From Acidobacteriota bacterium (GTDB lineage: Bacteria > Acidobacteriota > Thermoanaerobaculia > UBA5066), in the NCBI GenBank assembly GCA_029781975.1, contig JAKOVQ010000009.1, positions 124,001 to 188,000 of the forward strand: 64,000 nucleotides of DNA, in the 5' to 3' direction. This document shows, in pieces, positions 1 through 64,000 of this stretch (its first letter is position 1; each line of letters opens with the position of its first letter). Under the pieces are notes generated by a model. That model was not told where the DNA came from, did no database searches, and worked only from the letters and a program-made list of their open reading frames with translations. The position numbers and the translations under genes are program-made.

Positions 1-567
1 GCCCGGCTCTTCCCGGCGGCCGAGCCCCCGGGGCCGGAGAGGTCCCCGGGGCGCGCGGACGCGATCCGGAAGGCCGTGAGGAAGATCCTGCCGATCGGAA
101 GCCCGGGCATCCGGGTCCGGGGGGAGCACGACCTCCTCGCCACCCTGGCGACCTGCTGCCGGCCCGTTCCCGGCGAGGAGATCGTCGGCTACGTCACGAG
201 GGGCCGGGGCGTCTCGGTGCACGCCACGGCGTGCCCGAACGTGAGGAACCTCCTCTTCGACCCGAGCCGGGAGATCGAGGTCGAGTGGCAGTCGTCGCGC
301 GACGCCTCGTTCACCGTCGACCTCGAGGTGGACGCGGAGGACCGGCCCGGGATCCTGGCGAAGGTCACCCAGGTGCTCTCGGCGGCGAACTCGAACATCG
401 AGGCGCTGGAGGTCCGGACCCGGCGGGGCGACGCCGCCCTGATCACCGGAAGCGTCACCGTCCCGGACCGCAAGCACCTGGACAAGCTCCTGGCGGCGAT
501 CCGCGGGGTCGCCGGAGTGACCGGCGTGCGGCGGAAATTCAACGTCTCGAGACTGTCGGGGGAGTAG
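1..567 (+). CDS. RelA/SpoT-family (p)ppGpp synthetase/hydrolase, C-terminal part (5' truncated by window edge)
   Basis: The frame is open from the first base to a TAG at 565-567, so this is the last ~188 residues of a longer protein whose start lies outside the window. A conserved-cysteine regulatory segment (ATCCRPVPGEEIVGYVTRG, then a downstream ACPN) is followed by an ACT domain (RPGILAKVTQVLSAANSNIE) at about 310-540. This is the standard C-terminal end of long RSH enzymes, which make and degrade the stringent-response alarmone and sense ribosome and amino-acid state through these domains. The catalytic domains are not visible, so RelA, SpoT or bifunctional Rel cannot be distinguished. 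It converges on rpmB across a strong hairpin. Confidence 0.93.
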   Translation, partial: ARLFPAAEPPGPERSPGRADAIRKAVRKILPIGSPGIRVRGEHDLLATLATCCRPVPGEEIVGYVTRGRGVSVHATACPNVRNLLFDPSREIEVEWQSSRDASFTVDLEVDAEDRPGILAKVTQVLSAANSNIEALEVRTRRGDAALITGSVTVPDRKHLDKLLAAIRGVAGVTGVRRKFNVSRLSGE

Positions 568-633
568 CGGGGGAGGGCCGTCCGGGCCACGTCCGGCGGG
601 CGCCGGGCGAGGACGGGCGAGGGCGGGGTCGCC

Positions 634-665
634 CCGGAGAAGCGGCCGGCGGGCCGCTTCTCCGG
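634..665. terminator. Inverted repeat between convergent relA-like gene and rpmB
   Basis: A perfect 14-bp stem (634-647 with 652-665) encloses a 4-base loop, and partial pairing continues outward to about 628-669 with a CC bulge. It lies between the stop codons of two converging genes and could act as a bidirectional transcription end. There is no T-run on either side, so it is not a textbook intrinsic terminator. Confidence 0.5.
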
Positions 666-678
666 CGACCGCCCGGGA

Positions 679-873
679 TCAGCGGACGACCTTGGAGACC
701 TTCCCGGAACGGAGGCAGCGCGTGCAGACGGTGATGCGCCGCGATCCGCCGGGGACGGCGGTGCGGACCCGCCTCAGGTTCGGGCGGAACTGCCTGTTCG
801 AGACGTTGTGGGCGTGGCTGACCCGGCGGCCGGCGACCGGGACCTTTCCGCAGGATTCGCAAGTCTGGGGCAT
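679..873 (-). CDS. rpmB: 50S ribosomal protein L28
   Basis: A 64-residue protein starting MPQTCESCGK with the L28 core (SHAHNVSNRQFRPNLRRV) and a basic C-terminus, the usual length for bacterial L28. Two cysteine pairs, CESC near the N-terminus and CTRC near residue 50, are the zinc-ribbon pattern of the zinc-binding ('C+') form of this protein. The ATG at 873 is preceded by GAGAGGAA as ribosome-binding site. The frame stays open further upstream, but the family start and the SD motif fix the start here. A long leader with its own promoter precedes it. Confidence 0.96.
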   Translation of the reverse strand: MPQTCESCGKVPVAGRRVSHAHNVSNRQFRPNLRRVRTAVPGGSRRITVCTRCLRSGKVSKVVR

Positions 874-934
874 CGGAAGGATTCCTCTCGATCTCGACGT
901 GATCTCGACCCGATCCCGACGTTCGCTCGGGACG

Positions 935-966
935 AAAAAGGGGGACCCCCGCGCCGCCGCATGCGG
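935..966 (-). promoter_or_regulatory. Structured rpmB leader with attenuator-like G5/C5-T5 element
   Basis: Read on the reverse strand, the rpmB leader contains a perfect 10-bp palindrome CCGCATGCGG (966-957), then GGGGG-T-CCCCC (950-940) directly followed by TTTTT (939-935). A short GC hairpin followed by a T-run resembles an intrinsic terminator or attenuator about 60 bases before the L28 start codon. The stem is only 4-5 bp, so the function is uncertain; autoregulation of a ribosomal-protein gene is one possibility. Confidence 0.35.
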
Positions 967-990
967 AGAGAGGGGTCTCCCGAACTGCGA

Positions 991-1019
991 CTTATACCGC
1001 TTCGTCCGCTTCCGCGCAA
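991..1019 (-). promoter_or_regulatory. Sigma-70-type promoter for rpmB
   Basis: On the reverse strand TTGCGC (1019-1014) and TATAAG (996-991) are separated by exactly 17 bases. The predicted transcript starts near 984 and leaves a leader of about 110 bases before the L28 start codon. Both boxes stand out in this GC-rich intergenic region. Confidence 0.6.
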
Positions 1020-1044
1020 GGGGCGTTCGGGCCAAGGTCTTTCC

Positions 1045-1097
1045 TTGACAGGGACGGGGGAGTCCGCGCAACAATAGCTGGCACAAAGGCTTTTGCT
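1045..1097 (+). promoter_or_regulatory. Candidate promoter region of the pil operon
   Basis: A perfect TTGACA box lies at 1045-1050, followed by an AT-rich ACAATA at 1071-1076, a 20-base spacing that is longer than ideal. Just downstream TGGCAC (1079-1084) and TTTTGCT (1091-1097) resemble the -24/-12 elements of sigma-54 promoters, but the gap is 3 bases too long for the canonical arrangement. One of these probably drives pilM, about 65-90 bases downstream; the sequence alone does not decide which. Confidence 0.35.
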
Positions 1098-1163
1098 GGG
1101 ACTCCTCTGAAGAGAAAAGAGCGCCGCGTCGGTTCCGGAGCGTAAAGGGAGGGAGACCGCACC

Positions 1164-2219
1164 GTGCTATTCCGCAAGCCCAAGAACCTCGTCGGGCTCG
1201 ACATCGGCTCCTCGGCCGTCAAGCTCGTGGAGCTCAAGGAGGCGAAGGAAGGCAAGTACCAGCTCGTCAAGGCCGGGCTGGAGAGCCTCTCGCCGGAAGC
1301 GATCGTCGACGGCGCCATCATGGATTCGTCCCTCGTCGTCGAGACGATCTCCCGCCTCCTCGCGTCGACCAGCGTCAAGAACCCGAACGTCGCCGTCTCG
1401 GTCTCGGGCCACTCGGTCATCGTCAAGAAGATCCAGCTTCCGGCGATGCCCGAGGAGGAGCTCTCGGAGTCGATCCGCTGGGAGGCCGAGCAGTACGTCC
1501 CGTTCGACATCAACGACGTCTACCTCGATTACGTCGTCCTGGAGCCCGGTGCGGCCGGGGAGACGATGGGCGTCCTGCTCGTCGCCGCCAAGAAGGAGAA
1601 GGTCGACGACTACAAGAACGTCGTGACCCAGGCCGGGCGGGTCCCGTCCCTCGTCGACGTCGACGTCTTCGCCCTCCAGAACTGCTACGAGGCGAACTAT
1701 GGGCTCGACCCGACGCGGGTCGTCGCGCTCGTCAACATCGGCGCCTCGGTCATGAACGTCAACATCGTCGCCAACGGCCAGACGGTGTTCTGGCGGGACA
1801 TCACCTTCGGGGGGAACCAGTTCACCGACGCTTTGCAGAAGGCCTTCTCGCTCAACTTCGAGCAGGCGGAGGCGCTCAAGCGAGGCGAGCCCGTCGGGGG
1901 GCAGACCGCCCAATCGATCCAGCCCGTCCTCGGGGGGGTCTCCGAGGACGTGGCGGGCGAGCTCCAGAAGACGATCGACTTCTTCCAGGCCACCTCGGGC
2001 TCCGACCGGGTCGACGGGATCCTCCTCTGCGGGGGCGGCTCGAAGGTGCTGAACCTCGACGCCGCGCTGAAGGAGAAGTTCGGTCTCGAGGTCGAGGCGC
2101 TGAATCCCTTCCGGTCGATCCCCGTCGACGAACGCTCCGTCGACGGGGGTTGGCTGACGGAGAACAGCCCGTCGCTGGCGATCGCCGTGGGCCTCGCCGT
2201 CCGGAAGCTCGGAGAGTGA
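1164..2219 (+). CDS. pilM: Type IV pilus assembly protein PilM
   Basis: 351 residues with the actin-like (FtsA/SHS2) fold signature: LVGLDIGSSAVKLVEL near the N-terminus and a second nucleotide-binding Gly motif (LLCGGGSKVLNLD) near residue 290. PilM is a cytoplasmic ATP-binding protein that grips the N-terminal tail of PilN and links the alignment complex to the pilus motor. The start is GTG at 1164, preceded by AAAGGGAGGGA at 1145-1155. It heads a tightly spaced pilM-N-O-P-Q operon (13 bases to pilN). Length and order match the family closely. Confidence 0.95.
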   Translation: MLFRKPKNLVGLDIGSSAVKLVELKEAKEGKYQLVKAGLESLSPEAIVDGAIMDSSLVVETISRLLASTSVKNPNVAVSVSGHSVIVKKIQLPAMPEEELSESIRWEAEQYVPFDINDVYLDYVVLEPGAAGETMGVLLVAAKKEKVDDYKNVVTQAGRVPSLVDVDVFALQNCYEANYGLDPTRVVALVNIGASVMNVNIVANGQTVFWRDITFGGNQFTDALQKAFSLNFEQAEALKRGEPVGGQTAQSIQPVLGGVSEDVAGELQKTIDFFQATSGSDRVDGILLCGGGSKVLNLDAALKEKFGLEVEALNPFRSIPVDERSVDGGWLTENSPSLAIAVGLAVRKLGE

Positions 2220-2232
2220 GGGGAGGGGCCAG

Positions 2233-2922
2233 ATGATCAAGATCAACCTCCTCGCGGAGGCCAAGCCCGCGAAGAAAAAGCGCGGGGTCGCGGCTCTCGG
2301 TGGGGCCGGGCGGGTCAACCTGATCCTGATCGCCGTGGGGCTCCTCGTCGGCCTCCTCGTCGTGGGGGTCCAGTGGTGGGTCGAGGCGTCCCGCCTGGCG
2401 GAGCAGGAGGAGAAGAACCGGCAGGCCCAGCAGGAGGTCACCCGCCTCGAGGCCGTCCTGCGCGAGGTGCGCGACTTCGAGGAGAAGAAGGCGAAGCTCC
2501 AGAAGAAGGTCGATCTCATCAACCAGCTTCGGCAGAACCAGCGGGGCCCGGTCCGGCTGATGGACGAGATCTCCAACGCTCTCCCCGACCTCCTCTGGCT
2601 CGAGCGAATGGAGCTCAAGGGGAACCAGATCTCGCTCGAGGGCAAGGCGCTGAATCCGCCCGCGGTCGCGAATTTCCTCGAGAATCTCAAGCGCGTCCCT
2701 TCGTTCCAGGAACCGAAGGTGGAGGGGGTCTGGGCCGTAGGCGACGCTTCGAGCGCCAGCCTCTACCAGTTCCAGCTTTCGTTCGTCTTCGCCGACCTCG
2801 ACAAGACACAGGTCGAGGTCCCCGCCTCGCCGGCTGGCGCGCCCGGGCCGGCTCCCGGCGGAGCTCCTGCTCCCGGCGCCCCGGCGGCGTCCCCGGGAGC
2901 GCCTGCCCCGGCGGCGAGCTAA
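2233..2922 (+). CDS. pilN: Type IV pilus inner-membrane protein PilN
   Basis: 229 residues. The N-terminus MIKINLLAEA carries the INLL motif that PilN inserts into a PilM groove. A single membrane helix follows at about residues 23-46, then a charged coiled coil (about 50-100) and a compact periplasmic domain. A Pro/Ala/Gly-rich tail (about 197-229) goes beyond the conserved fold. PilN pairs with PilO in the periplasm to form the alignment subcomplex between the motor and the secretin. Start ATG 2233 with a purine-rich GGGGAGGGG upstream. Confidence 0.93.
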   Translation: MIKINLLAEAKPAKKKRGVAALGGAGRVNLILIAVGLLVGLLVVGVQWWVEASRLAEQEEKNRQAQQEVTRLEAVLREVRDFEEKKAKLQKKVDLINQLRQNQRGPVRLMDEISNALPDLLWLERMELKGNQISLEGKALNPPAVANFLENLKRVPSFQEPKVEGVWAVGDASSASLYQFQLSFVFADLDKTQVEVPASPAGAPGPAPGGAPAPGAPAASPGAPAPAAS

Positions 2923-2932
2923 GGAGGGCGAC

Positions 2933-3601
2933 GTGGCGATCGACCTGAAGCAGCTCGAATCCAAGCCCTGGTACTTCGGCCTCGGGATCGGGGTCGCCAT
3001 CGCCGTCGCCCTCTGGGCGATCGCGAACTGGCAGTACCCGAGCTTCACCGACATGGAGAAGACCCTGGCCGCCAAGAGGGCCGAGTACGACGCCCTTCAG
3101 CAGAAGATCAACCAGGGGCGGGCCGCCGAGCGGCGGCTCCCCCAGCTGAGGGAAGAGGTCCGGCGGATCGAGCTCGACCTGAACCGGCTCCTCGAGATCC
3201 TCCCGACGAAGCGCAACACCGAGGAGCTGATCAAGAAGATCGAGGCCCTCACCCGCCAGGGCGACTTCTTCCTGAAGTCGTTCCGCCCGAAGGAATACAT
3301 CAACAAGGACTTCTACGCCGAGTGGCCGATCGACATCCAGATCGACGGCACCTACCACAACCTCGCGCTCTTCTTCGACCGGATGGCCCGCTTCTCGAGG
3401 ATCATCAACATCGACGATCTGGTCATCACGGGGTACCCCGACGCGCCCGGGGGGCGGACGCTCGGAGCGAACTTCACCGCCAAGACGTTCATCTACCTGG
3501 GCGACCAGGACGCCGACCAGAAGGCGAAGGCCGGCGAACCCGGCGCTGCGATGCCGGCCGCGGCCCCCGGCGCTGCTCCCGCCGCGCCCGGGGCAGAGTG
3601 A
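2933..3601 (+). CDS. pilO: Type IV pilus inner-membrane protein PilO
   Basis: 222 residues, GTG start at 2933 with AAGGAGGG seven bases upstream. A short cytoplasmic tail is followed by one membrane helix (about residues 15-32), a coiled coil (about 40-90) and a ferredoxin-like periplasmic domain (GTYHNLALFFDRMARFSRI is typical PilO). The last ~25 residues are Ala/Pro-rich, as in the preceding PilN. PilO heterodimerises with PilN and contacts PilP. It lies 10 bases after pilN, in operon. Confidence 0.93.
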   Translation: MAIDLKQLESKPWYFGLGIGVAIAVALWAIANWQYPSFTDMEKTLAAKRAEYDALQQKINQGRAAERRLPQLREEVRRIELDLNRLLEILPTKRNTEELIKKIEALTRQGDFFLKSFRPKEYINKDFYAEWPIDIQIDGTYHNLALFFDRMARFSRIINIDDLVITGYPDAPGGRTLGANFTAKTFIYLGDQDADQKAKAGEPGAAMPAAAPGAAPAAPGAE

Positions 3602-3608
3602 GAGAACG

Positions 3609-4115
3609 ATGATGAGACGCGCCTGGTCCCGCCTCGTCCCCGCCGCCGCGGCGCTCTTCGTGGGGGGAGCGCTCGCCCAGCAGCCCGCCGGCGCCCCGCC
3701 GGCCCAGGGCGGCGCTCCGCCCGATGCCGACATCAAGGTGCCCGTCCCGGCGGAGCAGGACACCACCCCTCCCGCCTACACGTACGAGGTCCGCGGCCGG
3801 CGCGACCCCTTCCGCTCCCTGCTGATCCGCAAGCAGAACGAGACCGACCGCCAGCGACCGCCGGGTGTGGCCGGGATGCTGGTGGAGGAGCTCGAGCTGC
3901 AGGGGACGATCCGGACGAAGGCCGGCTGGCTCGCGATGATGAGGGGCAGCGACAACAGGTCCTACCTGCTTCGGAAGGGGACCACGGTCTTCGACGGCGA
4001 GGTCATTGACATCACGGCAACCGAGGTCGTCTTCCGGCAGAACGTGAGCGATCCCACGAGCCCGAAGCCGTTCCGGGACGTCGTGAAGACGCTGGCCCTG
4101 CAGCAAAAATCGTGA
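3609..4115 (+). CDS. pilP: Type IV pilus protein PilP
   Basis: 168 residues with an N-terminal hydrophobic signal (about 1-23, ending ALAQ), a Pro/Ala linker, the RRDPF motif near residue 60 and a small beta-domain (GTIRTKAGWLAMM to VVFRQNV). PilP bridges the PilN/PilO pair to the PilQ secretin. In many proteobacteria it is a lipoprotein, but no lipobox cysteine is visible here, so it may be released or stay signal-anchored. Two adjacent ATGs (3609 and 3612) can start it. Confidence 0.88.
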   Translation: MMRRAWSRLVPAAAALFVGGALAQQPAGAPPAQGGAPPDADIKVPVPAEQDTTPPAYTYEVRGRRDPFRSLLIRKQNETDRQRPPGVAGMLVEELELQGTIRTKAGWLAMMRGSDNRSYLLRKGTTVFDGEVIDITATEVVFRQNVSDPTSPKPFRDVVKTLALQQKS

Positions 4116-4237
4116 GCGAAGGAAGATCGATGAGGACGAACACGTACCGCTCCGAGGTCTCCGCGACGCCGCGTCCGGCCGCTCCAGCGGCCGGGGCCCG
4201 GTCCTCGCGGGCGCCGAATCATCCTGGGAGGGGGAAC

Positions 4238-7159
4238 ATGCTGCGTACTGGTAGGGTTCCGTCACTCGCTCTCGCGTGGCTTGCGGTGGCCGCGGTCCTG
4301 ATGCTCCCGGGCTGCGCCTCCCAGCGGGCGGACGACGGGGCGGCCGACGCCAGGACCGCGACGGGCGCCGCTCCCGCCTCCGGACCGGTCGTCCTGACCG
4401 GGGCGACGTTCCTCACGGGCGGCGGAGCTCCCAAGCTCCTCCTCTCGGGAGCGGGGCCCCTCTCCCCGACGATCTACTCGCGGGACGGGGGGAAGACGAT
4501 CGTCGTCGACCTCCCGGACACGGTCCCATCGCCCGGGCTCGAGCCCCCGCGGGCGGACGGCACGCTCCTCGCCCAGGTGGGGATGCGCTCGTTCTCCGAG
4601 CTGGGCCACCCGCATCTCCAGCTCGAGCTGACGGGCCGGGTCCCGCTCGAGTCGACGCTCGGAACCGAGCCCGGCGGGACCGCCATGGCGATCCAGCTCG
4701 TGCGCCGGGAAGAGCCGGCCAGCGCCCCGGCCACCCGGGTCGCTGACGCGGCGGGGAACGCCCCCGCAGCCCCCCTCTCGCCCGAGCCCGAGGTGAGGTC
4801 CGAGCCGCTTCCGACGCCCGTGGTCGTCAAGTCCGCGGTCCCCTCGGAGCCGACCGGAACCGCTCCTGCCTCCTTCCCCTCGGGGGGAAATCCCCTGGTC
4901 GTCGCCCGGCACGATGCGTCGGGCGCCGCGGCCAGCAAGCTCTCGGCGGTGAACGCCAGGAAGGCCGGGCGGGGTGCCGTCGTGAGTCTCGGAGGGGACG
5001 GAGACTTCGCGTACGAGGCCTTCACGCTGGGGAATCCCCCCCGCTTCGTCCTGGACCTCTCGGGAGTGAAGAACGTCTCGCGAGTGAAGGCGCGCGAGGT
5101 CGATTCCGGCCCGGTCAGCCGCGTGCGGATCTCGCAGTTCCGGAGCGAACCGACCCCGGTGACCCGCGTGGTCTTCGATCTCAACGCGGAGGTCCTCCCG
5201 GAGATCATGGCCTCCTCGACCGGTCTGGCCGTCCGGTTCGCGCCGGCGACCTCGACTGCGCCGGTCGTCCAGGTCGCGTCGGCGGCGGGCCCCGCGAACG
5301 GCGCTTCCGCAGCTCCGTCCTCGGGCTCGTACGAGAGCCACGAGGAGAGCGACGTCCACGAGCCGGTCGTGACGGCAAAGGACGACGCCGAGGCCGCGGC
5401 CACCGCAACCAACTCGACCAACCTGACCACCGCGACTTCCGCGACTTCCTCAGCTACCGCAGCTTCCGCACCTTCCGCACCTTCCGCAACCACCGCAATC
5501 ACCGCAATCACCGCAACACCGGCGCAGGTTGGCGCGGCGCCAGCCGTAGAGACCGCGTCGGCTCCGTCGTCGCCGGCGCCGGTCGAGCCGGTCGCGACCG
5601 CAGAGGCTACCCGGGTGGCAGAGACGGCGGCGGTTCCGGCCGAAGAGGTGCCGGCGAACGGTCCGGAACCCCGGGCGGCCATCCAGGCTGCGCCGCCGAT
5701 GGTGGTGCAGGCTCCGGCCTCCCCCGAGGTCAAGGAAGTGAAGGAAGTCCGGACGGCCCAGGCGACGCAGCCCGCGCCGCCGGCTCCGCGGACCGCGCAA
5801 AAGGCCCCCCCCCCGCGGCGCAAGGCCACCGCCGGCGATGACCGCCTCCTCATGGAGGCGGCGGAGACGCTCCTCGACGAGCAGCAGAATGCGGGTGGCG
5901 CCCGTGACCTCGCGAACTCCTACGAGTCGAGGTCGCTCGGCGGGGGGGAGCGGCAGTACACGGGCGAGCCGCTCACCCTCAACCTCAAGGACGCGGACAT
6001 CAAGGACACGCTCCAGAAGTTCAGCGAGCTGACGAACCTGAACATCGTCCTCGACCCGGACGTCCGCGGTACGGTCACCGTCAGCCTGAACGACATCCCG
6101 TGGGACCAGGCGCTCGAGCTGATCCTGAAGATCAATGGCCTGGGCTACGTGCTCGAGGGGAACGTCATGCGGATCGCCCCGACCACGAAGCTCGCGGCCG
6201 AGGAGCAGGCGCGGCAGGCGCTGGCGCGGGCGCAGGAGCAGAACAAGCCGACGCGAACCGTGATCCAGAAGCTGTCCTACGCGCCGGCGGGAACGACGGC
6301 GATGACGGTCCGGAAGATCATGTCCCCCCGTGGGGACATCTTCGTCGACGACCGGTCGAACACGCTCATCATCAAGGAGCTCCCCGAGTACCTCCCGACG
6401 GTCCTCGACCTGGTCAAGAACCTGGACGCCCCGGTTCCCCAGGTGATGATCGAGGCCCGGGTCGTCGAGGCCACGCGCACCTTCCTCCGGCAGCTCGGCA
6501 TCGACTGGTCGTTCCGGGGGGTGGCGGACCAGACGCACGGCAACACGACGGGCCTGGTCTTCCCGAACAACGGCTCGGTCACCGGGACCGTGGCGCTGGC
6601 CAACGGCTCTCAGGTCCTCGGGCTCTCCCTCGGGAACGTCCTCGACACCTTCCGCCTCGACATGAAGATTCAGGCGGCCGAGAGCCAGGGGCTCGTGAAG
6701 CTCGTCTCCTCGCCGAAGATCCAGACCCAGACGAACCACACGGCGCAGATCCAGTCGGGCTTCCAGATCCCGGTGCAGACGACCGTGAACAACACCACGA
6801 CCGTCCTCTACGTCGACGCGACGCTCCGGCTCAACGTGACACCGCAGATCACGGCCGAGAACACGATCATCATGGACATCGAGATCCAGCGGCGTGAGCC
6901 GGCCAGCGGCCTCAACATCGCGGGGGGGCAGAACGTGCCCCTCATCACCCGGGACGCGCAGACCCGGCTCATGGTCCGGGACGGCGGGACGGCGGTCATC
7001 GGCGGCATCTTCAAGCTGACCGCCAACGACGGGCAGAGCATGATCCCCGGTCTGTGGAAGATCCCGCTTCTCGGGAACCTCTTCCGGAACAAGACCTCCC
7101 AGCAGAACACGGACGAGCTGATGATCTTCATCACCCCCCGCATCATGAAGGGCCTGTGA
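4238..7159 (+). CDS. pilQ: Type IV pilus secretin PilQ, predicted lipoprotein
   Basis: 973 residues from ATG 4238, chosen because GGGAGGGGG precedes it and the N-terminus is a clean lipoprotein signal ending LPGC. An in-frame GTG at 4112 overlapping the pilP stop would add 42 residues and bury that signal. Two AMIN domains (about residues 65-158 and 240-340) bind peptidoglycan. A very long Ala/Thr/Pro-rich linker (about 340-565) follows, then the secretin N0/STN domain (about 574-650), an N1 domain (about 673-735) and the secretin barrel (about 738-973, with VKLVSSPKIQTQ). It forms the outer-membrane pore through which the pilus passes. The linker is far longer than usual. Confidence 0.94.
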   Translation: MLRTGRVPSLALAWLAVAAVLMLPGCASQRADDGAADARTATGAAPASGPVVLTGATFLTGGGAPKLLLSGAGPLSPTIYSRDGGKTIVVDLPDTVPSPGLEPPRADGTLLAQVGMRSFSELGHPHLQLELTGRVPLESTLGTEPGGTAMAIQLVRREEPASAPATRVADAAGNAPAAPLSPEPEVRSEPLPTPVVVKSAVPSEPTGTAPASFPSGGNPLVVARHDASGAAASKLSAVNARKAGRGAVVSLGGDGDFAYEAFTLGNPPRFVLDLSGVKNVSRVKAREVDSGPVSRVRISQFRSEPTPVTRVVFDLNAEVLPEIMASSTGLAVRFAPATSTAPVVQVASAAGPANGASAAPSSGSYESHEESDVHEPVVTAKDDAEAAATATNSTNLTTATSATSSATAASAPSAPSATTAITAITATPAQVGAAPAVETASAPSSPAPVEPVATAEATRVAETAAVPAEEVPANGPEPRAAIQAAPPMVVQAPASPEVKEVKEVRTAQATQPAPPAPRTAQKAPPPRRKATAGDDRLLMEAAETLLDEQQNAGGARDLANSYESRSLGGGERQYTGEPLTLNLKDADIKDTLQKFSELTNLNIVLDPDVRGTVTVSLNDIPWDQALELILKINGLGYVLEGNVMRIAPTTKLAAEEQARQALARAQEQNKPTRTVIQKLSYAPAGTTAMTVRKIMSPRGDIFVDDRSNTLIIKELPEYLPTVLDLVKNLDAPVPQVMIEARVVEATRTFLRQLGIDWSFRGVADQTHGNTTGLVFPNNGSVTGTVALANGSQVLGLSLGNVLDTFRLDMKIQAAESQGLVKLVSSPKIQTQTNHTAQIQSGFQIPVQTTVNNTTTVLYVDATLRLNVTPQITAENTIIMDIEIQRREPASGLNIAGGQNVPLITRDAQTRLMVRDGGTAVIGGIFKLTANDGQSMIPGLWKIPLLGNLFRNKTSQQNTDELMIFITPRIMKGL
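5432..5512 (+). repeat. In-frame 9-bp tandem repeat in the pilQ linker
   Basis: Nine consecutive 9-bp units of the form GCNNCTTCC/GCAATCACC, several identical in pairs (GCGACTTCC x2, GCACCTTCC x2, GCAATCACC x2), encode Ala-Thr-Ser, Ala-Pro-Ser and Ala-Ile-Thr tripeptides. The period is a multiple of three, so gain or loss of units changes linker length without a frameshift. Confidence 0.85.
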
Positions 7160-7182
7160 TGAGAACGGACCTGGAGCCGAAG

Positions 7183-7761
7183 ATGAAGTACCGCTTCCTT
7201 CCCCTCGTCCTGCTGGCTGCTGTCGCCCTGCTGGGCATCCCGGCGTGCTCGACCAACACGCAGGGGGATGACGCCTCCCCGGTCTTCCTGGTCGTCAACT
7301 TCGACCAGCTGCCCCCCTCGAAGAACGTGGCGGACGGGACCGGGCTGCAGTTCGAGACCGCGACGCTCCGCTCCGTCCTCAAGATCCCCGCGACGGACTC
7401 GACGCAGTTCCTCGACACGAAGGTCGACGACTACGTCGTCTCCTGGCAGAGGCTCGACGGAGGGAGCGCCGCTCCGAAGACCGAGGTGTTCGCGGGGAAC
7501 ATCGTGGTCCCCGCGGGTTCTTCGTCGACCCTGTCGAACTACATCTTCATGACCGCCGGAGCGCTCCAGGATCCGCCGCTCAACCAGCTCTTCCCCTTCA
7601 ACGGCGGAATCGACCGGGAGACCGGGAAGAGCGAGATCCGGTGCCGGGCCACCGTGACGTTCCGCGGGCACACCCTCTCCGGGCAGCCCGTGACCGGCTC
7701 CGGCAATTTCGGGATGATCTTCTACTACGCGACTCCCGCAGCGGCCCGGGGCGGCAAGTGA
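7183..7761 (+). CDS. Predicted lipoprotein of unknown function, pil-operon linked
   Basis: 192 residues starting MKYRFLPLVLLAAVALLG and ending its signal at IPAC, a clear lipobox. The remaining ~170 residues look like one secreted beta-rich domain; I recognise no family. An alternative ATG at 7159 overlaps the pilQ stop (TGATG) in the same frame and would add eight residues. Position directly after pilQ suggests a cell-surface or pilus-accessory role, but that rests on context only. Confidence 0.75.
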   Translation: MKYRFLPLVLLAAVALLGIPACSTNTQGDDASPVFLVVNFDQLPPSKNVADGTGLQFETATLRSVLKIPATDSTQFLDTKVDDYVVSWQRLDGGSAAPKTEVFAGNIVVPAGSSSTLSNYIFMTAGALQDPPLNQLFPFNGGIDRETGKSEIRCRATVTFRGHTLSGQPVTGSGNFGMIFYYATPAAARGGK

Positions 7762-7822
7762 GGTCCCGATGACGACCGTGCCGCGGATCCCGGGTCGCCG
7801 TTCCCATGAAGAGGTGAGTCCG

Positions 7823-10816
7823 ATGCGCCGATCTCTCGCTTCTCCTCTCGCCGTGATCGCGGGTCTGGCCCTTCTCCTCTCCGCGTGCTCGGGCGAATCT
7901 CCGACCTCGCCCACCACGCCGGGCGGTGGCGGCTCGAACCCGGGCGGCACCTGCAACGTCACGCTCAGCCTCGCGGCGACGTCCGTGACGCCGCTGGCAG
8001 GCACGGCCGTGATCGTCCGAGCCGCGGCCACGAAGAACGGTGCCCCCGTGCCAGACGGGACGACCGTCGCGTTCACCGTCGACTTCGGCTTCTTCTACGA
8101 GACCGGTCTCCCGTCCATCCAGAAGGTGACGCAGAACGGGTACGCCGACGTCACCCTCGCGTCGCGGGCCTCGGGGCTCGCCAAGCTCAAGGCGACCCTC
8201 GAGTGCGCCACGGCGCCCCTGAATGTCGAGTTCCAGCCGGTGCCGACCGAAGGACCGTACATCTCGTCCGTCTCTCCGCCGAGCGGGAGCTGCGCCGGGG
8301 GCGACACGGTCACGATCAAGGGGGGACGGTTCACGGTCGCTGGGTTCCCGAACCTGGCGTACAACGTCCTCTTCGGAAATCGGCCGGCCCAGGTCGTCTC
8401 TACGTCCGACACCGAGATCGTGGTGACGACGCCGACCCGAACCCTCGCCAACCCGCAGATCCCCGAGGCCGTCGACGTCGTCGTACAGCTTTCCGCCGGG
8501 CCGACGATCGCGTCGGCCACCCTCGCGAAGGGATTCACCTATTTCTGCGTCGACCCGTCTCGCAGGACCTCGATCGCGTCGGTCAGCCCGAACGCCGGGA
8601 GCCCGGACGGCGGCGAGACGGTGACGATCGCCGGCAGCAACTTCCTTCCGACGATCGCCGGAATCGGGACGCCGGGAAGCTCGGTCGCGACGACCCGAGT
8701 GACGTTCGGAGGAGCGCCCGCGTCGATCACGTCGATGACCAACGAGAGCATCACGGTCCGGACTCCTCGGCACGTCCTCGCCAACCCGGCCGTCCCCGAG
8801 ACGGTCGACGTGGAGGTGCTGGTCGATCTCGGCATGGCCTCGCAGCAGTCTGCGGTCGCACCCAACGCCTACACGTATCGGGGCAGCGGGCAGGGGAGCT
8901 GCCCGGCCACCAGTCCGACCTTCTACGTCTCCTCGGGTCCGACGCCGAACGGCGGGAGCCCGGACGGCGGGGACGTCGTGACCATCGTCGGGGGAGGCTT
9001 CTTCGCCGGGAACACAACCCTGCCGACGAGCGCGATCAGCGTCCTGTTCGGCGGGCTGCCCGGAGTCGTTACGGCCGCATCGGACACGCAGCTGACCGTC
9101 AGCACGCCCCGGCGTACGCTCTCCAACCCCGACGCGGCCGAGACCGTGGACGTCGTCGTCCGCGTCGACCTCGGCGGACCGAAGGAGTCCTGCGTCACGG
9201 TGGCCAACGCGTTCACGTACTTCCCGGGCGGAGCGAACACGCCGGTCATCACCTCGCTCTCCCCGACCAGCGGGCCGAACGACGCATCCACCCGGGTCAC
9301 CATCTTCGGACGGAACTTCCGCCTGCCGTCCCAAGTGTTCGTCGGCGGCGTGGAGGCAACGGTCGTCTCGATCCAGCCCAACCAGATCATCTTCCTGACC
9401 CCGACCGCCACAGGGCCGAATTCCGGGCTGGCCGGCAAGGCCAACGACGTGATGGTGCGCGACACGTATTCCGGGAAGGAATCGAACACGCTGCCGTTCA
9501 CCTACTACTCCTGTCCGACCATCGGCAGCGCGTCGCCCGCCGTCGTTCCGTGGTACGAGCCCACGCTCGTCACGATCACCGGTAACGCCTTCGAGGAGCC
9601 CGTCGAGGCAATCATGACCTTCGGGACCGGCACGACCGGCACGCAGGTGCGGCTCGACGTCGTCTCGGTCTCCTCGACCCAGATCCTCGTCCGGGTCCCG
9701 GCGATCGACCCGCTCCAGTACACGGGAAGCGGGGGTACGGGCTGCGCCAACATTTCCGCGACCATCAGCCTCCGCTTCCTCAGCCTGTCGTGCGGTGGAC
9801 CCTTCGAGGTGCCGATCTCGTACCGGCTCGATCCGATGACGATCTCGTCGGCCTCTCCCAACACCCTTCCCCAGAACGGAGGCTCCGGCACCGTCATCAC
9901 GGTGACCGGTACCAACTTCTACGACCCGATGACTGTCGAGGTCTTCAACACGCTCTACTCGGTGGCGATCCAGAACGCCGTCGTCACCAACACCGGGACG
10001 CTGACGTTCCCGGCACCGCCGATTCCCGATTCGGCCTTCAACACCCAGACGTGCGTGCCTTCCGGCGGGACCGGGTTCACGGGGGTCCAGTCCGTCCCCA
10101 CCTCGTTCGGAATTCGCCTCAAGAACGCGAGGACGGGCTGCACCGTAGCCCTGCCCAACGTCCTGATCTACACGCCGCAGGACACGACCTGCCGGACGGC
10201 CACCCCGCCGACCATCACGACAGCCTCGCTCGCATCGGCGACGATCTGCCTGCCCTACTCACAGACGCTTGCCGGCGCGGCCGGGAATCCGCCATACACG
10301 TGGTCTGCTACCGGGCTGCCCACAGGCCTCGTCCTCGACCCTTCGACGGGCGTGATCTCAGGCCAACCCAAGCTGAGTGCGACTGGCACCGGCGGGTCGA
10401 CGACTCCGTCCGTGACCGTCACGATTACCGATTCGCTACTCTTGACCGGAACGAAGACCTTTCCCTTGGCTGTGACGGATCCCAACGGCCCCTTCACCGT
10501 GACCGGAGGGACGACTCTGAGCGCCACCGCAGCGCCGTCAGGAGTTTCTCAAACCGCCGGCTCGTTCTCGGTGCCCGGGGCCTACCCCGTGACGTGGTCA
10601 GTTGATCCTGCGAGCCTGACCGCTGCACTCGTCGGCTGGACGGTGGTCCCTACCTCCCCCGGCTCGGCCACCACGACGATCACTCTGACACCCCCTATCG
10701 GTGCGAACGCCGGAACCGGAACGTTCACCCTGGTGGCGGTGGATGCTCCTCCCTGCAATGTCGGGGGTGACGCGGTTCACAGATCGACGGCCACGGTGAC
10801 GGTAACGGTCAACTAG
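7823..10816 (+). CDS. Large IPT/TIG-repeat surface lipoprotein
   Basis: 997 residues from ATG 7823 (AGAGGTGAG upstream) with a lipoprotein signal ending LLLSAC. After a Gly/Pro spacer comes an Ig-like domain (about 43-130), then roughly six IPT/TIG modules beginning near residues 142, 248, 368, 474, 563 and 672, each with an 'I-SVSP..G...GG..VTI.G..F' pattern. A He_PIG-type module (NPPYTWSATGLPTGLVLD, about 793-890) and a last Ig-like domain complete it. Such proteins are surface-exposed, rigid rods in adhesion or carbohydrate binding. It is the last gene of the pil transcription unit before a strong terminator. A frame at 7769 would add 18 residues before the signal and is less likely. Confidence 0.9.
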   Translation: MRRSLASPLAVIAGLALLLSACSGESPTSPTTPGGGGSNPGGTCNVTLSLAATSVTPLAGTAVIVRAAATKNGAPVPDGTTVAFTVDFGFFYETGLPSIQKVTQNGYADVTLASRASGLAKLKATLECATAPLNVEFQPVPTEGPYISSVSPPSGSCAGGDTVTIKGGRFTVAGFPNLAYNVLFGNRPAQVVSTSDTEIVVTTPTRTLANPQIPEAVDVVVQLSAGPTIASATLAKGFTYFCVDPSRRTSIASVSPNAGSPDGGETVTIAGSNFLPTIAGIGTPGSSVATTRVTFGGAPASITSMTNESITVRTPRHVLANPAVPETVDVEVLVDLGMASQQSAVAPNAYTYRGSGQGSCPATSPTFYVSSGPTPNGGSPDGGDVVTIVGGGFFAGNTTLPTSAISVLFGGLPGVVTAASDTQLTVSTPRRTLSNPDAAETVDVVVRVDLGGPKESCVTVANAFTYFPGGANTPVITSLSPTSGPNDASTRVTIFGRNFRLPSQVFVGGVEATVVSIQPNQIIFLTPTATGPNSGLAGKANDVMVRDTYSGKESNTLPFTYYSCPTIGSASPAVVPWYEPTLVTITGNAFEEPVEAIMTFGTGTTGTQVRLDVVSVSSTQILVRVPAIDPLQYTGSGGTGCANISATISLRFLSLSCGGPFEVPISYRLDPMTISSASPNTLPQNGGSGTVITVTGTNFYDPMTVEVFNTLYSVAIQNAVVTNTGTLTFPAPPIPDSAFNTQTCVPSGGTGFTGVQSVPTSFGIRLKNARTGCTVALPNVLIYTPQDTTCRTATPPTITTASLASATICLPYSQTLAGAAGNPPYTWSATGLPTGLVLDPSTGVISGQPKLSATGTGGSTTPSVTVTITDSLLLTGTKTFPLAVTDPNGPFTVTGGTTLSATAAPSGVSQTAGSFSVPGAYPVTWSVDPASLTAALVGWTVVPTSPGSATTTITLTPPIGANAGTGTFTLVAVDAPPCNVGGDAVHRSTATVTVTVN

Positions 10817-10840
10817 GCCGGGCTCCGCCGCCTCGAGACC

Positions 10841-10876
10841 GCTCGGGCCGCCCCTCGGGGCGGCCCGAGCCTTTTT
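10841..10876 (+). terminator. Intrinsic terminator of the pil/IPT operon
   Basis: A perfect 14-bp inverted repeat (10841-10854 with 10857-10870; in practice a 12-13 bp stem with a small loop) is followed immediately by CTTTTT. It lies 24 bases after the stop of the IPT protein and before the promoter-like TAAACT of the next gene. This is the clearest rho-independent terminator in the window. Confidence 0.92.
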
Positions 10877-10894
10877 CGGCCGGCGTTCTCGGCG

Positions 10895-10900
10895 TAAACT
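10895..10900 (+). promoter_or_regulatory. -10-like TAAACT upstream of the TPR-roadblock gene
   Basis: TAAACT preceded by GGCG lies 20 bases before the ATG at 10921, directly behind the terminator of the previous operon. It implies a leader of only about a dozen bases, with no Shine-Dalgarno motif in it. Confidence 0.5.
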
Positions 10901-10920
10901 CCTCCCGTTCGGCGAAACTC

Positions 10921-12453
10921 ATGGGGCTTTTCGGAAAGATCACCAACCGGCTGGACGAGCTCCGCCGGGTCCTGACGAAGGACCCGGGATCGAGGCAGTT
11001 CCTCGCCCTCGCCGACGAGTACCGCAAGCACGGTCAGGTCGCCGAAGCGATCGAGACGCTGCAGAAGGGGCTCGCCGCGTCTCCCGGATCCGTGGCGGGC
11101 CACGTGGCCCTCGGCCGCCTCCTGGCGCAGGGGGGGCGGTTCGACGAGGCGGTCGAGTCTTTCGAGGCGGCCCTCCGCCTGGACCGGGAGAACCTCGTGG
11201 CGCTCCGCCAGGTCGCGGAGATCCACCTGAAGCGGGGCGACAAGGTCGAGGCGATCAAGAAGCTGAAGCTCTACCGGGGCCTCAGCCCCGGGGACCGCGA
11301 CGTCAACGACCTGATCGACCGCCTCGACGAGGAGCTCGGCTGGGGTGGCTCGAAGCCCGGCCGGGTGGCCGACGGCCGCCCGGCCCCGTTCCGGCCGCCG
11401 GCCGCTCCTCTCCCCTTCGCGGGGCCTCCGCCGTCCGTGCCGACCACCCCGGCCCCCCCCATCACGACGGCTCCCGTCCCGCCACCCGTGCCCGCTACCG
11501 GCTCGCCGGATGAGCTCCGGTCCGGTCCTGTCGCTGCCGTCCCGCCACCGCCCCCGTTCGGCCCCGCGACCACGGCGCCGATCCCCGTCCAGGCGGCGGG
11601 GGTTCCGAATGCCGAGCCGTTCCCCGTGCCAGGACCGAGAGCCGCAGCGGCCCCGGACGACGCTCCGACCGTCTCTCGCGAGCCCTTCGAGATCACGTAC
11701 GACGGTTCTTCGGGGGTGCCCTGGTCTTCGGCTTCGGCGCCCGCCCCCGCCCCGATCGAGGCGGAGGCGGCGACCGGGGGGGAAGAGCCGGCCCCGCTGG
11801 AAGCCGCCCCGGTTCCGGAGGGGAAGGAGGGATCGCTCCCCGCGGTCTCGAAGGCGCCGTCGCCTCCGCTGGTCTCCGAGACCCTCGCCGAGCTCTACGC
11901 GTCCCAGGGGCACCTCGCGGAGGCTCGGGACGCCTATCGAAGCCTCGCGGACCTCGCGGAGGACGAGCACCGGGCGGGCCACCTGAGGGAGAGGGCCGAC
12001 GAGCTCGACCGCGCCCTCCGGGCGGAGGGTCCCCCGGACCGGCTCCGCCGCTGGGCCGACCCGTTCGAGCGGGCCCGCGCCCCCGTCCGCACGGACCTCG
12101 ACACCGCCCTGGGGGAGCTGATGGATCGGGTCGAGGGGATCGACGCCGCCTCCGTCACCGACCTCGAGGGGTTCACCGTCGTCTACGCCGGAGACTCCGC
12201 CGCGACTCCGGCCCTCGAGGGCCTTTCGGCCGAGCTGACCGCGTTCTGGAAGAACGTCCGCAGGACCCGAGGGGACGTGGGCGAGGGAGCGCTCGATTGC
12301 CTCGTCGTCGCGGGGGAGCGCGGAACGGTCCTCGTCCAGGGGATCACGCCTGCCTACGCGTTGCTCCTGAGGGCGGCCTCCGGCAGGCCGCAGGGTCAGC
12401 TCCGCTTCGAAGCCCTCCGAACGGCGGAACGCCTCCGGCCGTCCCTCCTTTGA
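10921..12453 (+). CDS. TPR-repeat protein with C-terminal roadblock/LC7-like domain
   Basis: 510 residues. The N-terminal third (about 18-140) holds three to four TPR helices (ALADEYRKHGQVAEAIETL, ALGRLLAQGGRFDEAVESF). A Pro/Ala/Val-rich linker spans about 141-315, another TPR-like hairpin (LAELYASQGHLAEARDAY) lies near 320-350, and the last ~115 residues (DAASVTDLEGFTVVYAGD onwards) look like a roadblock/LC7 fold. Roadblock domains in bacteria scaffold small Ras-like GTPases and polarity complexes, so this may be an adaptor protein in motility or trafficking; that role is inferred. Next to the pil genes and upstream of accB. Confidence 0.8.
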   Translation: MGLFGKITNRLDELRRVLTKDPGSRQFLALADEYRKHGQVAEAIETLQKGLAASPGSVAGHVALGRLLAQGGRFDEAVESFEAALRLDRENLVALRQVAEIHLKRGDKVEAIKKLKLYRGLSPGDRDVNDLIDRLDEELGWGGSKPGRVADGRPAPFRPPAAPLPFAGPPPSVPTTPAPPITTAPVPPPVPATGSPDELRSGPVAAVPPPPPFGPATTAPIPVQAAGVPNAEPFPVPGPRAAAAPDDAPTVSREPFEITYDGSSGVPWSSASAPAPAPIEAEAATGGEEPAPLEAAPVPEGKEGSLPAVSKAPSPPLVSETLAELYASQGHLAEARDAYRSLADLAEDEHRAGHLRERADELDRALRAEGPPDRLRRWADPFERARAPVRTDLDTALGELMDRVEGIDAASVTDLEGFTVVYAGDSAATPALEGLSAELTAFWKNVRRTRGDVGEGALDCLVVAGERGTVLVQGITPAYALLLRAASGRPQGQLRFEALRTAERLRPSLL

Positions 12454-12485
12454 GCCACTCCCGCAACCCATCCGGAAGGTTCTAG

Positions 12486-12973
<488 letters not shown>

Positions 12974-12974
<1 letters not shown>

Positions 12975-14356
12975 TGTTCCGAAAGATCCTCGTCGCGAAC
13001 CGGGGCGAGATCGCCCTGAGGATCATCGCGGCCTGCAAGGAGCTCGGGATCGCCACGGTGGCCGTCCACTCGACGGTCGACCGGGACTCGCTCCACGTCC
13101 GCGCCGCGGACGAGTCCGTCTGCATCGGGCCACCCGCCCCTTCGGGCTCCTACCTCAACATCACGGCGCTCGTCGCGGCCGCGGAGATCACGGGCGCGGA
13201 CGCGGTCCACCCGGGCTACGGCTTCCTGGCCGAGAACGCCCGGTTCGCCGAGATCCTCCAGGACGTCGGCCTCACCTGGATCGGCCCGTCGCCGGACTCG
13301 ATCCGGAAGATGGGCGACAAGGCCGTCGCGAAGGAGACGGCCCAGGCCGCCTCGGTCCCCACGGTCCCCGGGAGCCCGGGCCCGGTCGCCACCGCCGAGG
13401 ACGCCCTCGCCGTCGCCGGGCGGATCGGCTATCCGGTCCTCCTCAAGGCGGTCGCCGGGGGAGGGGGGCGGGGGATGCGCGTGGCGCGGAACGAGAAGGA
13501 GCTGGCCGCCGCCTTCGGGATGGCGACGCTGGAGGCCGAGAAGGCGTTCGGGAACGGCGAGGTCTACCTGGAGAAGTACCTCGCGGAGCCCCGCCACGTC
13601 GAGTTCCAGGTCTTCGGGGACCAGCACGGGCGGATCGTCCACCTGGGGGAGAGGGAGTGCTCGCTCCAGCGGAGGCACCAGAAGATCCTCGAGGAGTCGC
13701 CGTCCGTCGCGGTGTCGGAGGAGCTGCGCGCGAAGATGGGGGCGGCGGCGGTCGCCGCGGCTCGCGCGGTCGACTACGTCGGCGCCGGGACGATCGAGTT
13801 CCTGCTCGACCAGGACGGCTCCTTCTACTTCATGGAGATGAACACGAGGATCCAGGTCGAGCACCCGGTGACGGAGATGGTCACGGGCTACGACCTGGTC
13901 AAGGAGCAGATCCGCGTGGCGGCCGGCGAGCCCCTCTCCTTCGACAAGGCCACCGGGAAGAAGGGGGTCCAGCTCCGGCCGAGGGGCCACGCCATCGAGT
14001 TTCGGATCAACGCCGAGGACCCGGAGACCTTCACGCCCTCTCCAGGCAAGATCACCACCCTCCACCTCCCGGGCGGGCCGGGCGTGCGGGTCGACACCGC
14101 GGCCTACGACGGGTGGAACATCCCTCCGAACTACGACTCCCTCGTCGGGAAGCTGATCGTCCACGGCCGGAACCGGGACGAGGCGATCATGAGGGGGAAG
14201 AGGGCGCTGGAGCTGTTCATCGTGGAGGGGGTGAAGACGACGATCCCCCTCCACCTGCGGCTGCTCGACGACCCGGACTTCCGCCACGGGCGCTTCTCGA
14301 CGAAGTGGCTGGAGCGGTGGCTGGCTGAGGGACCTCGACCGGCGCGCGGTCGTTGA
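12974..14356 (+). CDS. accC: Acetyl-CoA carboxylase, biotin carboxylase subunit
   Basis: 460 residues, the normal length. It opens [18 protein letters not shown], has the Gly-rich ATP-grasp loop ([13 protein letters not shown]), the [12 protein letters not shown] motif and the [13 protein letters not shown] catalytic segment. It carboxylates biotin on AccB using ATP and bicarbonate, the first step of malonyl-CoA formation. It starts at the ATG overlapping the accB stop. A TTG within its own stop codon region starts the next gene. Confidence 0.97.
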
Positions 14357-15495
14357 CGCCGCGCCTGCCCGTCCTCTACGGCGTCGTTCGGGCCGTGGGC
14401 CCTCCGGGGCGAACGCCGGCCGAGTCGGCGACGGTCCTCGCGGCGGCCGGGGTGCGGCTGATCGGAATCGGAGGCCCTCCCGGGTCCGGCGGCGGGCCCC
14501 CGGCCGGCGGCGAGGCGGCGGTCGCGGCCGCACAGGCGCTCGGCGCGCGGGTCCTCGTTCTCGGCTCTCCGGAGGCCGCCCGGTCCGCGGGGGCGGACGG
14601 CGTCCATCTCTGCGGTCCCACGCTGCCCGAACCCTCCGCGCGGGGGCTCCCTCCGCCCGGCGCCCTCCGGGGCCTGACCGCGCGATCGGAGGAGGAGGCG
14701 GAGCGGGCGCTCCGGGACGCCCGGGCCTCGTTCGTCGCCTTCGGACCGATCTTCTCCGGCGCGGGGGAGTCGACCGGCCTCGCCGCGCTCGAGCGCGTGG
14801 CGAAGGGCCGCCGGGTGCCGCTGGTGGCCATCGGGGGCGTTCCCGTCGAGGACGTCGGCGCCTGCCTGCGCGCGGGTGCCGACGTCGTCGCCCTGGGGCG
14901 GGCGCTCGGCGGGGAAGACCCGCGCGAGGCGGTCGAGGCGGCTGCGGCATCGGCGCGGGCCGCGGGGTTCGAGCCCGGCTTCAGGGGTCGCGTCTACCTG
15001 CTCGGCTTCATGGGGGCCGGGAAGACCACCGTGGGCCGGGCGCTCGCGGCGCGGCTGGACGTCCCCTTCGTCGACCTCGACGAAGCCTTCGAGCGTCTCG
15101 CGGGCCGGACCGTCCGGGAGGCGTTCGAGCGCTTCGGCGAGCCCTGGTTCCGGGAGAGGGAGGCGGAGCTCCTCCGCGGGACCGCGGACCTCCCCAGCGC
15201 CGTGGTGGCGCTCGGCGGGGGGACGTTCACGCTCGAGCGGAACCGGCAGTTCGTCCTCGAGAGCGGGGTCTCGGTCTTCCTCGACCTGCCGTTCGACGCG
15301 ATCGCCGCTCGCCTCGCGGGGAAGACGCTCGACCGGCCGCTCTTCCGGTCGGTCGAGGAGGCGCGGCTGCTCTACGACCTCCGGCTCCCTTGCTATAAGA
15401 TGGCGGCCCGGGCGGTTCCGTTGATGGGGAGCGAGAGCGTGCGCGAGATCGTGGACGAGGTGGAAGCGCTCGTCGCCTTCGGGAGCGGGGGCTAG
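14353..15495 (+). CDS. aroK: Fusion of a TenI/ThiE-like domain with shikimate kinase
   Basis: 380 residues, TTG start at 14353 overlapping the accC stop (TTGA). Residues about 1-205 have the ThiE/TenI barrel ([31 protein letters not shown]), but the pyrophosphate-binding Q-R-x-K motif is replaced by IGIGGPP and the GxSxH segment by GLTAR, so thiamine-phosphate synthase activity is doubtful. From about residue 212 a complete shikimate kinase follows: Walker [10 protein letters not shown] (Lys224), the VDLDEAFE substrate aspartates, FREREAE and VALGGGTF. Shikimate kinase phosphorylates shikimate in aromatic amino-acid synthesis. The fusion is uncommon; the AroK half is the confident part. Confidence 0.85.
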
Positions 15496-15503
15496 GGGGG
15501 ACC

Positions 15504-16262
15504 GTGCGGTACCTCCTCCTCTCCGATCTCCACTCGAACGACGAGGCCTTCTCGGCCGTCCTCGCCCGCGTGAAGCGGAAGAAGCTCGACAAGGTCATCT
15601 GCCTCGGGGATTTCGTGGGCTACGCGGCGGACCCGAACAAGGTCCTCGATCGGTTCCGGACGCTTCCCCGTCCGACGGTCGCGATTCGCGGGAACCACGA
15701 CAAGGTCGTGGCGGCCATCGACGGCGGCGAGATGTTCAATCCTCCGGCGCTCCTCGCCGCGCGTTGGACCACGGAGCGGCTCTCCAAGGAGAACTTCGAG
15801 TTCCTCAAGCGGCTCCCCGTGGGACCGGCGGTGGTCGACGACTCCTTCGCGATCTGTCACGGGTCGCCGCTCGACGAGGACGCCTACATCTTCTCGGACT
15901 TCGACGCGTCGATGAACTTCGCCCACCTCAACCGGGCCGCCCCGGCCGTCGACGTCTGCTTCTTCGGGCACAGCCACATCCCCTCCGTCTTCACGTGGGA
16001 GCACGACGGCATCCGGGTGGAGGCGGTCAGGGGGAGCCGGCGGCGCCTCGTCCTGGAGCCGGGACGGCGCTACCTCGTCAACCCGGGCTCCGTCGGCCAG
16101 CCTCGCGACCGGAACCCGCGAGCGAGCTACGCCATCTACGACTCGGAGGAGAAGACCGTGTCGTTCGACCGCGTCAGCTACGACGCGCGCTCGACGCGGA
16201 GCAAGATCCTGAAGGCGGGGCTTCCGCCGGTGCTGGGCGACCGGCTCCTCCTGGGCCTCTAG
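15504..16262 (+). CDS. Metallophosphoesterase (calcineurin-like, YfcE/MJ0936 type)
   Basis: 252 residues, GTG start 15504 just after a GGGGGG tract. All five metal-binding motifs of the family are present: SDLHSN (DxH), LGDFVGY (GD), RGNHDK (GNHD), CHGSP (H) and FGHSHIP (GHxH). These residues hold two divalent metals and hydrolyse phosphomono- or diesters. The substrate cannot be read from sequence; relatives act on small phosphodiesters or nucleotides. It lies eight bases after the aroK fusion, probably in the same operon. Confidence 0.9.
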   Translation: MRYLLLSDLHSNDEAFSAVLARVKRKKLDKVICLGDFVGYAADPNKVLDRFRTLPRPTVAIRGNHDKVVAAIDGGEMFNPPALLAARWTTERLSKENFEFLKRLPVGPAVVDDSFAICHGSPLDEDAYIFSDFDASMNFAHLNRAAPAVDVCFFGHSHIPSVFTWEHDGIRVEAVRGSRRRLVLEPGRRYLVNPGSVGQPRDRNPRASYAIYDSEEKTVSFDRVSYDARSTRSKILKAGLPPVLGDRLLLGL

Positions 16263-16275
16263 CTCCGGAGCGGCC

Positions 16276-18405
16276 CTGAGCCCGTCCTCCCCACGCGCGC
16301 GTCGCGCCGGGACCTCGCGTACGGGCGCGGCGCTCGCCGCCGTCGCCTTCATCCTCGGCGCCTCCGCGTGCACCGTCGCCTTCGGGTCGCGTGGTCCGGC
16401 ACGGGCGACGCGCGAGAACCGGATCGACCTCGTCGCACACCTGATCTCGCTGGAGGACCGCCGCGTCCTGGAGCCTTCCTGGCTCGGCCGGGGCGCGGCC
16501 TCGCTCGATCCGTGGGTGAGGAGCCGGACGGCCCTCACCGCGGGGCGCCTGCGGGACGCCGAGGCGTCCATCTACCTTCCCGTCCTCCTCTCGGACCCCG
16601 ACCCGGCGGTCCGGCGGGCTGCCGCCTTCGCCGCGGGGATCTCCGCGGATCGACGGCTCGTCCGCTTTCTCGTCGCCTCGATGGCGGACCCCGACGCTCG
16701 AACGGCCGCGGCTGCCGCGACCGCGCTGGGACGGCTGGGGGGGGACGATGCGTTCGCTGCGCTGGCGGCCGTCGTCTCGTCCCCGGGCGACGGACCGGCG
16801 GCCGCAGGCGCGAGCGCGGGTCCTCCGGCGCCGCTGGCGCGGGCGGCGGCGGCCCGGTCGCTCTTCCGCTTCCCGGAACGGTCCCTCGTCCCCCTGCTCG
16901 GTCCCTGGGTGGATCTGCCGACGTCCCCGGAGGTCTGCCGCGCGGCGGTCTACGCGCTCGCGCGGAGCCCCCGGCCCGATGCGGCCCCGGCTCTTCGGGA
17001 GGCGCTCCGGCTCGGGGATCGGGTGGCGGTCGCCTGGGCGGCCCGGGGCCTCGGGCTCCTGGCGGATCGGGAGGCGGAGGCGGCGCTCGAGCGGCTCGCC
17101 CGTTCGGCGGACGACGGCGTGGCGATCCAGGCGCTTCTGGCGCTCGAGAGGCTGGCGCCCCGCGGCGGCCTCCCCACGGGAGCCCGCGGCGTGGCGCTCG
17201 CCCGGAGCGACGAGGCCCGGCCCGGGGTCGCCATCGCAGCCCTGACCACGCTCCGGAAGGCTGTGATCGGGGACGACGAGGCCGTTCGTCTCCTTCGCCG
17301 GATCGCGGCGGGGGGCGGCCGCAGGGGGGCGGTGGCCCTCGCGAGCCTCGCGGCGCTCTCTCCGGGAGACGCCGAAGCCGTCGCCTTTCCGCCGGGCGAC
17401 ACCGCTCCGGAGGGGCTGCGGCTCGGCGCGTGCGAGGCCCTGGGCCTCGTCCCGGACGAGCGCGCGGCGGCTTGGGGGGAGCGGCTTCTCGCGGACCCGG
17501 CGGTCCGCGTCCGGATGGAGGCGGTCTCCCGACTCCCGAAGGCCGTGGCCGCGCGGCACCCGCGCCTCCTCGCGGCGGCGCTCGCCGACGTCGATCTCTC
17601 GGTCCGCGCGGCGGCCCTGGGGACCGCCGCGCCGCTCCTGGCCACCGACGCGGGGAAGGTCCTCGACTCTCCGTGGAACGCCGCGCTGAGGACCTGTCTG
17701 TCGAGCGGCGACGCCGACGCCGTGGCCACGGCGCTCGAGGCCGCTGCCGATCGACCCGTCGTGGGGCCGGACCTCCTGCGGGCGCGAGCCGACGATCCGG
17801 ACGCGCTGGTCCGGACGAAGGCCCGCCGCCTCCTGATCGACCGGTTCGGGGCCGACCCCGCGTCGTTCAGGCCGATCCCGGTGGCGACTCGGAGGACGCC
17901 TTCCGACGACCGGCGTCTGGCGGAGGAGGCCGCCGAGGCGACCTTCACGGCAACCGTGACGACCCGGCGCGGGACGGTCGAGATGGAGCTCCTCCCCGAG
18001 GAGGCGCCGATGACGGTCGCCAGCTTCGTCTCGCTGGCTCGCCGCGGCTTCTTCGACGGCACGGTCATCCACCGCGTCGTCCCCGACTTCGTCGTCCAGG
18101 CGGGCGACCCGCGCGGGGACGGCACGGGCGGGCCGGGCTACGCGCTCCGCGACGAGCTGAACGCGGTCCCGTACGAGCGGGGGACGGTCGGGATGGCCCT
18201 GAGCGGACCGGACACCGGGGGGTCCCAGTGGTTCGTCGCGCTGTCGCCGCAGCCGCACCTCGACGGGGCCTACACGGTCTTCGCCCGCGTGACGGCCGGG
18301 ATGGACGTGGCCGACCGGATCGAGCAGGACGACGGGATCGTCTCGATCACGGTCCGGGAAGGGCGCCGGCCCCGCCCGCCGGAGGGGCTCGAGCCGCCCC
18401 CTTGA
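16276..18405 (+). CDS. HEAT-repeat lipoprotein with C-terminal cyclophilin-type peptidyl-prolyl isomerase
   Basis: The only ATG/GTG/TTG in this frame after its preceding stop is GTG 16516, which would cut off an obvious lipoprotein signal (TGAALAAVAFILGASAC). CTG at 16276, with CCGGAG just upstream, is the best start; it gives 709 residues with lipobox Cys32. Residues about 80-530 are Ala/Leu/Arg-rich helical HEAT/Armadillo-like repeats. About 556-695 is a cyclophilin domain (FFDGTVIHRVVPDFVVQAGDP, GGSQWFVALSPQPHLDG) that isomerises X-Pro bonds. Probably a periplasmic or outer-membrane-attached folding factor. Start confidence is moderate, domain confidence high. Confidence 0.82.
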   Translation: MSPSSPRARRAGTSRTGAALAAVAFILGASACTVAFGSRGPARATRENRIDLVAHLISLEDRRVLEPSWLGRGAASLDPWVRSRTALTAGRLRDAEASIYLPVLLSDPDPAVRRAAAFAAGISADRRLVRFLVASMADPDARTAAAAATALGRLGGDDAFAALAAVVSSPGDGPAAAGASAGPPAPLARAAAARSLFRFPERSLVPLLGPWVDLPTSPEVCRAAVYALARSPRPDAAPALREALRLGDRVAVAWAARGLGLLADREAEAALERLARSADDGVAIQALLALERLAPRGGLPTGARGVALARSDEARPGVAIAALTTLRKAVIGDDEAVRLLRRIAAGGGRRGAVALASLAALSPGDAEAVAFPPGDTAPEGLRLGACEALGLVPDERAAAWGERLLADPAVRVRMEAVSRLPKAVAARHPRLLAAALADVDLSVRAAALGTAAPLLATDAGKVLDSPWNAALRTCLSSGDADAVATALEAAADRPVVGPDLLRARADDPDALVRTKARRLLIDRFGADPASFRPIPVATRRTPSDDRRLAEEAAEATFTATVTTRRGTVEMELLPEEAPMTVASFVSLARRGFFDGTVIHRVVPDFVVQAGDPRGDGTGGPGYALRDELNAVPYERGTVGMALSGPDTGGSQWFVALSPQPHLDGAYTVFARVTAGMDVADRIEQDDGIVSITVREGRRPRPPEGLEPPP

Positions 18406-18443
18406 GCCGCCCGGCGCGCCTGGCCGCCGCGTCGGCCCCGGCG

Positions 18444-18449
18444 TAAACT
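18444..18449 (+). promoter_or_regulatory. -10-like TAAACT ten bases before a start codon
   Basis: TAAACT (context GGCGTAAACT, the same ten bases as at 10891-10900) ends ten bases before ATG 18460. No Shine-Dalgarno sequence fits between, so a nearly leaderless transcript is likely. Confidence 0.5.
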
Positions 18450-18459
18450 GCCCCGACAC

Positions 18460-19836
18460 ATGCCGCGCTTCACCGTCCTCGAGACCTCGGCTCTCTTCTC
18501 GAACCGTGTCAAGTACGACTACCTGTTCGAGATGGAGATGTGGCTCAAGGGGATCGAGCGCTTCTTCGTCCTCGACTACCTCCCGCTCTCGGCCTTCGAG
18601 CGCTCTCACGCCTCCCTCAAGAACTTCGTCGAGGAGGTGGCGGTCATCCGCTCGGGGGCCGCGCACCTCGCGCTCCTGACGACGCACCTCCTCGGGGAGG
18701 GGAAGGAGGACCTCGCGTCGTTCCTCCTCTACCTCGACGGCCAGGTCTCGCGCGGACCGGCGGGGAGCCCGCCGCTCCAGCGCCGGGCCAGCGCCGAGAC
18801 GGAGCTGGCGCTCGTCGTGGAGAAGCTGGACGACTTCGCCAAGATCCTGGACGAGCTCTCGCGCGCGCCGTTCCTCCCGCTCCAGACCTTCCTCTCCCTG
18901 GGGCGGATCGTCGTCGGCACCCTGAAGGCCGACCCGAACCTCGGCGTCCTCTTCCGCGAGAACCTCCGGCCCGTCCTCGACCGGGAGAGCAAGCAGTCGC
19001 TCGCCCGCGTCCTCGCGACGGTTCCGGAGCCGTCCCAGAAGGGGGCTCTCGCGACGCTCTTCGTCGAGCTCTTCAAGGGCCTGCGCTACACCGAGCGGAT
19101 CCGCGCGACCATCGAGTCCCCCGCCACCGTGAAGCGGGCGCTCCTGGTCTTCAGCCTGGTGAGGGCCGAGACGCTCGGGATGTGCGAGTTCATCCGCAAG
19201 CGGCTCCTGCCGCGCTTCCCGGAGGAGTCGCCCGTCGCCGCCGGGCTCGACCGGCTCGTCTTCTCGACGGAGATGGAGCTGAAGAAGGTCATGGAGCTCG
19301 AGCTCGTCGACGTCGTCCTGATGAAGGACCCCAAGCTCGTCTACGCGCGGATGGAGGACGCGGCCGGGATCCTGCGCGACCTCTTCCAGCAGAACATCAT
19401 CGCGCTCGCCGAGACCTTCTCGTCCGAGGTCGACGGGAAGGTCCTCTTCCCCGAGTACCGGACGAAGCTGGACCAGAGCCTGAGGCTGCGCGACGACCTC
19501 TGGGCCCTCCTCCAGGCCGTGACGGCGTTCGGGCGGGCGGGGGACAAGAAGACGCTCAAGCAGATGCTCGACCTGCTCGACGCCTTCCGCCGCGGGTCGA
19601 TGCGCCACCTGATGTTCAAGGACTGGTCCCTCTTCGAGCGCTTCCACGCCGGGTTCTCGCGGGACCGCTCGCCGCGCGCGTTCCTCCCCGCGGCGCACCA
19701 GTTCGAGGTCTTCCTGAAGACCCTCGTCCGGGAGGTCAGCAAGCGCGCGGTCCTCGCCGGGCGCCCGTTCCGGACGTCGCGGAACGCGAAGCCGCCGGAA
19801 GGCGAGGACCCGAGGGACCCGGCCCGCTACAATTGA
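18460..19836 (+). CDS. Conserved-looking helical protein of unknown function
   Basis: 458 residues that I cannot assign. The protein is rich in Leu, Glu, Lys and Arg, has no signal peptide or clear membrane helix, and reads as an all-helical soluble protein (for example MWLKGIERFFVLDYLPLSAF and LLQAVTAFGRAGDKKTLKQ). Codon use is like its neighbours. It has its own -10-like element immediately upstream, and its final codons contain the TACAAT that may serve ribBA. Nothing in context defines a function. Confidence 0.8.
   Translation: MPRFTVLETSALFSNRVKYDYLFEMEMWLKGIERFFVLDYLPLSAFERSHASLKNFVEEVAVIRSGAAHLALLTTHLLGEGKEDLASFLLYLDGQVSRGPAGSPPLQRRASAETELALVVEKLDDFAKILDELSRAPFLPLQTFLSLGRIVVGTLKADPNLGVLFRENLRPVLDRESKQSLARVLATVPEPSQKGALATLFVELFKGLRYTERIRATIESPATVKRALLVFSLVRAETLGMCEFIRKRLLPRFPEESPVAAGLDRLVFSTEMELKKVMELELVDVVLMKDPKLVYARMEDAAGILRDLFQQNIIALAETFSSEVDGKVLFPEYRTKLDQSLRLRDDLWALLQAVTAFGRAGDKKTLKQMLDLLDAFRRGSMRHLMFKDWSLFERFHAGFSRDRSPRAFLPAAHQFEVFLKTLVREVSKRAVLAGRPFRTSRNAKPPEGEDPRDPARYN
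19828..19833 (+). promoter_or_regulatory. -10-like TACAAT for ribBA
   Basis: TACAAT sits in the last codons of the preceding gene, 34 bases before the ribBA TTG start. It would give a leader of about 27 bases containing the GGAGG ribosome-binding site at 19858-19862. Confidence 0.45.
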
Positions 19837-19867
19837 GCAGGGGGCGCCCCCGCGCCCGGAGGTTCCC

Positions 19868-21070
19868 TTGGGTTTCGTCTCCGTTACCGAGGCCGCGGCG
19901 GCCTACCGAGAGGGCAAGTTCGTCATCATCGTCGACGACGAGGACCGCGAGAACGAGGGCGACCTCTGCCTGGCGGCCGAGCACGTCACCCCCGAGGCGA
20001 TCAACTTCATGGCCCGCGAGGGGCGGGGCCTCATCTGCGTCCCCCTCACCGAGGAGCGCTGCGACGAGCTGGAGCTCGACCCGATGGTCCGGCAGAACAC
20101 GTCGAGCCACGGCACCGGGTTCACCGTGTCGGTCGAGGCCCGCGGGAAGACGACCACGGGGATCTCCGCGGCGGACCGCGCGGCCACCGTCCGGACGCTC
20201 GTCGACCCGAAGACGCGGCCGCAGGACCTCCTCAAGCCGGGCCACATCTTCCCGCTCCGGGCGCGGCGGGGCGGCTCGCTCAAGCGCGCCGGCCACACGG
20301 AGGCCTCGGTCGACCTGGCGCGGGTCGCGCACCTGACGCCCGCGGCCGTGATCTGCGAGATCCTCTCGGACGACGGCTCGATGGCGCGCGTGCCGGACCT
20401 CCTCGTCATCTCGGAGAAGCACGGGATCCCGATCGTCTCCGTGGCGGACATCATCCGCTACCGGATGCAGAACGAGAGGCTCGTCCAGAAGGTCGCCTCG
20501 CCGCGCCTGCCGACGCGCTTCGGGGACTTCCGGGTCCACGCGTACCGCTCGGATGTGACGGCCGAGGAGCACCTCGCCCTGGTGAAGGGGGAGGTGAACG
20601 AGGAGGAGCCGGTCCTCGTCCGGGTCCACTCGGCGTGCCTGACCGGGGACGTCTTCGGCTCGGAGCGCTGCGACTGCGGGGCGCAGCTCCAGCTCGCGCT
20701 CGAGCTGATCGAGCGCGAGGGGTCCGGCGTCCTCCTCTACCTCCTGCAGGAGGGGCGGGGGATCGGGCTCGTCAACAAGCTGCGGGCCTACGAGCTGCAG
20801 GAGCAGGGGATGGACACCGTCGACGCGAACAGGGCCCTGGGCTTCGCGCCGGACGTGCGGGACTACGGGATCGGGTGCCAGATCCTCCGGGACCTCGGCG
20901 TCCGGAGGATGCGGCTCCTGACGAACAACCCGTCCAAGTACGTCGCCCTCGGCGGCTTCGGCCTCGAGATCGTGGAGCGGGTCCCGCTGGAGATCCCTCC
21001 GACCGATTCCACCCGCGGCTACCTGACGGCCAAGAAGGCCAAGATGGGGCACATCCTCAAGCTCGTCTGA
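19868..21070 (+). CDS. ribBA: Bifunctional 3,4-dihydroxy-2-butanone-4-phosphate synthase / GTP cyclohydrolase II
   Basis: 400 residues. The N-terminal DHBP synthase (about 1-205) has the acidic metal-binding loop [11 protein letters not shown]. The C-terminal GTP cyclohydrolase II (about 206-400) has the zinc cysteines [16 protein letters not shown] and [10 protein letters not shown]. Together they supply the two committed precursors of riboflavin from ribulose-5-phosphate and GTP. The start is TTG 19868 with GGAGG five bases upstream. Its last 14 bases overlap the end of a converging glycosyltransferase gene. Confidence 0.96.
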
Positions 21071-21749
21071 CGGAGTCGGGGACGGCTCGCCGGTAGCCCC
21101 GGGCGAGCTCCTCCGGCGAGGCGCCGAGGAGCCAGCGAAGGACGAGGAGCCTGTTCGAGAGGGCCGTCCGGAGGACCCCCCCCTCGAGGTACCGGCGCGG
21201 GCTGGTCCGTGCCGCGAGCGGGAGGAGCGCGATGCGCCCGACCCGCCGGAGGCGCCGGAAGAGGTCGACGTCCTCCAGGAGCGGCCAGGGACGGTGCCCC
21301 CCGACCCGCTCGTAGGCGCCGGTCGAGACGAAGGGGGCCTGGTCGCCGTAAGGGACCCGGGTCACGGCGGTCCGGCGGTTCGCCCAGAAGGCGACGCAGG
21401 CCATCCGGCGGGACCCGCCGGCGAAGGCCAGCCGGAACGCCCCGGCGACGGCGCCTCCGGCGAGGGCCGTCTCGACGGCGCTCCGCCACCCGCGAGGGAG
21501 GAGCGTGTCGGCGTGGAGGAAGACGATCGCCTCGCCGCGGGCCCCGCGGGCGGCGTCGCGCAGCCTCTGGCCCCGTGGCCCGTCTCCGACGAGGACCCGC
21601 GCGCCGGCCGCACGGTAGGCGTCGAGGACGTCCTCTCCCGTCCCGTCGGCCGCCGCGACGACGACGTCGGCGCCTTCCGAGAGGAGGGGATCGAGGAGCC
21701 CGGGGTCGGGGGGCGCCGCTTCGCGGACCGGGATCACCACGGTGACCAT
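21057..21749 (-). CDS. Family 2 glycosyltransferase (rSAM/selenodomain-associated type)
   Basis: 230 residues starting MVTVVIPVREA. A GT-A fold is visible: an N-terminal nucleotide-binding strand, AIVFLHADTLLP (the metal-binding DxD is represented by HAD), VPYGDQAPFVS and a late LLEDVDLFRRLR. This pattern matches the 'transferase 2, rSAM/selenodomain-associated' group, whose substrates are not settled. The frame is open further upstream, but the family start and the -10-like TACGAT nine bases away support ATG 21749. It diverges from mobA with only 58 bases between starts. Confidence 0.85.
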   Translation of the reverse strand: MVTVVIPVREAAPPDPGLLDPLLSEGADVVVAAADGTGEDVLDAYRAAGARVLVGDGPRGQRLRDAARGARGEAIVFLHADTLLPRGWRSAVETALAGGAVAGAFRLAFAGGSRRMACVAFWANRRTAVTRVPYGDQAPFVSTGAYERVGGHRPWPLLEDVDLFRRLRRVGRIALLPLAARTSPRRYLEGGVLRTALSNRLLVLRWLLGASPEELARGYRRAVPDSVRRA

Positions 21750-21758
21750 CGGGACCGG

Positions 21759-21764
21759 ATCGTA
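21759..21764 (-). promoter_or_regulatory. -10-like TACGAT, leaderless start of the glycosyltransferase gene
   Basis: On the reverse strand TACGAT ends nine bases before ATG 21749. It mirrors an identical hexamer with the same nine-base gap before the divergent mobA start. Confidence 0.5.
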
Positions 21765-21792
21765 GGCGAGCGGAGGGCGCCGCGACAGAGAG

Positions 21793-21798
21793 TACGAT
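21793..21798 (+). promoter_or_regulatory. -10-like TACGAT, leaderless start of mobA
   Basis: TACGAT ends nine bases before ATG 21808, with no Shine-Dalgarno motif between. It forms a symmetrical pair with the reverse-strand TACGAT at 21759-21764. Confidence 0.5.
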
Positions 21799-21807
21799 CG
21801 GGCCGCG

Positions 21808-22419
21808 ATGGCCTTCGGTTTCGTCCTCGTCGGCGGGCGTTCGAGCCGGATGGGACAGGACAAGGGGCTCCTCCGCTTCCGGGGCGTCCCGCTCGCGCAG
21901 TACCAGGCGGCGAAGCTGGCGATCGTCTGCGGCCGGGCGGCGCTGGTCGGAAAGGACCCGCAGCCCTTCGCCAGGATCCCGTTCCCCTTCGTCCTCGACG
22001 AAGCGGAGGACCACGCGGCCATCTACGGGATCGTGGCGGCCCTCGGCTGGAGCCCGGACGAGTCGAGCCTCGTCCTGGCGACGGACATGCCGCACTGCAC
22101 CAGCGGGTTCCTCGGGGCGTTCGTGGCGCTCGCGGCAGGGTTCGACGCTCCGGCCGTCGTCCCGGTGTGGGAGGGACGTGCGCAGCCCCTCTGCGTCGTC
22201 TGGCGCAAGTCGGCGCTGCGGACCCTCCGGGACCGGGTCCTGACGGGCGACCTCTCCCTCACGCGGGCGCTCGAGGGCCTGGGTGCCGTCTTCGTCCCGG
22301 AGGAGGAGATCGCCCGGCTCCCGGATTCCGGGTCCGGCGTCTTCCGAAACGTCAACACGCCGGAGGAATACCGTGCCCTCGAAGAAGAAGAGTCCCGTAG
22401 CGCCGCTGACGCATCTTGA
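21808..22419 (+). CDS. mobA: Molybdenum cofactor guanylyltransferase
   Basis: 203 residues. The N-terminal nucleotidyltransferase loop VGGRSSRMGQDKGLL matches the MobA signature GGxSxRMGxDK, and ATDMPHC corresponds to the second metal/GTP motif. MobA joins GMP to molybdopterin to make the dinucleotide form of the molybdenum cofactor. It opens a run of cofactor genes (moaC, moaA, mog and mobB downstream). Its 3' end overlaps the moaC start by 47 bases. Confidence 0.9.
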   Translation: MAFGFVLVGGRSSRMGQDKGLLRFRGVPLAQYQAAKLAIVCGRAALVGKDPQPFARIPFPFVLDEAEDHAAIYGIVAALGWSPDESSLVLATDMPHCTSGFLGAFVALAAGFDAPAVVPVWEGRAQPLCVVWRKSALRTLRDRVLTGDLSLTRALEGLGAVFVPEEEIARLPDSGSGVFRNVNTPEEYRALEEEESRSAADAS

Positions 22420-23083
22420 CCCGTCCGGGGCCGCCCGGATGGTCGACGTCTCCGGGAAGCCGGCGACGGCGCGGAGCGCGACCGCCCGGGCCGTGGTGAC
22501 GCTCGGGACCGCGGCCTACCGCGCGCTCGACGCCTCGGAGAACCGCAAGGGGGACGCCCTGGCCGTGGCGCGGCTCGCGGGGATCCAGGCGGCCAAGAGG
22601 ACGGCGGAGTGGATCCCGCTCTGCCACCCCCTCCTCTTCGACGCCGTCGACGTCCGGCTCGAGAGGGTGCCGCGGGGACGTCGGGTCGAGGTGACCGCGA
22701 CGGTCCGCGGGGCGGGCCGGACGGGCTACGAGATGGAGGCCCTCGTGGCCGCCGCGGCCGCGGCGCTGGCCCTCTACGACATGTGCAAGGCCGCCGGGAA
22801 GGGGATCGTCGTCGGCCCGCTCGAGCTCGTCTCCAAGGACGGCGGCAAGAGCGGCTCCTGGCGCCGGTCGGCGAGCGGCGTCGCGGAGGAGGCGCCCTCC
22901 CCGGTCTCGCCGGCTGGCGCCCCTTCCGCGGACGGCCCGTCGAGAGCCTCGGCGAGCGCCTCTGCGAGGACCGGGACCAGGAGGACGAGGGGGACGAAGC
23001 CGAGGCGGTCCCACGTCCAGCGGACCAGCCAGCCGACGTCCACGCGCGCGAAGGCGAAGGCTCCGAGGAGCCCGAGGAGGTAG
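22373..23083 (+). CDS. moaC: Cyclic pyranopterin monophosphate synthase MoaC with a read-through tail
   Basis: GTG start 22373 with GGAGGAA at 22362-22368, inside the mobA 3' end. The MoaC core (THLDPSGAARMVDVSGKP, IPLCHPLLFDAVDV, TGYEMEALVAAAA, KSGSW) is complete by about residue 162, the normal family length. The frame then continues 74 residues as Ser/Arg/Thr-rich sequence antisense to the converging membrane glycosyltransferase. MoaC completes cyclic pyranopterin formation after MoaA. The extra tail is probably non-functional, but no earlier stop exists in the sequence given. Confidence 0.9.
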   Translation: MPSKKKSPVAPLTHLDPSGAARMVDVSGKPATARSATARAVVTLGTAAYRALDASENRKGDALAVARLAGIQAAKRTAEWIPLCHPLLFDAVDVRLERVPRGRRVEVTATVRGAGRTGYEMEALVAAAAAALALYDMCKAAGKGIVVGPLELVSKDGGKSGSWRRSASGVAEEAPSPVSPAGAPSADGPSRASASASARTGTRRTRGTKPRRSHVQRTSQPTSTRAKAKAPRSPRR

Positions 23084-23946
23084 GCCCCGAGGGCGAGGAG
23101 GAGGCCCCGGCGGCGCTGCCGCGTCCGGGGCGCGAGCGCGAGGAGCCCTCCCGCCACCGCCGCGACGGCCAGCGCTGCCGGACCGGCCTCGCGCGCCAGG
23201 GCTCCCACGGCGGCGAGGACGCCCAGCGGGCGGAACGCCGCGAGCGAGAAATCGGCGAGGGAGGTCGACGCGTGCGCGTGGCGGTAGAGCGTCCACGGCA
23301 CGACGCCCAGGACCCACCCGCCGAGGGCCGCGAGAGCCGGGACCCGCCTCCTGGCCGCCACGAGCGTCCCGGTGGTCACGAGCGCGGCCCAGGCCCCCTC
23401 CTGCTTGGTCAGGGCCGCCAGGGCGAGGACGAACGCGAGGCGGAGCGCGGCGCCCTTCCCCTCCCTCCCGGACTCGAGGAGCGCCGCCAGGAGGAGGACG
23501 ACGAGGAGCGGCTCTGCGTAGCCGGCGTAGAGGGGGCTTCTCCAGTACGGGAGGAGCGAGACGGCCGCCGCCGCGAGGAGCCGGTACGGAGGTGGGGCGC
23601 GGGTCGCGGCGGCGGCCCCCGCGAGGGCGCCGACGAGGAGGAACGGGCGGAGGAGCGTCAGGACCAGCTCGTCCCATCCCCCGGTCGCGCGGGCGAAGCC
23701 GGCGAGGACCATCGGCCAGAGGGGCGGGTACTCGGGATGCGAGGTGGCCCCGTCCGGGTCGACCCGGAAGACCGACGCGAGGGACCCGCCCCGCTCGATC
23801 GCGCGCCCCTTCAGCCCCCAGATCGCCACGTAGTCGCCGAGGGAGAGCGGGGTCCTGACGGCCGTGAGAGTGGCCGTCGAGAAGCCGAGGAGAAGGAGGA
23901 CGATAAGGAGGAGAAGCGCGGCGGCGGAGAGAGCCTTCCGCGTCAT
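22774..23946 (-). CDS. Polytopic membrane glycosyltransferase (GT-C / GT39-like)
   Basis: 390 residues starting MTRKALSAAALLLLIVL. About eight to nine hydrophobic helices, a first periplasmic loop with DYVAIWGLKG and a later HPEYPPLWP are typical of ArnT/PMT-like GT-C transferases, which use polyprenyl-phosphate sugars to glycosylate lipids or proteins outside the membrane. The last ~50 residues after the final helix are low-complexity and antisense to the moaC core. It is coupled (ATGA overlap) to the small membrane protein upstream on this strand. Confidence 0.8.
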   Translation of the reverse strand: MTRKALSAAALLLLIVLLLLGFSTATLTAVRTPLSLGDYVAIWGLKGRAIERGGSLASVFRVDPDGATSHPEYPPLWPMVLAGFARATGGWDELVLTLLRPFLLVGALAGAAAATRAPPPYRLLAAAAVSLLPYWRSPLYAGYAEPLLVVLLLAALLESGREGKGAALRLAFVLALAALTKQEGAWAALVTTGTLVAARRRVPALAALGGWVLGVVPWTLYRHAHASTSLADFSLAAFRPLGVLAAVGALAREAGPAALAVAAVAGGLLALAPRTRQRRRGLLLALGAYLLGLLGAFAFARVDVGWLVRWTWDRLGFVPLVLLVPVLAEALAEALDGPSAEGAPAGETGEGASSATPLADRRQEPLLPPSLETSSSGPTTIPFPAALHMS

Positions 23947-24356
23947 CGGCCCTCCTCCCCCGGCCCGGGCGCGCGCAGGAGACGGACGCCCTCCTCCTGC
24001 CCGCGGCACAGGGCCACCCGGCGCGGGGCGAGGAGGTAGGCGGCCTTGCGGAGGAGGGCATCGGCCCGCTCGCGGCTGACGTCCGGCCCGGCGACGAGGA
24101 CGGCGTCGGATGCCAGCGGCCAGGCGGCGTCGAGGTCCAGGACGTGCCGGGCGAAGGCCGCCTCGCGGGCGAAGCCGGGCGCGTTCAGGAGCCGCGTGGT
24201 CCGGTTCGCTCCCCAGAAGCGCGCGGCGAGGGCCATCGAGTCGCGGAAGGGGAGGTCCGGCGCGAGGGCGCCGGCCGCGAGGAACGCGAGGGCCCCGCCG
24301 GCCAGGAGGGCCGCCACGACGGGGCGGAGCCGGGGGGGGGCCAGCGGGACGCTCAC
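23943..24356 (-). CDS. Small membrane-anchored protein of unknown function
   Basis: 137 residues, GTG start 24356. One N-terminal hydrophobic segment (VVAALLAGGALAFLAAGAL, about 13-31) precedes a soluble domain of about 100 residues (MALAARFWGANRTTRLLN). Its stop overlaps the start of the GT-C gene (ATGA), so the two are translationally coupled and probably work together, for example in surface glycosylation. I do not recognise the family. It diverges from moaA with two TAGAAT elements in the 61-base gap. Confidence 0.7.
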   Translation of the reverse strand: MSVPLAPPRLRPVVAALLAGGALAFLAAGALAPDLPFRDSMALAARFWGANRTTRLLNAPGFAREAAFARHVLDLDAAWPLASDAVLVAGPDVSRERADALLRKAAYLLAPRRVALCRGQEEGVRLLRAPGPGEEGR

Positions 24357-24365
24357 GCTGGGGGG

Positions 24366-24371
24366 ATTCTA
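24366..24371 (-). promoter_or_regulatory. -10-like TAGAAT, leaderless start of the small membrane protein
   Basis: On the reverse strand TAGAAT ends nine bases before GTG 24356. A second TAGAAT points the other way at 24405-24410. Confidence 0.55.
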
Positions 24372-24404
24372 CGGAGCGGGTGACGGCGCCGGCGCGGAAG
24401 ACCT

Positions 24405-24410
24405 TAGAAT
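24405..24410 (+). promoter_or_regulatory. -10-like TAGAAT, leaderless start of moaA
   Basis: TAGAAT ends seven bases before GTG 24418. The predicted transcription start falls on or next to the start codon, so the mRNA would be leaderless. Confidence 0.6.
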
Positions 24411-24417
24411 CCGCGCC

Positions 24418-25446
24418 GTGGAGCCCCCCGCCGAGCACGAACCTCTCGTCGACGGGCACGGACGGCGGATCAACTACGTTCGGATCTCCGTCACCGACCG
24501 CTGCAACCTGCGGTGCGTCTACTGCATGCCGGAGGACCAGAAGTTCCGGCCGATGCCGCACCTGATGACGCGGGACGAGATCCTCCGGGCCGCGCGCCTC
24601 CTCCGCTCGCTCGGCATCGAGAAGGTGCGACTGACGGGAGGGGAGCCGACGACGCGGCCGGACCTCGTCGAGATCGTCGCCGGGCTGTCGGAGATCGGGT
24701 TCCCGCGGGGGATCGCCCTCTCGACGAACGGGGTCCTCTTCCCGCGGATGGCGCGCGCTCTCCTCGCCGCCGGGCTGACGCGGGTCAACGTCTCGCTCGA
24801 CGCGGCCGAGGCGGAGCACTTCCGGAAGATGGCGCGCCGGGACCACTTCGAGCCGGTCCTCGAGGCGATCCGCCTCTCGCTCGAGCTCCGCTTCGAGGCG
24901 GTGAAGCTGAACGCGGTGGTGATCCGGGGCTTCAACGACGACCAGATCCTGCCGCTCGCGGCGATGACCCGCGACGCTCCGCTGAGCGTCAGGTTCATCG
25001 AGTTCATGCCGTTCGGCTCGAACGGGTGGACCGACTCGGACTGGATCGGCTGGCGCGAGGTCTTCGACCGGCTCGTCGCCGCCGGGTACCGCCTGACCCC
25101 CCTGGAGCGGCCGGCCGTCGCGGGGCCGGCCGAGGAGTACTCGGTGGTGTCGGAGGCGGGCCCCCACACCGGGACGATCGGCTTCATCACGCCGATCTCG
25201 GACCGCTTCTGCGACAGCTGCAACCGGATGCGCCTGACGCAGGACGGGTTCCTCAAGGGGTGCCTGTTCGGGCACCGGGACGTCGACATCCTCCGGCCTC
25301 TCCGGCAGGGGGTCTCGGACGACGGGCTCCTCGCCCTCGTCCGCCGGGCCGCGGAGCTGAAGGAGGAGCGTCACCCGATGTTCGTCGGGATGGAGAAGGG
25401 CCTCCTTCCGCTCCACGCGCGGAACATGAGCGAGATCGGCGGGTGA
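24418..25446 (+). CDS. moaA: GTP 3',8-cyclase MoaA
   Basis: 342 residues. The radical-SAM cluster motif CNLRCVYC lies near residue 30, the second iron-sulfur site near the C-terminus (FCDSCNRMRLTQDG, KGCLF), and the protein ends in the conserved Gly-Gly (SEIGG). MoaA converts GTP to the cyclised intermediate that MoaC turns into cyclic pyranopterin. The start is GTG 24418, giving the normal family length; the frame is open for 370 bases further upstream but only as antisense of the small membrane gene. The stop overlaps the next start (GTGA). Confidence 0.95.
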   Translation: MEPPAEHEPLVDGHGRRINYVRISVTDRCNLRCVYCMPEDQKFRPMPHLMTRDEILRAARLLRSLGIEKVRLTGGEPTTRPDLVEIVAGLSEIGFPRGIALSTNGVLFPRMARALLAAGLTRVNVSLDAAEAEHFRKMARRDHFEPVLEAIRLSLELRFEAVKLNAVVIRGFNDDQILPLAAMTRDAPLSVRFIEFMPFGSNGWTDSDWIGWREVFDRLVAAGYRLTPLERPAVAGPAEEYSVVSEAGPHTGTIGFITPISDRFCDSCNRMRLTQDGFLKGCLFGHRDVDILRPLRQGVSDDGLLALVRRAAELKEERHPMFVGMEKGLLPLHARNMSEIGG

Positions 25447-25967
25447 CGGCCCGGCTGAGGGTCGCGGTCGTCACCGTCTCGGACCGCTCCTTCCGGGGCG
25501 AGCGCGAGGATCGCTCGGGCCCGGCGGTGGCCGCGGCGGTCCGCCGCCTCCTGGCTCCCGTCGACGTCGTCGCCTCGCCCTGTCTCCCCGACGAGCGCGA
25601 GGCGCTGGCGGAGGCCCTCCGGACTCTCGCGGACCGCGACGCGGCGGACGTCGTCCTGACGACCGGCGGGACCGGCCTCGCCCCGCGCGACGTGACCCCG
25701 GAGGCGACGAGAGACGTCATCGAGCGCGAGATCCCGGGCCTCGCCGAGGCGATGCGGGCGGCCGGGCGGGCGGCTCTCCCGGCGGCCCTGCTGTCGCGAC
25801 AGGTCGCGGGCGTCCGCGGCCGGACGCTCGTCGTCAACCTCCCGGGGTCGCCGCGGGGCGCGGTGGAAGGGCTGGAGACGGTCGCCCCGGTCCTCCGCCA
25901 CGCGGTTGCCACCCTTCGCGGAGAGGCGGGCGACGACCACCCCGCCCCGGGCGGCCTGACGGCCTGA
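25443..25967 (+). CDS. mog: Molybdopterin adenylyltransferase / MoaB-type protein
   Basis: 174 residues from GTG 25443, overlapping the moaA stop. It carries the MoaB/Mog motifs VVTVSDRSFRGE, TTGGTGLAPRDVTPEAT and NLPGSPRGAVEG. Family members adenylate molybdopterin before molybdenum insertion; MoaB and Mog are hard to separate by sequence, and the symbol reflects the more general role. Coupled to moaA, so it belongs to the same cofactor operon. Confidence 0.88.
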   Translation: MTARLRVAVVTVSDRSFRGEREDRSGPAVAAAVRRLLAPVDVVASPCLPDEREALAEALRTLADRDAADVVLTTGGTGLAPRDVTPEATRDVIEREIPGLAEAMRAAGRAALPAALLSRQVAGVRGRTLVVNLPGSPRGAVEGLETVAPVLRHAVATLRGEAGDDHPAPGGLTA

Positions 25968-26048
25968 CGGCGGCTCGCCCCCGGGCTGCCCCGGGGCCTC
26001 CGGCGTGCGCCGCTGCCGGCGGCGCGCTCCGCGTGCGACGATCCGCCC

Positions 26049-27290
26049 ATGCTCGACGTCGCCGCCGTCCGTGCCCAGTTCCCCGCCCTCGCGTCCGGCA
26101 CCGCCTTCTTCGACAACCCCGGAGGAACCCAGGTCCCGCGCCGCGTCCCCGAGGCGATGGCGCGCTACCTCCTCGAGAGCAACGCCAACCACGGCGGGGC
26201 CTTCGAGACGAGCCGCCGCTCCGACGCGGCGCTCGCGGAGGCGCGCGGGGCCTTCGCCGCGTTCCTCGGTGCCGCGAGCTCCGACGAGATCGTCTTCGGC
26301 CCGAACATGACGACCTTGACGTTCCACGTCGCGAGGAGCCTGGCCCGGACGCTGCAGCCGGGCGACGAGGTCGTCGTGACCCGCCTGGACCACGACGCGA
26401 ACGTCGCCCCGTGGCTGGGAATCGCCCAGGAGCGGGGCGCGCGGGTCCGGTGGGTCGACGTCTCCGTGCCGGGGTGCGCCTGGAGCCCCGCCGACCTGGC
26501 CGCCGTCCTCTCGTCCCGGACGCGGATCGTCGCGGTCGGCCTCGCCTCGAACGCGGTCGGAACCGTCAACCCCGTCCGCGAGGCCGCCCGCCTCGCGCGC
26601 GAGGCGGGGGCCCTGACGTACGTCGATGCCGTCCACTGGGCGCCGCACGGGCCCACGGACGTTGCGGAGCTGGGGTGCGACTTCCTCGCCTGCTCGGCTT
26701 ACAAGTTCTTCGGGCCGCACCTGGGGATCCTCTGGGGGAAGGCCGAGCACCTCGAGCGCCTGACGGCGGAGAAGGTCCGCCCGTCACCGTCCGAGCCGCC
26801 GGACAAGTGGGAGACCGGGACTCCCAGCTTCGAGGCGATCGCCGGGGCCCGGGCGGCCCTCGACTACCTCGCCTGGATCGGTGCCACGTTCGGGGAGCCG
26901 GCCGCGCGAGGCGCGGGCGGGCTCCGCGGCGACCTCGCCGCCGGGATGGCCGCGATCCGCGCGCACGAGAAGGGGCTCTCCCGGGCCCTCCTCGAGGGCC
27001 TGACGGCCATCAAGGGGCTCGATCTCCGGGGGTCCTCCGATCCGGCGGGGCTCGACGGGCGCGTCCCGACCTTCGCGTTCACCCTCGAGGGGATCTCTCC
27101 GCGGGACGTCTGCGAGCGGCTCGACCGTGAGGGCGTCGCGGCGTGGGACGGGAACTACTACGCCCTCGCGCTGATGGAGAGGCTCGGGCTGGAGGGGAAG
27201 GGGGGAATGGTCCGCGTGGGCGCGGTCCACTACAACGACCTCGCGGACGTGGAGCGCCTCCTCTCCGCCCTCCGCTCCTTCGCCCGCTGA
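26049..27290 (+). CDS. Class V aminotransferase, cysteine-desulfurase-like (VC1184 type)
   Basis: 413 residues. The N-terminus AFFDNPGGTQVP is typical of the VC1184-like cysteine-desulfurase family. CSAYKFFGPHLG holds the pyridoxal-phosphate lysine, and HWAPHGPTDV contributes the cofactor region. Relatives are PLP enzymes of uncertain substrate, annotated as selenocysteine lyase or cysteine desulfurase. A persulfide-donating role for the surrounding molybdopterin genes is possible but only inferred. A GACGAT hexamer six bases before the ATG weakly resembles the local leaderless promoters. Confidence 0.88.
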   Translation: MLDVAAVRAQFPALASGTAFFDNPGGTQVPRRVPEAMARYLLESNANHGGAFETSRRSDAALAEARGAFAAFLGAASSDEIVFGPNMTTLTFHVARSLARTLQPGDEVVVTRLDHDANVAPWLGIAQERGARVRWVDVSVPGCAWSPADLAAVLSSRTRIVAVGLASNAVGTVNPVREAARLAREAGALTYVDAVHWAPHGPTDVAELGCDFLACSAYKFFGPHLGILWGKAEHLERLTAEKVRPSPSEPPDKWETGTPSFEAIAGARAALDYLAWIGATFGEPAARGAGGLRGDLAAGMAAIRAHEKGLSRALLEGLTAIKGLDLRGSSDPAGLDGRVPTFAFTLEGISPRDVCERLDREGVAAWDGNYYALALMERLGLEGKGGMVRVGAVHYNDLADVERLLSALRSFAR

Positions 27291-27296
27291 GCCGGC

Positions 27297-28250
27297 GTGC
27301 CGCGCACCGACGCCACCTGCCGCCCGGGGCGCCCCGCGACCGCCGCGGTCGCGGGGGCGCTCCTCCTGGCCCTCGTTCCCGCCGGCCGCGCCGCGTCGCG
27401 TCCCGGCACCGAGGTCACCCGGCGGATCCTGCGCCTGGCGACCGGGCAGGTGGAGGTCGTTCCGCTCGAGCGGTACGTCGCCGCCGTCCTCCCTGCGGAG
27501 ATCGGCGGGAACGCGCCCGCGGCCGCGCTCGAGGCCCAGGCGGTCGCGGCACGCTCCTACGCCGTGGCCCGCCTCGGCCGGCACGCAGACCAGGGGGCCG
27601 ACCTCTGCGACGGCGTCCACTGCCAGGTCTTCCTGGGGCTGCGGCGCGCGACCCCCGCGTCGATCCGGGCGGCGGAGGCGACCGCGGGCCTCGTCCTCGC
27701 GATCCGGGGGCGCGTCATCGCGGCCCCGTTCTGCGCGGTGTGCGGAGGGCGGACCGCCCGTCCCTCGAACGTCTGGGACGACGAGGAGACACCCGACCTC
27801 GTCCCCGTGGAGGACGACGCCTGCCGGCAGGCGCCCGGCGCCCGCTGGTCGTTCTTCCTGCCGCGGAGCTCGCTGGGGGCGCTCGGCGCGGAGCTGGGCC
27901 TCCCCGACGCCCGCTTCCTCGAGGTCTTCGGCCACGGGGACGACGGCCGCGTCTCGGCGCTCCGCCTCGTGGCTCCCGGCGGACGGATCCTCGTCGTGAG
28001 AGGGTTCGACTTCCGCGCCGCTGCGTCGCGGCTCTGGGGCTGGGGCTCGGTCCGGTCGACGGACTTCGACCTCGCGGAGCAGCCGCGGGGATACGCCCTG
28101 ACGGGCCGCGGGACAGGCCACGGCGCGGGGCTCTGCCAGGCGGGCGCCATCGTGCGCGCGCGCCGCGGGGAGAGCCGCGACGCCATCCTGGCGCATTACT
28201 ATCGCGGGGCCGAGGTCGTTCCCCTCGGCTCCCTCGGCATCGACCGATGA
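27297..28250 (+). CDS. SpoIID/LytB-domain protein, putative peptidoglycan lytic enzyme
   Basis: 317 residues, GTG start six bases after the previous stop. An N-terminal hydrophobic segment (about 14-33) exports it. The SpoIID domain follows: VVPLERYVAAVLPAEIGGN carries the catalytic glutamate, then AAARSYAV-like sequence, CDGVHCQVF and GRGTGHGAGLCQAGA near the C-terminus. In Bacillus SpoIID cleaves stripped glycan strands; in other bacteria the domain belongs to amidase enhancers and lytic transglycosylases. The ATGA overlap with the next gene, which begins with a muramidase domain, supports a shared role in wall recycling. Confidence 0.87.
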   Translation: MPRTDATCRPGRPATAAVAGALLLALVPAGRAASRPGTEVTRRILRLATGQVEVVPLERYVAAVLPAEIGGNAPAAALEAQAVAARSYAVARLGRHADQGADLCDGVHCQVFLGLRRATPASIRAAEATAGLVLAIRGRVIAAPFCAVCGGRTARPSNVWDDEETPDLVPVEDDACRQAPGARWSFFLPRSSLGALGAELGLPDARFLEVFGHGDDGRVSALRLVAPGGRILVVRGFDFRAAASRLWGWGSVRSTDFDLAEQPRGYALTGRGTGHGAGLCQAGAIVRARRGESRDAILAHYYRGAEVVPLGSLGIDR

Positions 28251-29959
28251 CAGAGAGACAGCCGCTCCTCACCGGCCTCGACGTCCTCCTGCGCGATCCG
28301 TCGCGCCTGGCAGGCCGCCGCCTCGGCCTCGTCGTCAACCCGGCGTCGGTGACGTCGGGGTTCGTCCCGGCGCCCCGCGCCCTCGCACGGGCGGGGCTCG
28401 ACGTTCGCGTCCTCTTCGGTCCCGAGCACGGGCTGACGGGCGCGGTCCAGGACATGCTCCCCGTCGGGGCCGGGGACGTCCCGCCCGCGCGGACCCGGGT
28501 CGTCTCGCTCTACGGCGAGCGCTTCGAGGACCTCGCGCCCCGCGACGAGGACCTGGCCGGGCTCGAAGCCGTCGTCTGCGACCTCCCCGACGTCGGGTCG
28601 CGCTACTACACCTTCGTCTGGACCACGACCCTCGTCATGCGCGCCTGCGCCGCGCGCGGGATCCCCGTCTTCGTCCTCGATCGCCCGAACCCGCTCGGGG
28701 GCCTCCTCGTCGAAGGGAACCTTCCCGAGGAGGCGCTCCTGTCGTTCGTCGGGCTCCACCCGGTCCCGGCCCGTCACGGGATGACGCCGGGCGAGATCGC
28801 CCGCTGGGCCAACGCGGAGCGGGGCCTGGGCTGCGACCTGACCGTCGTCCCGATGGAGGTCGCGGGCACCTTGCGCCCCGCACCACGCCGGCGCATCGGC
28901 GAGGAGGCGGCGTGGGTCCTCCCCTCGCCGAACATGCCGACCCGCGACACGGCGCTCGTCTACCCCGGGATGTGCCTCCTCGAGGGGACGAACCTCTCGG
29001 AGGCGCGCGGGACGACGCGCCCCTTCGAGGTCGTCGGGGCGCCGTGGCTCGACGCCGACCTGGCGGCAGACGCGGCGAACGGGCTCGGACTCCCCGGTGT
29101 CGTCTTCCGGCCGCACGTCTTCCGTCCGACCTTCCACAAGCACGCCGGGCAGGACTGCGGCGGCGTCCAGCTCCACGTCACCGACGAGGAGACCTTCCGC
29201 CCGTTCGAGACGGGCCTCCGCCTCGTGAAGCTCCTGCGCGATCTCGATCCCGCGCGGTTCCGTTGGCGGACCGAGGTCTACGAGTTCCGCGACGACGTCC
29301 CCGCCGTCGATCTCCTCGCGGGGACGGCGCGGTACCGTCGGCTGGTCGACGCGGGAGCGCCCCTCGATCCCTGGCTCGCCACGTTCGCCGACGACCTCGC
29401 TCGCTTCGCCCCGTCGCGCGAGCGGGCGCTCCTGTATGGCGGCGGGGCCGCCCCGCCCCGGATCCAGGTCGTCGGGGCGCACGAGTCGGGGAAGACGCGG
29501 GTCGTCGTCGCGCTGGTGGAGGCGTTCGTCGCGTCCGGGCTCCGCGTCGGGACGGTGAAGCACAGCGGGCACTCCTACGAGACGGACGTCCCGGGGAAGG
29601 ACTCGCAGCTCCACGCCGCGGCGGGAGGCGATCCGGCGATCCTGGTTGCCGGCGAGCGGTCCGCCGTCCACCGGACGGGGACGGACGGGGCGGACCTCGA
29701 CGGGCTCGTGGAGCGTGAGATGGGAGACGTAGACGTCGTCGTCGTGGAGGGGTTCCGGGCCCTCCCGGGACCGAAGGTCGAGGTCGTCCGCGCCGCGACG
29801 GGGCGGGAGCCCCTCGCGGTGGAGGACCCCGGCGTCCTCGCGGTCGTCACCGACCGCCCGACCGCGCACCCCGACCGCGTCCCGCGCCTCCTGCCCGGCG
29901 AGACGGCCCGGCTGATCGAGCTCGTCCGGGCGGCGGTCCTGAAGGAGGACGCTCGATGA
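28247..29959 (+). CDS. mobB: Fusion of NamZ-type exo-muramidase (DUF1343) with MobB
   Basis: 570 residues from ATG 28247. Residues about 1-397 are a complete DUF1343/NamZ protein: LGLVVNPASVTS, FGPEHGLTG, CDLPDVGSRYYTFVWT, VLDRPNPLGG and the family's usual C-terminal LLY at 395-397. NamZ releases terminal N-acetylmuramic acid from wall fragments. Immediately afterwards GGGAAPP leads into MobB (about 403-570): GAHESGKT Walker A near 410-417, GTVKHSGHSYETDVPGKDS and VVVVEGF. MobB is a GTPase helper of MobA. No signal peptide is visible, so the muramidase half should act in the cytoplasm. A lost stop codon or sequencing error could also create this fusion. Confidence 0.85.
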   Translation: MTERQPLLTGLDVLLRDPSRLAGRRLGLVVNPASVTSGFVPAPRALARAGLDVRVLFGPEHGLTGAVQDMLPVGAGDVPPARTRVVSLYGERFEDLAPRDEDLAGLEAVVCDLPDVGSRYYTFVWTTTLVMRACAARGIPVFVLDRPNPLGGLLVEGNLPEEALLSFVGLHPVPARHGMTPGEIARWANAERGLGCDLTVVPMEVAGTLRPAPRRRIGEEAAWVLPSPNMPTRDTALVYPGMCLLEGTNLSEARGTTRPFEVVGAPWLDADLAADAANGLGLPGVVFRPHVFRPTFHKHAGQDCGGVQLHVTDEETFRPFETGLRLVKLLRDLDPARFRWRTEVYEFRDDVPAVDLLAGTARYRRLVDAGAPLDPWLATFADDLARFAPSRERALLYGGGAAPPRIQVVGAHESGKTRVVVALVEAFVASGLRVGTVKHSGHSYETDVPGKDSQLHAAAGGDPAILVAGERSAVHRTGTDGADLDGLVEREMGDVDVVVVEGFRALPGPKVEVVRAATGREPLAVEDPGVLAVVTDRPTAHPDRVPRLLPGETARLIELVRAAVLKEDAR

Positions 29960-30912
29960 AGGCGATCCTCGTCCCCGCGCCCGGGGGCCCCGAGGCGCTC
30001 GTCTACGGCGACACCGCCGACCCGACGCCCGGCCCGGACGAGGTGCTCGTCCGGGTCCGCGCCACGGCCGTCAACCGCGCGGACCTCCTGCAGGCGGCCG
30101 GGAAGTACCCGCCGCCGCCGGGAGCGTCCGAGATCCTCGGGCTCGAGGCGGCCGGGGAGGTCGAAGGGACGGGGGAGCGCGTCTTCTTCCTCCTGCCCGG
30201 CGGGGGCTACGCCGAACGGGTTGCCGTCCCGCGCGGGATGCTGATGCCGACCCCCCCGAACCTCTCCGACGCCGAGGCGGCCTCGATCCCGGAGGCCTGG
30301 TTCACGGCCTACCTGAACCTCGTGGTCGAAGGGGGGCTCGCACCGGGAGAGAGCGTCCTCGTCCACGCCGCGGCCTCCGGCGTGGGGACGGCCGCGATCC
30401 AGCTCGCGAGGGGGCGCGGAGCGCGCGTCGCCGGCACCGTCCGCTCTCCGGGGAAGAGAAGGGCCCTCGCGGACCTCGGGGCAGATCCGGTCGTCGACGC
30501 GTCCGGCGGCTCGTTCGCGGGGGAGATCGAGGGGGCCTGGGGGCCCGAGCCGGTCGACCTCGTCCTCGACCCGGTCGGAGGGCCGGCGCTCGCGGAGAAC
30601 GTCCGCCTCCTCCGGAAGGGGGGACGGCTCGTCCTCATCGCGACGATGGGCGGGGCTCGCGCGGAGCTCGACCTCCGGGCGGTCCTGACGAAGCGGCTGC
30701 GGCTGATCGGCTCGACGCTGCGCGGACGCCCCGTGCCCGAGAAGGTCGCCCTCACCCGGGCCTTCGTCCGCGACGTCCTCCCCGGCCTCGTGTCGGGGAG
30801 CTACCGGCCGCTCGTCGACTCGGTCTACCCCCTCCGGCGGGCCGCCGACGCCCACCGGCGCGTGGCCGCCAACGAGAACGTGGGAAAGGTCGTCCTCGAG
30901 GTCGGGACGTGA
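29956..30912 (+). CDS. NADPH:quinone oxidoreductase-type medium-chain reductase
   Basis: 318 residues starting at the ATGA overlap with the preceding gene. It has the MDR/zinc-alcohol-dehydrogenase superfamily layout without structural zinc cysteines: AVNRADLLQAAGKYPPPPG, LGLEAAGEVEG, the Rossmann loop HAAASGVGTAAIQLA and a C-terminal catalytic-domain return. Such enzymes reduce quinones or enones with NADPH. Coupled on both sides, so it is part of a run from the SpoIID gene to the phosphatase, but no common pathway is evident. Confidence 0.9.
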   Translation: MKAILVPAPGGPEALVYGDTADPTPGPDEVLVRVRATAVNRADLLQAAGKYPPPPGASEILGLEAAGEVEGTGERVFFLLPGGGYAERVAVPRGMLMPTPPNLSDAEAASIPEAWFTAYLNLVVEGGLAPGESVLVHAAASGVGTAAIQLARGRGARVAGTVRSPGKRRALADLGADPVVDASGGSFAGEIEGAWGPEPVDLVLDPVGGPALAENVRLLRKGGRLVLIATMGGARAELDLRAVLTKRLRLIGSTLRGRPVPEKVALTRAFVRDVLPGLVSGSYRPLVDSVYPLRRAADAHRRVAANENVGKVVLEVGT

Positions 30913-31562
30913 GGACGTTCCGCGCGGCCGTCTTCGACCTCGACGGGACGCTCCTCGACTCGTACGAGGCGATCCACGCCTCCCTGTCGGACGCCCTCGC
31001 CTCGGTCGGCGGTCGGCGCGTGACGCTCGAGGAGACGAGGCGCCTCGTCGGGAACGGCCTCGAGGCGCTGATCGCGAAGGTCCTCCCGCCGGAGCAGCAC
31101 GTCGTCGCCCTCGACCGGTTCCGGCGGCACTACCGGGTGAGCGGCCCGCGCCTCACGAAGCTGATGCCGGGGGCCGAGCTCGTCGTCTCCGAGCTCTACC
31201 GCAGGCGCGTGAAGCTCGGCGTGGCCTCCAACAAGCCGTCCGTCTTCAGCCGCCAGCTCCTCGACGCCTTCGGCCTCTCGGAGCTCTTCTCCTTCATCGG
31301 GGGGCCGGACATGGGCTTTCCCCCCAAGCCCGCGCCCGAGATGGCGCTCGCGGCGGTGGCGGCGCTCGGGGTCGGGCCGGACGAGACGCTCTTCGTCGGC
31401 GACATGACGATCGACGTCGAGACGGCGCGCGCCGCGGGCCTGGCCGCCGCCGTCACCCCGACCGGCTCGTCCACGAGGGGAGAGCTCCGGGCGGCGGGAC
31501 CCGACGTCCTCCTCGAGAGCCTGGCGGACGTCCTGGAGCTCTTCCCCCGCCCGCCGGGCTGA
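30909..31562 (+). CDS. gph: HAD-family phosphatase, phosphoglycolate phosphatase-like
   Basis: 217 residues, GTG start overlapping the previous stop (GTGA). The three HAD motifs are present: FDLDGTLLDS (nucleophile Asp), GVASNKPSVF (motif II, Lys) and LFVGDMTIDVETARAAG (acidic motif III). The cap sequence and length fit phosphoglycolate phosphatase or a related sugar-phosphate phosphatase; the exact substrate is uncertain. Last gene of its coupled operon. Confidence 0.83.
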   Translation: MRTFRAAVFDLDGTLLDSYEAIHASLSDALASVGGRRVTLEETRRLVGNGLEALIAKVLPPEQHVVALDRFRRHYRVSGPRLTKLMPGAELVVSELYRRRVKLGVASNKPSVFSRQLLDAFGLSELFSFIGGPDMGFPPKPAPEMALAAVAALGVGPDETLFVGDMTIDVETARAAGLAAAVTPTGSSTRGELRAAGPDVLLESLADVLELFPRPPG

Positions 31563-31601
31563 TACCGCGGGGACCGAGGGGACCGAGGGGCCCGTGCGGC
31601 T

Positions 31602-31621
31602 GCGGCGGCCGGCTCCGCCGC
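31602..31621 (+). terminator. GC hairpin in the gap after gph
   Basis: A 7-bp stem (31602-31608 with 31615-31621) and 6-base loop lie in the 109-base gap between the phosphatase and the serine operon, after two tandem GGGGACCGA units (31569-31586). There is no T-run, so termination here is only a suggestion. Confidence 0.3.
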
Positions 31622-31658
31622 GCGCCGTTCCAACGGGATCGGGGTCGCCCCCGCGGCG

Positions 31659-31664
31659 TAAAAT
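31659..31664 (+). promoter_or_regulatory. -10-like TAAAAT, leaderless start of the serine operon
   Basis: TAAAAT ends seven bases before ATG 31672. No ribosome-binding motif lies in between. Confidence 0.6.
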
Positions 31665-31671
31665 GGCCCTC

Positions 31672-32811
31672 ATGAGCAGCACCACATTCGACTCGACGTC
31701 CGGCCACGCCGGCCAGGTCAAGTTCTTCAATCCCGGTCCCGTCTGGGTCCGTCCCGAGGTGCTGCAAGCCCTCGGCGGACCGATGATGTCGCACCGTTCC
31801 GCGGCCTTCTCGGAGCTCTACGGCCGCATCCTCCAGAAGCTCCCGAAGCTCTTCCGGACCGCGGGCCAGGCCCACACCCTCGCCACCTCGGCGACGGGCG
31901 TCTGGGAGGCCGCCCTCGTCTCCTGCGTGGAAGGGCCGGTCCTCGCCTGCTGCAACGGGGCCTTCTCCGACAAGTGGGGGGAGATGAGCCAGCGGCTCGG
32001 CCTCGACACGACGATCCTGAAGGCCGAGTGGGGCAAGCCGATCCTGGCGGACGACGTGAAGAAGAGGCTCGCCGAGCGGAAGTACCAGGCGGTCACCGTC
32101 GTCCACAACGAGACGTCGACCGGGACGATCTCCGACCTGCCCGCGATCGCCAAGGTGGTCCACGAGTCGAGCGACGCCCTCCTCTTCGCCGACGTCGTCA
32201 CGTCGCTCGCGGCGACGCGGGTCGAGGCGGACGCGTGGGGCCTCGACGTCGCCGTCTGCGGGTCGCAGAAGGCGATGGCGCTGCCGCCCGGGATCGCCGT
32301 CTTCTCGGTCTCCGAGAAGGCCCTCGCGGCCGCCCGCGCCAAGAAGCACCGCGGCCTCTACCTCGACCTCCTCGACGTGGAGGCGTTCGGGAAGAAGAGC
32401 CAGAACCCGACGACGCCGTCGCTCCCGCTCCTCTACGCGATGGACGTCCAGCTGGACCACATCCTGGCCGAGGGGCTCGAGAACCGGTGGGCCCGGCACC
32501 ACGCGATGCTCGCGGCGGTCGAGGAGTGGGCGCCGAAGGCCGGCTTCCGCTTCCTCCCCGAGAAGGGGTCCCACTCCCCCAGCGTCTCGTCGCTCTTCCC
32601 GCCCGAGGGGGTCTCTCCCGAGGAGCTGAACAAGGCGATGAAGAAGGCGGGCTTCACCCCCGGCTCGGGCTACGGGAAGTTCAAGGCCACGAACATCCGG
32701 ATCGGGCACATGGGCGACGTCGACGTCGCCTCGGTCAAGAACGTCCTCGCCGCGTACGAGGCGGAGGCGGCGAAGATCCTGGCTGCGTCCCCGGCCGGGG
32801 CCAAGGCGTGA
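31672..32811 (+). CDS. Class V aminotransferase, probable phosphoserine aminotransferase
   Basis: 379 residues from ATG 31672. The fold is the alanine-glyoxylate/serine-pyruvate group of class V aminotransferases: KFFNPGPVWVRPEVL, a Gly-rich ATGVWEA loop and CGSQKAMALPPG with the PLP lysine at residue 200. The gene overlaps serA (GTGA), so it most likely supplies phosphoserine from SerA's product, a job done by this enzyme type where classical SerC is absent. Serine-glyoxylate or alanine-glyoxylate transamination remain alternatives. Confidence 0.85.
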   Translation: MSSTTFDSTSGHAGQVKFFNPGPVWVRPEVLQALGGPMMSHRSAAFSELYGRILQKLPKLFRTAGQAHTLATSATGVWEAALVSCVEGPVLACCNGAFSDKWGEMSQRLGLDTTILKAEWGKPILADDVKKRLAERKYQAVTVVHNETSTGTISDLPAIAKVVHESSDALLFADVVTSLAATRVEADAWGLDVAVCGSQKAMALPPGIAVFSVSEKALAAARAKKHRGLYLDLLDVEAFGKKSQNPTTPSLPLLYAMDVQLDHILAEGLENRWARHHAMLAAVEEWAPKAGFRFLPEKGSHSPSVSSLFPPEGVSPEELNKAMKKAGFTPGSGYGKFKATNIRIGHMGDVDVASVKNVLAAYEAEAAKILAASPAGAKA

Positions 32812-34418
32812 GCGCCGGGGCTCCGGCGCAGAAGAAGGTCCTCGTCGCCGAGCCTCTCTCCGGGACGGGCCTCGCGGTCCTCGCGGCCGCGGGGCTCGTC
32901 ACGGACGTGAAGACCGGCCTGACGCGCGAGGCGCTCCTGGCCGCGATCCCCGCCTACGACGCCCTCGTCGTCCGGTCGGCCACGAAGGTCGATCGCGAGC
33001 TCCTCGCCGCCGGGACGTCCCTCCGGGTGGTGGGGCGGGCGGGCGTCGGCCTCGACAACGTCGACGTCAGGGCCGCCACCGAGCGGGGGATCCTCGTGGT
33101 CAACGCGCCGTCGGGGAACGTCGTCTCGGCGGCCGAGCACGCCATAGCCCTCCTCCTCGCGCTCCTCCGGAAGATCCCCCAGGCGCAGGTTTCCCTGAAG
33201 GCGGGGGAGTGGAAGAGGTCCGGGTTCGTCGGGACCGAGCTCCAGGGGAAGACGGTCGGCCTCGTGGGCCTCGGGCAGGTGGGCGGGCGCGTCGCCGCGC
33301 GCCTGAGGCCGTGGCAGGTCCGTCTCGTCGGCTTCGACCCGTTCCTCTCCGCCGAGCGGGCGTCCGAGCTCGGGGTCGAGACGATGGGGCTCGACGACCT
33401 CCTCGCCGTCTCCGACGTGGTCTCGCTCCACACGCCCGTCACCCCGGAGACGCAGGGGATGATCTCGGGGGAGCGGATCGGCCGGATGAAGCCGGGCGCC
33501 CTCCTCGTCAATTGCGCGCGGGGCGCCCTGGTCGACGAGGCGGCGCTCCTCGAGGCCCTCGAGTCGGGGCGCCTCGGCGGCGCGGCGCTCGACGTCTTCG
33601 CCGTCGAGCCGCCCGCCGACTTCGCCCTCGCGCGGCACCCGAAGGTCGTCTGCACGCCGCATCTCGGGGCCTCGACGGTCGAGGCGCAGGACCGCGTCGC
33701 CGTCGAGACGGTCGAGATGCTCGTCGAGGCCCTCTCGGGCTCGCCCTTCGTCCCGGCGGTGAACCTGCCGTTCCCCGCGGGAGGCGACCCCCACGCCTCC
33801 TTCCCCTGGATGAAGCTCGCCGAGTCGCTCGGCGCCTTCGTCGGCCAGCTCGCCGGCGGCGCGCCGGCGCGGATCGCCGTCTCGCTCGAAGGGGTCCCCG
33901 CCGCGTTCCAGAAGGCGTGCTCCGTGGCGGCGGTCAAGGGAGTCCTCACGCCGTCGCTGGCGGAAGGGGTCAACCTCGTCAACGCGGCGACCCTGGCGCG
34001 GATGCGGGGGATCGCGGTGAGCGAGACGTCGCGTGGCGAGCCGGGCGGCTACGCCAACCTCCTGACCGTGACGGTCGGGACCGCGTCCGGCGAGAGGAGC
34101 GCCGCCGGGACCCTCTTCGGCGACCGCCACGGGCGGGTCGTCGCGGTCGACGGCCTCCCGCTGGAGTTCGCCCCGGAGGGGACCCTTCTCGTCATCGGGA
34201 ACCGCGACGTCCCGGGCGTCGTCGGGAGGATCGGGACGCTCCTCGGAGAGCGGGGCCTGAACATCGCCGACTTCGCCCTCGCGCGCGGGGGCGGGGGGCT
34301 CGCCGCCGCAGTGGTCAAGGTCGACCTCCCCGCGTCCGGCGCCGCCGCCGAGGGGCTGGTGGAGGCGGTCCGGGCGCTCCAGGGGATCGAGTCGGCCCGG
34401 CTGGTGACGCTCCCGTGA
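32808..34418 (+). CDS. serA: D-3-phosphoglycerate dehydrogenase
   Basis: 536 residues from the GTG overlapping the previous stop. Domain order is that of long SerA: substrate domain with GRAGVGLDNVDV, NAD-binding domain with VGLGQVGGRVA, catalytic Arg/Glu region and HLGASTVEAQ, then an intervening ASB domain and a C-terminal ACT domain (VIGNRDVPGVVGRIGTLL). It oxidises 3-phosphoglycerate as the first step of serine synthesis; the ACT domain usually gives serine feedback inhibition. Coupled to the aminotransferase before it and ddl after it. Confidence 0.95.
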   Translation: MSAGAPAQKKVLVAEPLSGTGLAVLAAAGLVTDVKTGLTREALLAAIPAYDALVVRSATKVDRELLAAGTSLRVVGRAGVGLDNVDVRAATERGILVVNAPSGNVVSAAEHAIALLLALLRKIPQAQVSLKAGEWKRSGFVGTELQGKTVGLVGLGQVGGRVAARLRPWQVRLVGFDPFLSAERASELGVETMGLDDLLAVSDVVSLHTPVTPETQGMISGERIGRMKPGALLVNCARGALVDEAALLEALESGRLGGAALDVFAVEPPADFALARHPKVVCTPHLGASTVEAQDRVAVETVEMLVEALSGSPFVPAVNLPFPAGGDPHASFPWMKLAESLGAFVGQLAGGAPARIAVSLEGVPAAFQKACSVAAVKGVLTPSLAEGVNLVNAATLARMRGIAVSETSRGEPGGYANLLTVTVGTASGERSAAGTLFGDRHGRVVAVDGLPLEFAPEGTLLVIGNRDVPGVVGRIGTLLGERGLNIADFALARGGGGLAAAVVKVDLPASGAAAEGLVEAVRALQGIESARLVTLP

Positions 34419-35518
34419 GGGAGCGGCGCCGCGTCGCCGTCGTCTTCGGGGGTCCCTCCCGCGAGCACGGGGTGTCGTTCTTCTCGGCGCGCTCGCTCCT
34501 CGAGAACCTCCCGTCGGAGAGGTACGAGGGGGTCCCCGTCTTCGTCGGGAAGGACGGCGTCTGGCACCGCCCGGGGGAGTCCCGGGCCGCGATGGCGAGC
34601 ACGTTCGCGCGCCCCCCGCGCGAGGCGCTCCTCGACGGGGTCGTCCCGGGCTCGCGGCCGGCGCCCGCCCCGGGCGCGGTCGCCTCGTTCCACGAGGCGT
34701 ACCAGGCCGGCGCGTGGGACGTCGTCTTTCCGATCGTCCACGGCACCTTCGGCGAGGACGGCGTCCTGCAGGGGCTCCTCGAGGCGTTCTCGATCCCCTA
34801 CGTCGGGTTCGGCGTCGCGGCCTCGGCGGTGGGGATGGACAAGGTCCTGATGAAGGCCGCGTTCGCGGCGGCGGGGCTGCCGCAGGTCCGGTACGCGTCG
34901 TTCTCCCGGGCCGAGTGGGAGCGCGGCGCCTCGCGGGACGCCCTCCGGACGCGCGTCCTCGCCCTCGGGCTCCCCCTCTTCGTCAAGCCGGCCTGCGCGG
35001 GCTCCTCGGTCGGGATCACGAAGGTGAAGGCCCCGGAGGCGCTCGACGCGGCGGTCGCGGCGGCCCTCGAGGTCGACCCCAAGGTCATCGCGGAGGAAGG
35101 GATCGACGCCCGCGAGATCGAGTGCTCCGTCCTCCAGGGCGAGGCCGGGGGACCGGCGGAGGCCTCGCTCCCGGGGGAGATCGTCCCGGGGCACGAGTTC
35201 TACGACTACGAGGACAAGTACATCGACTCTGGCTCGCGGAGCGTCATCCCCGCGCCGGTCCCGGAGGCGACCGGCGAGCAGGTCCGCGCCCTGGCGGCGC
35301 GCGCCTTCGACGCCCTCGGGGGCGAGGGCTTCGCGCGCGTCGACTTCTTCCTCGAGCGAGGCTCCGGCCGCGTCCTCCTGAACGAGCTCAACTCGCTCCC
35401 CGGCTTCACGCCGATCTCGATGTTCCCCAAGATGTGGGAAGCCACGGGGCTGGCCCTTCCCGCCCTCCTCGGGCGGCTCGTCGAGAGCGCCTTCCTCAGG
35501 CCGTTCCGCGGGCGCTGA
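34415..35518 (+). CDS. ddl: D-alanine--D-alanine ligase
   Basis: 367 residues, GTG 34415 in a GTGA overlap with serA. The family motifs are present: FGGPSREHGVS, HGTFGEDGVLQGLLE, GMDKVLMK, KPACAGSSVGITKVK (ATP-grasp), GHEFYDYEDKYI and LNELNSLPGFTPISMFP. It makes the D-Ala-D-Ala dipeptide of peptidoglycan. The EFYDYEDKY segment is the normal D-Ala type rather than the vancomycin-resistance D-Lac type. Third gene of the serine operon, an unusual company for ddl. Confidence 0.95.
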   Translation: MRERRRVAVVFGGPSREHGVSFFSARSLLENLPSERYEGVPVFVGKDGVWHRPGESRAAMASTFARPPREALLDGVVPGSRPAPAPGAVASFHEAYQAGAWDVVFPIVHGTFGEDGVLQGLLEAFSIPYVGFGVAASAVGMDKVLMKAAFAAAGLPQVRYASFSRAEWERGASRDALRTRVLALGLPLFVKPACAGSSVGITKVKAPEALDAAVAAALEVDPKVIAEEGIDAREIECSVLQGEAGGPAEASLPGEIVPGHEFYDYEDKYIDSGSRSVIPAPVPEATGEQVRALAARAFDALGGEGFARVDFFLERGSGRVLLNELNSLPGFTPISMFPKMWEATGLALPALLGRLVESAFLRPFRGR

Positions 35519-35530
35519 CCGGCCGTCGGG

Positions 35531-36109
35531 TCAACCGGCGCGAAGGGAGCTGGCGAGGGCGTCGCGGACCGCCGTCGACGCGGCCGTGGCACCGACGAGG
35601 CCGACGTTCAGGCTCGTCCCGTCCGAAAGGGGGACGGGGAAGCCGGTGAGGACGTCCCCGCCTACGTGCATCGCGAGGAACGGGAGGGAGGCGGCCTCCG
35701 GCGAGAGGAGGCGGGCCTGGTCGAGCGCCACCGCGAGGCGGGCGCTCCGGGCCTGCAGCTCCTCCTCGTCGGCAGGGCCGGCGCTCCCGACGATCCGCCC
35801 GTGGGCGTCCGCCAGGAAGGCCGTCCGGCACCCGCTGGCCTTCAGGAGCCACTCGAGGAGGGGACTCCAGTCCCTCGTCTCCGGGACGTCGGGCGCCATC
35901 CGCGGCGCGGGCGCGGGGACGGGCGGGACGGGGACTGCGGGAGAGGGGGCCACGACGCCGGGGCGAGCGGGCCCGGGCACCAGCCGGACGTAGCGCGACG
36001 CGTCGGGGGCCTCGACCGCGGGGCTCCCCCCGGCAGAGGGAGCGGACGCCGCGGGCGGTGCCAGCAGGCGGCTGAGGGCGCGGGCGAGCTCGAGGTCAGA
36101 GGAGCTCAC
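35531..36109 (-). CDS. Roadblock/LC7-domain protein
   Basis: 192 residues. The first ~85 are Pro/Ala/Val-rich and probably disordered. About 88-190 form a roadblock/LC7-like domain (LLEWLLKASGCRTAFLADAHGRIVG, then LLSPEAASLPFLAMHVGG). Such domains regulate small GTPases (MglB) or act as scaffolds. Its start overlaps the end of a ParA-type ATPase by 14 bases, so the two are co-translated and probably interact. No MglA-like GTPase is in the window. Convergent with ddl, only 12 bases apart. Confidence 0.75.
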   Translation of the reverse strand: MSSSDLELARALSRLLAPPAASAPSAGGSPAVEAPDASRYVRLVPGPARPGVVAPSPAVPVPPVPAPAPRMAPDVPETRDWSPLLEWLLKASGCRTAFLADAHGRIVGSAGPADEEELQARSARLAVALDQARLLSPEAASLPFLAMHVGGDVLTGFPVPLSDGTSLNVGLVGATAASTAVRDALASSLRAG

Positions 36110-36908
36110 GCTGCGGCCTCTCCTCGGCGGGAGCCTCCGCCGACATCCGCGCGACGAGGAGGTCGACCTCGGCGGCGAGCATCTCGAACCGGCGGGCCTC
36201 GGGGGAGACCGGTCCGGGGAGGAACGCGACGGGGAGGCCCTTCCGGCTCGCCTCGTGGAAGACGTCGACCCGGGGGACGACGCTCTCGAAGACGCCCGCG
36301 AAGCCGCTCCAGATCTCGCCGAGGACGGAGAGCGAGAACGGCTTCCCCTTCTCGACCATCGTCGGGAGGATCCCGAGGAGCTTCAGCCGCGGGTTCTCCC
36401 CGCGCTGGACGTGCTCGACGACGCGGAGCACCTGCGCCACGGACCGGAGCGCGAGCGGCTCGGCCGCGAACGGGAGGAGGACGAAGTCCGAGGCGGCGAG
36501 GGCGCCGCGGGTGACGGGCCCGAGGCCGGAGGGGGTGTCGAGGAGGACGAGGTCGAACGGGACTTCCACCTTCTCGAGGATCGACGCGAGCGCCCCCGGC
36601 GCGTGGATCGCCTCCTCGAACGCGCAGACGTCGATGGGGTCGAGGCGACCCCGCGGCAGGAGCGAGAGGCCGGGCAGCCGGGTGGCGCGAATCGCGTCCG
36701 GCGGGGCGGCGGCTCCGGCGAGGAGGTCCGCGAGGCCGGTGAGCGCCGTGTCGCCCCGCGCCAGCGCGAGGCCGATTCCCCCTTGCGGGTCGAGGTCCAC
36801 GAGGAGGACCTTCCGCCCCTTCTCGGCGAGCGCGACCGCGAGGTTGAGGGAGACCGTGGTCTTGCCGACCCCCCCCTTCTGGCTGGCGATTACGATGCGA
36901 CGCGCCAT
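36096..36908 (-). CDS. ParA/MinD-family ATPase (orphan)
   Basis: 270 residues. The deviant Walker A SQKGGVGKTTVSLNLA at the N-terminus, VLLVDLDPQGGIGLAL (A') and FDLVLLDTPSGLGPVT (Walker B) identify a ParA-type ATPase of the chromosomal-partitioning/positioning class. These proteins dimerise with ATP on DNA or membranes and position cargo such as chromosomes, pili or chemoreceptors. No ParB is next to it; instead the partner gene encodes a roadblock protein, suggesting placement of a surface or polarity complex. Confidence 0.9.
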   Translation of the reverse strand: MARRIVIASQKGGVGKTTVSLNLAVALAEKGRKVLLVDLDPQGGIGLALARGDTALTGLADLLAGAAAPPDAIRATRLPGLSLLPRGRLDPIDVCAFEEAIHAPGALASILEKVEVPFDLVLLDTPSGLGPVTRGALAASDFVLLPFAAEPLALRSVAQVLRVVEHVQRGENPRLKLLGILPTMVEKGKPFSLSVLGEIWSGFAGVFESVVPRVDVFHEASRKGLPVAFLPGPVSPEARRFEMLAAEVDLLVARMSAEAPAEERPQRELL

Positions 36909-37267
36909 CGCTTCCGTCCTTTCGCCGGCTCGCTGCCGGCCGTCGCGACGAGCCGTCGCCCTTGCGCGGCGGTCGACCTCACGACGATGCTGCCGGGGCC
37001 CCGGGTCGATCCCTGCTCGGGGGCGCTGGCGATCGGGAGGCCGTCCTCGGAGGTGACGGAGGCCGGCTCGACCTTCCGTGGTCCGGGGAGGAGGGCCCTC
37101 GGGACGCGGCCCGGGTCGTCGTCTCGTGCCATCTCAGGCCTCCCGGGGCCGCCCGTCGGCGGAAACGGCTCACGAAGCGCACCGCGGAGCACGCCCGCCG
37201 GGAGACGCTCGGGGAGGTCGAAGACGAGACGCCGCGCCTCGCTGAGACCGCCGTGGCTCGGGCCCAT
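36890..37267 (-). CDS. Small protein of unknown function upstream of parA-like gene
   Basis: 125 residues from ATG 37267, overlapping the ParA gene by 19 bases. The N-terminal part (SEARRLVFDLPERLPAGVLRG) could be an amphipathic helix; the rest is Pro/Gly/Arg-rich and basic at the C-terminus. Third-position G/C content looks like a coding frame, and the overlap suggests coupling, but I recognise no family, so the gene could be spurious. A TAGGCT hexamer lies 12 bases upstream on this strand. Confidence 0.45.
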   Translation of the reverse strand: MGPSHGGLSEARRLVFDLPERLPAGVLRGALREPFPPTGGPGRPEMARDDDPGRVPRALLPGPRKVEPASVTSEDGLPIASAPEQGSTRGPGSIVVRSTAAQGRRLVATAGSEPAKGRKRWRVAS

Positions 37268-37279
37268 GGTGTCGGCGGC

Positions 37280-37285
37280 AGCCTA
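37280..37285 (-). promoter_or_regulatory. -10-like TAGGCT for the small protein/ParA/roadblock cluster
   Basis: On the reverse strand TAGGCT ends 12 bases before ATG 37267. Weaker than the other leaderless candidates. Confidence 0.35.
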
Positions 37286-37463
37286 CCGGATCCTCTCGTG
37301 CGCTACAACGGGGAGGGCGAAACCGAGCGGTGGCTCCCGGGTGTCTCTCTCTCGTCCGCTTATCCTACGTCCGCGTGACGGCTCGGGTCGTGCGGCCGGG
37401 TGATCCGAGCGAATCGACGAGGGGCCGCTCCGGGGCTGCCCGAAGCGACGCCGGGAGGTATCG

Positions 37464-39341
37464 ATGGAAGATGCGAAGCGGGCCCTCCGGTCGAGCGACG
37501 TCTTCGAGGGGCTGTCGGAGGCGGCGGTGGACCTCCTGGCTCCGGCCGCCTCCCGCCGCGAGCTCCCTCCGGGCGCCCTCCTCTTCAGGCAGGGGACGCC
37601 GCGGCAGGCGGTCTACCTCCTCGCCGACGGTCAGGTCGAGCTCACCCGCGAGCAGGGGGGCGTCACGAGCCGGCTGGTCCTCCTGGGGCCCGGGGAGACC
37701 GTCGGGGTCGGCTCGCTCCTCCACACCTCCGACCACACCACGTCGGCGCGGGCGGTCTCGCACGTGTCGCTCTGGGAGCTCCCGCGGGAGGCGGTCCGGG
37801 AGCGGCTGCGCGAGGACGCCGGGGCCGCCCTGGACGTCCTCTCCCGCGTGGCCCTCGTGATGAGCCGGCACCTCCAGTACCAGAGCCCGCGCGCGGTGGG
37901 GCGCGAGAAGGCCTACGGCTCGGGGGCGTCGCGCCGGGAGCACGACCTCCTCGGCGACCGCGACGTCCCGGCCGACGCCCTCTACGGGGTCCAGACGCTG
38001 CGGGCCGTGGAGAACTTCGCGATCACCGGCATCCCGCTCGCGCACTTCCCCGCGCTCGTCCGCGCCCTGGCGATGGTGAAGCTCGCGGCGGCCCGTGCGA
38101 ACGCCCGCCTCGGGCTCCTGTCGCCGGCCGTCGCCGCGGCGATCGAGCAGGCCTCGCGGGAGGTCATCGACGGGCACCACCACGGCCACTTCGTCGTCGA
38201 CGTGGTGCAGGGCGGGGCCGGCACGTCGACCAACATGAACGCCAACGAGGTGCTGGCGAACCGCTCGCTCGAGATCCTCGGCCGCCCGCGCGGCGACTAC
38301 GGCGCGTGCCACCCGAACAACCACGTCAACCTCTCCCAGTCGACGAACGACGTCTACCCGACGGCGATCCGGATCGCGGCGGTCCTCTCGCTCCGGCCGC
38401 TCCTGTCCGCCCTCGAGAAGCTCCGCTCCGCGCTGGTCGAGAAGGGGGAGGAGTTCCACGACGTCCTGAAGATGGGGCGGACCCAGCTCCAGGACGCCGT
38501 CCCGATGACGCTCGGCCAGGAGTTCGGAGCCTACGCGGTCACGGTGGGGGAGGACGTCGCGCGGCTGCGGGAGACGTCGCGGCTCCTCCTCGAGGTCAAC
38601 ATGGGGGGGACCGCGATCGGGACGGGGATCAACGCCGACCCCCGCTACCCCCAGATCGTCCTCGAGGAGCTCCGGGCCGTCACGGGGCTCGACCTCCTCC
38701 TCGCCGAGAACCTCGTCGAGGCGACGCCCGACACCGGCGCCTTCGTGATGTTCTCGGGAGTTCTCAAGCGCGTGGCGGTGAAGCTCTCGAAGATCTGCAA
38801 CGACCTCAGGCTCCTCTCGTCGGGGCCGCGCTGCGGGCTCTCCGAGATCAACCTCCCGCCGATGCAGCCGGGGTCGAGCATCATGCCGGGGAAGGTCAAC
38901 CCGGTGATCCCCGAGGTCGTGAACCAGGTCGCCTTCCAGGTCGTCGGCAACGACCTCGCCATCACGATGGCGTCGGAGGCGGGGCAGCTCCAGCTCAACG
39001 TGATGGAGCCGATCATCGCCTTCAACCTCTTCCAGTCGATCGAGATGCTCTCGGCGGCCGTGGAGACCCTGACGCTCCGGTGCGTCCGCGGGATCACGGC
39101 GAACCGCGAGAGGAGCCGCGAGATGGTCGAGCGCTCCATCGGGATCGTCACCGCCGTCGTCCCGGCCCTCGGGTACGAGCGCGCGAGCGAGGTCGCCAAG
39201 GAGGCGCTGGCCTCCGGGAGGCCGGTGAGGGAGCTCATCCTCGAGAAGGGGTACCTCACCGCCGGGCAGCTCGACGACCTCCTGTCGCTGGAGGCGATGA
39301 CGCGCCCCCGTCCGCTGGCCCTCGGCGACCGGACGGTGTAG
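37464..39341 (+). CDS. aspA: Aspartate ammonia-lyase with N-terminal cyclic-nucleotide-binding-like domain
   Basis: 625 residues. About 13-135 form a CRP-like beta-roll ([52 protein letters not shown]). The phosphate-binding Arg of cAMP-binding domains appears to be His, so the ligand may not be cAMP. About 155-612 is a complete aspartase: [22 protein letters not shown], the catalytic loop [11 protein letters not shown] at 470-480, [12 protein letters not shown] and [12 protein letters not shown], more like AspA than fumarase. It deaminates aspartate to fumarate. GGGAGG precedes ATG 37464. The fusion suggests allosteric control or regulated assembly. Confidence 0.9.
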
Positions 39342-39412
39342 CGCGCGGCCGTCCGGTTGCCGGAGCGCGCCGCCGGCCGGATGATGGGCCCCGGCGCAGG
39401 GAGGCGCGGCGC

Positions 39413-40612
39413 ATGACGAAGTTCGTGGGAGTCCTCACCGCCGGGGGAGACACCCCCGGCCTGAACGCCGCCATCCGCGGGATCGGAAAGGCCGCCGTGG
39501 GCATCCACGGGATGCAGGTGATCGGCTTCCGGGACGGCTTCCGGGGGCTGATGGAGAACCGGACGGTCTGGCTCGACGACCGGATGCTCTCGGGGATCCT
39601 GACGCACGGCGGGACCGTCCTGGGGACGAGCCGCGACAAGCCGTACGCCATGAACGTCGCCGGCAAGACGCTCGACATGACCGACCTCATCGTCGAGAAC
39701 TACCGCAAGCACCACCTCGACGTCCTCGTCTGCCTCGGCGGGGGCGGCACCCTGAAGAACGCGTGGCACCTCGCCAAGCGCGGCCTCAACGTCATCACGG
39801 TCCCGAAGACCATCGACAACGACGTCGCCGGGACCGACGTGACGTTCGGCTTCGACACGGCGCTGGGGATCGCGACCGAGGCGATCGACCGGCTCCACTC
39901 GACCGCCCACAGCCACCACCGGATCATCGTGGTGGAGGTGATGGGCCACAAGGCGGGATGGCTCGCCCTCGGGGCGGGGGTGGCGGGGGGGGCCGACGTG
40001 ATCCTGCTGCCCGAGATCCCCTACGACATCGACAGGGTCGCCGAGGCCATCCTCCGCAGGGTCCGCGGGGAGAAGCGCTTCAGCATCGTCGCCGTCGCCG
40101 AGGGCGCCGTCTCCCGGGAGGAGGCGGCGGAGGCGGCGCGCGCGGCGGAGCGGGCCGGGAAGGAGCGGCGGGAGAAGGGCCGCGGAGGGAAGGGAGACGG
40201 GAAGGGGAAAGGGAAGGCGAAGCGAATGGAGAAGGAGGCGGCGAAGGGCGCCCGCAAGGGGATCCCGGGAGCGGGCGGCGGCGACGAGCGCGGGAGCCAC
40301 GTCACCGGCAGGGCGCTCCAGCTCGCCCAGCTCCTCGAGGAGCGGACGGGGCTCGAGTCGCGGATGACGATCCTGGGGCACCTCCAGCGCGGCGGGACCC
40401 CGTCCGCGGCCGACCGGTTCCTCGCCACCCGGCTCGGCACCGCCACCGCGGAGCTGATCGCGCGGGGCGTCACCGGCGTCATGGTCGCCGCCCGGGGCGA
40501 GGGCGTGGAGCCCGTTCCCCTCGAGGAGGTCGTCGGGAAGCGGAAGACCGTCCCGCTCGACCATCCCTGGGTCGCGAGCGCGCGAGCCGTGGGGACCTGC
40601 CTCGGGGACTGA
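39413..40612 (+). CDS. 6-phosphofructokinase with Lys/Gly-rich insertion
   Basis: 399 residues, ATG 39413 after AGGGAGG. Standard PFK motifs are present: [33 protein letters not shown] and [14 protein letters not shown]. The motif that is usually GGDGS/GGEGT reads GGGGTLKNA, so the acidic metal-contacting residue is missing. PKTIDND with Lys is the pattern of PPi-dependent and 'mixed' PFKs. About 45 residues (roughly 245-290) form a Lys/Arg/Gly/Glu-rich insertion. Phosphoryl donor (ATP or PPi) cannot be decided. Confidence 0.88.
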
Positions 40613-40647
40613 CCGGCTTCGCAGTCGCCGGGCGGCGTCCCGGCTCG

Positions 40648-40653
40648 TAGAGT
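40648..40653 (+). promoter_or_regulatory. -10-like TAGAGT before the OYE gene
   Basis: TAGAGT ends six bases before ATG 40660. The bases between (AGAGGG) are too close to the start to serve as a normal ribosome-binding site. Confidence 0.45.
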
Positions 40654-40659
40654 AGAGGG

Positions 40660-41745
40660 ATGGCCACTCTCTTCGATCCCCTCCCGCTCCGCTCCGTGAC
40701 CCTCCGAAACCGGATCGCCGTCTCCCCGATGTGCCAGTACTCGGCCGAGGAGGGCTCGGCCACCGACTGGCACCTCGTCCACCTCGGGGCCCTCACCCGG
40801 GGAGGCTCCGGCCTCGTCCTGACCGAGGCGACCGCCGTCTCGGCCGAGGGGCGGATCAGCCCGCGCGACCTCGGCCTCTGGGACGACCGCCACGTGGAGC
40901 CGCTCGCGCGGGTCGTCCGGTTCGTCCGGTCGCAGGGGGCCGCGGCCGGGACGCAGCTGGCCCACGCCGGGAGGAAGGCCTCGACGAGCCCGCCGTTCGG
41001 CGGGGGAGGGGGCGGCCCGCTCGCCCCGGGGGCGGACGGCTGGCCCGTCGTGGGGCCGAGCCCCGTGGCCTTCACGGCCGAGTACCCGGTGCCCCGGCCC
41101 CTCTCGGAGGAGGGGATCCGGGACGTGATCCGCGCCTTCGGCGCAGCGGCGCGGCGGGCCCGCGAGGCGGGCTTCCAGGTCGTCGAGGTCCACGCGGCGC
41201 ACGGCTACCTCCTCCACGAATTCCTGTCGCCGCTCTCGAACCGGCGCGACGACGCCTGGGGCGGCTCCTTCGACGGGCGGACGAGGCTGCTGCGGGAGGT
41301 GGTCTCCGAGGTGAGGCGGTCGTGGCCCGAGGAGCTCCCCCTCCTCGTCCGGATCTCGGCCACCGACTGGGCCGAGGGGGGCTGGGACCTCGAGCAGTCG
41401 ATCGAGCTGGCTCGCCTCCTCGCGCCTCTCGGTGTCGACCTCGTCGACTGCTCCTCGGGAGGGCTCGTCGCGGGAGCCTCGATCCCGCTCGCTCCCGGCT
41501 ACCAGGTCCCGTTCGCCGAACGAATCCGCCAGGAGTCGGGGGTCGCGACGGGGGCCGTCGGCCTCATCACCGACCCGAGGCAGGCGGAGGAGATCGTCCG
41601 GGAGGGGAGGGCGGACCTCGTCCTCCTGGGTCGCGAGCTCCTCCGGAACCCTCACTGGCCCCTTGCGGCCGCAAGGGAGCTGGGGGTCGACGGGCCGTGG
41701 CCCCCTCAATACGAGAGGGCCCGACTCCCGATGCCGACCCGCTGA
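40660..41745 (+). CDS. Old yellow enzyme family NADH:flavin oxidoreductase (YqjM-like)
   Basis: 361 residues. FMN-barrel motifs of the thermophilic-like OYE class are clear: SPMCQYSAEEG (regulatory Cys), HLGALTRGGSGL, QLAHAGRKAS and HAAHGYLLHEFLSPLSNRR, which supplies the two His that bind the substrate. These enzymes reduce activated alkenes and detoxify electrophiles with NAD(P)H. Monocistronic from its own -10-like element; an AT-rich spacer and the Hsp20 gene follow. Confidence 0.92.
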   Translation: MATLFDPLPLRSVTLRNRIAVSPMCQYSAEEGSATDWHLVHLGALTRGGSGLVLTEATAVSAEGRISPRDLGLWDDRHVEPLARVVRFVRSQGAAAGTQLAHAGRKASTSPPFGGGGGGPLAPGADGWPVVGPSPVAFTAEYPVPRPLSEEGIRDVIRAFGAAARRAREAGFQVVEVHAAHGYLLHEFLSPLSNRRDDAWGGSFDGRTRLLREVVSEVRRSWPEELPLLVRISATDWAEGGWDLEQSIELARLLAPLGVDLVDCSSGGLVAGASIPLAPGYQVPFAERIRQESGVATGAVGLITDPRQAEEIVREGRADLVLLGRELLRNPHWPLAAARELGVDGPWPPQYERARLPMPTR

Positions 41746-41823
41746 CCCGGCGCGGACCAGCCCCTCGACGTTACGAAGCTAAGTTATTTAGGCTGGCGTG
41801 GTTGCATGTCTATTCGAGATGAC

Positions 41824-41852
41824 TTGACAAACGAACACTAAGGTATTACATT
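41824..41852 (+). promoter_or_regulatory. Sigma-70 promoter of the Hsp20 gene
   Basis: TTGACA (41824-41829) and TACATT (41847-41852) are separated by exactly 17 bases inside the most AT-rich stretch of the window (about 41770-41860). The transcript would start near 41859, giving a leader of about 70 bases. No CIRCE inverted repeat and no sigma-32 -10 box (CCCCAT) is seen. Confidence 0.8.
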
Positions 41853-41929
41853 GATAGCGTCGAATGAGATCCGGTGAGCTGAAAGGCAGGCCGGACGGCA
41901 TCACTCGAAGTTCAGGAGGTACAGAAGTC

Positions 41930-42409
41930 ATGCTTACCCGCTGGAACGACCCGTTTCGCGAGCTCGAGTCCTTCCGCCATCAGATGAACCGCCTCTTCAA
42001 CGAGACCTTCACCCCCGTGGCCGCCGCCCGCGGCGACGAGGGGGTCGCGGCGGCCTGGGCGCCGCCCGTCGACATCGCCGAGACGGCCGATTCGCTCACC
42101 TTCACGGTGGAGCTCCCCGGCTTCCGGACCGAGGACCTGACCCTCCGCGCCGAGAACGGCGTCCTGACCCTGGAGGGGGAGCGGAAGTTCGAGAAGGAGT
42201 CGAAGCAGAAGAGCTACCACCGCGTCGAGAGGGCGTACGGCCGCTTCCTCCGGTCGTTCTCGCTCCCGTCGAACGTCGACACCGAGCGGATCCACGCCGC
42301 CCTCAACGACGGCGTCCTCACGGTCGAGCTGGCCAAGCGCGAGGAGGCCAAGCCGAAGTCGATCCCGATCGGGAAGTCAGCCAAGCAGCTCGGCGAAGCG
42401 AAGCACTGA
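41930..42409 (+). CDS. Small heat-shock protein, Hsp20/alpha-crystallin family
   Basis: 159 residues from ATG 41930, with AGGAGGT at 41914-41920. MLTRWNDPFRELESFRHQMNRLF is a typical Hsp20 N-terminus. The alpha-crystallin domain spans about 40-140 (PPVDIAETADSLTFTVELPG, RAYGRFLRSFSLP-like strand), and the C-terminal tail includes the IPI dimer-anchoring motif (KSIPIG). It is an ATP-independent holdase. An upstream in-frame ATG at 41864 is rejected because the SD motif and family start favour 41930. Confidence 0.94.
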   Translation: MLTRWNDPFRELESFRHQMNRLFNETFTPVAAARGDEGVAAAWAPPVDIAETADSLTFTVELPGFRTEDLTLRAENGVLTLEGERKFEKESKQKSYHRVERAYGRFLRSFSLPSNVDTERIHAALNDGVLTVELAKREEAKPKSIPIGKSAKQLGEAKH

Positions 42410-42433
42410 TCGCTCTCCCCACCGGCGCTCGAG

Positions 42434-42479
42434 GCCCGCGGGCGCTCTCCTCCCCGGAGGGTCCCGCGGGCTTCTTCGT
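42434..42479 (+). terminator. Terminator after the Hsp20 gene
   Basis: GCCCGCGGG (42434-42442) pairs with CCCGCGGGC (42463-42471); the intervening bases can form an inner CTCC/GGAG hairpin. TTCTTCGT follows, a broken T-rich tract. It lies 25 bases after the Hsp20 stop. Confidence 0.6.
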
Positions 42480-42491
42480 CTCGCGATGAGG

Positions 42492-42497
42492 TACGCT
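42492..42497 (+). promoter_or_regulatory. -10-like TACGCT, leaderless start of peptidase E gene
   Basis: TACGCT ends six bases before GTG 42504. It lies inside the extra codons that would exist if the ATG at 42486 were used, which argues for the GTG. Confidence 0.45.
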
Positions 42498-42503
42498 GCT
42501 CCG

Positions 42504-43217
42504 GTGATCGACAAGCGGCTCCGCGCGCTCCTGGTCAGCAACTCGACCCTCCACGGTCGCTCGTACCTCGACCACGTCGCCGACGAGATCGGCGCGTTCC
42601 TGGCCGGCGTCCGCCGGGTCCTCTTCGTCCCGTACGCGCTGGCGGACAGGGACGGCTACGCCGCGAAGGCCCGCGAGCGGTTCGAGCGGCTCGGCCTCGG
42701 CCTCGACTCGATCCACGGGGCGGCCGAGCCGGCCCGGGCCGTCCGCGAGGCCGAGGCGGTCTTCGTCGGAGGGGGAAACACCTTCCGCCTCCTCAAGGCG
42801 CTCCAGGACGAAGGGCTCGTGGGGCCGATACGGGAGAGGGCGTTCGCCGGGATGCCGTACGTCGGGTCGAGCGCGGGCTCCAACGTCGCGGCGCCGACGA
42901 TCCGGACGACGAACGACATGCCGATCGTCCAGCCGGCCTCCCTCGACGCCCTCGGCCTCGTCCCGTTCCAGATCAACCCGCACTACCTCGACCCGGACCC
43001 CGCATCCACCCACATGGGCGAGACGCGCGAAGAGCGCCTCCTCCAGTACCTCGAGGAGAACGAGCGGCCTGTCGTGGGGCTGCGCGAAGGGGCCTGGCTC
43101 CGCGTGGAGAAGGGCGAGGTCCGGCTCCTGGGGACCACCGGGGCGCGGATCTTCCGCCGCGGCACGGCGCCGGCGGAGACGGTGCCCGGCGACCTCCTCG
43201 ACCCGTTCGTCGACTGA
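42504..43217 (+). CDS. pepE: Peptidase E (S51 alpha-aspartyl dipeptidase)
   Basis: 237 residues from GTG 42504 (an in-frame ATG at 42486 would add six residues). ALLVSNSTLHGRSYLDH is the family N-terminus. FVGGGNTFRLLKAL and the nucleophile loop GSSAGSNVAAPTIRT carry the serine of the Ser-His-Glu triad, and FQINPHYLDPDP follows. It cleaves dipeptides with N-terminal aspartate. Convergent with the protease gene, six bases apart. Confidence 0.93.
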   Translation: MIDKRLRALLVSNSTLHGRSYLDHVADEIGAFLAGVRRVLFVPYALADRDGYAAKARERFERLGLGLDSIHGAAEPARAVREAEAVFVGGGNTFRLLKALQDEGLVGPIRERAFAGMPYVGSSAGSNVAAPTIRTTNDMPIVQPASLDALGLVPFQINPHYLDPDPASTHMGETREERLLQYLEENERPVVGLREGAWLRVEKGEVRLLGTTGARIFRRGTAPAETVPGDLLDPFVD

Positions 43218-43223
43218 GGCCGC

Positions 43224-44429
43224 TCAGGGAGACGGGACGACGCGGGGGAGGAGGACCGCCCCGAGGCGGATCGGCACGCCGAAGCTCGCCCCGGAGAACT
43301 CGGGGAGGATCGCGGAGTTGATCCCGATCACCTTCCCCCTGAGGTTCAGGACCGGCCCGCCGCTCGCGCCGAACGTCGTCGGCGCGTCGTAGACGAGCTG
43401 GTCGGGGAGGGCGTCGCTCAGGAACCCCCGCGTCGCCAGCGGCCGGATCAAGCCGCGGCGGGCCAGCTCGGCCGTCAGGGTGACCGGTCCCGACCCCGAG
43501 GTCGCGAGGACCGCCTCGGCGGACCGGTCGTCGAGCCGGGCGACGAGGGCGTCGAGTCCGGCCGGGTAGCCGATCAGGAGGACCGGCTGCCCCGGGACCG
43601 CCGCCGCGGCGCGCGTGTCGATCTGGAGGATCGGCAGCCGGCGATCCCCGAGGAAGGCTTTCACGACGGCCACGTCCGCTCGCTCGGACACCGCGACGAC
43701 CCGGAGGTCGAACGGCTCGCGGATCCCGGGGAAGTAGATCCGGAGCGATTCGATCCGAGGCGCCGCGCCGTGGGCGATCCGGCGCTCGATCGAACCCTCC
43801 CCCCACCAGGGCTGCACCACGTGGCGGTTCGTCAGGATCAGCCCGTCCGTCGAGACGAGGAATCCGGTCCCCGAGAAGACCTGGTGCTCGATCGCGGCGG
43901 CCGGCGGCCCGGAGGGGTCCGCGAGGCTCCAGATCCCCTGGACGAGGCCGACGCCGCCCTGGTACCGCGCGAGGATCCTCTCCCCAGCGGTCCGCTCCCG
44001 GTCGAGGTTCGTGACGCGCCCCCGCTCGAGGGAGAGCTGCCCCTCGAGCTCCGCGATCCGGGCCTCGTTCTCCGCCCCGCTCCGGCGTGCGGCGTCGAGC
44101 TCGGCCTGGAGGCGCGACGCCTCGCGCTGGATCTCCGCGGTCTCCTCGCGCGATGCGGCGGCGTCCTTCTCGGCCGTCTCCGCGAGCTTCTTCCTCTCCG
44201 CGGCGGCGGCCGCCTCGAGCGAGGCCCGCCTCCGCCCGTTCTCGGCCAGCTGCCGTTGGAGGCGGGAGATCTCGAGCTCCAGGCGATCCCGCGTGGAGGC
44301 GCCGCGGGAGAGGACCGTCAGGCTCAGCGCGGCAGCGACCAGGGCGACGAGGAGGCCGGCCCCGAGGAGGAGCCAGGCCGTTCGCGGGAGGCCCGCGCGT
44401 CGCGGGCCCGTGCGGCCGGCTGGGTTCAC
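43224..44429 (-). CDS. Membrane-anchored trypsin-like serine protease with coiled coil
   Basis: 401 residues. One membrane helix (about 18-40) is followed by a long Glu/Ala/Arg coiled coil (about 48-145). The chymotrypsin-fold domain has the triad: LTNRHVV (His203), RADVAVV (Asp near 252) and GASGGPVLN (Ser356). There is no PDZ domain, unlike DegP/HtrA. It is probably a periplasmic protease tethered to the inner membrane, with the coiled coil for oligomerisation or partner binding. Directly downstream of the thioredoxin gene (18 bases). Confidence 0.88.
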   Translation of the reverse strand: MNPAGRTGPRRAGLPRTAWLLLGAGLLVALVAAALSLTVLSRGASTRDRLELEISRLQRQLAENGRRRASLEAAAAAERKKLAETAEKDAAASREETAEIQREASRLQAELDAARRSGAENEARIAELEGQLSLERGRVTNLDRERTAGERILARYQGGVGLVQGIWSLADPSGPPAAAIEHQVFSGTGFLVSTDGLILTNRHVVQPWWGEGSIERRIAHGAAPRIESLRIYFPGIREPFDLRVVAVSERADVAVVKAFLGDRRLPILQIDTRAAAAVPGQPVLLIGYPAGLDALVARLDDRSAEAVLATSGSGPVTLTAELARRGLIRPLATRGFLSDALPDQLVYDAPTTFGASGGPVLNLRGKVIGINSAILPEFSGASFGVPIRLGAVLLPRVVPSP

Positions 44430-44447
44430 GCGGCGGTCCTGGGCTGG

Positions 44448-44876
44448 CTAGGCCGCAGCCTCCTCGAGCCAGGCGACGAGCTGGCGGGCGGGGACGAGCC
44501 CCGACTCCCTTCGGACCGTCCGGCCGCGCCGGAGGACGACGAAGGTGGGGATGGCCTGGACCCCGTAGGCGCCCGCGATGTCGGGATACCGCTCGGTGTC
44601 GACCTTCAGGACGAGCGCGCGCCCCGCGGTCGCCTCCGCGGCGGCGTGGACCTCGGGAGCGGCGCGTCGGCACGGCGCGCACCAGGCGGCCCAGAAGTCG
44701 ACGAGGACGGGGACCTCGGCGTCGCGGACCACCTCCTCGAACAGGTCTGGGTCGGCGTCGATCGGCTCCGCGGGCGGCGGGAGGTCGGCCTTGCAGGCGC
44801 CGCAGCGCGTCCGGGAGCCGGCGTGGCGCGCGGCGACGCGGTTCTTTTTCTGGCAGGAGGGGCAGACTCGGATCAC
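44448..44876 (-). CDS. trxC: Thioredoxin 2-type protein with N-terminal zinc ribbon
   Basis: 142 residues, GTG start 44876. Two CxxC pairs at the N-terminus (RVCPSCQKK and RCGACKAD) form the zinc site characteristic of TrxC. The thioredoxin fold follows, with the redox centre FWAAWCAPCRR and the cis-proline loop QAIPTFVV. It reduces disulfides, especially in oxidative stress. The leaderless-type TAGAAT six bases upstream supports the GTG start. Confidence 0.94.
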   Translation of the reverse strand: MIRVCPSCQKKNRVAARHAGSRTRCGACKADLPPPAEPIDADPDLFEEVVRDAEVPVLVDFWAAWCAPCRRAAPEVHAAAEATAGRALVLKVDTERYPDIAGAYGVQAIPTFVVLRRGRTVRRESGLVPARQLVAWLEEAAA

Positions 44877-44882
44877 GCCCCG

Positions 44883-44888
44883 ATTCTA
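44883..44888 (-). promoter_or_regulatory. -10-like TAGAAT, leaderless start of trxC
   Basis: On the reverse strand TAGAAT ends six bases before GTG 44876, the same hexamer, start codon and near-identical spacing as moaA. Confidence 0.58.
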
Positions 44889-44890
44889 GG

Positions 44891-44921
<31 letters not shown>

Positions 44922-44954
44922 CGCGGGGGGCCGCGCGGCCGCGGGCCCCGGGAT

Positions 44955-46268
44955 TCAGGCGAGGGCGTCGCTCGAGTCGCGGGCCAGGAGGCGAGCGGCT
45001 GGGAGGAACGCGCTCAGGAACGCCGAGCGGAGCGGCCTGATGGCGACGGCGGCCCGGACGGGGGGAGCGGCTTCCAGCGCCTTCAGGACGAGGCCGACCG
45101 CCCGTGCGCCGAGCCCCTCCGGGTCGTCGAGGACGAGGTCGACGAGCTTGCCGCGCTCGATGGCCATCGCGACGACCCGCTCGAACGTCGTCTCCGGCGT
45201 GAAGACGCGCGACGGACGGGGCGAGAGCCCGATCCCGGAGCGCTTGCACGCGCCGGTGCAGACGCCGCAGCCGAGGCAGAGGTCGGCGTCCCGCCGGACG
45301 GGAGGGCGCCTGCCGCCCGGGGCGGGCGTCTCCCCGGCGGAGAGGGCGCCCGTCGGGCACGCGGCGACGCAGAGGCCGCACCCGTTGCACCGCCCCTCGT
45401 CCACCTCGGCGATCCAGTTCGAGCTGACGATGGCGTGGGGGAGGTCGAACCTCCGGATGGCACGCATCATCCCGCAGCAGCAGCCGCAGCAGTTGCAGAT
45501 GTACCCGACCCCCCGCTGGACGTTGTCGGCCGTCTGCGCCAGGCCCGCCGCCTGGCATTCGGCGAGGATCCGGAGCCCCTCGGCGGCGTCGATCCTCTCC
45601 GCGTGGCCGCTCCTCACGAGCGTCTCCGCCGAGACGTCGAAGCTGAGGCAGGCGCGCTGCGGCCGCTCGCAGGCCCGGCCGAGGTGGTCCGCGTGGTGGC
45701 GGCACGCGCAGAGCGACACGGAGACCGTCCGGGCCCCCTCGACGATCCGGGTGGCACGCTCCCAGTCGAGGACCTCGACCGGCGGGGCCTCGCCGAGCGC
45801 CGCCTCGCGGGGGAGGGAGCGGCCGATCTGCGTGTCACCCTCGAAGACGGCCCGGGCGAACCGGCCGTCCCCCTCGAAGAAGTAGTCCTCGAAGAGCCGG
45901 GCGAGCTCCTCGCGCGGCAGGTCGTCCCCGCCTCGCATGAACGTCAGCTCGAAGAAGCCGATGACGACCGGGGCCAGCGAGAAGTACCGCCTCCCCCGGA
46001 GCTCGAGGTCGAAGACGAGGCCCCGCCGGGCCAGGCGCGTGAGGGTGTCGTCGAGGCGCGCCGGCTCCATCCGGAGGCGCTGCGCCAGCGCCGGGAGGGA
46101 CGTGAGGCGGGTCGGGAGCCGCCGCGCCAGGTCGGCGTCCTCGGGGGTGAAGAGGAGGCGGAGGATCCGGCGGAACGCGGGGGAGTCCGGGGCCCCCGTC
46201 GGGTTCCGGTCGAGCCGCTCCTGCAGGAGCCCGTACGCGCGGTCGGGGTTGATCCCCAGGTGACCCAT
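44955..46268 (-). CDS. 4Fe-4S ferredoxin-type protein with cysteine-rich CNCCGCCCGMM motif
   Basis: 437 residues, ATG 46268 with GGGAGGT upstream. The N-terminal ~110 residues resemble a winged-helix region (SLPALAQRLRMEPARLDDTL). Cysteine motifs follow: CACRHH, YICNCCGCCCGMM, then a two-cluster ferredoxin domain (CNGCGLCVAACPTGAL and CLGCGVCTGACKRSGI). The combination occurs in redox proteins of anaerobes and Acidobacteria of uncertain function. It lies 31 bases after the transketolase gene on the same strand and is probably co-transcribed. Confidence 0.88.
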   Translation of the reverse strand: MGHLGINPDRAYGLLQERLDRNPTGAPDSPAFRRILRLLFTPEDADLARRLPTRLTSLPALAQRLRMEPARLDDTLTRLARRGLVFDLELRGRRYFSLAPVVIGFFELTFMRGGDDLPREELARLFEDYFFEGDGRFARAVFEGDTQIGRSLPREAALGEAPPVEVLDWERATRIVEGARTVSVSLCACRHHADHLGRACERPQRACLSFDVSAETLVRSGHAERIDAAEGLRILAECQAAGLAQTADNVQRGVGYICNCCGCCCGMMRAIRRFDLPHAIVSSNWIAEVDEGRCNGCGLCVAACPTGALSAGETPAPGGRRPPVRRDADLCLGCGVCTGACKRSGIGLSPRPSRVFTPETTFERVVAMAIERGKLVDLVLDDPEGLGARAVGLVLKALEAAPPVRAAVAIRPLRSAFLSAFLPAARLLARDSSDALA

Positions 46269-46299
46269 GGCGGCGACCTCCCGTTCCTCGATTCCTCGC

Positions 46300-48318
46300 T
46301 CAGCCCCGGAGCGTCTCCCTCGCGGCCTGTGCCACGGCCTCGGCCGTCAGCCCCAGCTCCCGGTAGATCGTCTGGTACGGGGCCGAGGCGCCGAAGCGGT
46401 CGAGTCCGACCACCCGGCCGTCGAGCCCGGCGATTCCGCCCCATCCCATCGTGGCGCCCGCCTCCACGACGACGCGGGCGCGGATCGCCCGCGGGAGGAC
46501 GCTTTCGCGCCACGCCTCGTCCTGGGCGAGGAAGAGCTCGCGGCACGGCATGGAGACGACGCGGGCGGCGATCCCCTCCGCCGCGAGGAGCTTCCGGGCG
46601 TCGAGCGCGATCGAGAGCTCGGAGCCCGTCCCCACCAGGATCACGCGGGCCCCCTCCGCGTCGGAGACGACGTAGCCGCCGCGCGCGGCGAGCTCCGCCG
46701 GGGCGTGGGTCGTCCGGTCGAGCGTCGGCAGCGCCTGCCGGGTCAGGACGAGGGCGGTGGGGCCGTTCGTCCTCTCGAGGGCGACCTTCCAGGCCACGGC
46801 CGTCTCGTTCGCGTCGCCGGGCCGGAAGACCCAGAGGTGGGGGACGGCGCGGAGGCCGGTCAGCTGCTCGATCGGCTGGTGGGTCGGCCCGTCCTCCCCG
46901 AGGCCGATCGAGTCGTGCGTGAAGACGAAGACGACCGGCTGCTCCATGAGCGCCGCGAGCCGGACGGCGCCGCGCATGTAGTCGGAGAAGATGAGGAAGG
47001 TGCCGCCGTACGGCCGGAAGCCCCCGTGGAGGCAGAGGCCGTTGAGGATCGACCCCATCCCGTGCTCCCTGACGCCGTAGTGGAGGTAGGAGCCCGAGAA
47101 GTCTCCCGGCGCGATCTCCTTCATCCCCCTGGCGCGCGTGTTGTTCGAGGGGGTCAGGTCGGCCGAGCCGCCGAGGAGGGCGGGGATCGCGGGGGACAAC
47201 GCGTCGAGGACGGCGCCCGAGGCCGAGCGCGTCGCGAGGGCCTTGCCGGCCGGGAAGACGGGCAGGTGACGCTGCCACCCGTCGGGCAGGACGCCCGCGA
47301 GCTGCGCCTTCAGCGCGGCCGCCTCCGCGGGGAACGCTCCGGCGAACCCCTTCATCGCCCCGTCCCAGGCCGCGTGGGCAGCGGCGCCCCGCGCGGCGGC
47401 CTCGGCGAAGAAGGCACGCACCTCGTCGGGGACGAGGAACTGGGCGTCGGGGGGCCAGCCGAGCCGCTCCTTCGTGAGCCTCACCTCCTCGACGCCGAGC
47501 GGCTCGCCGTGGGCCTTCGCCGTGTCCTGCCGGTTCGGGCTCCCGAAGCCGATGTGGGTCCGGCAGGCGATGACGGAGGGACGGGCGGTCTCGGCCCGGG
47601 CCGCCTCGATCGCTGCCTCGACGGCGTCCGGGTCGTGGCCGTCGACGCGCTGGACGTGCCAGCCGTAGCCGGTGAACCGGGCGAGCACGTCCTCGCCGAA
47701 GGAGAGGGACGTCGGCCCGTCGATCGAGATGTGGTTGTCGTCGTAGAGGACGACGAGCTTGCCGAGGCCGAGGTGCCCGGCCAGCGCGCACGCCTCGTGC
47801 GAGACCCCCTCCATCATGTCGCCGTCGCTGGCGATGACGTAGGTGTGGTGGCCGACGACCTCGTGGCCGTCGCGGTTGAACCGCGCGGCGAGGATCCGTT
47901 CGGCCAGCGCCATCCCGACGGCCGAGGAGATCCCCTGGCCGAGAGGTCCCGTCGTCATCTCGACGCCGGCGGTCAGGCCGTGCTCGGGGTGGCCCGGCGT
48001 CCTGCTGCCCCACTGCCGGAAGGCCTTCAGCTCGTCGAGCGGCAGGTCGTATCCGGAGAGGTTGAGGAGCGAGTAGAGGAGCATCGAGCCGTGGCCGGCC
48101 GAGAGGACGAACCGGTCGCGGTCAGGCCATGCGGGGTCCCTCGGGTCGAACTTCAGGAACCGGGTGAAGAGGACGACCGCGACGTCCGCCATCCCCATCG
48201 GCATCCCGGGATGGCCGGAGTTGGCCTTCTGGACCCCGTCCATGGCGAGGGCCCGGATGGTGGTTGCGGCGAGGTGCCGGTGGGCGGCAAGGTCCTCTGC
48301 GGCGGGGCGGTCGGTCAT
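46300..48318 (-). CDS. tkt: Transketolase
   Basis: 672 residues from ATG 48318 (GAGGAGGAGCC upstream). The full transketolase layout is visible: [16 protein letters not shown], the thiamine-diphosphate fold [46 protein letters not shown] with the catalytic Glu, and [17 protein letters not shown]. It transfers two-carbon units between sugar phosphates in the pentose-phosphate pathway. The frame is open far upstream, but only as antisense or shifted sequence of the next gene. Confidence 0.96.
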
Positions 48319-48470
48319 GGCTCCTCCTCGGCTCGGCTCCTCCCCCCGTCCGGACCCCGGAGGCGGCTCGGCGCGGCGGCGCGCGGGGTGAAAGGAGGGC
48401 GAGACACGTCGTGGGACTTCCCGGGGAGATGGTACGTGAGGACGAGCCGGGTCCGGGCAGGGAGGTGCGT

Positions 48471-50603
48471 TCAGCTCCTCCGGCGGAGGACGTGGGCGAG
48501 GGACGCGGGAGGGACCGGCGGGCAGAGCCAGCGCCCCTGGAACGCCGCGCAGCCCGTGGCCCGGGCGGTCTCGAGCTGGGCCTCCGTCGCGACGCCTTCC
48601 GCCACCACCGGCATTCCGAGGACCCGACCGACGGAGACGACCGCCGAGAGGGGACGAGGGTCGTCGGGCGCTTCGGCCACGAGGTCGGGGTGGACCTTCA
48701 GGGCCGAGAAGGGGAGGTGCGCGAGCCGCGGCAGGCTGATGGCGCTGGAGCCCACGTCGTCCACCGCGAGGCGGATCCCGAGGCGGACGAGGTCGTCGAG
48801 GCCCGCCTCCAGCCCCGGGTCGTCCGCCATGGCGGTGGGCTCTGCGACCTCGAGCTGGAGCCGCCCCGCCGCCAGCCCCGAGGCCTGGAGCGCCTCCGAC
48901 GCCGACCGGGCCAGGCCCCTGTCGCGCAGCTGCCGCTCCGAGAGGTTCACGCAGAGGGTGATGGCCCCCGGCCACCCGGCGGCCTCGGCGCACGCGGTCC
49001 GAAGGGCCCAGCGGCCGATCCCGACGATCGCGCCCGATTCCTCGGCCAGGGGCGCGAAGTCCGCGGGGAGGAGGAGGCCGAGGCGGGGATGACGCCACCT
49101 GACGAGAGCCTCGACGGCCTCGACCGCGCCGTCCGCGGCGCGGAAGACGGGCTGGTAGTAGAGGAGGAGCTCCCCCCGCTCCACCGCGCCCGACAGCTCG
49201 GTCTCCAGGGCGAGGAGCGCGGCCGTCCGCGCGCTCATCTCGGCGTCGAAGATCTCGAAGCGGCCGCGCCCCGCATTCTTGGCCCGGTAGAGGGCGAGGT
49301 CGGCGTCGCGGATCATCTCGTCCGGCCCGGCGTACCCGGTGGACGAGAAGGCGATGCCGATCGACGTGCCGGTGCTCGTCTCGACTCCCTCGACGACCGC
49401 CGGCTGCGCCAGGTCGACCCGGACGCGCTCGGCCACGCGGATCGCCTCCGCCGGGTCGTTGAGGTCGTCGAGGAGGATGCCGAACTCGTCCCCCCCGATC
49501 CTCCCGATCCGGTCGCCCGGCCGCACGCTCCGCTCCAGCTGCGCCGCGACCGCGGCCAGGACCCGGTCCCCGTGCGGGTGGCCGTATCGGTCGTTCACGT
49601 CCTTGAAGTGGTCGAGGTCGAGGAAGAGGAGGGCGGCCAGGTGCCGCGAGCGGCGGCGGCCCCGCTCGACCGAGCGCCGGAGCTCGTCGAGGAACGCGCG
49701 CCGGTTCGGCAGGCCGGTGAGCTCGTCGTGGAGAGCCTGGTGGCGGAACCGCTCCTCGCTCCTCCTCAGGGCCTCGGCTGCCAGCTCCTGCTCGGTCACG
49801 TCCTGGCCGGCGCCGACGAGCCGGTCCGGCTCGTCGGGCGACTCGGCCGCGAGGGGGCGGGCGAAGACGCGGACGCTCCGCACCGCGCCGCCGGCCCTCA
49901 CCAGCCGGAACGTCGCGGACGCGCTCTCGCCCCGGCGGAGCGCTCCCTGCATCCCCGCGAGGAGCTCCTCCCGGTCCTCGGGATGGACGAACGCGAGCCA
50001 CCCTCCCCGGGCGTCGCGCTCCTCGCGCGGCATCCCGAGGAGGCGGTCGATCGAGTCGGTGACCCACTCCCCCTCGAGCGAGCCGTCGGTCCCGGCCCGG
50101 AGGGAGAAGGCGAAGTCGGAGATCACCTCCGAGATGGCCTGCCACAGGCGTCGCGCCTCGCGGAGGGCCGTCTCGGCCCGCCTGCCGGCCGTGACGTCGC
50201 GCACGTGGACGGCCAGCCGGCGGACCTCGCCGTCCCTTCCCGGAAGGGGGACGATCCGGTGGAGCTCGACGCGGGCCCCGTCGCTCGCCTCGTACTCCAC
50301 CGGCTCGCCCCACGCGATCGCCTCGCCGGCGCGCTCGGCCAGCGACGCGGCGGCGCCGGGCACGAACGACGAGGGGAGCGCGCGCCCCTCGAGCGCGTCG
50401 GGATGGCTCCCGACCCGCTCGGCCGCGGCCGCGTTCGCGACGACGACCCTTCCGGAGACGTCCAGGAGGACCGCCGGCTCCTCGGAGGCGTCGAGGAGGG
50501 CCCGGGCGTCGGCGCGCCCGGCGAGGGGACGCTTCTCGGAGGGAGAGGCCGTGGTGGTCGGCCCCGGCGCCGCCGGCTCATCGGGTGAGCGCTCGGTCGT
50601 CAT
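48471..50603 (-). CDS. PAS-PAS-GGDEF-EAL cyclic-di-GMP signalling protein
   Basis: 710 residues without membrane helices. A PAS domain (about 35-140) and a second (about 150-270) precede a GGDEF domain with intact [11 protein letters not shown] near 370 and a correctly spaced RPGD inhibitory site. The EAL domain has [18 protein letters not shown] and a conserved FQG, but DDFG is DDVG, KID is KVH and EGVE is EGVA. Cyclase activity looks intact; phosphodiesterase activity is uncertain. Type IV pili are a common c-di-GMP output, so a link to the pil operon is conceivable. Confidence 0.92.
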
Positions 50604-50684
50604 CCCGGTCCGTACCGTGGCCCGGCGGGCCGTCTCGGCGCGGCCGGCCCGGGCCGGCCGCGCACGGGGTTCGCGGGGCCGGGG

Positions 50685-52898
50685 TCAGCGTAGCACGCCG
50701 GGCGGGGCCCCGCGGGCGCCGTCGCCGGCGCGCAGCCAGTCGGCCAGCTTCGTCGTCCGGCGGGAGGACTCGTCGCGCCGGACGGCGAGGGCGAGGGCCC
50801 GCTTCTCGCCCACGACGACGACGAGCCGCCGGCCGCGCGTGATGGCGGTGTAGAGGAGGTTGCGGCGGAGCATCGGGTAGTGCTCCATCGTCAGCGGGAG
50901 GACGACGGCGGGGTACTCGGACCCCTGGGCCTTGTGGACGGTGGCGGCATAGGCGAGGGCGACCGCGTCGAGCTCGTCGAAGCCGTACGCCACCTCGCGC
51001 CCGTCGAACGACGCGCGCAGCTCGGCCTGGGCGAGGTCCACGGCCGTGACGATCCCGAGGTCGCCGTTGTAGACGTCCCGGCCGTAGTCGTTCTCCACCT
51101 GCATCACCTTGTCGCCGGGCGAGAAGGTCGCCCCGAACCGCTCCACCTTCTCCGGGCCGGGCGGGTTCAGGGCGGCCTGCAGGGCCGCGTTCAGCGCCCG
51201 GGCGCCGAGCCTGCCGCGGTTCATCGGGCAGAGGACCTGGACGTCGCGGACCGGGTCGAGCCCGAAGCGGAGCGGGATCCTCTCCTTCACGAGCCGGAGG
51301 ACGCGGCGGACCACGGCCTCGCCGTCCGCTTCCTCGACGAAGTAGAAATCCGAGCCGGGAGGCGACGTCAGCTCGGGGAGGCGCCCGGCGTTGACCCGGT
51401 GCGCGTTGACGACGATCCGGCTCGCCGACGCCTGGCGGAAGACCTGTGCGAGGCGGACGACGGGGACCGCCCCCGAGTCGAGGACGTCCCTGAGGACGTC
51501 CCCGGGGCCGACGGACGGGAGCTGGTCCGCGTCCCCGACGAGGAGGAGCGCGGCCCGCGGAGGGATCGCCTCGAGGAGGGCCCGGCCGAGCGGGACGTCG
51601 ATCATCGAGGCCTCGTCGACGACGAAGAGGTCCCCTTCGAGGGGGTTCGCCTCGCCGCGGCGGAAGCGCCCCGTCCCGGGGTCGACCTCGAGGAGGCGGT
51701 GGATCGTCCGGGCGAGGAGGCCCGTGCTCTCGGCGAGCCTCTTCGCCGCGCGCCCGGTCGGCGCGCAGAGGACGGGCCGGACCCCCCTGGCGAGGAGGAC
51801 CTTCAGAACCGCGCTGACCAGGGTCGTCTTGCCGACGCCCGGTCCGCCCGTCAGGACGAGGACCTTCGAGCCCAGCGCGAGGCGAACGGCGTCGGCCTGG
51901 AGCGGGGCGAGCGAGACGCCGAGCCGCTCGGCCACCCACCCAAGGGCCGCGTCGGCGTCGAGCGCCGGCCACGGGGGGCGGCCCCGCGCGAGGGCCAGGA
52001 GCTTCGCGGCGAGCCGCTCCTCGGATCGGAAGAGGCCGGCGAGGAAGACGCAGGGCCTTCCGCGGGCCCCGGCCTCGACGACCGACCCGGCCGACGCCTC
52101 CAGGGCCAGCGCCTCCTCGACGAGGGGGGGCGGCACCTCGAGGAGCGAGGCGGCGAGCGCGACGAGCTCCTCGCGCGGGAGGCCGCAGTGCCCCTCGTCC
52201 ATCGCCTCGGCGAGGGCGTAGGAGACACCGGCCCTCACGCGGCTCGACGCCGTCTTCTCGAAGCCGAGGCGCGAGGCGATCGCGTCGGCGGTCCTGAAGC
52301 CGATGCCGCGCACGTCGCGCGCGAGGCGGTACGGGTCCTCCTTCACGACGGCGATCGCGTCCGCGCCGTAGGTCCGGTGGATCCGCACGGCCCGGGACGT
52401 CCCGACGCCGTGCGCGTGGAGGAAGAGCATGATCTCCCTCACCGCCTTCTGGTCGGCCCACCCCGACGCGATCCGCCCCGCCCGGACCGGGCCGATCCCC
52501 GCGACCGTGAGGAGCCGCTCCGGCTCGTCCTCGACGACCTCGAAGACCGCGGTGCCGAACGCCTCGACGAGCCTCCGCGCCAGCTCGGGACCGACGCCCC
52601 GCACCGCCCCCGAGCCGAGGTACCGCTCGATCCCCTCGGCCGTCGTCGGCGGGACCGAGGTGAGGTGCGCCGCCCGGAACTGGGGGCCGTGCCGGGGATC
52701 CAGCGACCACGAGCCCGACGCCTGGATCTCCTCGCCCGGCGCCGCCTCCGCGGCGTGCCCGACGACGGTCACCGGCTCGCGCCTCCCGCGCACCCTCACC
52801 CGCAGGACCGTGAATCCGGTCTCCTCGCTGTGGAAGGTGACCCGCTCCACCACGCCGGAGAGGAGCTCGCGTGCCGGCGGGGCGGGATCGTCGCGCAT
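50685..52898 (-). CDS. recD2: RecD-like DNA helicase RecD2
   Basis: 737 residues from ATG 52898. An N-terminal OB-like region and tandem helix-hairpin-helix motifs (GSGAVRGVGPELARRL) mark the stand-alone RecD2 class. The helicase core has Walker A LTGGPGVGKTTLVSAV, VLCAPTGRAAKRLAE, Walker B FVVDEASMID and C-terminal motifs (ATVHKAQGSEYPAVVL, AITRGRRLVVVVG). A 5'-3' SF1B helicase for DNA repair, acting without RecBC. It diverges from the VWFA gene with 42 bases between starts. Confidence 0.94.
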   Translation of the reverse strand: MRDDPAPPARELLSGVVERVTFHSEETGFTVLRVRVRGRREPVTVVGHAAEAAPGEEIQASGSWSLDPRHGPQFRAAHLTSVPPTTAEGIERYLGSGAVRGVGPELARRLVEAFGTAVFEVVEDEPERLLTVAGIGPVRAGRIASGWADQKAVREIMLFLHAHGVGTSRAVRIHRTYGADAIAVVKEDPYRLARDVRGIGFRTADAIASRLGFEKTASSRVRAGVSYALAEAMDEGHCGLPREELVALAASLLEVPPPLVEEALALEASAGSVVEAGARGRPCVFLAGLFRSEERLAAKLLALARGRPPWPALDADAALGWVAERLGVSLAPLQADAVRLALGSKVLVLTGGPGVGKTTLVSAVLKVLLARGVRPVLCAPTGRAAKRLAESTGLLARTIHRLLEVDPGTGRFRRGEANPLEGDLFVVDEASMIDVPLGRALLEAIPPRAALLLVGDADQLPSVGPGDVLRDVLDSGAVPVVRLAQVFRQASASRIVVNAHRVNAGRLPELTSPPGSDFYFVEEADGEAVVRRVLRLVKERIPLRFGLDPVRDVQVLCPMNRGRLGARALNAALQAALNPPGPEKVERFGATFSPGDKVMQVENDYGRDVYNGDLGIVTAVDLAQAELRASFDGREVAYGFDELDAVALAYAATVHKAQGSEYPAVVLPLTMEHYPMLRRNLLYTAITRGRRLVVVVGEKRALALAVRRDESSRRTTKLADWLRAGDGARGAPPGVLR

Positions 52899-52918
52899 CT
52901 CGACCTTCGTCCGCGGCC

Positions 52919-52924
52919 ATGGTA
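52919..52924 (-). promoter_or_regulatory. -10-like TACCAT for recD2
   Basis: On the reverse strand TACCAT lies 20 bases before ATG 52898, giving a short leader that contains GAAGG. Confidence 0.4.
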
Positions 52925-52940
52925 GCGGGAGAATGGAAAC

Positions 52941-53969
52941 GTGGCCCCGCCCGATCGGCTCTCCGCCGCCGCGGCGATCGTCCTCCTCGCCCTCGGTCCC
53001 GCCGAAGGCCAGGAGCCGTCGCGGAAAGGATCCGTCACCGCGTCGGCCGAGGTGCGGCAGGTCCTCGTCGACGCGTACGCGACCGACCGCCACGGCAACG
53101 CCATCGAGGGCCTCGCGGCGCGGGACTTCCGCGTCCGCGTCGACGGGCTCGAGGTGCCGCTCCGGGAAGCCGAGTGGGTCCCGGCGTCGGGGTCGGAGGA
53201 GCCTCGCACCGGTGACATCCCGCCCGCCGGGACTCCCCGTTTCCCCGAGGGACGCCTCATCGTCCTCTTCTTCCAGACCGACTTCGCGAGGATCCGGCTG
53301 AAGGGCGAGATGCAGATGACGGTCGCGGCGCGCGCGTACCTCGACCGCCTCCTCCCGACGGACCGCGTCGCCGTCCTCTCCTACGACTCGCAGCTGAGGT
53401 TCCGCCTCGACTTCACGCGCGACAGGAGCCGGATCGAGCGGGCGATCTCCGACTCGCTCCGGATCGGGTCCGTCCCTCGGATCGCCCCGGGCCCGTTCCC
53501 CTCGCTGGCGGCCGCGTTCGACTACGACGCCGCCCGCGAGGCGGCCACGGTGGAGCGCGGCCTCCTCGCCACGGCCAACGCGCTGGAGAGGATCCCCGGG
53601 GCTAAGGCGCTCCTCTACCTCGGGTGGGGGGTGCGGGTCGACCGGACGCCCGCCGAGGCGAAGTGGCACGCCGTCGCCATCACCGCGCTCCAGCGCGCGC
53701 GGGTGACGGTCTTCACCCTGGACGTCACCGACGCGGACTACCACACCCTGGAGACCGAGCTCGAGCTCCTCTCGACCCTGACCGGGGGGACGTACGAGAA
53801 GGCCAACGTCTTCACGGACGGGGCGCTCGACCGCGTCTTCCGCAGGATCTCCGGCCGGTACGTCCTCGTCCTCGACCGCCCCGACGTCCCGGAAGGACGG
53901 CACGACATCCAGGTGTCGCTCCGGGACCGGCCCGGCGACGTCTGGGCGCGCTCGTTCTTCGACGACTGA
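52941..53969 (+). CDS. Secreted VWFA-related protein of the acidobacterial type
   Basis: 342 residues, GTG start 52941. A signal peptide (about 1-24) is followed by an Ig-like beta domain (LVDAYATDRHGNAIEGLAARDFRVRVDG) and a von Willebrand A-like domain (RLIVLFFQTDFARIR to YVLVLDRP). This order is the 'VWFA-related Acidobacterial' family, often expanded in Acidobacteria. The metal-binding DxSxS of classical VWA domains is replaced by QTDFA, so metal-dependent adhesion is doubtful. A GAGAAT six bases upstream weakly resembles the leaderless promoters. Confidence 0.87.
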   Translation: MAPPDRLSAAAAIVLLALGPAEGQEPSRKGSVTASAEVRQVLVDAYATDRHGNAIEGLAARDFRVRVDGLEVPLREAEWVPASGSEEPRTGDIPPAGTPRFPEGRLIVLFFQTDFARIRLKGEMQMTVAARAYLDRLLPTDRVAVLSYDSQLRFRLDFTRDRSRIERAISDSLRIGSVPRIAPGPFPSLAAAFDYDAAREAATVERGLLATANALERIPGAKALLYLGWGVRVDRTPAEAKWHAVAITALQRARVTVFTLDVTDADYHTLETELELLSTLTGGTYEKANVFTDGALDRVFRRISGRYVLVLDRPDVPEGRHDIQVSLRDRPGDVWARSFFDD

Positions 53970-53995
53970 GGGCGCGTCCCGGCGGGCCGGCGCCG

Positions 53996-54001
53996 TATCC
54001 T
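53996..54001 (+). promoter_or_regulatory. -10-like TATCCT, leaderless start of SnoaL-like gene
   Basis: TATCCT ends six bases before ATG 54008; same hexamer and gap as at 56757-56762. Confidence 0.55.
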
Positions 54002-54007
54002 CGCCGG

Positions 54008-54535
54008 ATGACGAGCCGCAGCATCCTCTTCCCTCTCGTCCTGGCGTTCCTCGCCGCCGCGGGAGCGGCGCGTGCCCGCGCGGGCGGTGGCGCCCCGCCT
54101 CCGGCAGACCCCCGCGCCGCGGCGGCCGCCGTCCTGGACGACTGGCACGACGCGGCTGCCCGCGCGGACGAGGCGCGCTACTTCGGCCACTTCGCCCCGG
54201 ACGGGGTCTTCCTCGGGACCGACCCCGGCGAGCGGTGGACCGCGACCGAGTTCCGCGCGTGGGCGAAACCGTACTTCGCGCGCGGCCGCGCCTGGACTTT
54301 CCGCGCGCACGGGCGCCACCTAGCGCTCTCGGAGGACGGGAGGACGGCCTGGTTCGACGAGCGGCTCGCCACGGAGAAGATGGGGGAGTGCCGCGGCTCG
54401 GGCGTCCTCACGCTGGTGGGCGGGGCCTGGAAGATCGCGCTCTACGACCTCTCGATCCCGATCCCCAACCCCCTGACGGCGACCGTCGTCCGGCTGGTGG
54501 CGGAGGAGGGGAGAAAAGGCTCCGGAACCCCTTGA
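54008..54535 (+). CDS. Secreted SnoaL-like (NTF2-fold) protein
   Basis: 175 residues. A signal peptide (about 1-25, ending ARARA) precedes a single NTF2-like domain: AVLDDWHDAAARADEARYFGHF, then FLGTDPGERWT and a closing beta-sheet (LTLVGGAWKIALYDLSIP). This matches SnoaL_3/DUF4440-type proteins, which are small-molecule binding or enzymatic folds with unknown substrate here. Its stop codon is embedded in the -35 box of the next promoter. Confidence 0.85.
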   Translation: MTSRSILFPLVLAFLAAAGAARARAGGGAPPPADPRAAAAAVLDDWHDAAARADEARYFGHFAPDGVFLGTDPGERWTATEFRAWAKPYFARGRAWTFRAHGRHLALSEDGRTAWFDERLATEKMGECRGSGVLTLVGGAWKIALYDLSIPIPNPLTATVVRLVAEEGRKGSGTP

Positions 54536-54561
54536 CATCGACGTCTGAGAGGGCGTCTCAT
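54532..54561 (+). promoter_or_regulatory. Promoter of the CBS-domain gene
   Basis: TTGACA (54532-54537) overlaps the stop of the preceding gene. TCTCAT (54556-54561) follows after 18 bases and ends nine bases before ATG 54571, so the transcript would be essentially leaderless. Confidence 0.55.
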
Positions 54562-54570
54562 TTCACCACC

Positions 54571-55008
54571 ATGTCGAGAGCAGCCGATCTCCTGGCTCGG
54601 AAGAAGGCCGGCGGCGTCATCAGCGTCGCCCCGTCGATCTCCGTCCGGGAGGCCTGCCACGTCCTGCGGGACCGGAACATCGGCGCGCTCTTCGTCCTCG
54701 AAGGCGCGGAGTACGTCGGCGTCTTCACCGAGCGGGACCTCGTGAAGCGGGTGGTCGCCGAGGGCCGGGACCCCGAGACCACGCTGGTCCGGGACGTGAT
54801 GACGCCGAAGGTGATCTTCGTGAAGCCCGACCGCGAGATCGACGAGATCGAGGCGATCATGCGCCAGGAGCGGATCCGCCACGTCGCCGTCGCGGGGGAG
54901 GGGGGGCTCGTCGGGATCGTCTCGATCGGGGACGTCACCGCCTGGCACGCGGACGAGGAGCACCAGAAGGTCGAGTACCTGACCGAGTACCTCTACGGCA
55001 GGGCGTGA
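54571..55008 (+). CDS. Tandem CBS-domain protein
   Basis: 145 residues with two CBS motifs: ISVAPSISVREACHVLRDRNIGALFV to GVFTERDLVKRV, and MTPKVIFVKPDREIDEIEAIM to GIVSIGDVTAW. CBS pairs bind adenosine nucleotides and usually regulate a partner protein. A stand-alone CBS protein of this length is a common stress or energy sensor. No obvious partner is adjacent. No Shine-Dalgarno sequence precedes ATG 54571. Confidence 0.93.
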   Translation: MSRAADLLARKKAGGVISVAPSISVREACHVLRDRNIGALFVLEGAEYVGVFTERDLVKRVVAEGRDPETTLVRDVMTPKVIFVKPDREIDEIEAIMRQERIRHVAVAGEGGLVGIVSIGDVTAWHADEEHQKVEYLTEYLYGRA

Positions 55009-55052
55009 GGCCCTGAGGCCGCGAGGCCGCGAGGCCGTGACGGCGTGAGGCC
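55005..55052. repeat. 8-bp tandem repeat overlapping the CBS gene stop codon
   Basis: Six consecutive octamers of consensus GYGAGGCC (GTGAGGCC, CTGAGGCC, GCGAGGCC x2, GTGACGGC, GTGAGGCC) begin inside the final codons of the CBS gene; the first unit contains its TGA stop. An 8-bp inverted repeat (55050-55057/55063-55070) follows at the end of the converging transporter gene. Confidence 0.9.
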
Positions 55053-55070
55053 GGCCCCGGCCGGGCCGGC
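55050..55070. terminator. Hairpin between convergent CBS and POT genes
   Basis: GCCGGCCC (55050-55057) pairs with GGGCCGGC (55063-55070) around a five-base loop, at the junction of two converging genes. No T-run is present. Confidence 0.4.
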
Positions 55071-56689
55071 TACGAGGCCGGGGCGGCGGCCGCCCGCTCC
55101 CCGTCCTGGCGCTCGACCCAGCGGTTGAAGGCCCACATCGAGGCGGCCGAGAGGAGGCCGATGGCCATCAGGAGGAGCCAGCCCCGCGTCGCGGCGGCGC
55201 GGTTCAGCTCCAGGAGGCCGTCGGGCCGCTCGATGGCCCCCTTCGCCATGATCTCGTTGAAGATGTAGGCGCCGACGGGGCCTCCGGTCAGCGAGCCGAT
55301 GGCGAGCGGAAGGTTGGCGTAGCCGAGGAAGAGCCCTTCCTGCCCCTTCGGGGCGAGCGCCCCGATGTACTCGTACATCCGCGGCGAGGTGAAGAGCTCG
55401 CCGAAGGCGATGAGGGCCACCGTCATCACGACCAGGAGCGAGGCGAAGGGGATGCCGACCGAGGTGACCGCGCGGATCCCCCCGGCCGAGTAGAGCGGGA
55501 CGAGGTTCACGGCCATCGACCCGCCGATGACGACGCAGCCGACGATCATCGAGCGGACCGGCTTCATCTTCCCGAAGAACCCCGTCACGAGGAGCTGGAA
55601 GCAGACGATGACGAACGGGTTCGCGGCGGTGTAGAGGTCCATCGCCGGGCTCGCCTCGACGACGCGCTTCACGTAGAGCGGAAGGACGTTGTAGACCTGG
55701 TTGTAGAGGAAGAAGAAGCCCGAGATGACGACGAGGAAGAGGGTGAAGCGGCCGCTCTTCAGGACCACGACCATGTCGAGGAGGATCCGGCCGACCGACC
55801 TCTTCGGCCGCGCGGCGGCCCCGGGGTCCCGGGCGGGCTCGCGGTAGAAGAGGAGGACGACGAAGAACGCGACCACCGACGCGGCCGCCGCGACGGCGAA
55901 GATGTAGGAGAGGCTCTCGCTCGCGCCGGCTGGCGCGGGGCCGCCGTCGAGGGAGAGGACGCCGCGGACCGAGAGGCCGGCGGCGACGACGAGGAGGAGC
56001 GAGCCGACGGTCGTCACCGCGAGCGAGCCCTTCCGCTCCCGGTGGGCGACGTTCCACCGGACCAGGAAGGTGAGGGCGGCCGCGGCTGCGGCGCAGATGC
56101 CGACGGTGAGGAGGACCGGCACGACCGTCCCGCGGGTCCTCACGACGAACGCGGTGCCGCGCCCGAAGAGCGAGCCGATGTTGATGATCATGTAGAAGAT
56201 GGCGAAGCCGAGCGTGGCGAGGGAGCCGGACGTCTTCTGGACGGTCCCCGAGATGCAGGGCTTGATGACCGAGCCGCCGGCCCCGATCAGGAGGATGGCG
56301 GCCACGAGCGTCCCGACGAGGCCGGGCGACGCCGTGAACTCCTTGTGGACGACCTTCGAGAGCGTCGACCCGCCGAACCAGACCGGGTAGCCCATCAGGA
56401 GGTAGCCGGCGGCGAGGAGGACGAAGGCCCAGAGGAGCGACTTCCGGAACCCCACCTGGTCGGCGATCGTCCCGGAGAGGATCGGGAGGAAGTAGACGAG
56501 CGTCCAGAGGACGCTGTTGAGGTTCGACGGCCAGTAGGCGCCGAAGCCGAGCTGCCCGAGGTAGATGACGACGAAGCTCGCCATCGAGTAGTAGGCCGCC
56601 CGCTCGAAGAGCTCCGTCACGTTCGCGGCCCAGAAGACCGGCGGGAACCTCTCGCTCGTCGCCCCGGAGACCGTCGCGCCGTCTGCCAT
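55070..56689 (-). CDS. Proton-dependent oligopeptide transporter (POT/PTR family MFS)
   Basis: 539 residues with about 12-14 hydrophobic helices. The first helix carries NVTELFERAAYYSMASFVV, matching the ExxERFxYY proton-coupling motif of POT carriers. Loop GTIADQVGFRKSLL is the MFS loop 2-3 signature. It imports di- or tripeptides with protons. Upstream sequence on this strand has TAGAAT at 56730-56725 and a purine-rich GAGAGGAGAGGGG before ATG 56689. Confidence 0.9.
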   Translation of the reverse strand: MADGATVSGATSERFPPVFWAANVTELFERAAYYSMASFVVIYLGQLGFGAYWPSNLNSVLWTLVYFLPILSGTIADQVGFRKSLLWAFVLLAAGYLLMGYPVWFGGSTLSKVVHKEFTASPGLVGTLVAAILLIGAGGSVIKPCISGTVQKTSGSLATLGFAIFYMIINIGSLFGRGTAFVVRTRGTVVPVLLTVGICAAAAAALTFLVRWNVAHRERKGSLAVTTVGSLLLVVAAGLSVRGVLSLDGGPAPAGASESLSYIFAVAAAASVVAFFVVLLFYREPARDPGAAARPKRSVGRILLDMVVVLKSGRFTLFLVVISGFFFLYNQVYNVLPLYVKRVVEASPAMDLYTAANPFVIVCFQLLVTGFFGKMKPVRSMIVGCVVIGGSMAVNLVPLYSAGGIRAVTSVGIPFASLLVVMTVALIAFGELFTSPRMYEYIGALAPKGQEGLFLGYANLPLAIGSLTGGPVGAYIFNEIMAKGAIERPDGLLELNRAAATRGWLLLMAIGLLSAASMWAFNRWVERQDGERAAAAPAS

Positions 56690-56724
56690 GCCCCTCTCCT
56701 CTCCCCGATCGGTCGAACCGGTCG

Positions 56725-56730
56725 ATTCTA
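56725..56730 (-). promoter_or_regulatory. -10-like TAGAAT for the POT transporter
   Basis: On the reverse strand TAGAAT lies 35 bases before ATG 56689. Here a leader with a ribosome-binding site is present, in contrast to the leaderless cases. Confidence 0.5.
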
Positions 56731-56756
56731 GGGGGTTCCCCGGCCGCGGCCTTGCG

Positions 56757-56762
56757 TATCCT
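56757..56762 (+). promoter_or_regulatory. -10-like TATCCT, leaderless start of membrane phosphoesterase
   Basis: TATCCT ends six bases before ATG 56769, with no ribosome-binding site in between. Confidence 0.55.
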
Positions 56763-56768
56763 TTGCCG

Positions 56769-57923
56769 ATGGGCCAGACGGGCCGCTTCGTCGTCTTCCT
56801 CTCCGTCGTCCTCGGCGTCTGGACGGGGTTCCACGCCTACGCGTTCCAGCGCTTCCTCTCCGTGCCGGCGCTCGCCCGCCTCGTCCCTTCCGGGGCGCGG
56901 TGGCCGCTCGCGCTCCTCCTCTGGCTGAGCTACCCGCTCGGCCGGGCCCTCGCGCACCGCTTCGCGTGGGGGCGCGCCGTGGAATGGGCCGGCGCGGCCT
57001 GGATGGGGCTCCTCTTCCTCGCCGTCGCCGCTCTCCTCGCCGCGGACGCCGTGACGGGATTCGGGCGCCTCTGGCCCGCGGCGGCCCTCCCCGCGCGGAC
57101 CTCCGCCCTCGCCGTCGCGGCTGTCCTGTCGGTGGCCGCGCTCGTCCAGGGCGTCCTCCCGCCCCGGGTCGTGGAGTACGAGGTGCGGGTCGCGCAGCTC
57201 CCGGCGGACAGGGCCACCCTCCGCGTCGTCCAGCTCTCCGACCTCCACCTCGGGACCCTCCTCGGCGCGCGGTGGCTCGAGAGGCGGGTCGCGGAGGTGA
57301 AGGCCCTCGATCCCGACCTCCTCCTCGTCACGGGCGACCTCGTCGACGGGTCGGTCGCCGAGGTCCGGCCGCTGGTGCCGATCCTCCGCCGGCTGGAGGC
57401 TCCGCTCGGGGTCTGGGGGGTGACCGGGAACCACGAGTTCTACGCGGGCCTCGAGAGGAGCCTCGAGCTCTTCGCCGACGCCGGGATCCGGACGCTGCGC
57501 GACGGCTGGGCCGAGGCGGCGCCCGGCCTCGTCCTCTCGGGCGTCGACGACCTGACCGCGCGGCGGCAGCTGGGGCTCGACGGGCGGGCTCTCGACGCGG
57601 CCTTCCGCGGCATCCCCGAGGGGTCCCTCGTCCTCTTCCTCTCCCACTCCCCGCTCCGCTCTCGCGAGGCAGCCAGTCTCGGGGCCCGCGTCATGTTCTC
57701 GGGGCACACCCACGGCGGGCAGATCTGGCCCTTCACGTACCTCGCCGCCATCGCCTATCCCCTCCAGGCGGGCCGCTACGGCGTGGACGGGATGGACCTC
57801 TTCGTGAGCCGGGGGACCGGGACCTGGGGCCCGCGGATGCGGCTCTTCCGCCGCTCGGAGATCGTGGTCGTCACGCTCGTGCGCGAGACGCCCCCCGGCC
57901 GGCCCGGAGGCCCGGATGCGTAG
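56769..57923 (+). CDS. Membrane-anchored metallophosphoesterase (YkuE/YaeI-like)
   Basis: 384 residues from ATG 56769; the frame extends upstream but without SD or family support. Four hydrophobic helices occupy about 1-135. A calcineurin-like domain follows, with VVQLSDLHLGTLLG (DxH), LVTGDLVDG (GD), VTGNHEFY (GNHE), LFLSHSP and MFSGHTHGGQIW (GHxH). Relatives with this layout cleave phospholipid or UDP-diacylglucosamine-type substrates at the membrane. Monocistronic from its own -10 element. Confidence 0.9.
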   Translation: MGQTGRFVVFLSVVLGVWTGFHAYAFQRFLSVPALARLVPSGARWPLALLLWLSYPLGRALAHRFAWGRAVEWAGAAWMGLLFLAVAALLAADAVTGFGRLWPAAALPARTSALAVAAVLSVAALVQGVLPPRVVEYEVRVAQLPADRATLRVVQLSDLHLGTLLGARWLERRVAEVKALDPDLLLVTGDLVDGSVAEVRPLVPILRRLEAPLGVWGVTGNHEFYAGLERSLELFADAGIRTLRDGWAEAAPGLVLSGVDDLTARRQLGLDGRALDAAFRGIPEGSLVLFLSHSPLRSREAASLGARVMFSGHTHGGQIWPFTYLAAIAYPLQAGRYGVDGMDLFVSRGTGTWGPRMRLFRRSEIVVVTLVRETPPGRPGGPDA

Positions 57924-58170
57924 GGCTCGGCTCGCGCCTCCGCGAGGCCACGGGTCTCCCGAATCCGAATCGCGAGGCCGTCCGGCGCCGCCTCCAGCCG
58001 GAGCCCTGACCTCGGGACGGTGACCGGGCCCGGGCAGGGAACGCCAGGCCCTGCTACGTGGTGTCGGCCCCCCGGGTTTCAGCGTCCCGCCGCGGAACCT
58101 CCCGGGCCCGTCGCTCGTACCTGAGATCGTGGCTGAACGACCGGAACCGGACGTCAAGAGGAGGCTTTCC

Positions 58171-59277
58171 ATGGGCAAGCTTTTCAAGATCCTGGCGGGA
58201 CTGATCCTGCTCGTCGGGGTGGCGACGGGGATCTACGCCCTCGCCAGCTCCAGCCGGAAGGGCGACGGCGGGCTGAAGATCGTCCTCGCCGAGTCCGGGT
58301 CGATCACGGAGAAGGCCCTGGCCGTGGGTCAGATCCAGCCGCGGCAGAAGTTCCAGGTCAAGTCGAAGATCTCGGGGATCGTCAAGGCCTGCCGGGTCGA
58401 CGTCGGGTACAAGGTGAAGGCCGGCGACCCGCTGTTCGAGATCCAGCCGGACCCGACCCCCCTCGAGGTGACCGAGGTCGACCGGCGGGTGGAGTCGGCC
58501 CAGGCCTCCTTCGACCGGGCGAAGGCCGACTTCGACCGCTCCCGCGAGATGAGCCGGCAGGGGATCGTCCCCCGCTCCGACGTCGACGTGAAGCGCGAGG
58601 CCTTCGAGCTCGCCAAGATCGCCCTCACCAAGGCCCAGCAGGACCGGGAGCTCACCCGGAACGGGAAGATCACCACGGCCGGCTCGGCGGTCGACTCGAT
58701 CATCCGGGCGCCGGCGGCCGGGACGATCCTGACGCGCTCCGTCAACCCGGGTGACCCGATCGTCCCCCTCACCTCGTACCAGCCGGGGACCGAGATGGCG
58801 ACCATCGCCGACATGTCCGACCTGATCTTCAAGGGGACGGTCGACGAGATCGACGTCGGCAAGCTGCGGGTCGGGCTCCCGGCGCGGATCAAGGTCGGCG
58901 CCCTGCCGAGCGACGTCGTCACGGGGGCCGTCTCGCGGATCGCGCCCCAGGCGCAGCAGAAGGACGGCGCCACCCTCTTCGACGTGGAGATCGAGCTCGA
59001 CCCCGGCCAGAAGGTGACGCTCCGCGCGGGCTACTCGGCCAACGCGGACCTGATCATCCGGGAGAAGAAGGACGTCGTGACGATCCCCGAGCGGCTCGTC
59101 ACCTTCGAGGACGGAGGCAAGAAGGCGTTCGTCGAGGTGCCGGGCAAGGACCCGAAGGAGGAGCCGAAGAAGGTGGAGATCAAGACCGGCATCTCCGACG
59201 GGCTGAACGTCGAGGTGACCGAAGGGGTGAAGAAGGGCGACAAGCTCGTCCAGCGCCCGCCCAAGCAGATCAGCTGA
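58171..59277 (+). CDS. ABC exporter periplasmic adaptor (MacA/HlyD family)
   Basis: 368 residues from ATG 58171 with AGAGGAGG upstream; a GTG at 58129 would add 14 residues before the helix. One membrane helix (about 5-25), a lipoyl/barrel-sandwich half-motif (KFQVKSKISGIVKACRVDVGYKVKAGDPLFEI), a coiled-coil hairpin (about 105-165) and a beta-barrel with the second lipoyl half. It joins an inner-membrane ABC transporter to outer-membrane or periplasmic cargo. First gene of a four-gene exporter operon. Confidence 0.92.
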   Translation: MGKLFKILAGLILLVGVATGIYALASSSRKGDGGLKIVLAESGSITEKALAVGQIQPRQKFQVKSKISGIVKACRVDVGYKVKAGDPLFEIQPDPTPLEVTEVDRRVESAQASFDRAKADFDRSREMSRQGIVPRSDVDVKREAFELAKIALTKAQQDRELTRNGKITTAGSAVDSIIRAPAAGTILTRSVNPGDPIVPLTSYQPGTEMATIADMSDLIFKGTVDEIDVGKLRVGLPARIKVGALPSDVVTGAVSRIAPQAQQKDGATLFDVEIELDPGQKVTLRAGYSANADLIIREKKDVVTIPERLVTFEDGGKKAFVEVPGKDPKEEPKKVEIKTGISDGLNVEVTEGVKKGDKLVQRPPKQIS

Positions 59278-59308
59278 GGAACGGCAGGGAACCGAAGGAC
59301 CAGCGCCG

Positions 59309-60535
59309 ATGATCCGCGACGCCCTGAAGCAGCTGCACCGGGACCTGAAGAGCCAGAAGCTCCGGACCTTCCTGACGGTCTTCGGCATCGTCTGGGGGAC
59401 GGTCGCGGTGACGCTCCTCCTGGCCTTCGGCGCCGGCCTGAAGAAGCAGCTCATCAAGCAGACGGCCGGTCTCGGGGACCGGATCTGCATCTCCTGGCCC
59501 GGGCTCACCTCGATCCCCTACCAGGGGCTCGGGAAGGGGAGGCGGATCCGGATAACCGACGAGGACCTCGAGGCGGTCCGACCGAGGATCGACGGCCTGA
59601 AGCGGATGTCGAGCGAGTACAGCGACGGCTGGAAGCTCGTCTACAACCTGAAGACCTACCCGATCGACGTCTCCGGCGTCTCGCCCGAGTTCGGCGAGAT
59701 GCGGAACCTGATCCCTCAGCCGGGCGGCCGCTTCCTGAACCCGCTCGACATGCGGGACCAGCGGCGCGTCGTCTTCCTGGGGAACAAGTTCGCCGAGGAC
59801 GTCTTCGGCAAGGGGACCGACCCGGTGGGGAAGGTCGTCCTGATGAACGGCTCCCCGTTCACCGTCATCGGGGTCCTCGTCCCGAAGGAGCAGGACTCCA
59901 GCTACAACAGCCGCGACAGCGACCTCTCCTGGATCCCGGGGACGACGTTCCGCTCCCTCACCGGGCGGAAGTACCTCTCGAACTTCGTCTTCCAGCCCGC
60001 CACGGCCCTCCAGTCCAAGCAGGTCACCCAGTCGCTGCGCGAGGCGCTCTCGCGGCGGCTCAAGTTCGACCCCGAGGACAAGGAGGCGTTCTCGGTCTGG
60101 GACACGACGGAGCAGTTCCAGTTCTTCGAGGTCTTCATGCTCGCCTTCTCGGCCTTCCTCGGCATCGTCGGCTCGCTGACGCTCGTCGTCGGCGGGATCG
60201 GCGTCTCGAACATCATGAACGTCGTCGTCGAGGAGCGGACCAGGGAGATCGGCATCAAGATGGCCCTCGGCGCCAAGCAGGGGGCGGTCCTCAAGCAGTT
60301 CCTCGTGGAGACGCTCCTCGTCACCGGGATCGGCGGCGCGATCGGGTTCGCCATCTCGCTCGGGATCTGCGGCGTCTTCCCGGAGAGCCTCGTCGAGTAC
60401 GTGGGGCGCCCGGAGCTCTCGCCGACGGTCGCCCTGATCACCACCGGCATCCTGGGCGTCATCGGCGTCCTGGCCGGCTACTTCCCGGCGCGCGAGGCCT
60501 CCCGCCTCGACCCGGTCGTGGCGATGAAGCTGTGA
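59309..60535 (+). CDS. MacB-like ABC transporter permease, subunit 1
   Basis: 408 residues with the FtsX/MacB layout: one helix near the N-terminus (FLTVFGIVWGTVAVTLLLAFGAG), a large periplasmic domain (about 50-280) with VFLGNKFAEDVFGKGTDPVGK, and three C-terminal helices starting at FLGIVGSLTLVVGGIGVSNI. It lacks the fused ATPase of E. coli MacB; the ATPase is a separate gene downstream. Clearly paralogous to the next permease, so the pair should form a heterodimer. Confidence 0.92.
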   Translation: MIRDALKQLHRDLKSQKLRTFLTVFGIVWGTVAVTLLLAFGAGLKKQLIKQTAGLGDRICISWPGLTSIPYQGLGKGRRIRITDEDLEAVRPRIDGLKRMSSEYSDGWKLVYNLKTYPIDVSGVSPEFGEMRNLIPQPGGRFLNPLDMRDQRRVVFLGNKFAEDVFGKGTDPVGKVVLMNGSPFTVIGVLVPKEQDSSYNSRDSDLSWIPGTTFRSLTGRKYLSNFVFQPATALQSKQVTQSLREALSRRLKFDPEDKEAFSVWDTTEQFQFFEVFMLAFSAFLGIVGSLTLVVGGIGVSNIMNVVVEERTREIGIKMALGAKQGAVLKQFLVETLLVTGIGGAIGFAISLGICGVFPESLVEYVGRPELSPTVALITTGILGVIGVLAGYFPAREASRLDPVVAMKL

Positions 60536-60536
60536 T

Positions 60537-60574
60537 GTTCGCGGGGGTTTGCCAGCTCGCGTTCGCGGGGGTTT
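60537..60574 (+). repeat. 14-bp direct repeat between the two permease genes
   Basis: GTTCGCGGGGGTTT occurs at 60537-60550 and again at 60561-60574, ten bases apart, in the gap of about 95 bases between the permeases. The second copy runs into a C-rich stretch (CCCCCCGCACCCCCC) that can pair with its G-run. Confidence 0.85.
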
Positions 60575-60629
60575 CTCGGTCCCCCCGCACCCCCCACCGG
60601 GGCACGAAGACCGGAGCTGTGAGGTCGCG

Positions 60630-61874
60630 ATGAAGGTCATCCTCCACCTCTTCCTCCAGTCGGCGACGCTCGCCAAGAAGCGCGCCTTCCTGACGATCGC
60701 CGCCATCGCCTGGGGGACCGTGGCGATCCTCCTCCTCCTCGCCTTCGGGCAGGGGCTGAGGATGCAGCTCGACCGCAACGCCCGGGCGATGGGCGAGAAC
60801 ATCGGCGTCATGTGGATGAGCGAGACCACGAAGCCCTGGAAGGGGATGAACCCCGGGAGGCCCATCCGCGTGAGGATCGACGACGTCCCGGTCCTCCAGA
60901 AGCGGCTCCCCGAGCTCGAGGCGCTCATCGGTGAGGCGATCAACTGGCGGACCAACCTGACCTACGGCAAGAAGACCGTCGCCGGCCGGGTGAAGGGGGT
61001 CAGCTACCCGTACGGCGAGGCGCGCAAGCAGTACCCCGTGGACGGGGGACGGTTCCTCTCGCCCCTCGACGAGGCCGAGCAGCGCCGGGTGATCTTCCTC
61101 GGGAACGAGCTGGCCGAGGACCTCTTCGGGAAGGAGGACCCGGTCGGCAAGACGATGCTCGTGAACCAGGCTCCCTTCACCGTGATCGGCGTGATGCAGA
61201 AGAAGACCCAGATGGGCGCCTACGCCGGGATGGACAAGGACCACTCCATCATCCCGATCACCACCTGGAAGGCGCTCTTCGGCCGCGCGACGGTGAACGA
61301 CCTCGTCGTGAGGGTCCGCGAGTCCTCCCGGATGAAGGAGGGGATCCAGCGGACCCGCGAGGTGATCGCGGCCAGGTACGGCTTCGACCCGACGGACGAG
61401 CGGGCGCTCCCCACCTGGGACACGGTGGAGTCGCAGAAGGTCAACCGGAACGTCACGACCGGCATCCAGCTCTTCCTCGGGATCATCGGCGCGCTGACCC
61501 TCCTGATCGGCGGCGTCGGCGTGGCGAACATCATGTACGCGGTCGTGAAGGAGCGGACCCGCGAGATCGGCGTGAAGATGGCGCTCGGCGCGAAGGCGTC
61601 GTGGATCACCGGGCCGTTCGTCCTGGAGGGGCTGTCCTACACGTTCGTCGGCGGCGCGGCGGGGATGCTCATCGCCACCCTCCTCGTCCTCGGGATGAGC
61701 TTCATCCCGACGGAGGGGAGCAAGGTGATGGAGTTCCTCGGGACCCCGAAGCTCTCGCCGGCGATCGGTATCGCCACCGCCTCCATCCTCGGCGTCATCG
61801 GCCTCCTCGCCGGCTACTTCCCGGCGCGGCGGGCCGCCTCCATCGACCCCGCCTCCACCCTGCGCTACGAGTAG
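60630..61874 (+). CDS. MacB-like ABC transporter permease, subunit 2
   Basis: 414 residues from ATG 60630 (GAGG upstream). It has the same four-helix FtsX/MacB architecture as the preceding gene, with matching segments such as VIFLGNELAEDLFGKEDPVGK and GGVGVANIMYAVVKERTREIG. The shared gene order and similarity indicate tandem duplication. Together with the separate ATPase it forms the membrane part of the exporter, which in MacB-type systems works mechanically on periplasmic substrates. Confidence 0.92.
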   Translation: MKVILHLFLQSATLAKKRAFLTIAAIAWGTVAILLLLAFGQGLRMQLDRNARAMGENIGVMWMSETTKPWKGMNPGRPIRVRIDDVPVLQKRLPELEALIGEAINWRTNLTYGKKTVAGRVKGVSYPYGEARKQYPVDGGRFLSPLDEAEQRRVIFLGNELAEDLFGKEDPVGKTMLVNQAPFTVIGVMQKKTQMGAYAGMDKDHSIIPITTWKALFGRATVNDLVVRVRESSRMKEGIQRTREVIAARYGFDPTDERALPTWDTVESQKVNRNVTTGIQLFLGIIGALTLLIGGVGVANIMYAVVKERTREIGVKMALGAKASWITGPFVLEGLSYTFVGGAAGMLIATLLVLGMSFIPTEGSKVMEFLGTPKLSPAIGIATASILGVIGLLAGYFPARRAASIDPASTLRYE

Positions 61875-61883
61875 GAGATCGTC

Positions 61884-62609
61884 ATGTCGAGCCGCCCCGA
61901 GATGACCCCCCACGACGGCCCCATCATCCGGATGTCGGGCATCCGGAAGGTCTACGACACCGGCAAGGTGCAGGTGGAGGCGCTGAAGGGAATCGACCTC
62001 TCCATCGAGCGCGGCGAGTTCGTCGCGATCGTCGGCCCGTCCGGCTCGGGGAAGTCGACGCTGATGAACCTCCTCGGCTGCCTCGACACCCCGACCTCGG
62101 GGGACTTCTTCATCGCCGGCGAGAAGGTGGCGGGGCTCGGCCGCGACGCGCTCGCCGAGGTGCGGAACCGGCGCGTCGGGTTCGTCTTCCAGGCGTTCAA
62201 CCTCCTGCCGCAGATCTCCGCCTACGAGAACGTCGAGATGCCGCTCGTCTTCGGGGGCGTCGCGCCGAAGAAGCGGAAGGAGAAGGTGACGGACCTCCTG
62301 GCGAAGGTCGGTCTCGGCGACCGGATGGACCACAAGCCGACCGAGCTCTCCGGCGGCCAGATGCAGCGCGTGGCGATCGCGCGCGCCCTCGCCATGGACC
62401 CGGACATCGTCCTCGCCGACGAGCCGACCGGGAACCTCGACACGACCTCCGGGACCGACATCATGGGCCTCTTCCTCGAGCTCTGGAGGCAGGGCCGGAC
62501 CCTCGTCGTCATCACCCACGACCTGGCGCTCGCGCGGCGCGCCGGCCGGATCGTCGAGATCCGCGACGGGAAGATCGTCGGCGACAGGCCGGCGGCCGAG
62601 GCGGCCTGA
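61884..62609 (+). CDS. ABC transporter ATP-binding protein (MacB/LolD family)
   Basis: 241 residues. Walker A VGPSGSGKSTLMNLLG, Q-loop VFQAFNLLPQ, signature LSGGQMQRVAIARALA, Walker B VLADEPTGNLD and the H-loop VITHDLAL are all intact. The sequence class is that of LolD/MacB/FtsE ATPases. It starts ten bases after the second permease and completes the adaptor-permease-permease-ATPase operon. The substrate could be lipoproteins, peptides or lipids. Confidence 0.95.
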   Translation: MSSRPEMTPHDGPIIRMSGIRKVYDTGKVQVEALKGIDLSIERGEFVAIVGPSGSGKSTLMNLLGCLDTPTSGDFFIAGEKVAGLGRDALAEVRNRRVGFVFQAFNLLPQISAYENVEMPLVFGGVAPKKRKEKVTDLLAKVGLGDRMDHKPTELSGGQMQRVAIARALAMDPDIVLADEPTGNLDTTSGTDIMGLFLELWRQGRTLVVITHDLALARRAGRIVEIRDGKIVGDRPAAEAA

Positions 62610-62630
62610 CGCCGGGGACTCGGCCCCCCT

Positions 62631-64000
62631 TCAGCGCTCCCGGGTCACCAGGAGCCAGACGAGCCCGTAGAACGCCAGGGTGAGGACGAGGAGCGCCTTG
62701 AAGCCGAGGACGAGGGACGCGTATTCGCAGGTCCCGCCAACGACGGCGCCGAGCACGTTCGAGCCGTAGCACGGGTAGAGCTCCCGCTCCCGGGAGATGA
62801 GGAGCGCGAAGACGAGGCTGGCGAAGAAGACCGGCCCGAGGAAGAGGGCCACCGCGGCCGCGGCCCTCGGGACGGTGCCGGGCACACGGAGGAGGAACGC
62901 CGTCGGTGTCGCCCACGCGAGCGCGACGCTCGCCGCGAGGAGCCCGAAGACCCACCCCGGGGGGCGTGCGGCGTCCAGGCGGGTGGACGCCCAGTTGCCG
63001 AGGAGGACGAGGACGAGGATCCCCGCGAAGACGACGACGTTCACGATCCACGTCGAGCCGAAGAGGAGGGAGAGGCTCACGACGTTGCTCGTCTCGAGGA
63101 GGAAGAAGGCCGCGCCCAGGAAGAAGTAGGGGAGGCGGAGCCGCCGCTCGCCCCGTGGGAGCAGCAGGAGCGCCGCGACGCCGAGGACCAGGACGATCGC
63201 GACAAACACCCGGTAGTGCCAGGGGATCGAGCGGGTCCTGAGGTAGAGGAAGGGCCAGTCGTCCGTCGGCACCTGGATGCCCGCGGGCGCCGGATCGGCG
63301 GAGGCGGTCGGCTCGCCGGGTCGCGGGACGCGGTTCCGGAGGATGACGCCGTTCGCGTAGCGGGGGCCGCCGGTGGCCACGCTCATCTGGGTCGGCGTCC
63401 CGAACGCCTCGTTCACGAGCTTGAGGAGGCGGTCCCGGATCCAGGGCGTGTTCGCGGCGAACGTCAGGTAGAGCTCGCCCCCGGGGAGGAGATGGCGCCG
63501 GGCCGTCGCGAGGGCCTCGCGGGTGTAGACGAAGTTGTCTAGGCGGAGGGACGAGAAGGACGACAGCAGGGTGTGGCTGTCGAGGAAGCCGAACACGATC
63601 AGGGCGTAGCGGCGGGGCGTCCTCTGGAGGAACGAGCGGGCGTCGTCCGTCACGACGGTGACGCGGGGGTTCTCGTAGGGTCGTTCCGGGTTGAAGAGGC
63701 GTCCGAGACCGAGGATCACGGGGTCGATGTCGACGGCGTCGATCTGGCGATCGGTCCTCCGGAGCGCCGCGCTGACGTCGTTGCCGGTCCCCGCCCCGAC
63801 CACCAGGATCGGACCCGCGGGAAGCCGGGCCGCGTCGCGGTAGGGCGAGTCGTAGAGCGCGCGCCACGACCGGAGGAACGCCGGCTCCTCCGGCCCCTCG
63901 CGCAGGTCGAGGAGCATCTGGTGGTAGTCGTTGTTCACCGTCAGCGTGTGGCCGATGGGACGGTCGAAGAGGAGCTTCTCCCCGCGCTCCGGGACCGCGA
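62631..64000 (-). CDS. Spermidine-synthase-like methyltransferase-fold protein with C-terminal membrane helices (5' end outside window)
   Basis: At least 456 residues; the frame is open through the right edge of the window, so the N-terminus is missing. The first visible half is a Rossmann domain of the spermidine-synthase/SAM class: ILVVGAGTGNDVSAALRR, IDAVDIDPVILGLGR, VTDDARSFLQR. The second half has six to seven hydrophobic helices (for example YFFLGAAFFLLETSNVVSL). Such 'spermidine synthase-like' membrane fusions are common, and their product is unknown. Convergent with the exporter ATPase, 21 bases apart. Confidence 0.85.
   Translation of the reverse strand, partial: AVPERGEKLLFDRPIGHTLTVNNDYHQMLLDLREGPEEPAFLRSWRALYDSPYRDAARLPAGPILVVGAGTGNDVSAALRRTDRQIDAVDIDPVILGLGRLFNPERPYENPRVTVVTDDARSFLQRTPRRYALIVFGFLDSHTLLSSFSSLRLDNFVYTREALATARRHLLPGGELYLTFAANTPWIRDRLLKLVNEAFGTPTQMSVATGGPRYANGVILRNRVPRPGEPTASADPAPAGIQVPTDDWPFLYLRTRSIPWHYRVFVAIVLVLGVAALLLLPRGERRLRLPYFFLGAAFFLLETSNVVSLSLLFGSTWIVNVVVFAGILVLVLLGNWASTRLDAARPPGWVFGLLAASVALAWATPTAFLLRVPGTVPRAAAAVALFLGPVFFASLVFALLISRERELYPCYGSNVLGAVVGGTCEYASLVLGFKALLVLTLAFYGLVWLLVTRER

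Follow-up and report, generated by a model that had tools for sequence, protein, structure and literature searches.

A ParA/MinD-type ATPase co-encoded with a roadblock-fold partner: a conserved two-gene unit with a proposed role in placing signalling complexes

Introduction

ParA/MinD-type ATPases that work together with a partner protein are a known kind of system, and the partner is not always ParB. In PpfA/TlpT, an ATPase of this type and its non-ParB partner position a chemosensory complex. Roadblock domains, as far as they are known, form dimers.

The N-terminal peptides of ParA/MinD partners are dealt with in three sources (PMC10241942, PMC12462528, PMC13170346), and those of ParB, MinE and PomX (the last two sources) stimulate the ATPase. 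The activating peptides known so far carry a positive charge. Many ParA/MinD ATPases are nonetheless called orphans in one of them (PMC10241942), their partners being unidentified. Moreover, MglB homologues encoded near PATAN genes have already been described (PMC4316618).

Here, we analyze an ATPase locus in a stretch of 64,000 nucleotides from an Acidobacteriota genome (assembly GCA_029781975.1, contig JAKOVQ010000009.1, positions 124,001 to 188,000), hereafter the window. The original prediction for this locus was an orphan ParA ATPase whose gene overlaps those of a roadblock/LC7 protein and of a small basic protein, without ParB or an MglA GTPase; the three proteins were proposed to form a positioning module, possibly for type IV pili.

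Results and Discussion

The ATPase and Its Partner

The ATPase gene (36096..36908, minus strand) encodes a protein of 270 aa, which belongs to the ParA/MinD family according to its matches to Pfam AAA_31 (1e-33) and, among PDB chains, to Soj (1wcv, 1.3e-36); its place in the clade of paired ATPases is described below. The deviant Walker A motif with its signature lysine is kept, with K11, G12, G13, G15, K16, T17 and T18 invariant in 13 aligned sequences, and the catalytic-type aspartates Asp40 and Asp124 show no variation in the same number of sequences. The protein is 68% identical to its relative at locus L031 and 66% identical to that at L032, and the closest named relative among the matches listed comes from a Thermoanaerobaculia MAG of the Acidobacteriota (L047). 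Its reading frame scores 0.76 bits per codon, compared to a training mean of 0.72 (the ATPase gene being itself a training gene). By eye, no MinD-type basic amphipathic membrane helix could be found in the aligned C-terminal tails of the ATPases. When the window ATPase is aligned to Soj, it lacks the second arginine of the PRNVR stretch, and as we take this arginine of Soj to be one that binds DNA, nucleoid binding is unsure.

A ParABS partition system was considered for this ATPase and rejected: as originally noted, no ParB is co-encoded, the downstream gene being that of the roadblock protein, and the ParB of the same genome adjoins another ParA on a different contig (L044). On the other side, a divergent gene (37464-39341, plus strand) encodes a fumarase/aspartase-type lyase that carries an N-terminal cyclic-nucleotide-binding domain in the same protein.

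The partner gene (35531..36109, minus strand) starts with a GTG codon and overlaps the end of the ATPase gene by 14 nt (36096..36109), as had been predicted, which suggests that translation of the two genes is coupled. Its product of 192 aa is predicted to consist of an N-terminal helix, a Pro/Ala-rich linker and a roadblock/LC7 domain. When searched alone, the window partner had no match in Pfam (Robl_LC7 included, E 1) or in NCBIfam, and nothing was found for the partner family in NCBIfam either. A profile of 23 family members, on the other hand, placed MglB and LAMTOR5, both roadblock proteins, at the top among PDB chains (best E 0.00098), and 6 of these 23 members matched Robl_LC7 singly at E 0.1 (best 1.5e-6). 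In addition, AlphaFold2 modelled the window partner (mean pLDDT 84) with a helix at residues 3-16, a long, disordered linker and, at residues 82-191 (35537..35866, minus strand), helices and strands arranged as in a roadblock domain, a-bb-a-bbb-a. The best Foldseek match of this model is MglB (6h5b, 2.9e-6), and all 50 matches listed are roadblock domains or complexes containing them. The same fold, likewise with roadblock matches in Foldseek, is predicted for a partner from the second branch of the family (L060). When compared directly to four canonical roadblock proteins, the partner profile gave a weak match (hhalign probability of 9%), which speaks against a close kinship to the canonical proteins, not against the fold. 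Overall, the partner is, by its predicted structure, a protein with an MglB-like roadblock fold, in line with the roadblock/LC7 assignment made at first.

Ahead of the roadblock domain, the best conserved part of the partner is the N-terminal helix (residues 3-16; 36062..36103, minus strand), with a mean of 1.49 bits as compared to 0.73 bits in the linker. The stretch occurs in two forms, 'S-D-L-x-x-A-x-x-L-S-x-x-L' and 'W-I-D-x-x-E-L', and by analogy with the N-terminal peptides of known ParA/MinD partners it probably docks on the ATPase dimer. At least one lysine or arginine is present in 46 of 47 stretches; the median net charge of -1 counts against docking, as activating peptides elsewhere are positively charged, and so does the L032 partner, in which the helix motif is not visible. 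At one locus (L059, 2011-2877), a similar N-terminal stretch precedes a GAF domain instead of a roadblock domain. Moreover, in a natural fusion of ATPase and roadblock domain (L108, the one fused protein inspected fully), the motif was not seen between the two parts, as would be expected if the helix served only the docking of separate proteins.

Conservation of the Pair

Follow-up of the pair covered 13 of 60 genomes. Among 13 chosen related loci (L031-L043), which come from 12 of the other genomes searched, a roadblock-like ORF starts near the ATPase stop in all 12 loci that have sequence past the ATPase. A wider scan of GTDB yielded at least 590 stretches, the best 80 of which were kept for locus analysis; in 46 of these 80, the partner is adjacent, starting between -118 and +26 nt relative to the ATPase stop. 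A search of all six frames of the best 80 loci with the partner HMM gave 51 matches, 47 of them beginning 600-1100 nt past the ATPase start. Within this set, the pair is found in Acidobacteriota, Myxococcota, Desulfuromonadales and Verrucomicrobiota, and in a few MAGs labelled otherwise, while the 34 partnerless loci include some contig ends (L065, L070), the fused L108 and L059 with its GAF partner. A phylum survey with the partner profile returned at least 14 of 297 genomes, a lower bound given that at most 10 candidates were scored per genome.

A tree was built from 90 ATPases, 54 of them paired; 51 of the latter fall within a single branch of 55 rows with 98% support, and the chromosomal ParA of the window's own genome lies outside it. 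The other four rows of that branch are L059, L065 (ending at its contig end), L082 and L097; no partner was recognised downstream of the last two, which we count against the two-gene reading. The paired ATPases of L040, L103 and L106 lie outside the branch, where they group with L108 and L119. At L108, ATPase and roadblock domain form a single protein of 392 aa. Its C-terminal part and the free-standing partner at L103 share 37% identity over 144 columns. The full-length fusion is present as one open frame in 7 of 37 genomes around L108 (its own included), with 39-100% identity, and all seven fused proteins match the roadblock HMM. Altogether, the genes for the ATPase and its roadblock partner stand together, have been inherited together within one clade and are fused in a side lineage, and on the strength of adjacency, clade and recurrent fusion we regard them as a conserved unit. 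The pair is made accessible by this fused form and by hosts in culture, among them Rubritalea marina DSM 17716 (L081).

The ORF Upstream of the ATPase

The small basic protein of the original prediction corresponds to an ORF of 125 aa (36890..37267, minus strand), which does overlap the ATPase start by 19 nt. From Met46 onwards (residues 46-87; 37007..37132, minus strand), this ORF aligns to canonical roadblock proteins over their front half, and it lacks the back half of the domain. Aligned to a canonical roadblock protein of genome G001 (C25), it scores 106, a value reached in none of 2000 shuffles, and ranks first of the 304 ORFs of the window, with the runner-up at 79. In codon usage it scores -0.03 bits per codon, as compared to 0.43 or more in every training gene. 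Matches to the ORF occur in 9 of 60 genomes, its own included (E up to 0.01); the two that were examined (G001 C25 and G003 C13) lie in frame within stretches shared with roadblock genes, and a roadblock profile match was not found in the matching region of G044 C83 (L153). In the closest relative, L031 (G003 C10), an intact roadblock gene directly precedes the ATPase, in the same position as the 125-aa ORF, and this, together with the likeness to the front half of the domain, indicates that the ORF is probably a decayed copy. Decay of a canonical roadblock gene is thus the simplest reading of the sequence, although the ORF may alternatively encode a short derived protein.

An independent, small basic third component was also considered and rejected, given the roadblock front half, the low codon score and the finding that, at the related loci, no ORF of the same kind was found ahead of the ATPase gene. 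The trio is, therefore, not supported, and what remains of the proposed three-gene module is its conserved two-gene core: the order of ATPase and partner holds in 12 of 12 loci, and that of the small ORF does not.

A second roadblock protein had been noted in the same region, and this is probably the C-terminal part of a TPR protein (10921-12453, plus strand) encoded about 24 kb away and some 4 kb beyond the pil genes; this part aligns over its length with canonical roadblock proteins. Its match to Robl_LC7 (18.4 bits, E 0.0018) is under the 23-bit cut-off. The HMM for canonical roadblock proteins misses both this protein and the 125-aa ORF, and alignment of single sequences detects both.

Genomic Neighbourhood

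Outside Verrucomicrobiota, the pair often stands amid genes for histidine kinases, canonical roadblock proteins, PATAN/response-regulator proteins, ODP diiron proteins, protoglobins, HNOB, FIST and V4R-like proteins. The fullest cluster (G003 C13, L151) reads roadblock, ODP, histidine kinase, REC-PATAN, ATPase, partner and REC. Within the best 80 loci, PATAN, ODP, protoglobin, HNOB, FIST, canonical roadblock or V4R-like neighbours occur at 22 of 46 pair loci and at 1 of the 34 others (p 4e-6), the neighbour HMMs and single sequences, mostly named by Pfam, having been taken from the pair loci themselves, a choice that biases the counts towards such an association. Once four duplicate loci are removed, the counts are 18 of 42 and 1 of 34 (p 4e-5), and the sole such locus among the 34 is the fused L108. 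PATAN genes adjoin the pair at 18 of the 46 pair loci. Signalling neighbours of the counted kinds are absent at 24 of 46 pair loci, 23 of them from Verrucomicrobiota, so signalling complexes are not a general cargo.

In relatives, roadblock and ODP genes also stand side by side with or without the kinase, REC-PATAN and ATPase genes (L151:5886-10977, L152:3849-6173, L150:4519-5710); this cluster of oxygen sensor and roadblock protein recurs, and it may also occur where the ATPase is lacking. In Polyangia and one Acidobacteriota MAG (L060:9282-11133, L066:9388-11203, L074:9254-11164), two genes follow the pair: one for a conserved protein of 182-216 aa without a Pfam match, and one for a protein of about 420 aa, which carries an HCHHY/HCHHF motif and matches V4R weakly. 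At four Verrucomicrobiota pair loci (L077, L089, L093, L120), the adjoining gene is a divergent one of 352-583 aa, with a signal peptide predicted by eye.

In the window itself, profile searches gave no PATAN, ODP or globin match, and no sensor gene adjoins the pair. A genome-wide search for ODP found no strong match, with two proteins over the cut-off and the best at 5e-11, as compared to 2e-71 in G020. Elsewhere in the window, a PAS-GGDEF-EAL protein is encoded at 48471-50603 (minus strand).

Proposed Function and Alternatives

The reading that we favour, with a probability of roughly 55%, is a two-gene module in which a ParA/MinD-type ATPase and a dedicated roadblock partner, docking through its N-terminal helix, position or gate signalling complexes. 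For a ParA/MinD ATPase whose partner carries such a helix, positioning is the role that demands the fewest assumptions. In the proposed mechanism, the ATPase would dimerize on ATP and bind a cell matrix, the nucleoid being likelier than the membrane; the helix of the partner would dock on this dimer and stimulate ATP hydrolysis, as the N-terminal peptides of ParB, MinE and PomX do, and the roadblock domain would connect the ATPase to its cargo. Judging from the neighbouring genes, this cargo would in many relatives be a cytoplasmic signalling complex of histidine kinase, canonical roadblock protein, ODP, globin or HNOB sensor and PATAN response regulator, which the ATPase would place or hold, and release on hydrolysis.

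More tentatively, and with the odds against it, we put forward a broader idea in which the ParA/MinD ATPase replaces the Ras-like GTPase known from MglA/MglB and the conservons, and roadblock proteins connect it to sensors of gas or redox state (ODP, protoglobin, HNOB), in a widespread and undescribed arrangement. If this were true, sensing of oxygen or nitric oxide would set where, or whether, the output complex of response regulator and PATAN proteins sits, and the natural fusion of ATPase and roadblock domain would be the minimal form.

The strongest competitor to the positioning module, although in our view an unlikely one, is a nucleotide switch, in which the ATPase would stand in for the Ras-like GTPase of MglA/MglB and of the Streptomyces conservons. 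The roadblock dimer would then act on the ATPase through its fold, as MglB does on MglA, with the output running via response-regulator or PATAN proteins. The gene order at L151 closely resembles that of the conservons, with their histidine kinase, roadblock protein and GTPase, as outlined in PMC4316618, where roadblock proteins are also held to regulate NTPases (Koonin and Aravind, cited therein). Moreover, when the genome's own MglA-like protein was used as the query, none of the best 80 loci (of at least 590) had a match nearby, in agreement with the absence of MglA noted at the outset. However, the partner has a separate conserved helix on a linker, in the manner of the partners of positioning ATPases, and the exchange of the roadblock domain for GAF at L059 suggests that the roadblock fold is dispensable for contact with the ATPase.

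It is improbable that the window pair is a mere remnant of a lost signalling cluster, with little or no role in its host. The decayed look of the ORF before the ATPase would fit such a loss, and so would the missing PATAN, ODP and globin matches in the window and the lack of a high-scoring ODP in the genome; nevertheless, the ATPase has codon usage normal for the window, an intact Walker A motif and the identity to L031 and L032 given above, and the partner has an uninterrupted reading frame and a plausible predicted fold.

Least probable of all is the type IV pilus role first proposed: even though pil genes lie within the window and PATAN regulators, whose target in Synechocystis is held to be the pilus motor PilB1 (PMC7690835), provide a weak and indirect link through the PATAN genes beside the pair in relatives, the positions of pilM in 12 pair-bearing genomes show no conserved linkage (35 kb from the pair in the window's own genome, G000, 65 kb in G003, on another contig in the other 10), and its presence in all 12, as compared to a pair followed up in 13 of 60 genomes, gives no distributional sign of a dedicated pilus function.

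Comparison with Known Systems

Searches of the open-licence PMC literature yielded no title or abstract on a ParA/MinD ATPase with a roadblock partner, and no report of the partner family, the fusion or the sensory clusters was found in these searches. Gene order and fusion allow a partner family for orphan ATPases to be named in at least four phyla, with a docking helix that can be tested. If the signalling link holds, it would join ParA positioning, roadblock/small-GTPase polarity and ODP/globin gas sensing, which have so far been studied apart.

With ParABS and Soj-Spo0J, the pair shares the ATPase family and an N-terminal helix on the partner; the ParB of the window's own genome starts with a stretch bearing LGRGLSALI, which resembles ALSRLL of the window partner. 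However, ParB is a DNA-binding CTPase whereas the window partner is a roadblock protein, and the paired ATPases form a separate clade. In ParC/ParP and PomZ/PomX, a ParA/MinD ATPase and a non-ParB partner likewise place chemosensory or division complexes (PMC5706961, PMC13170346), but their partners, and that of PpfA/TlpT, are not known to be roadblock proteins. MglA/MglB, in turn, also combines a roadblock protein with a P-loop NTPase, yet the NTPase of the window pair is a ParA/MinD ATPase, and the MglA-like GTPase of this genome adjoins a roadblock gene elsewhere (L155). Lastly, some relatives share with the Streptomyces conservons, as these are outlined in PMC4316618, the plan of histidine kinase, roadblock protein and NTPase. 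A conservon unites histidine kinase, roadblock protein, CvnC and Ras-like GTPase, whereas no such GTPase was found near the best 80 loci and relatives add ODP, globin, HNOB and PATAN proteins to that plan.
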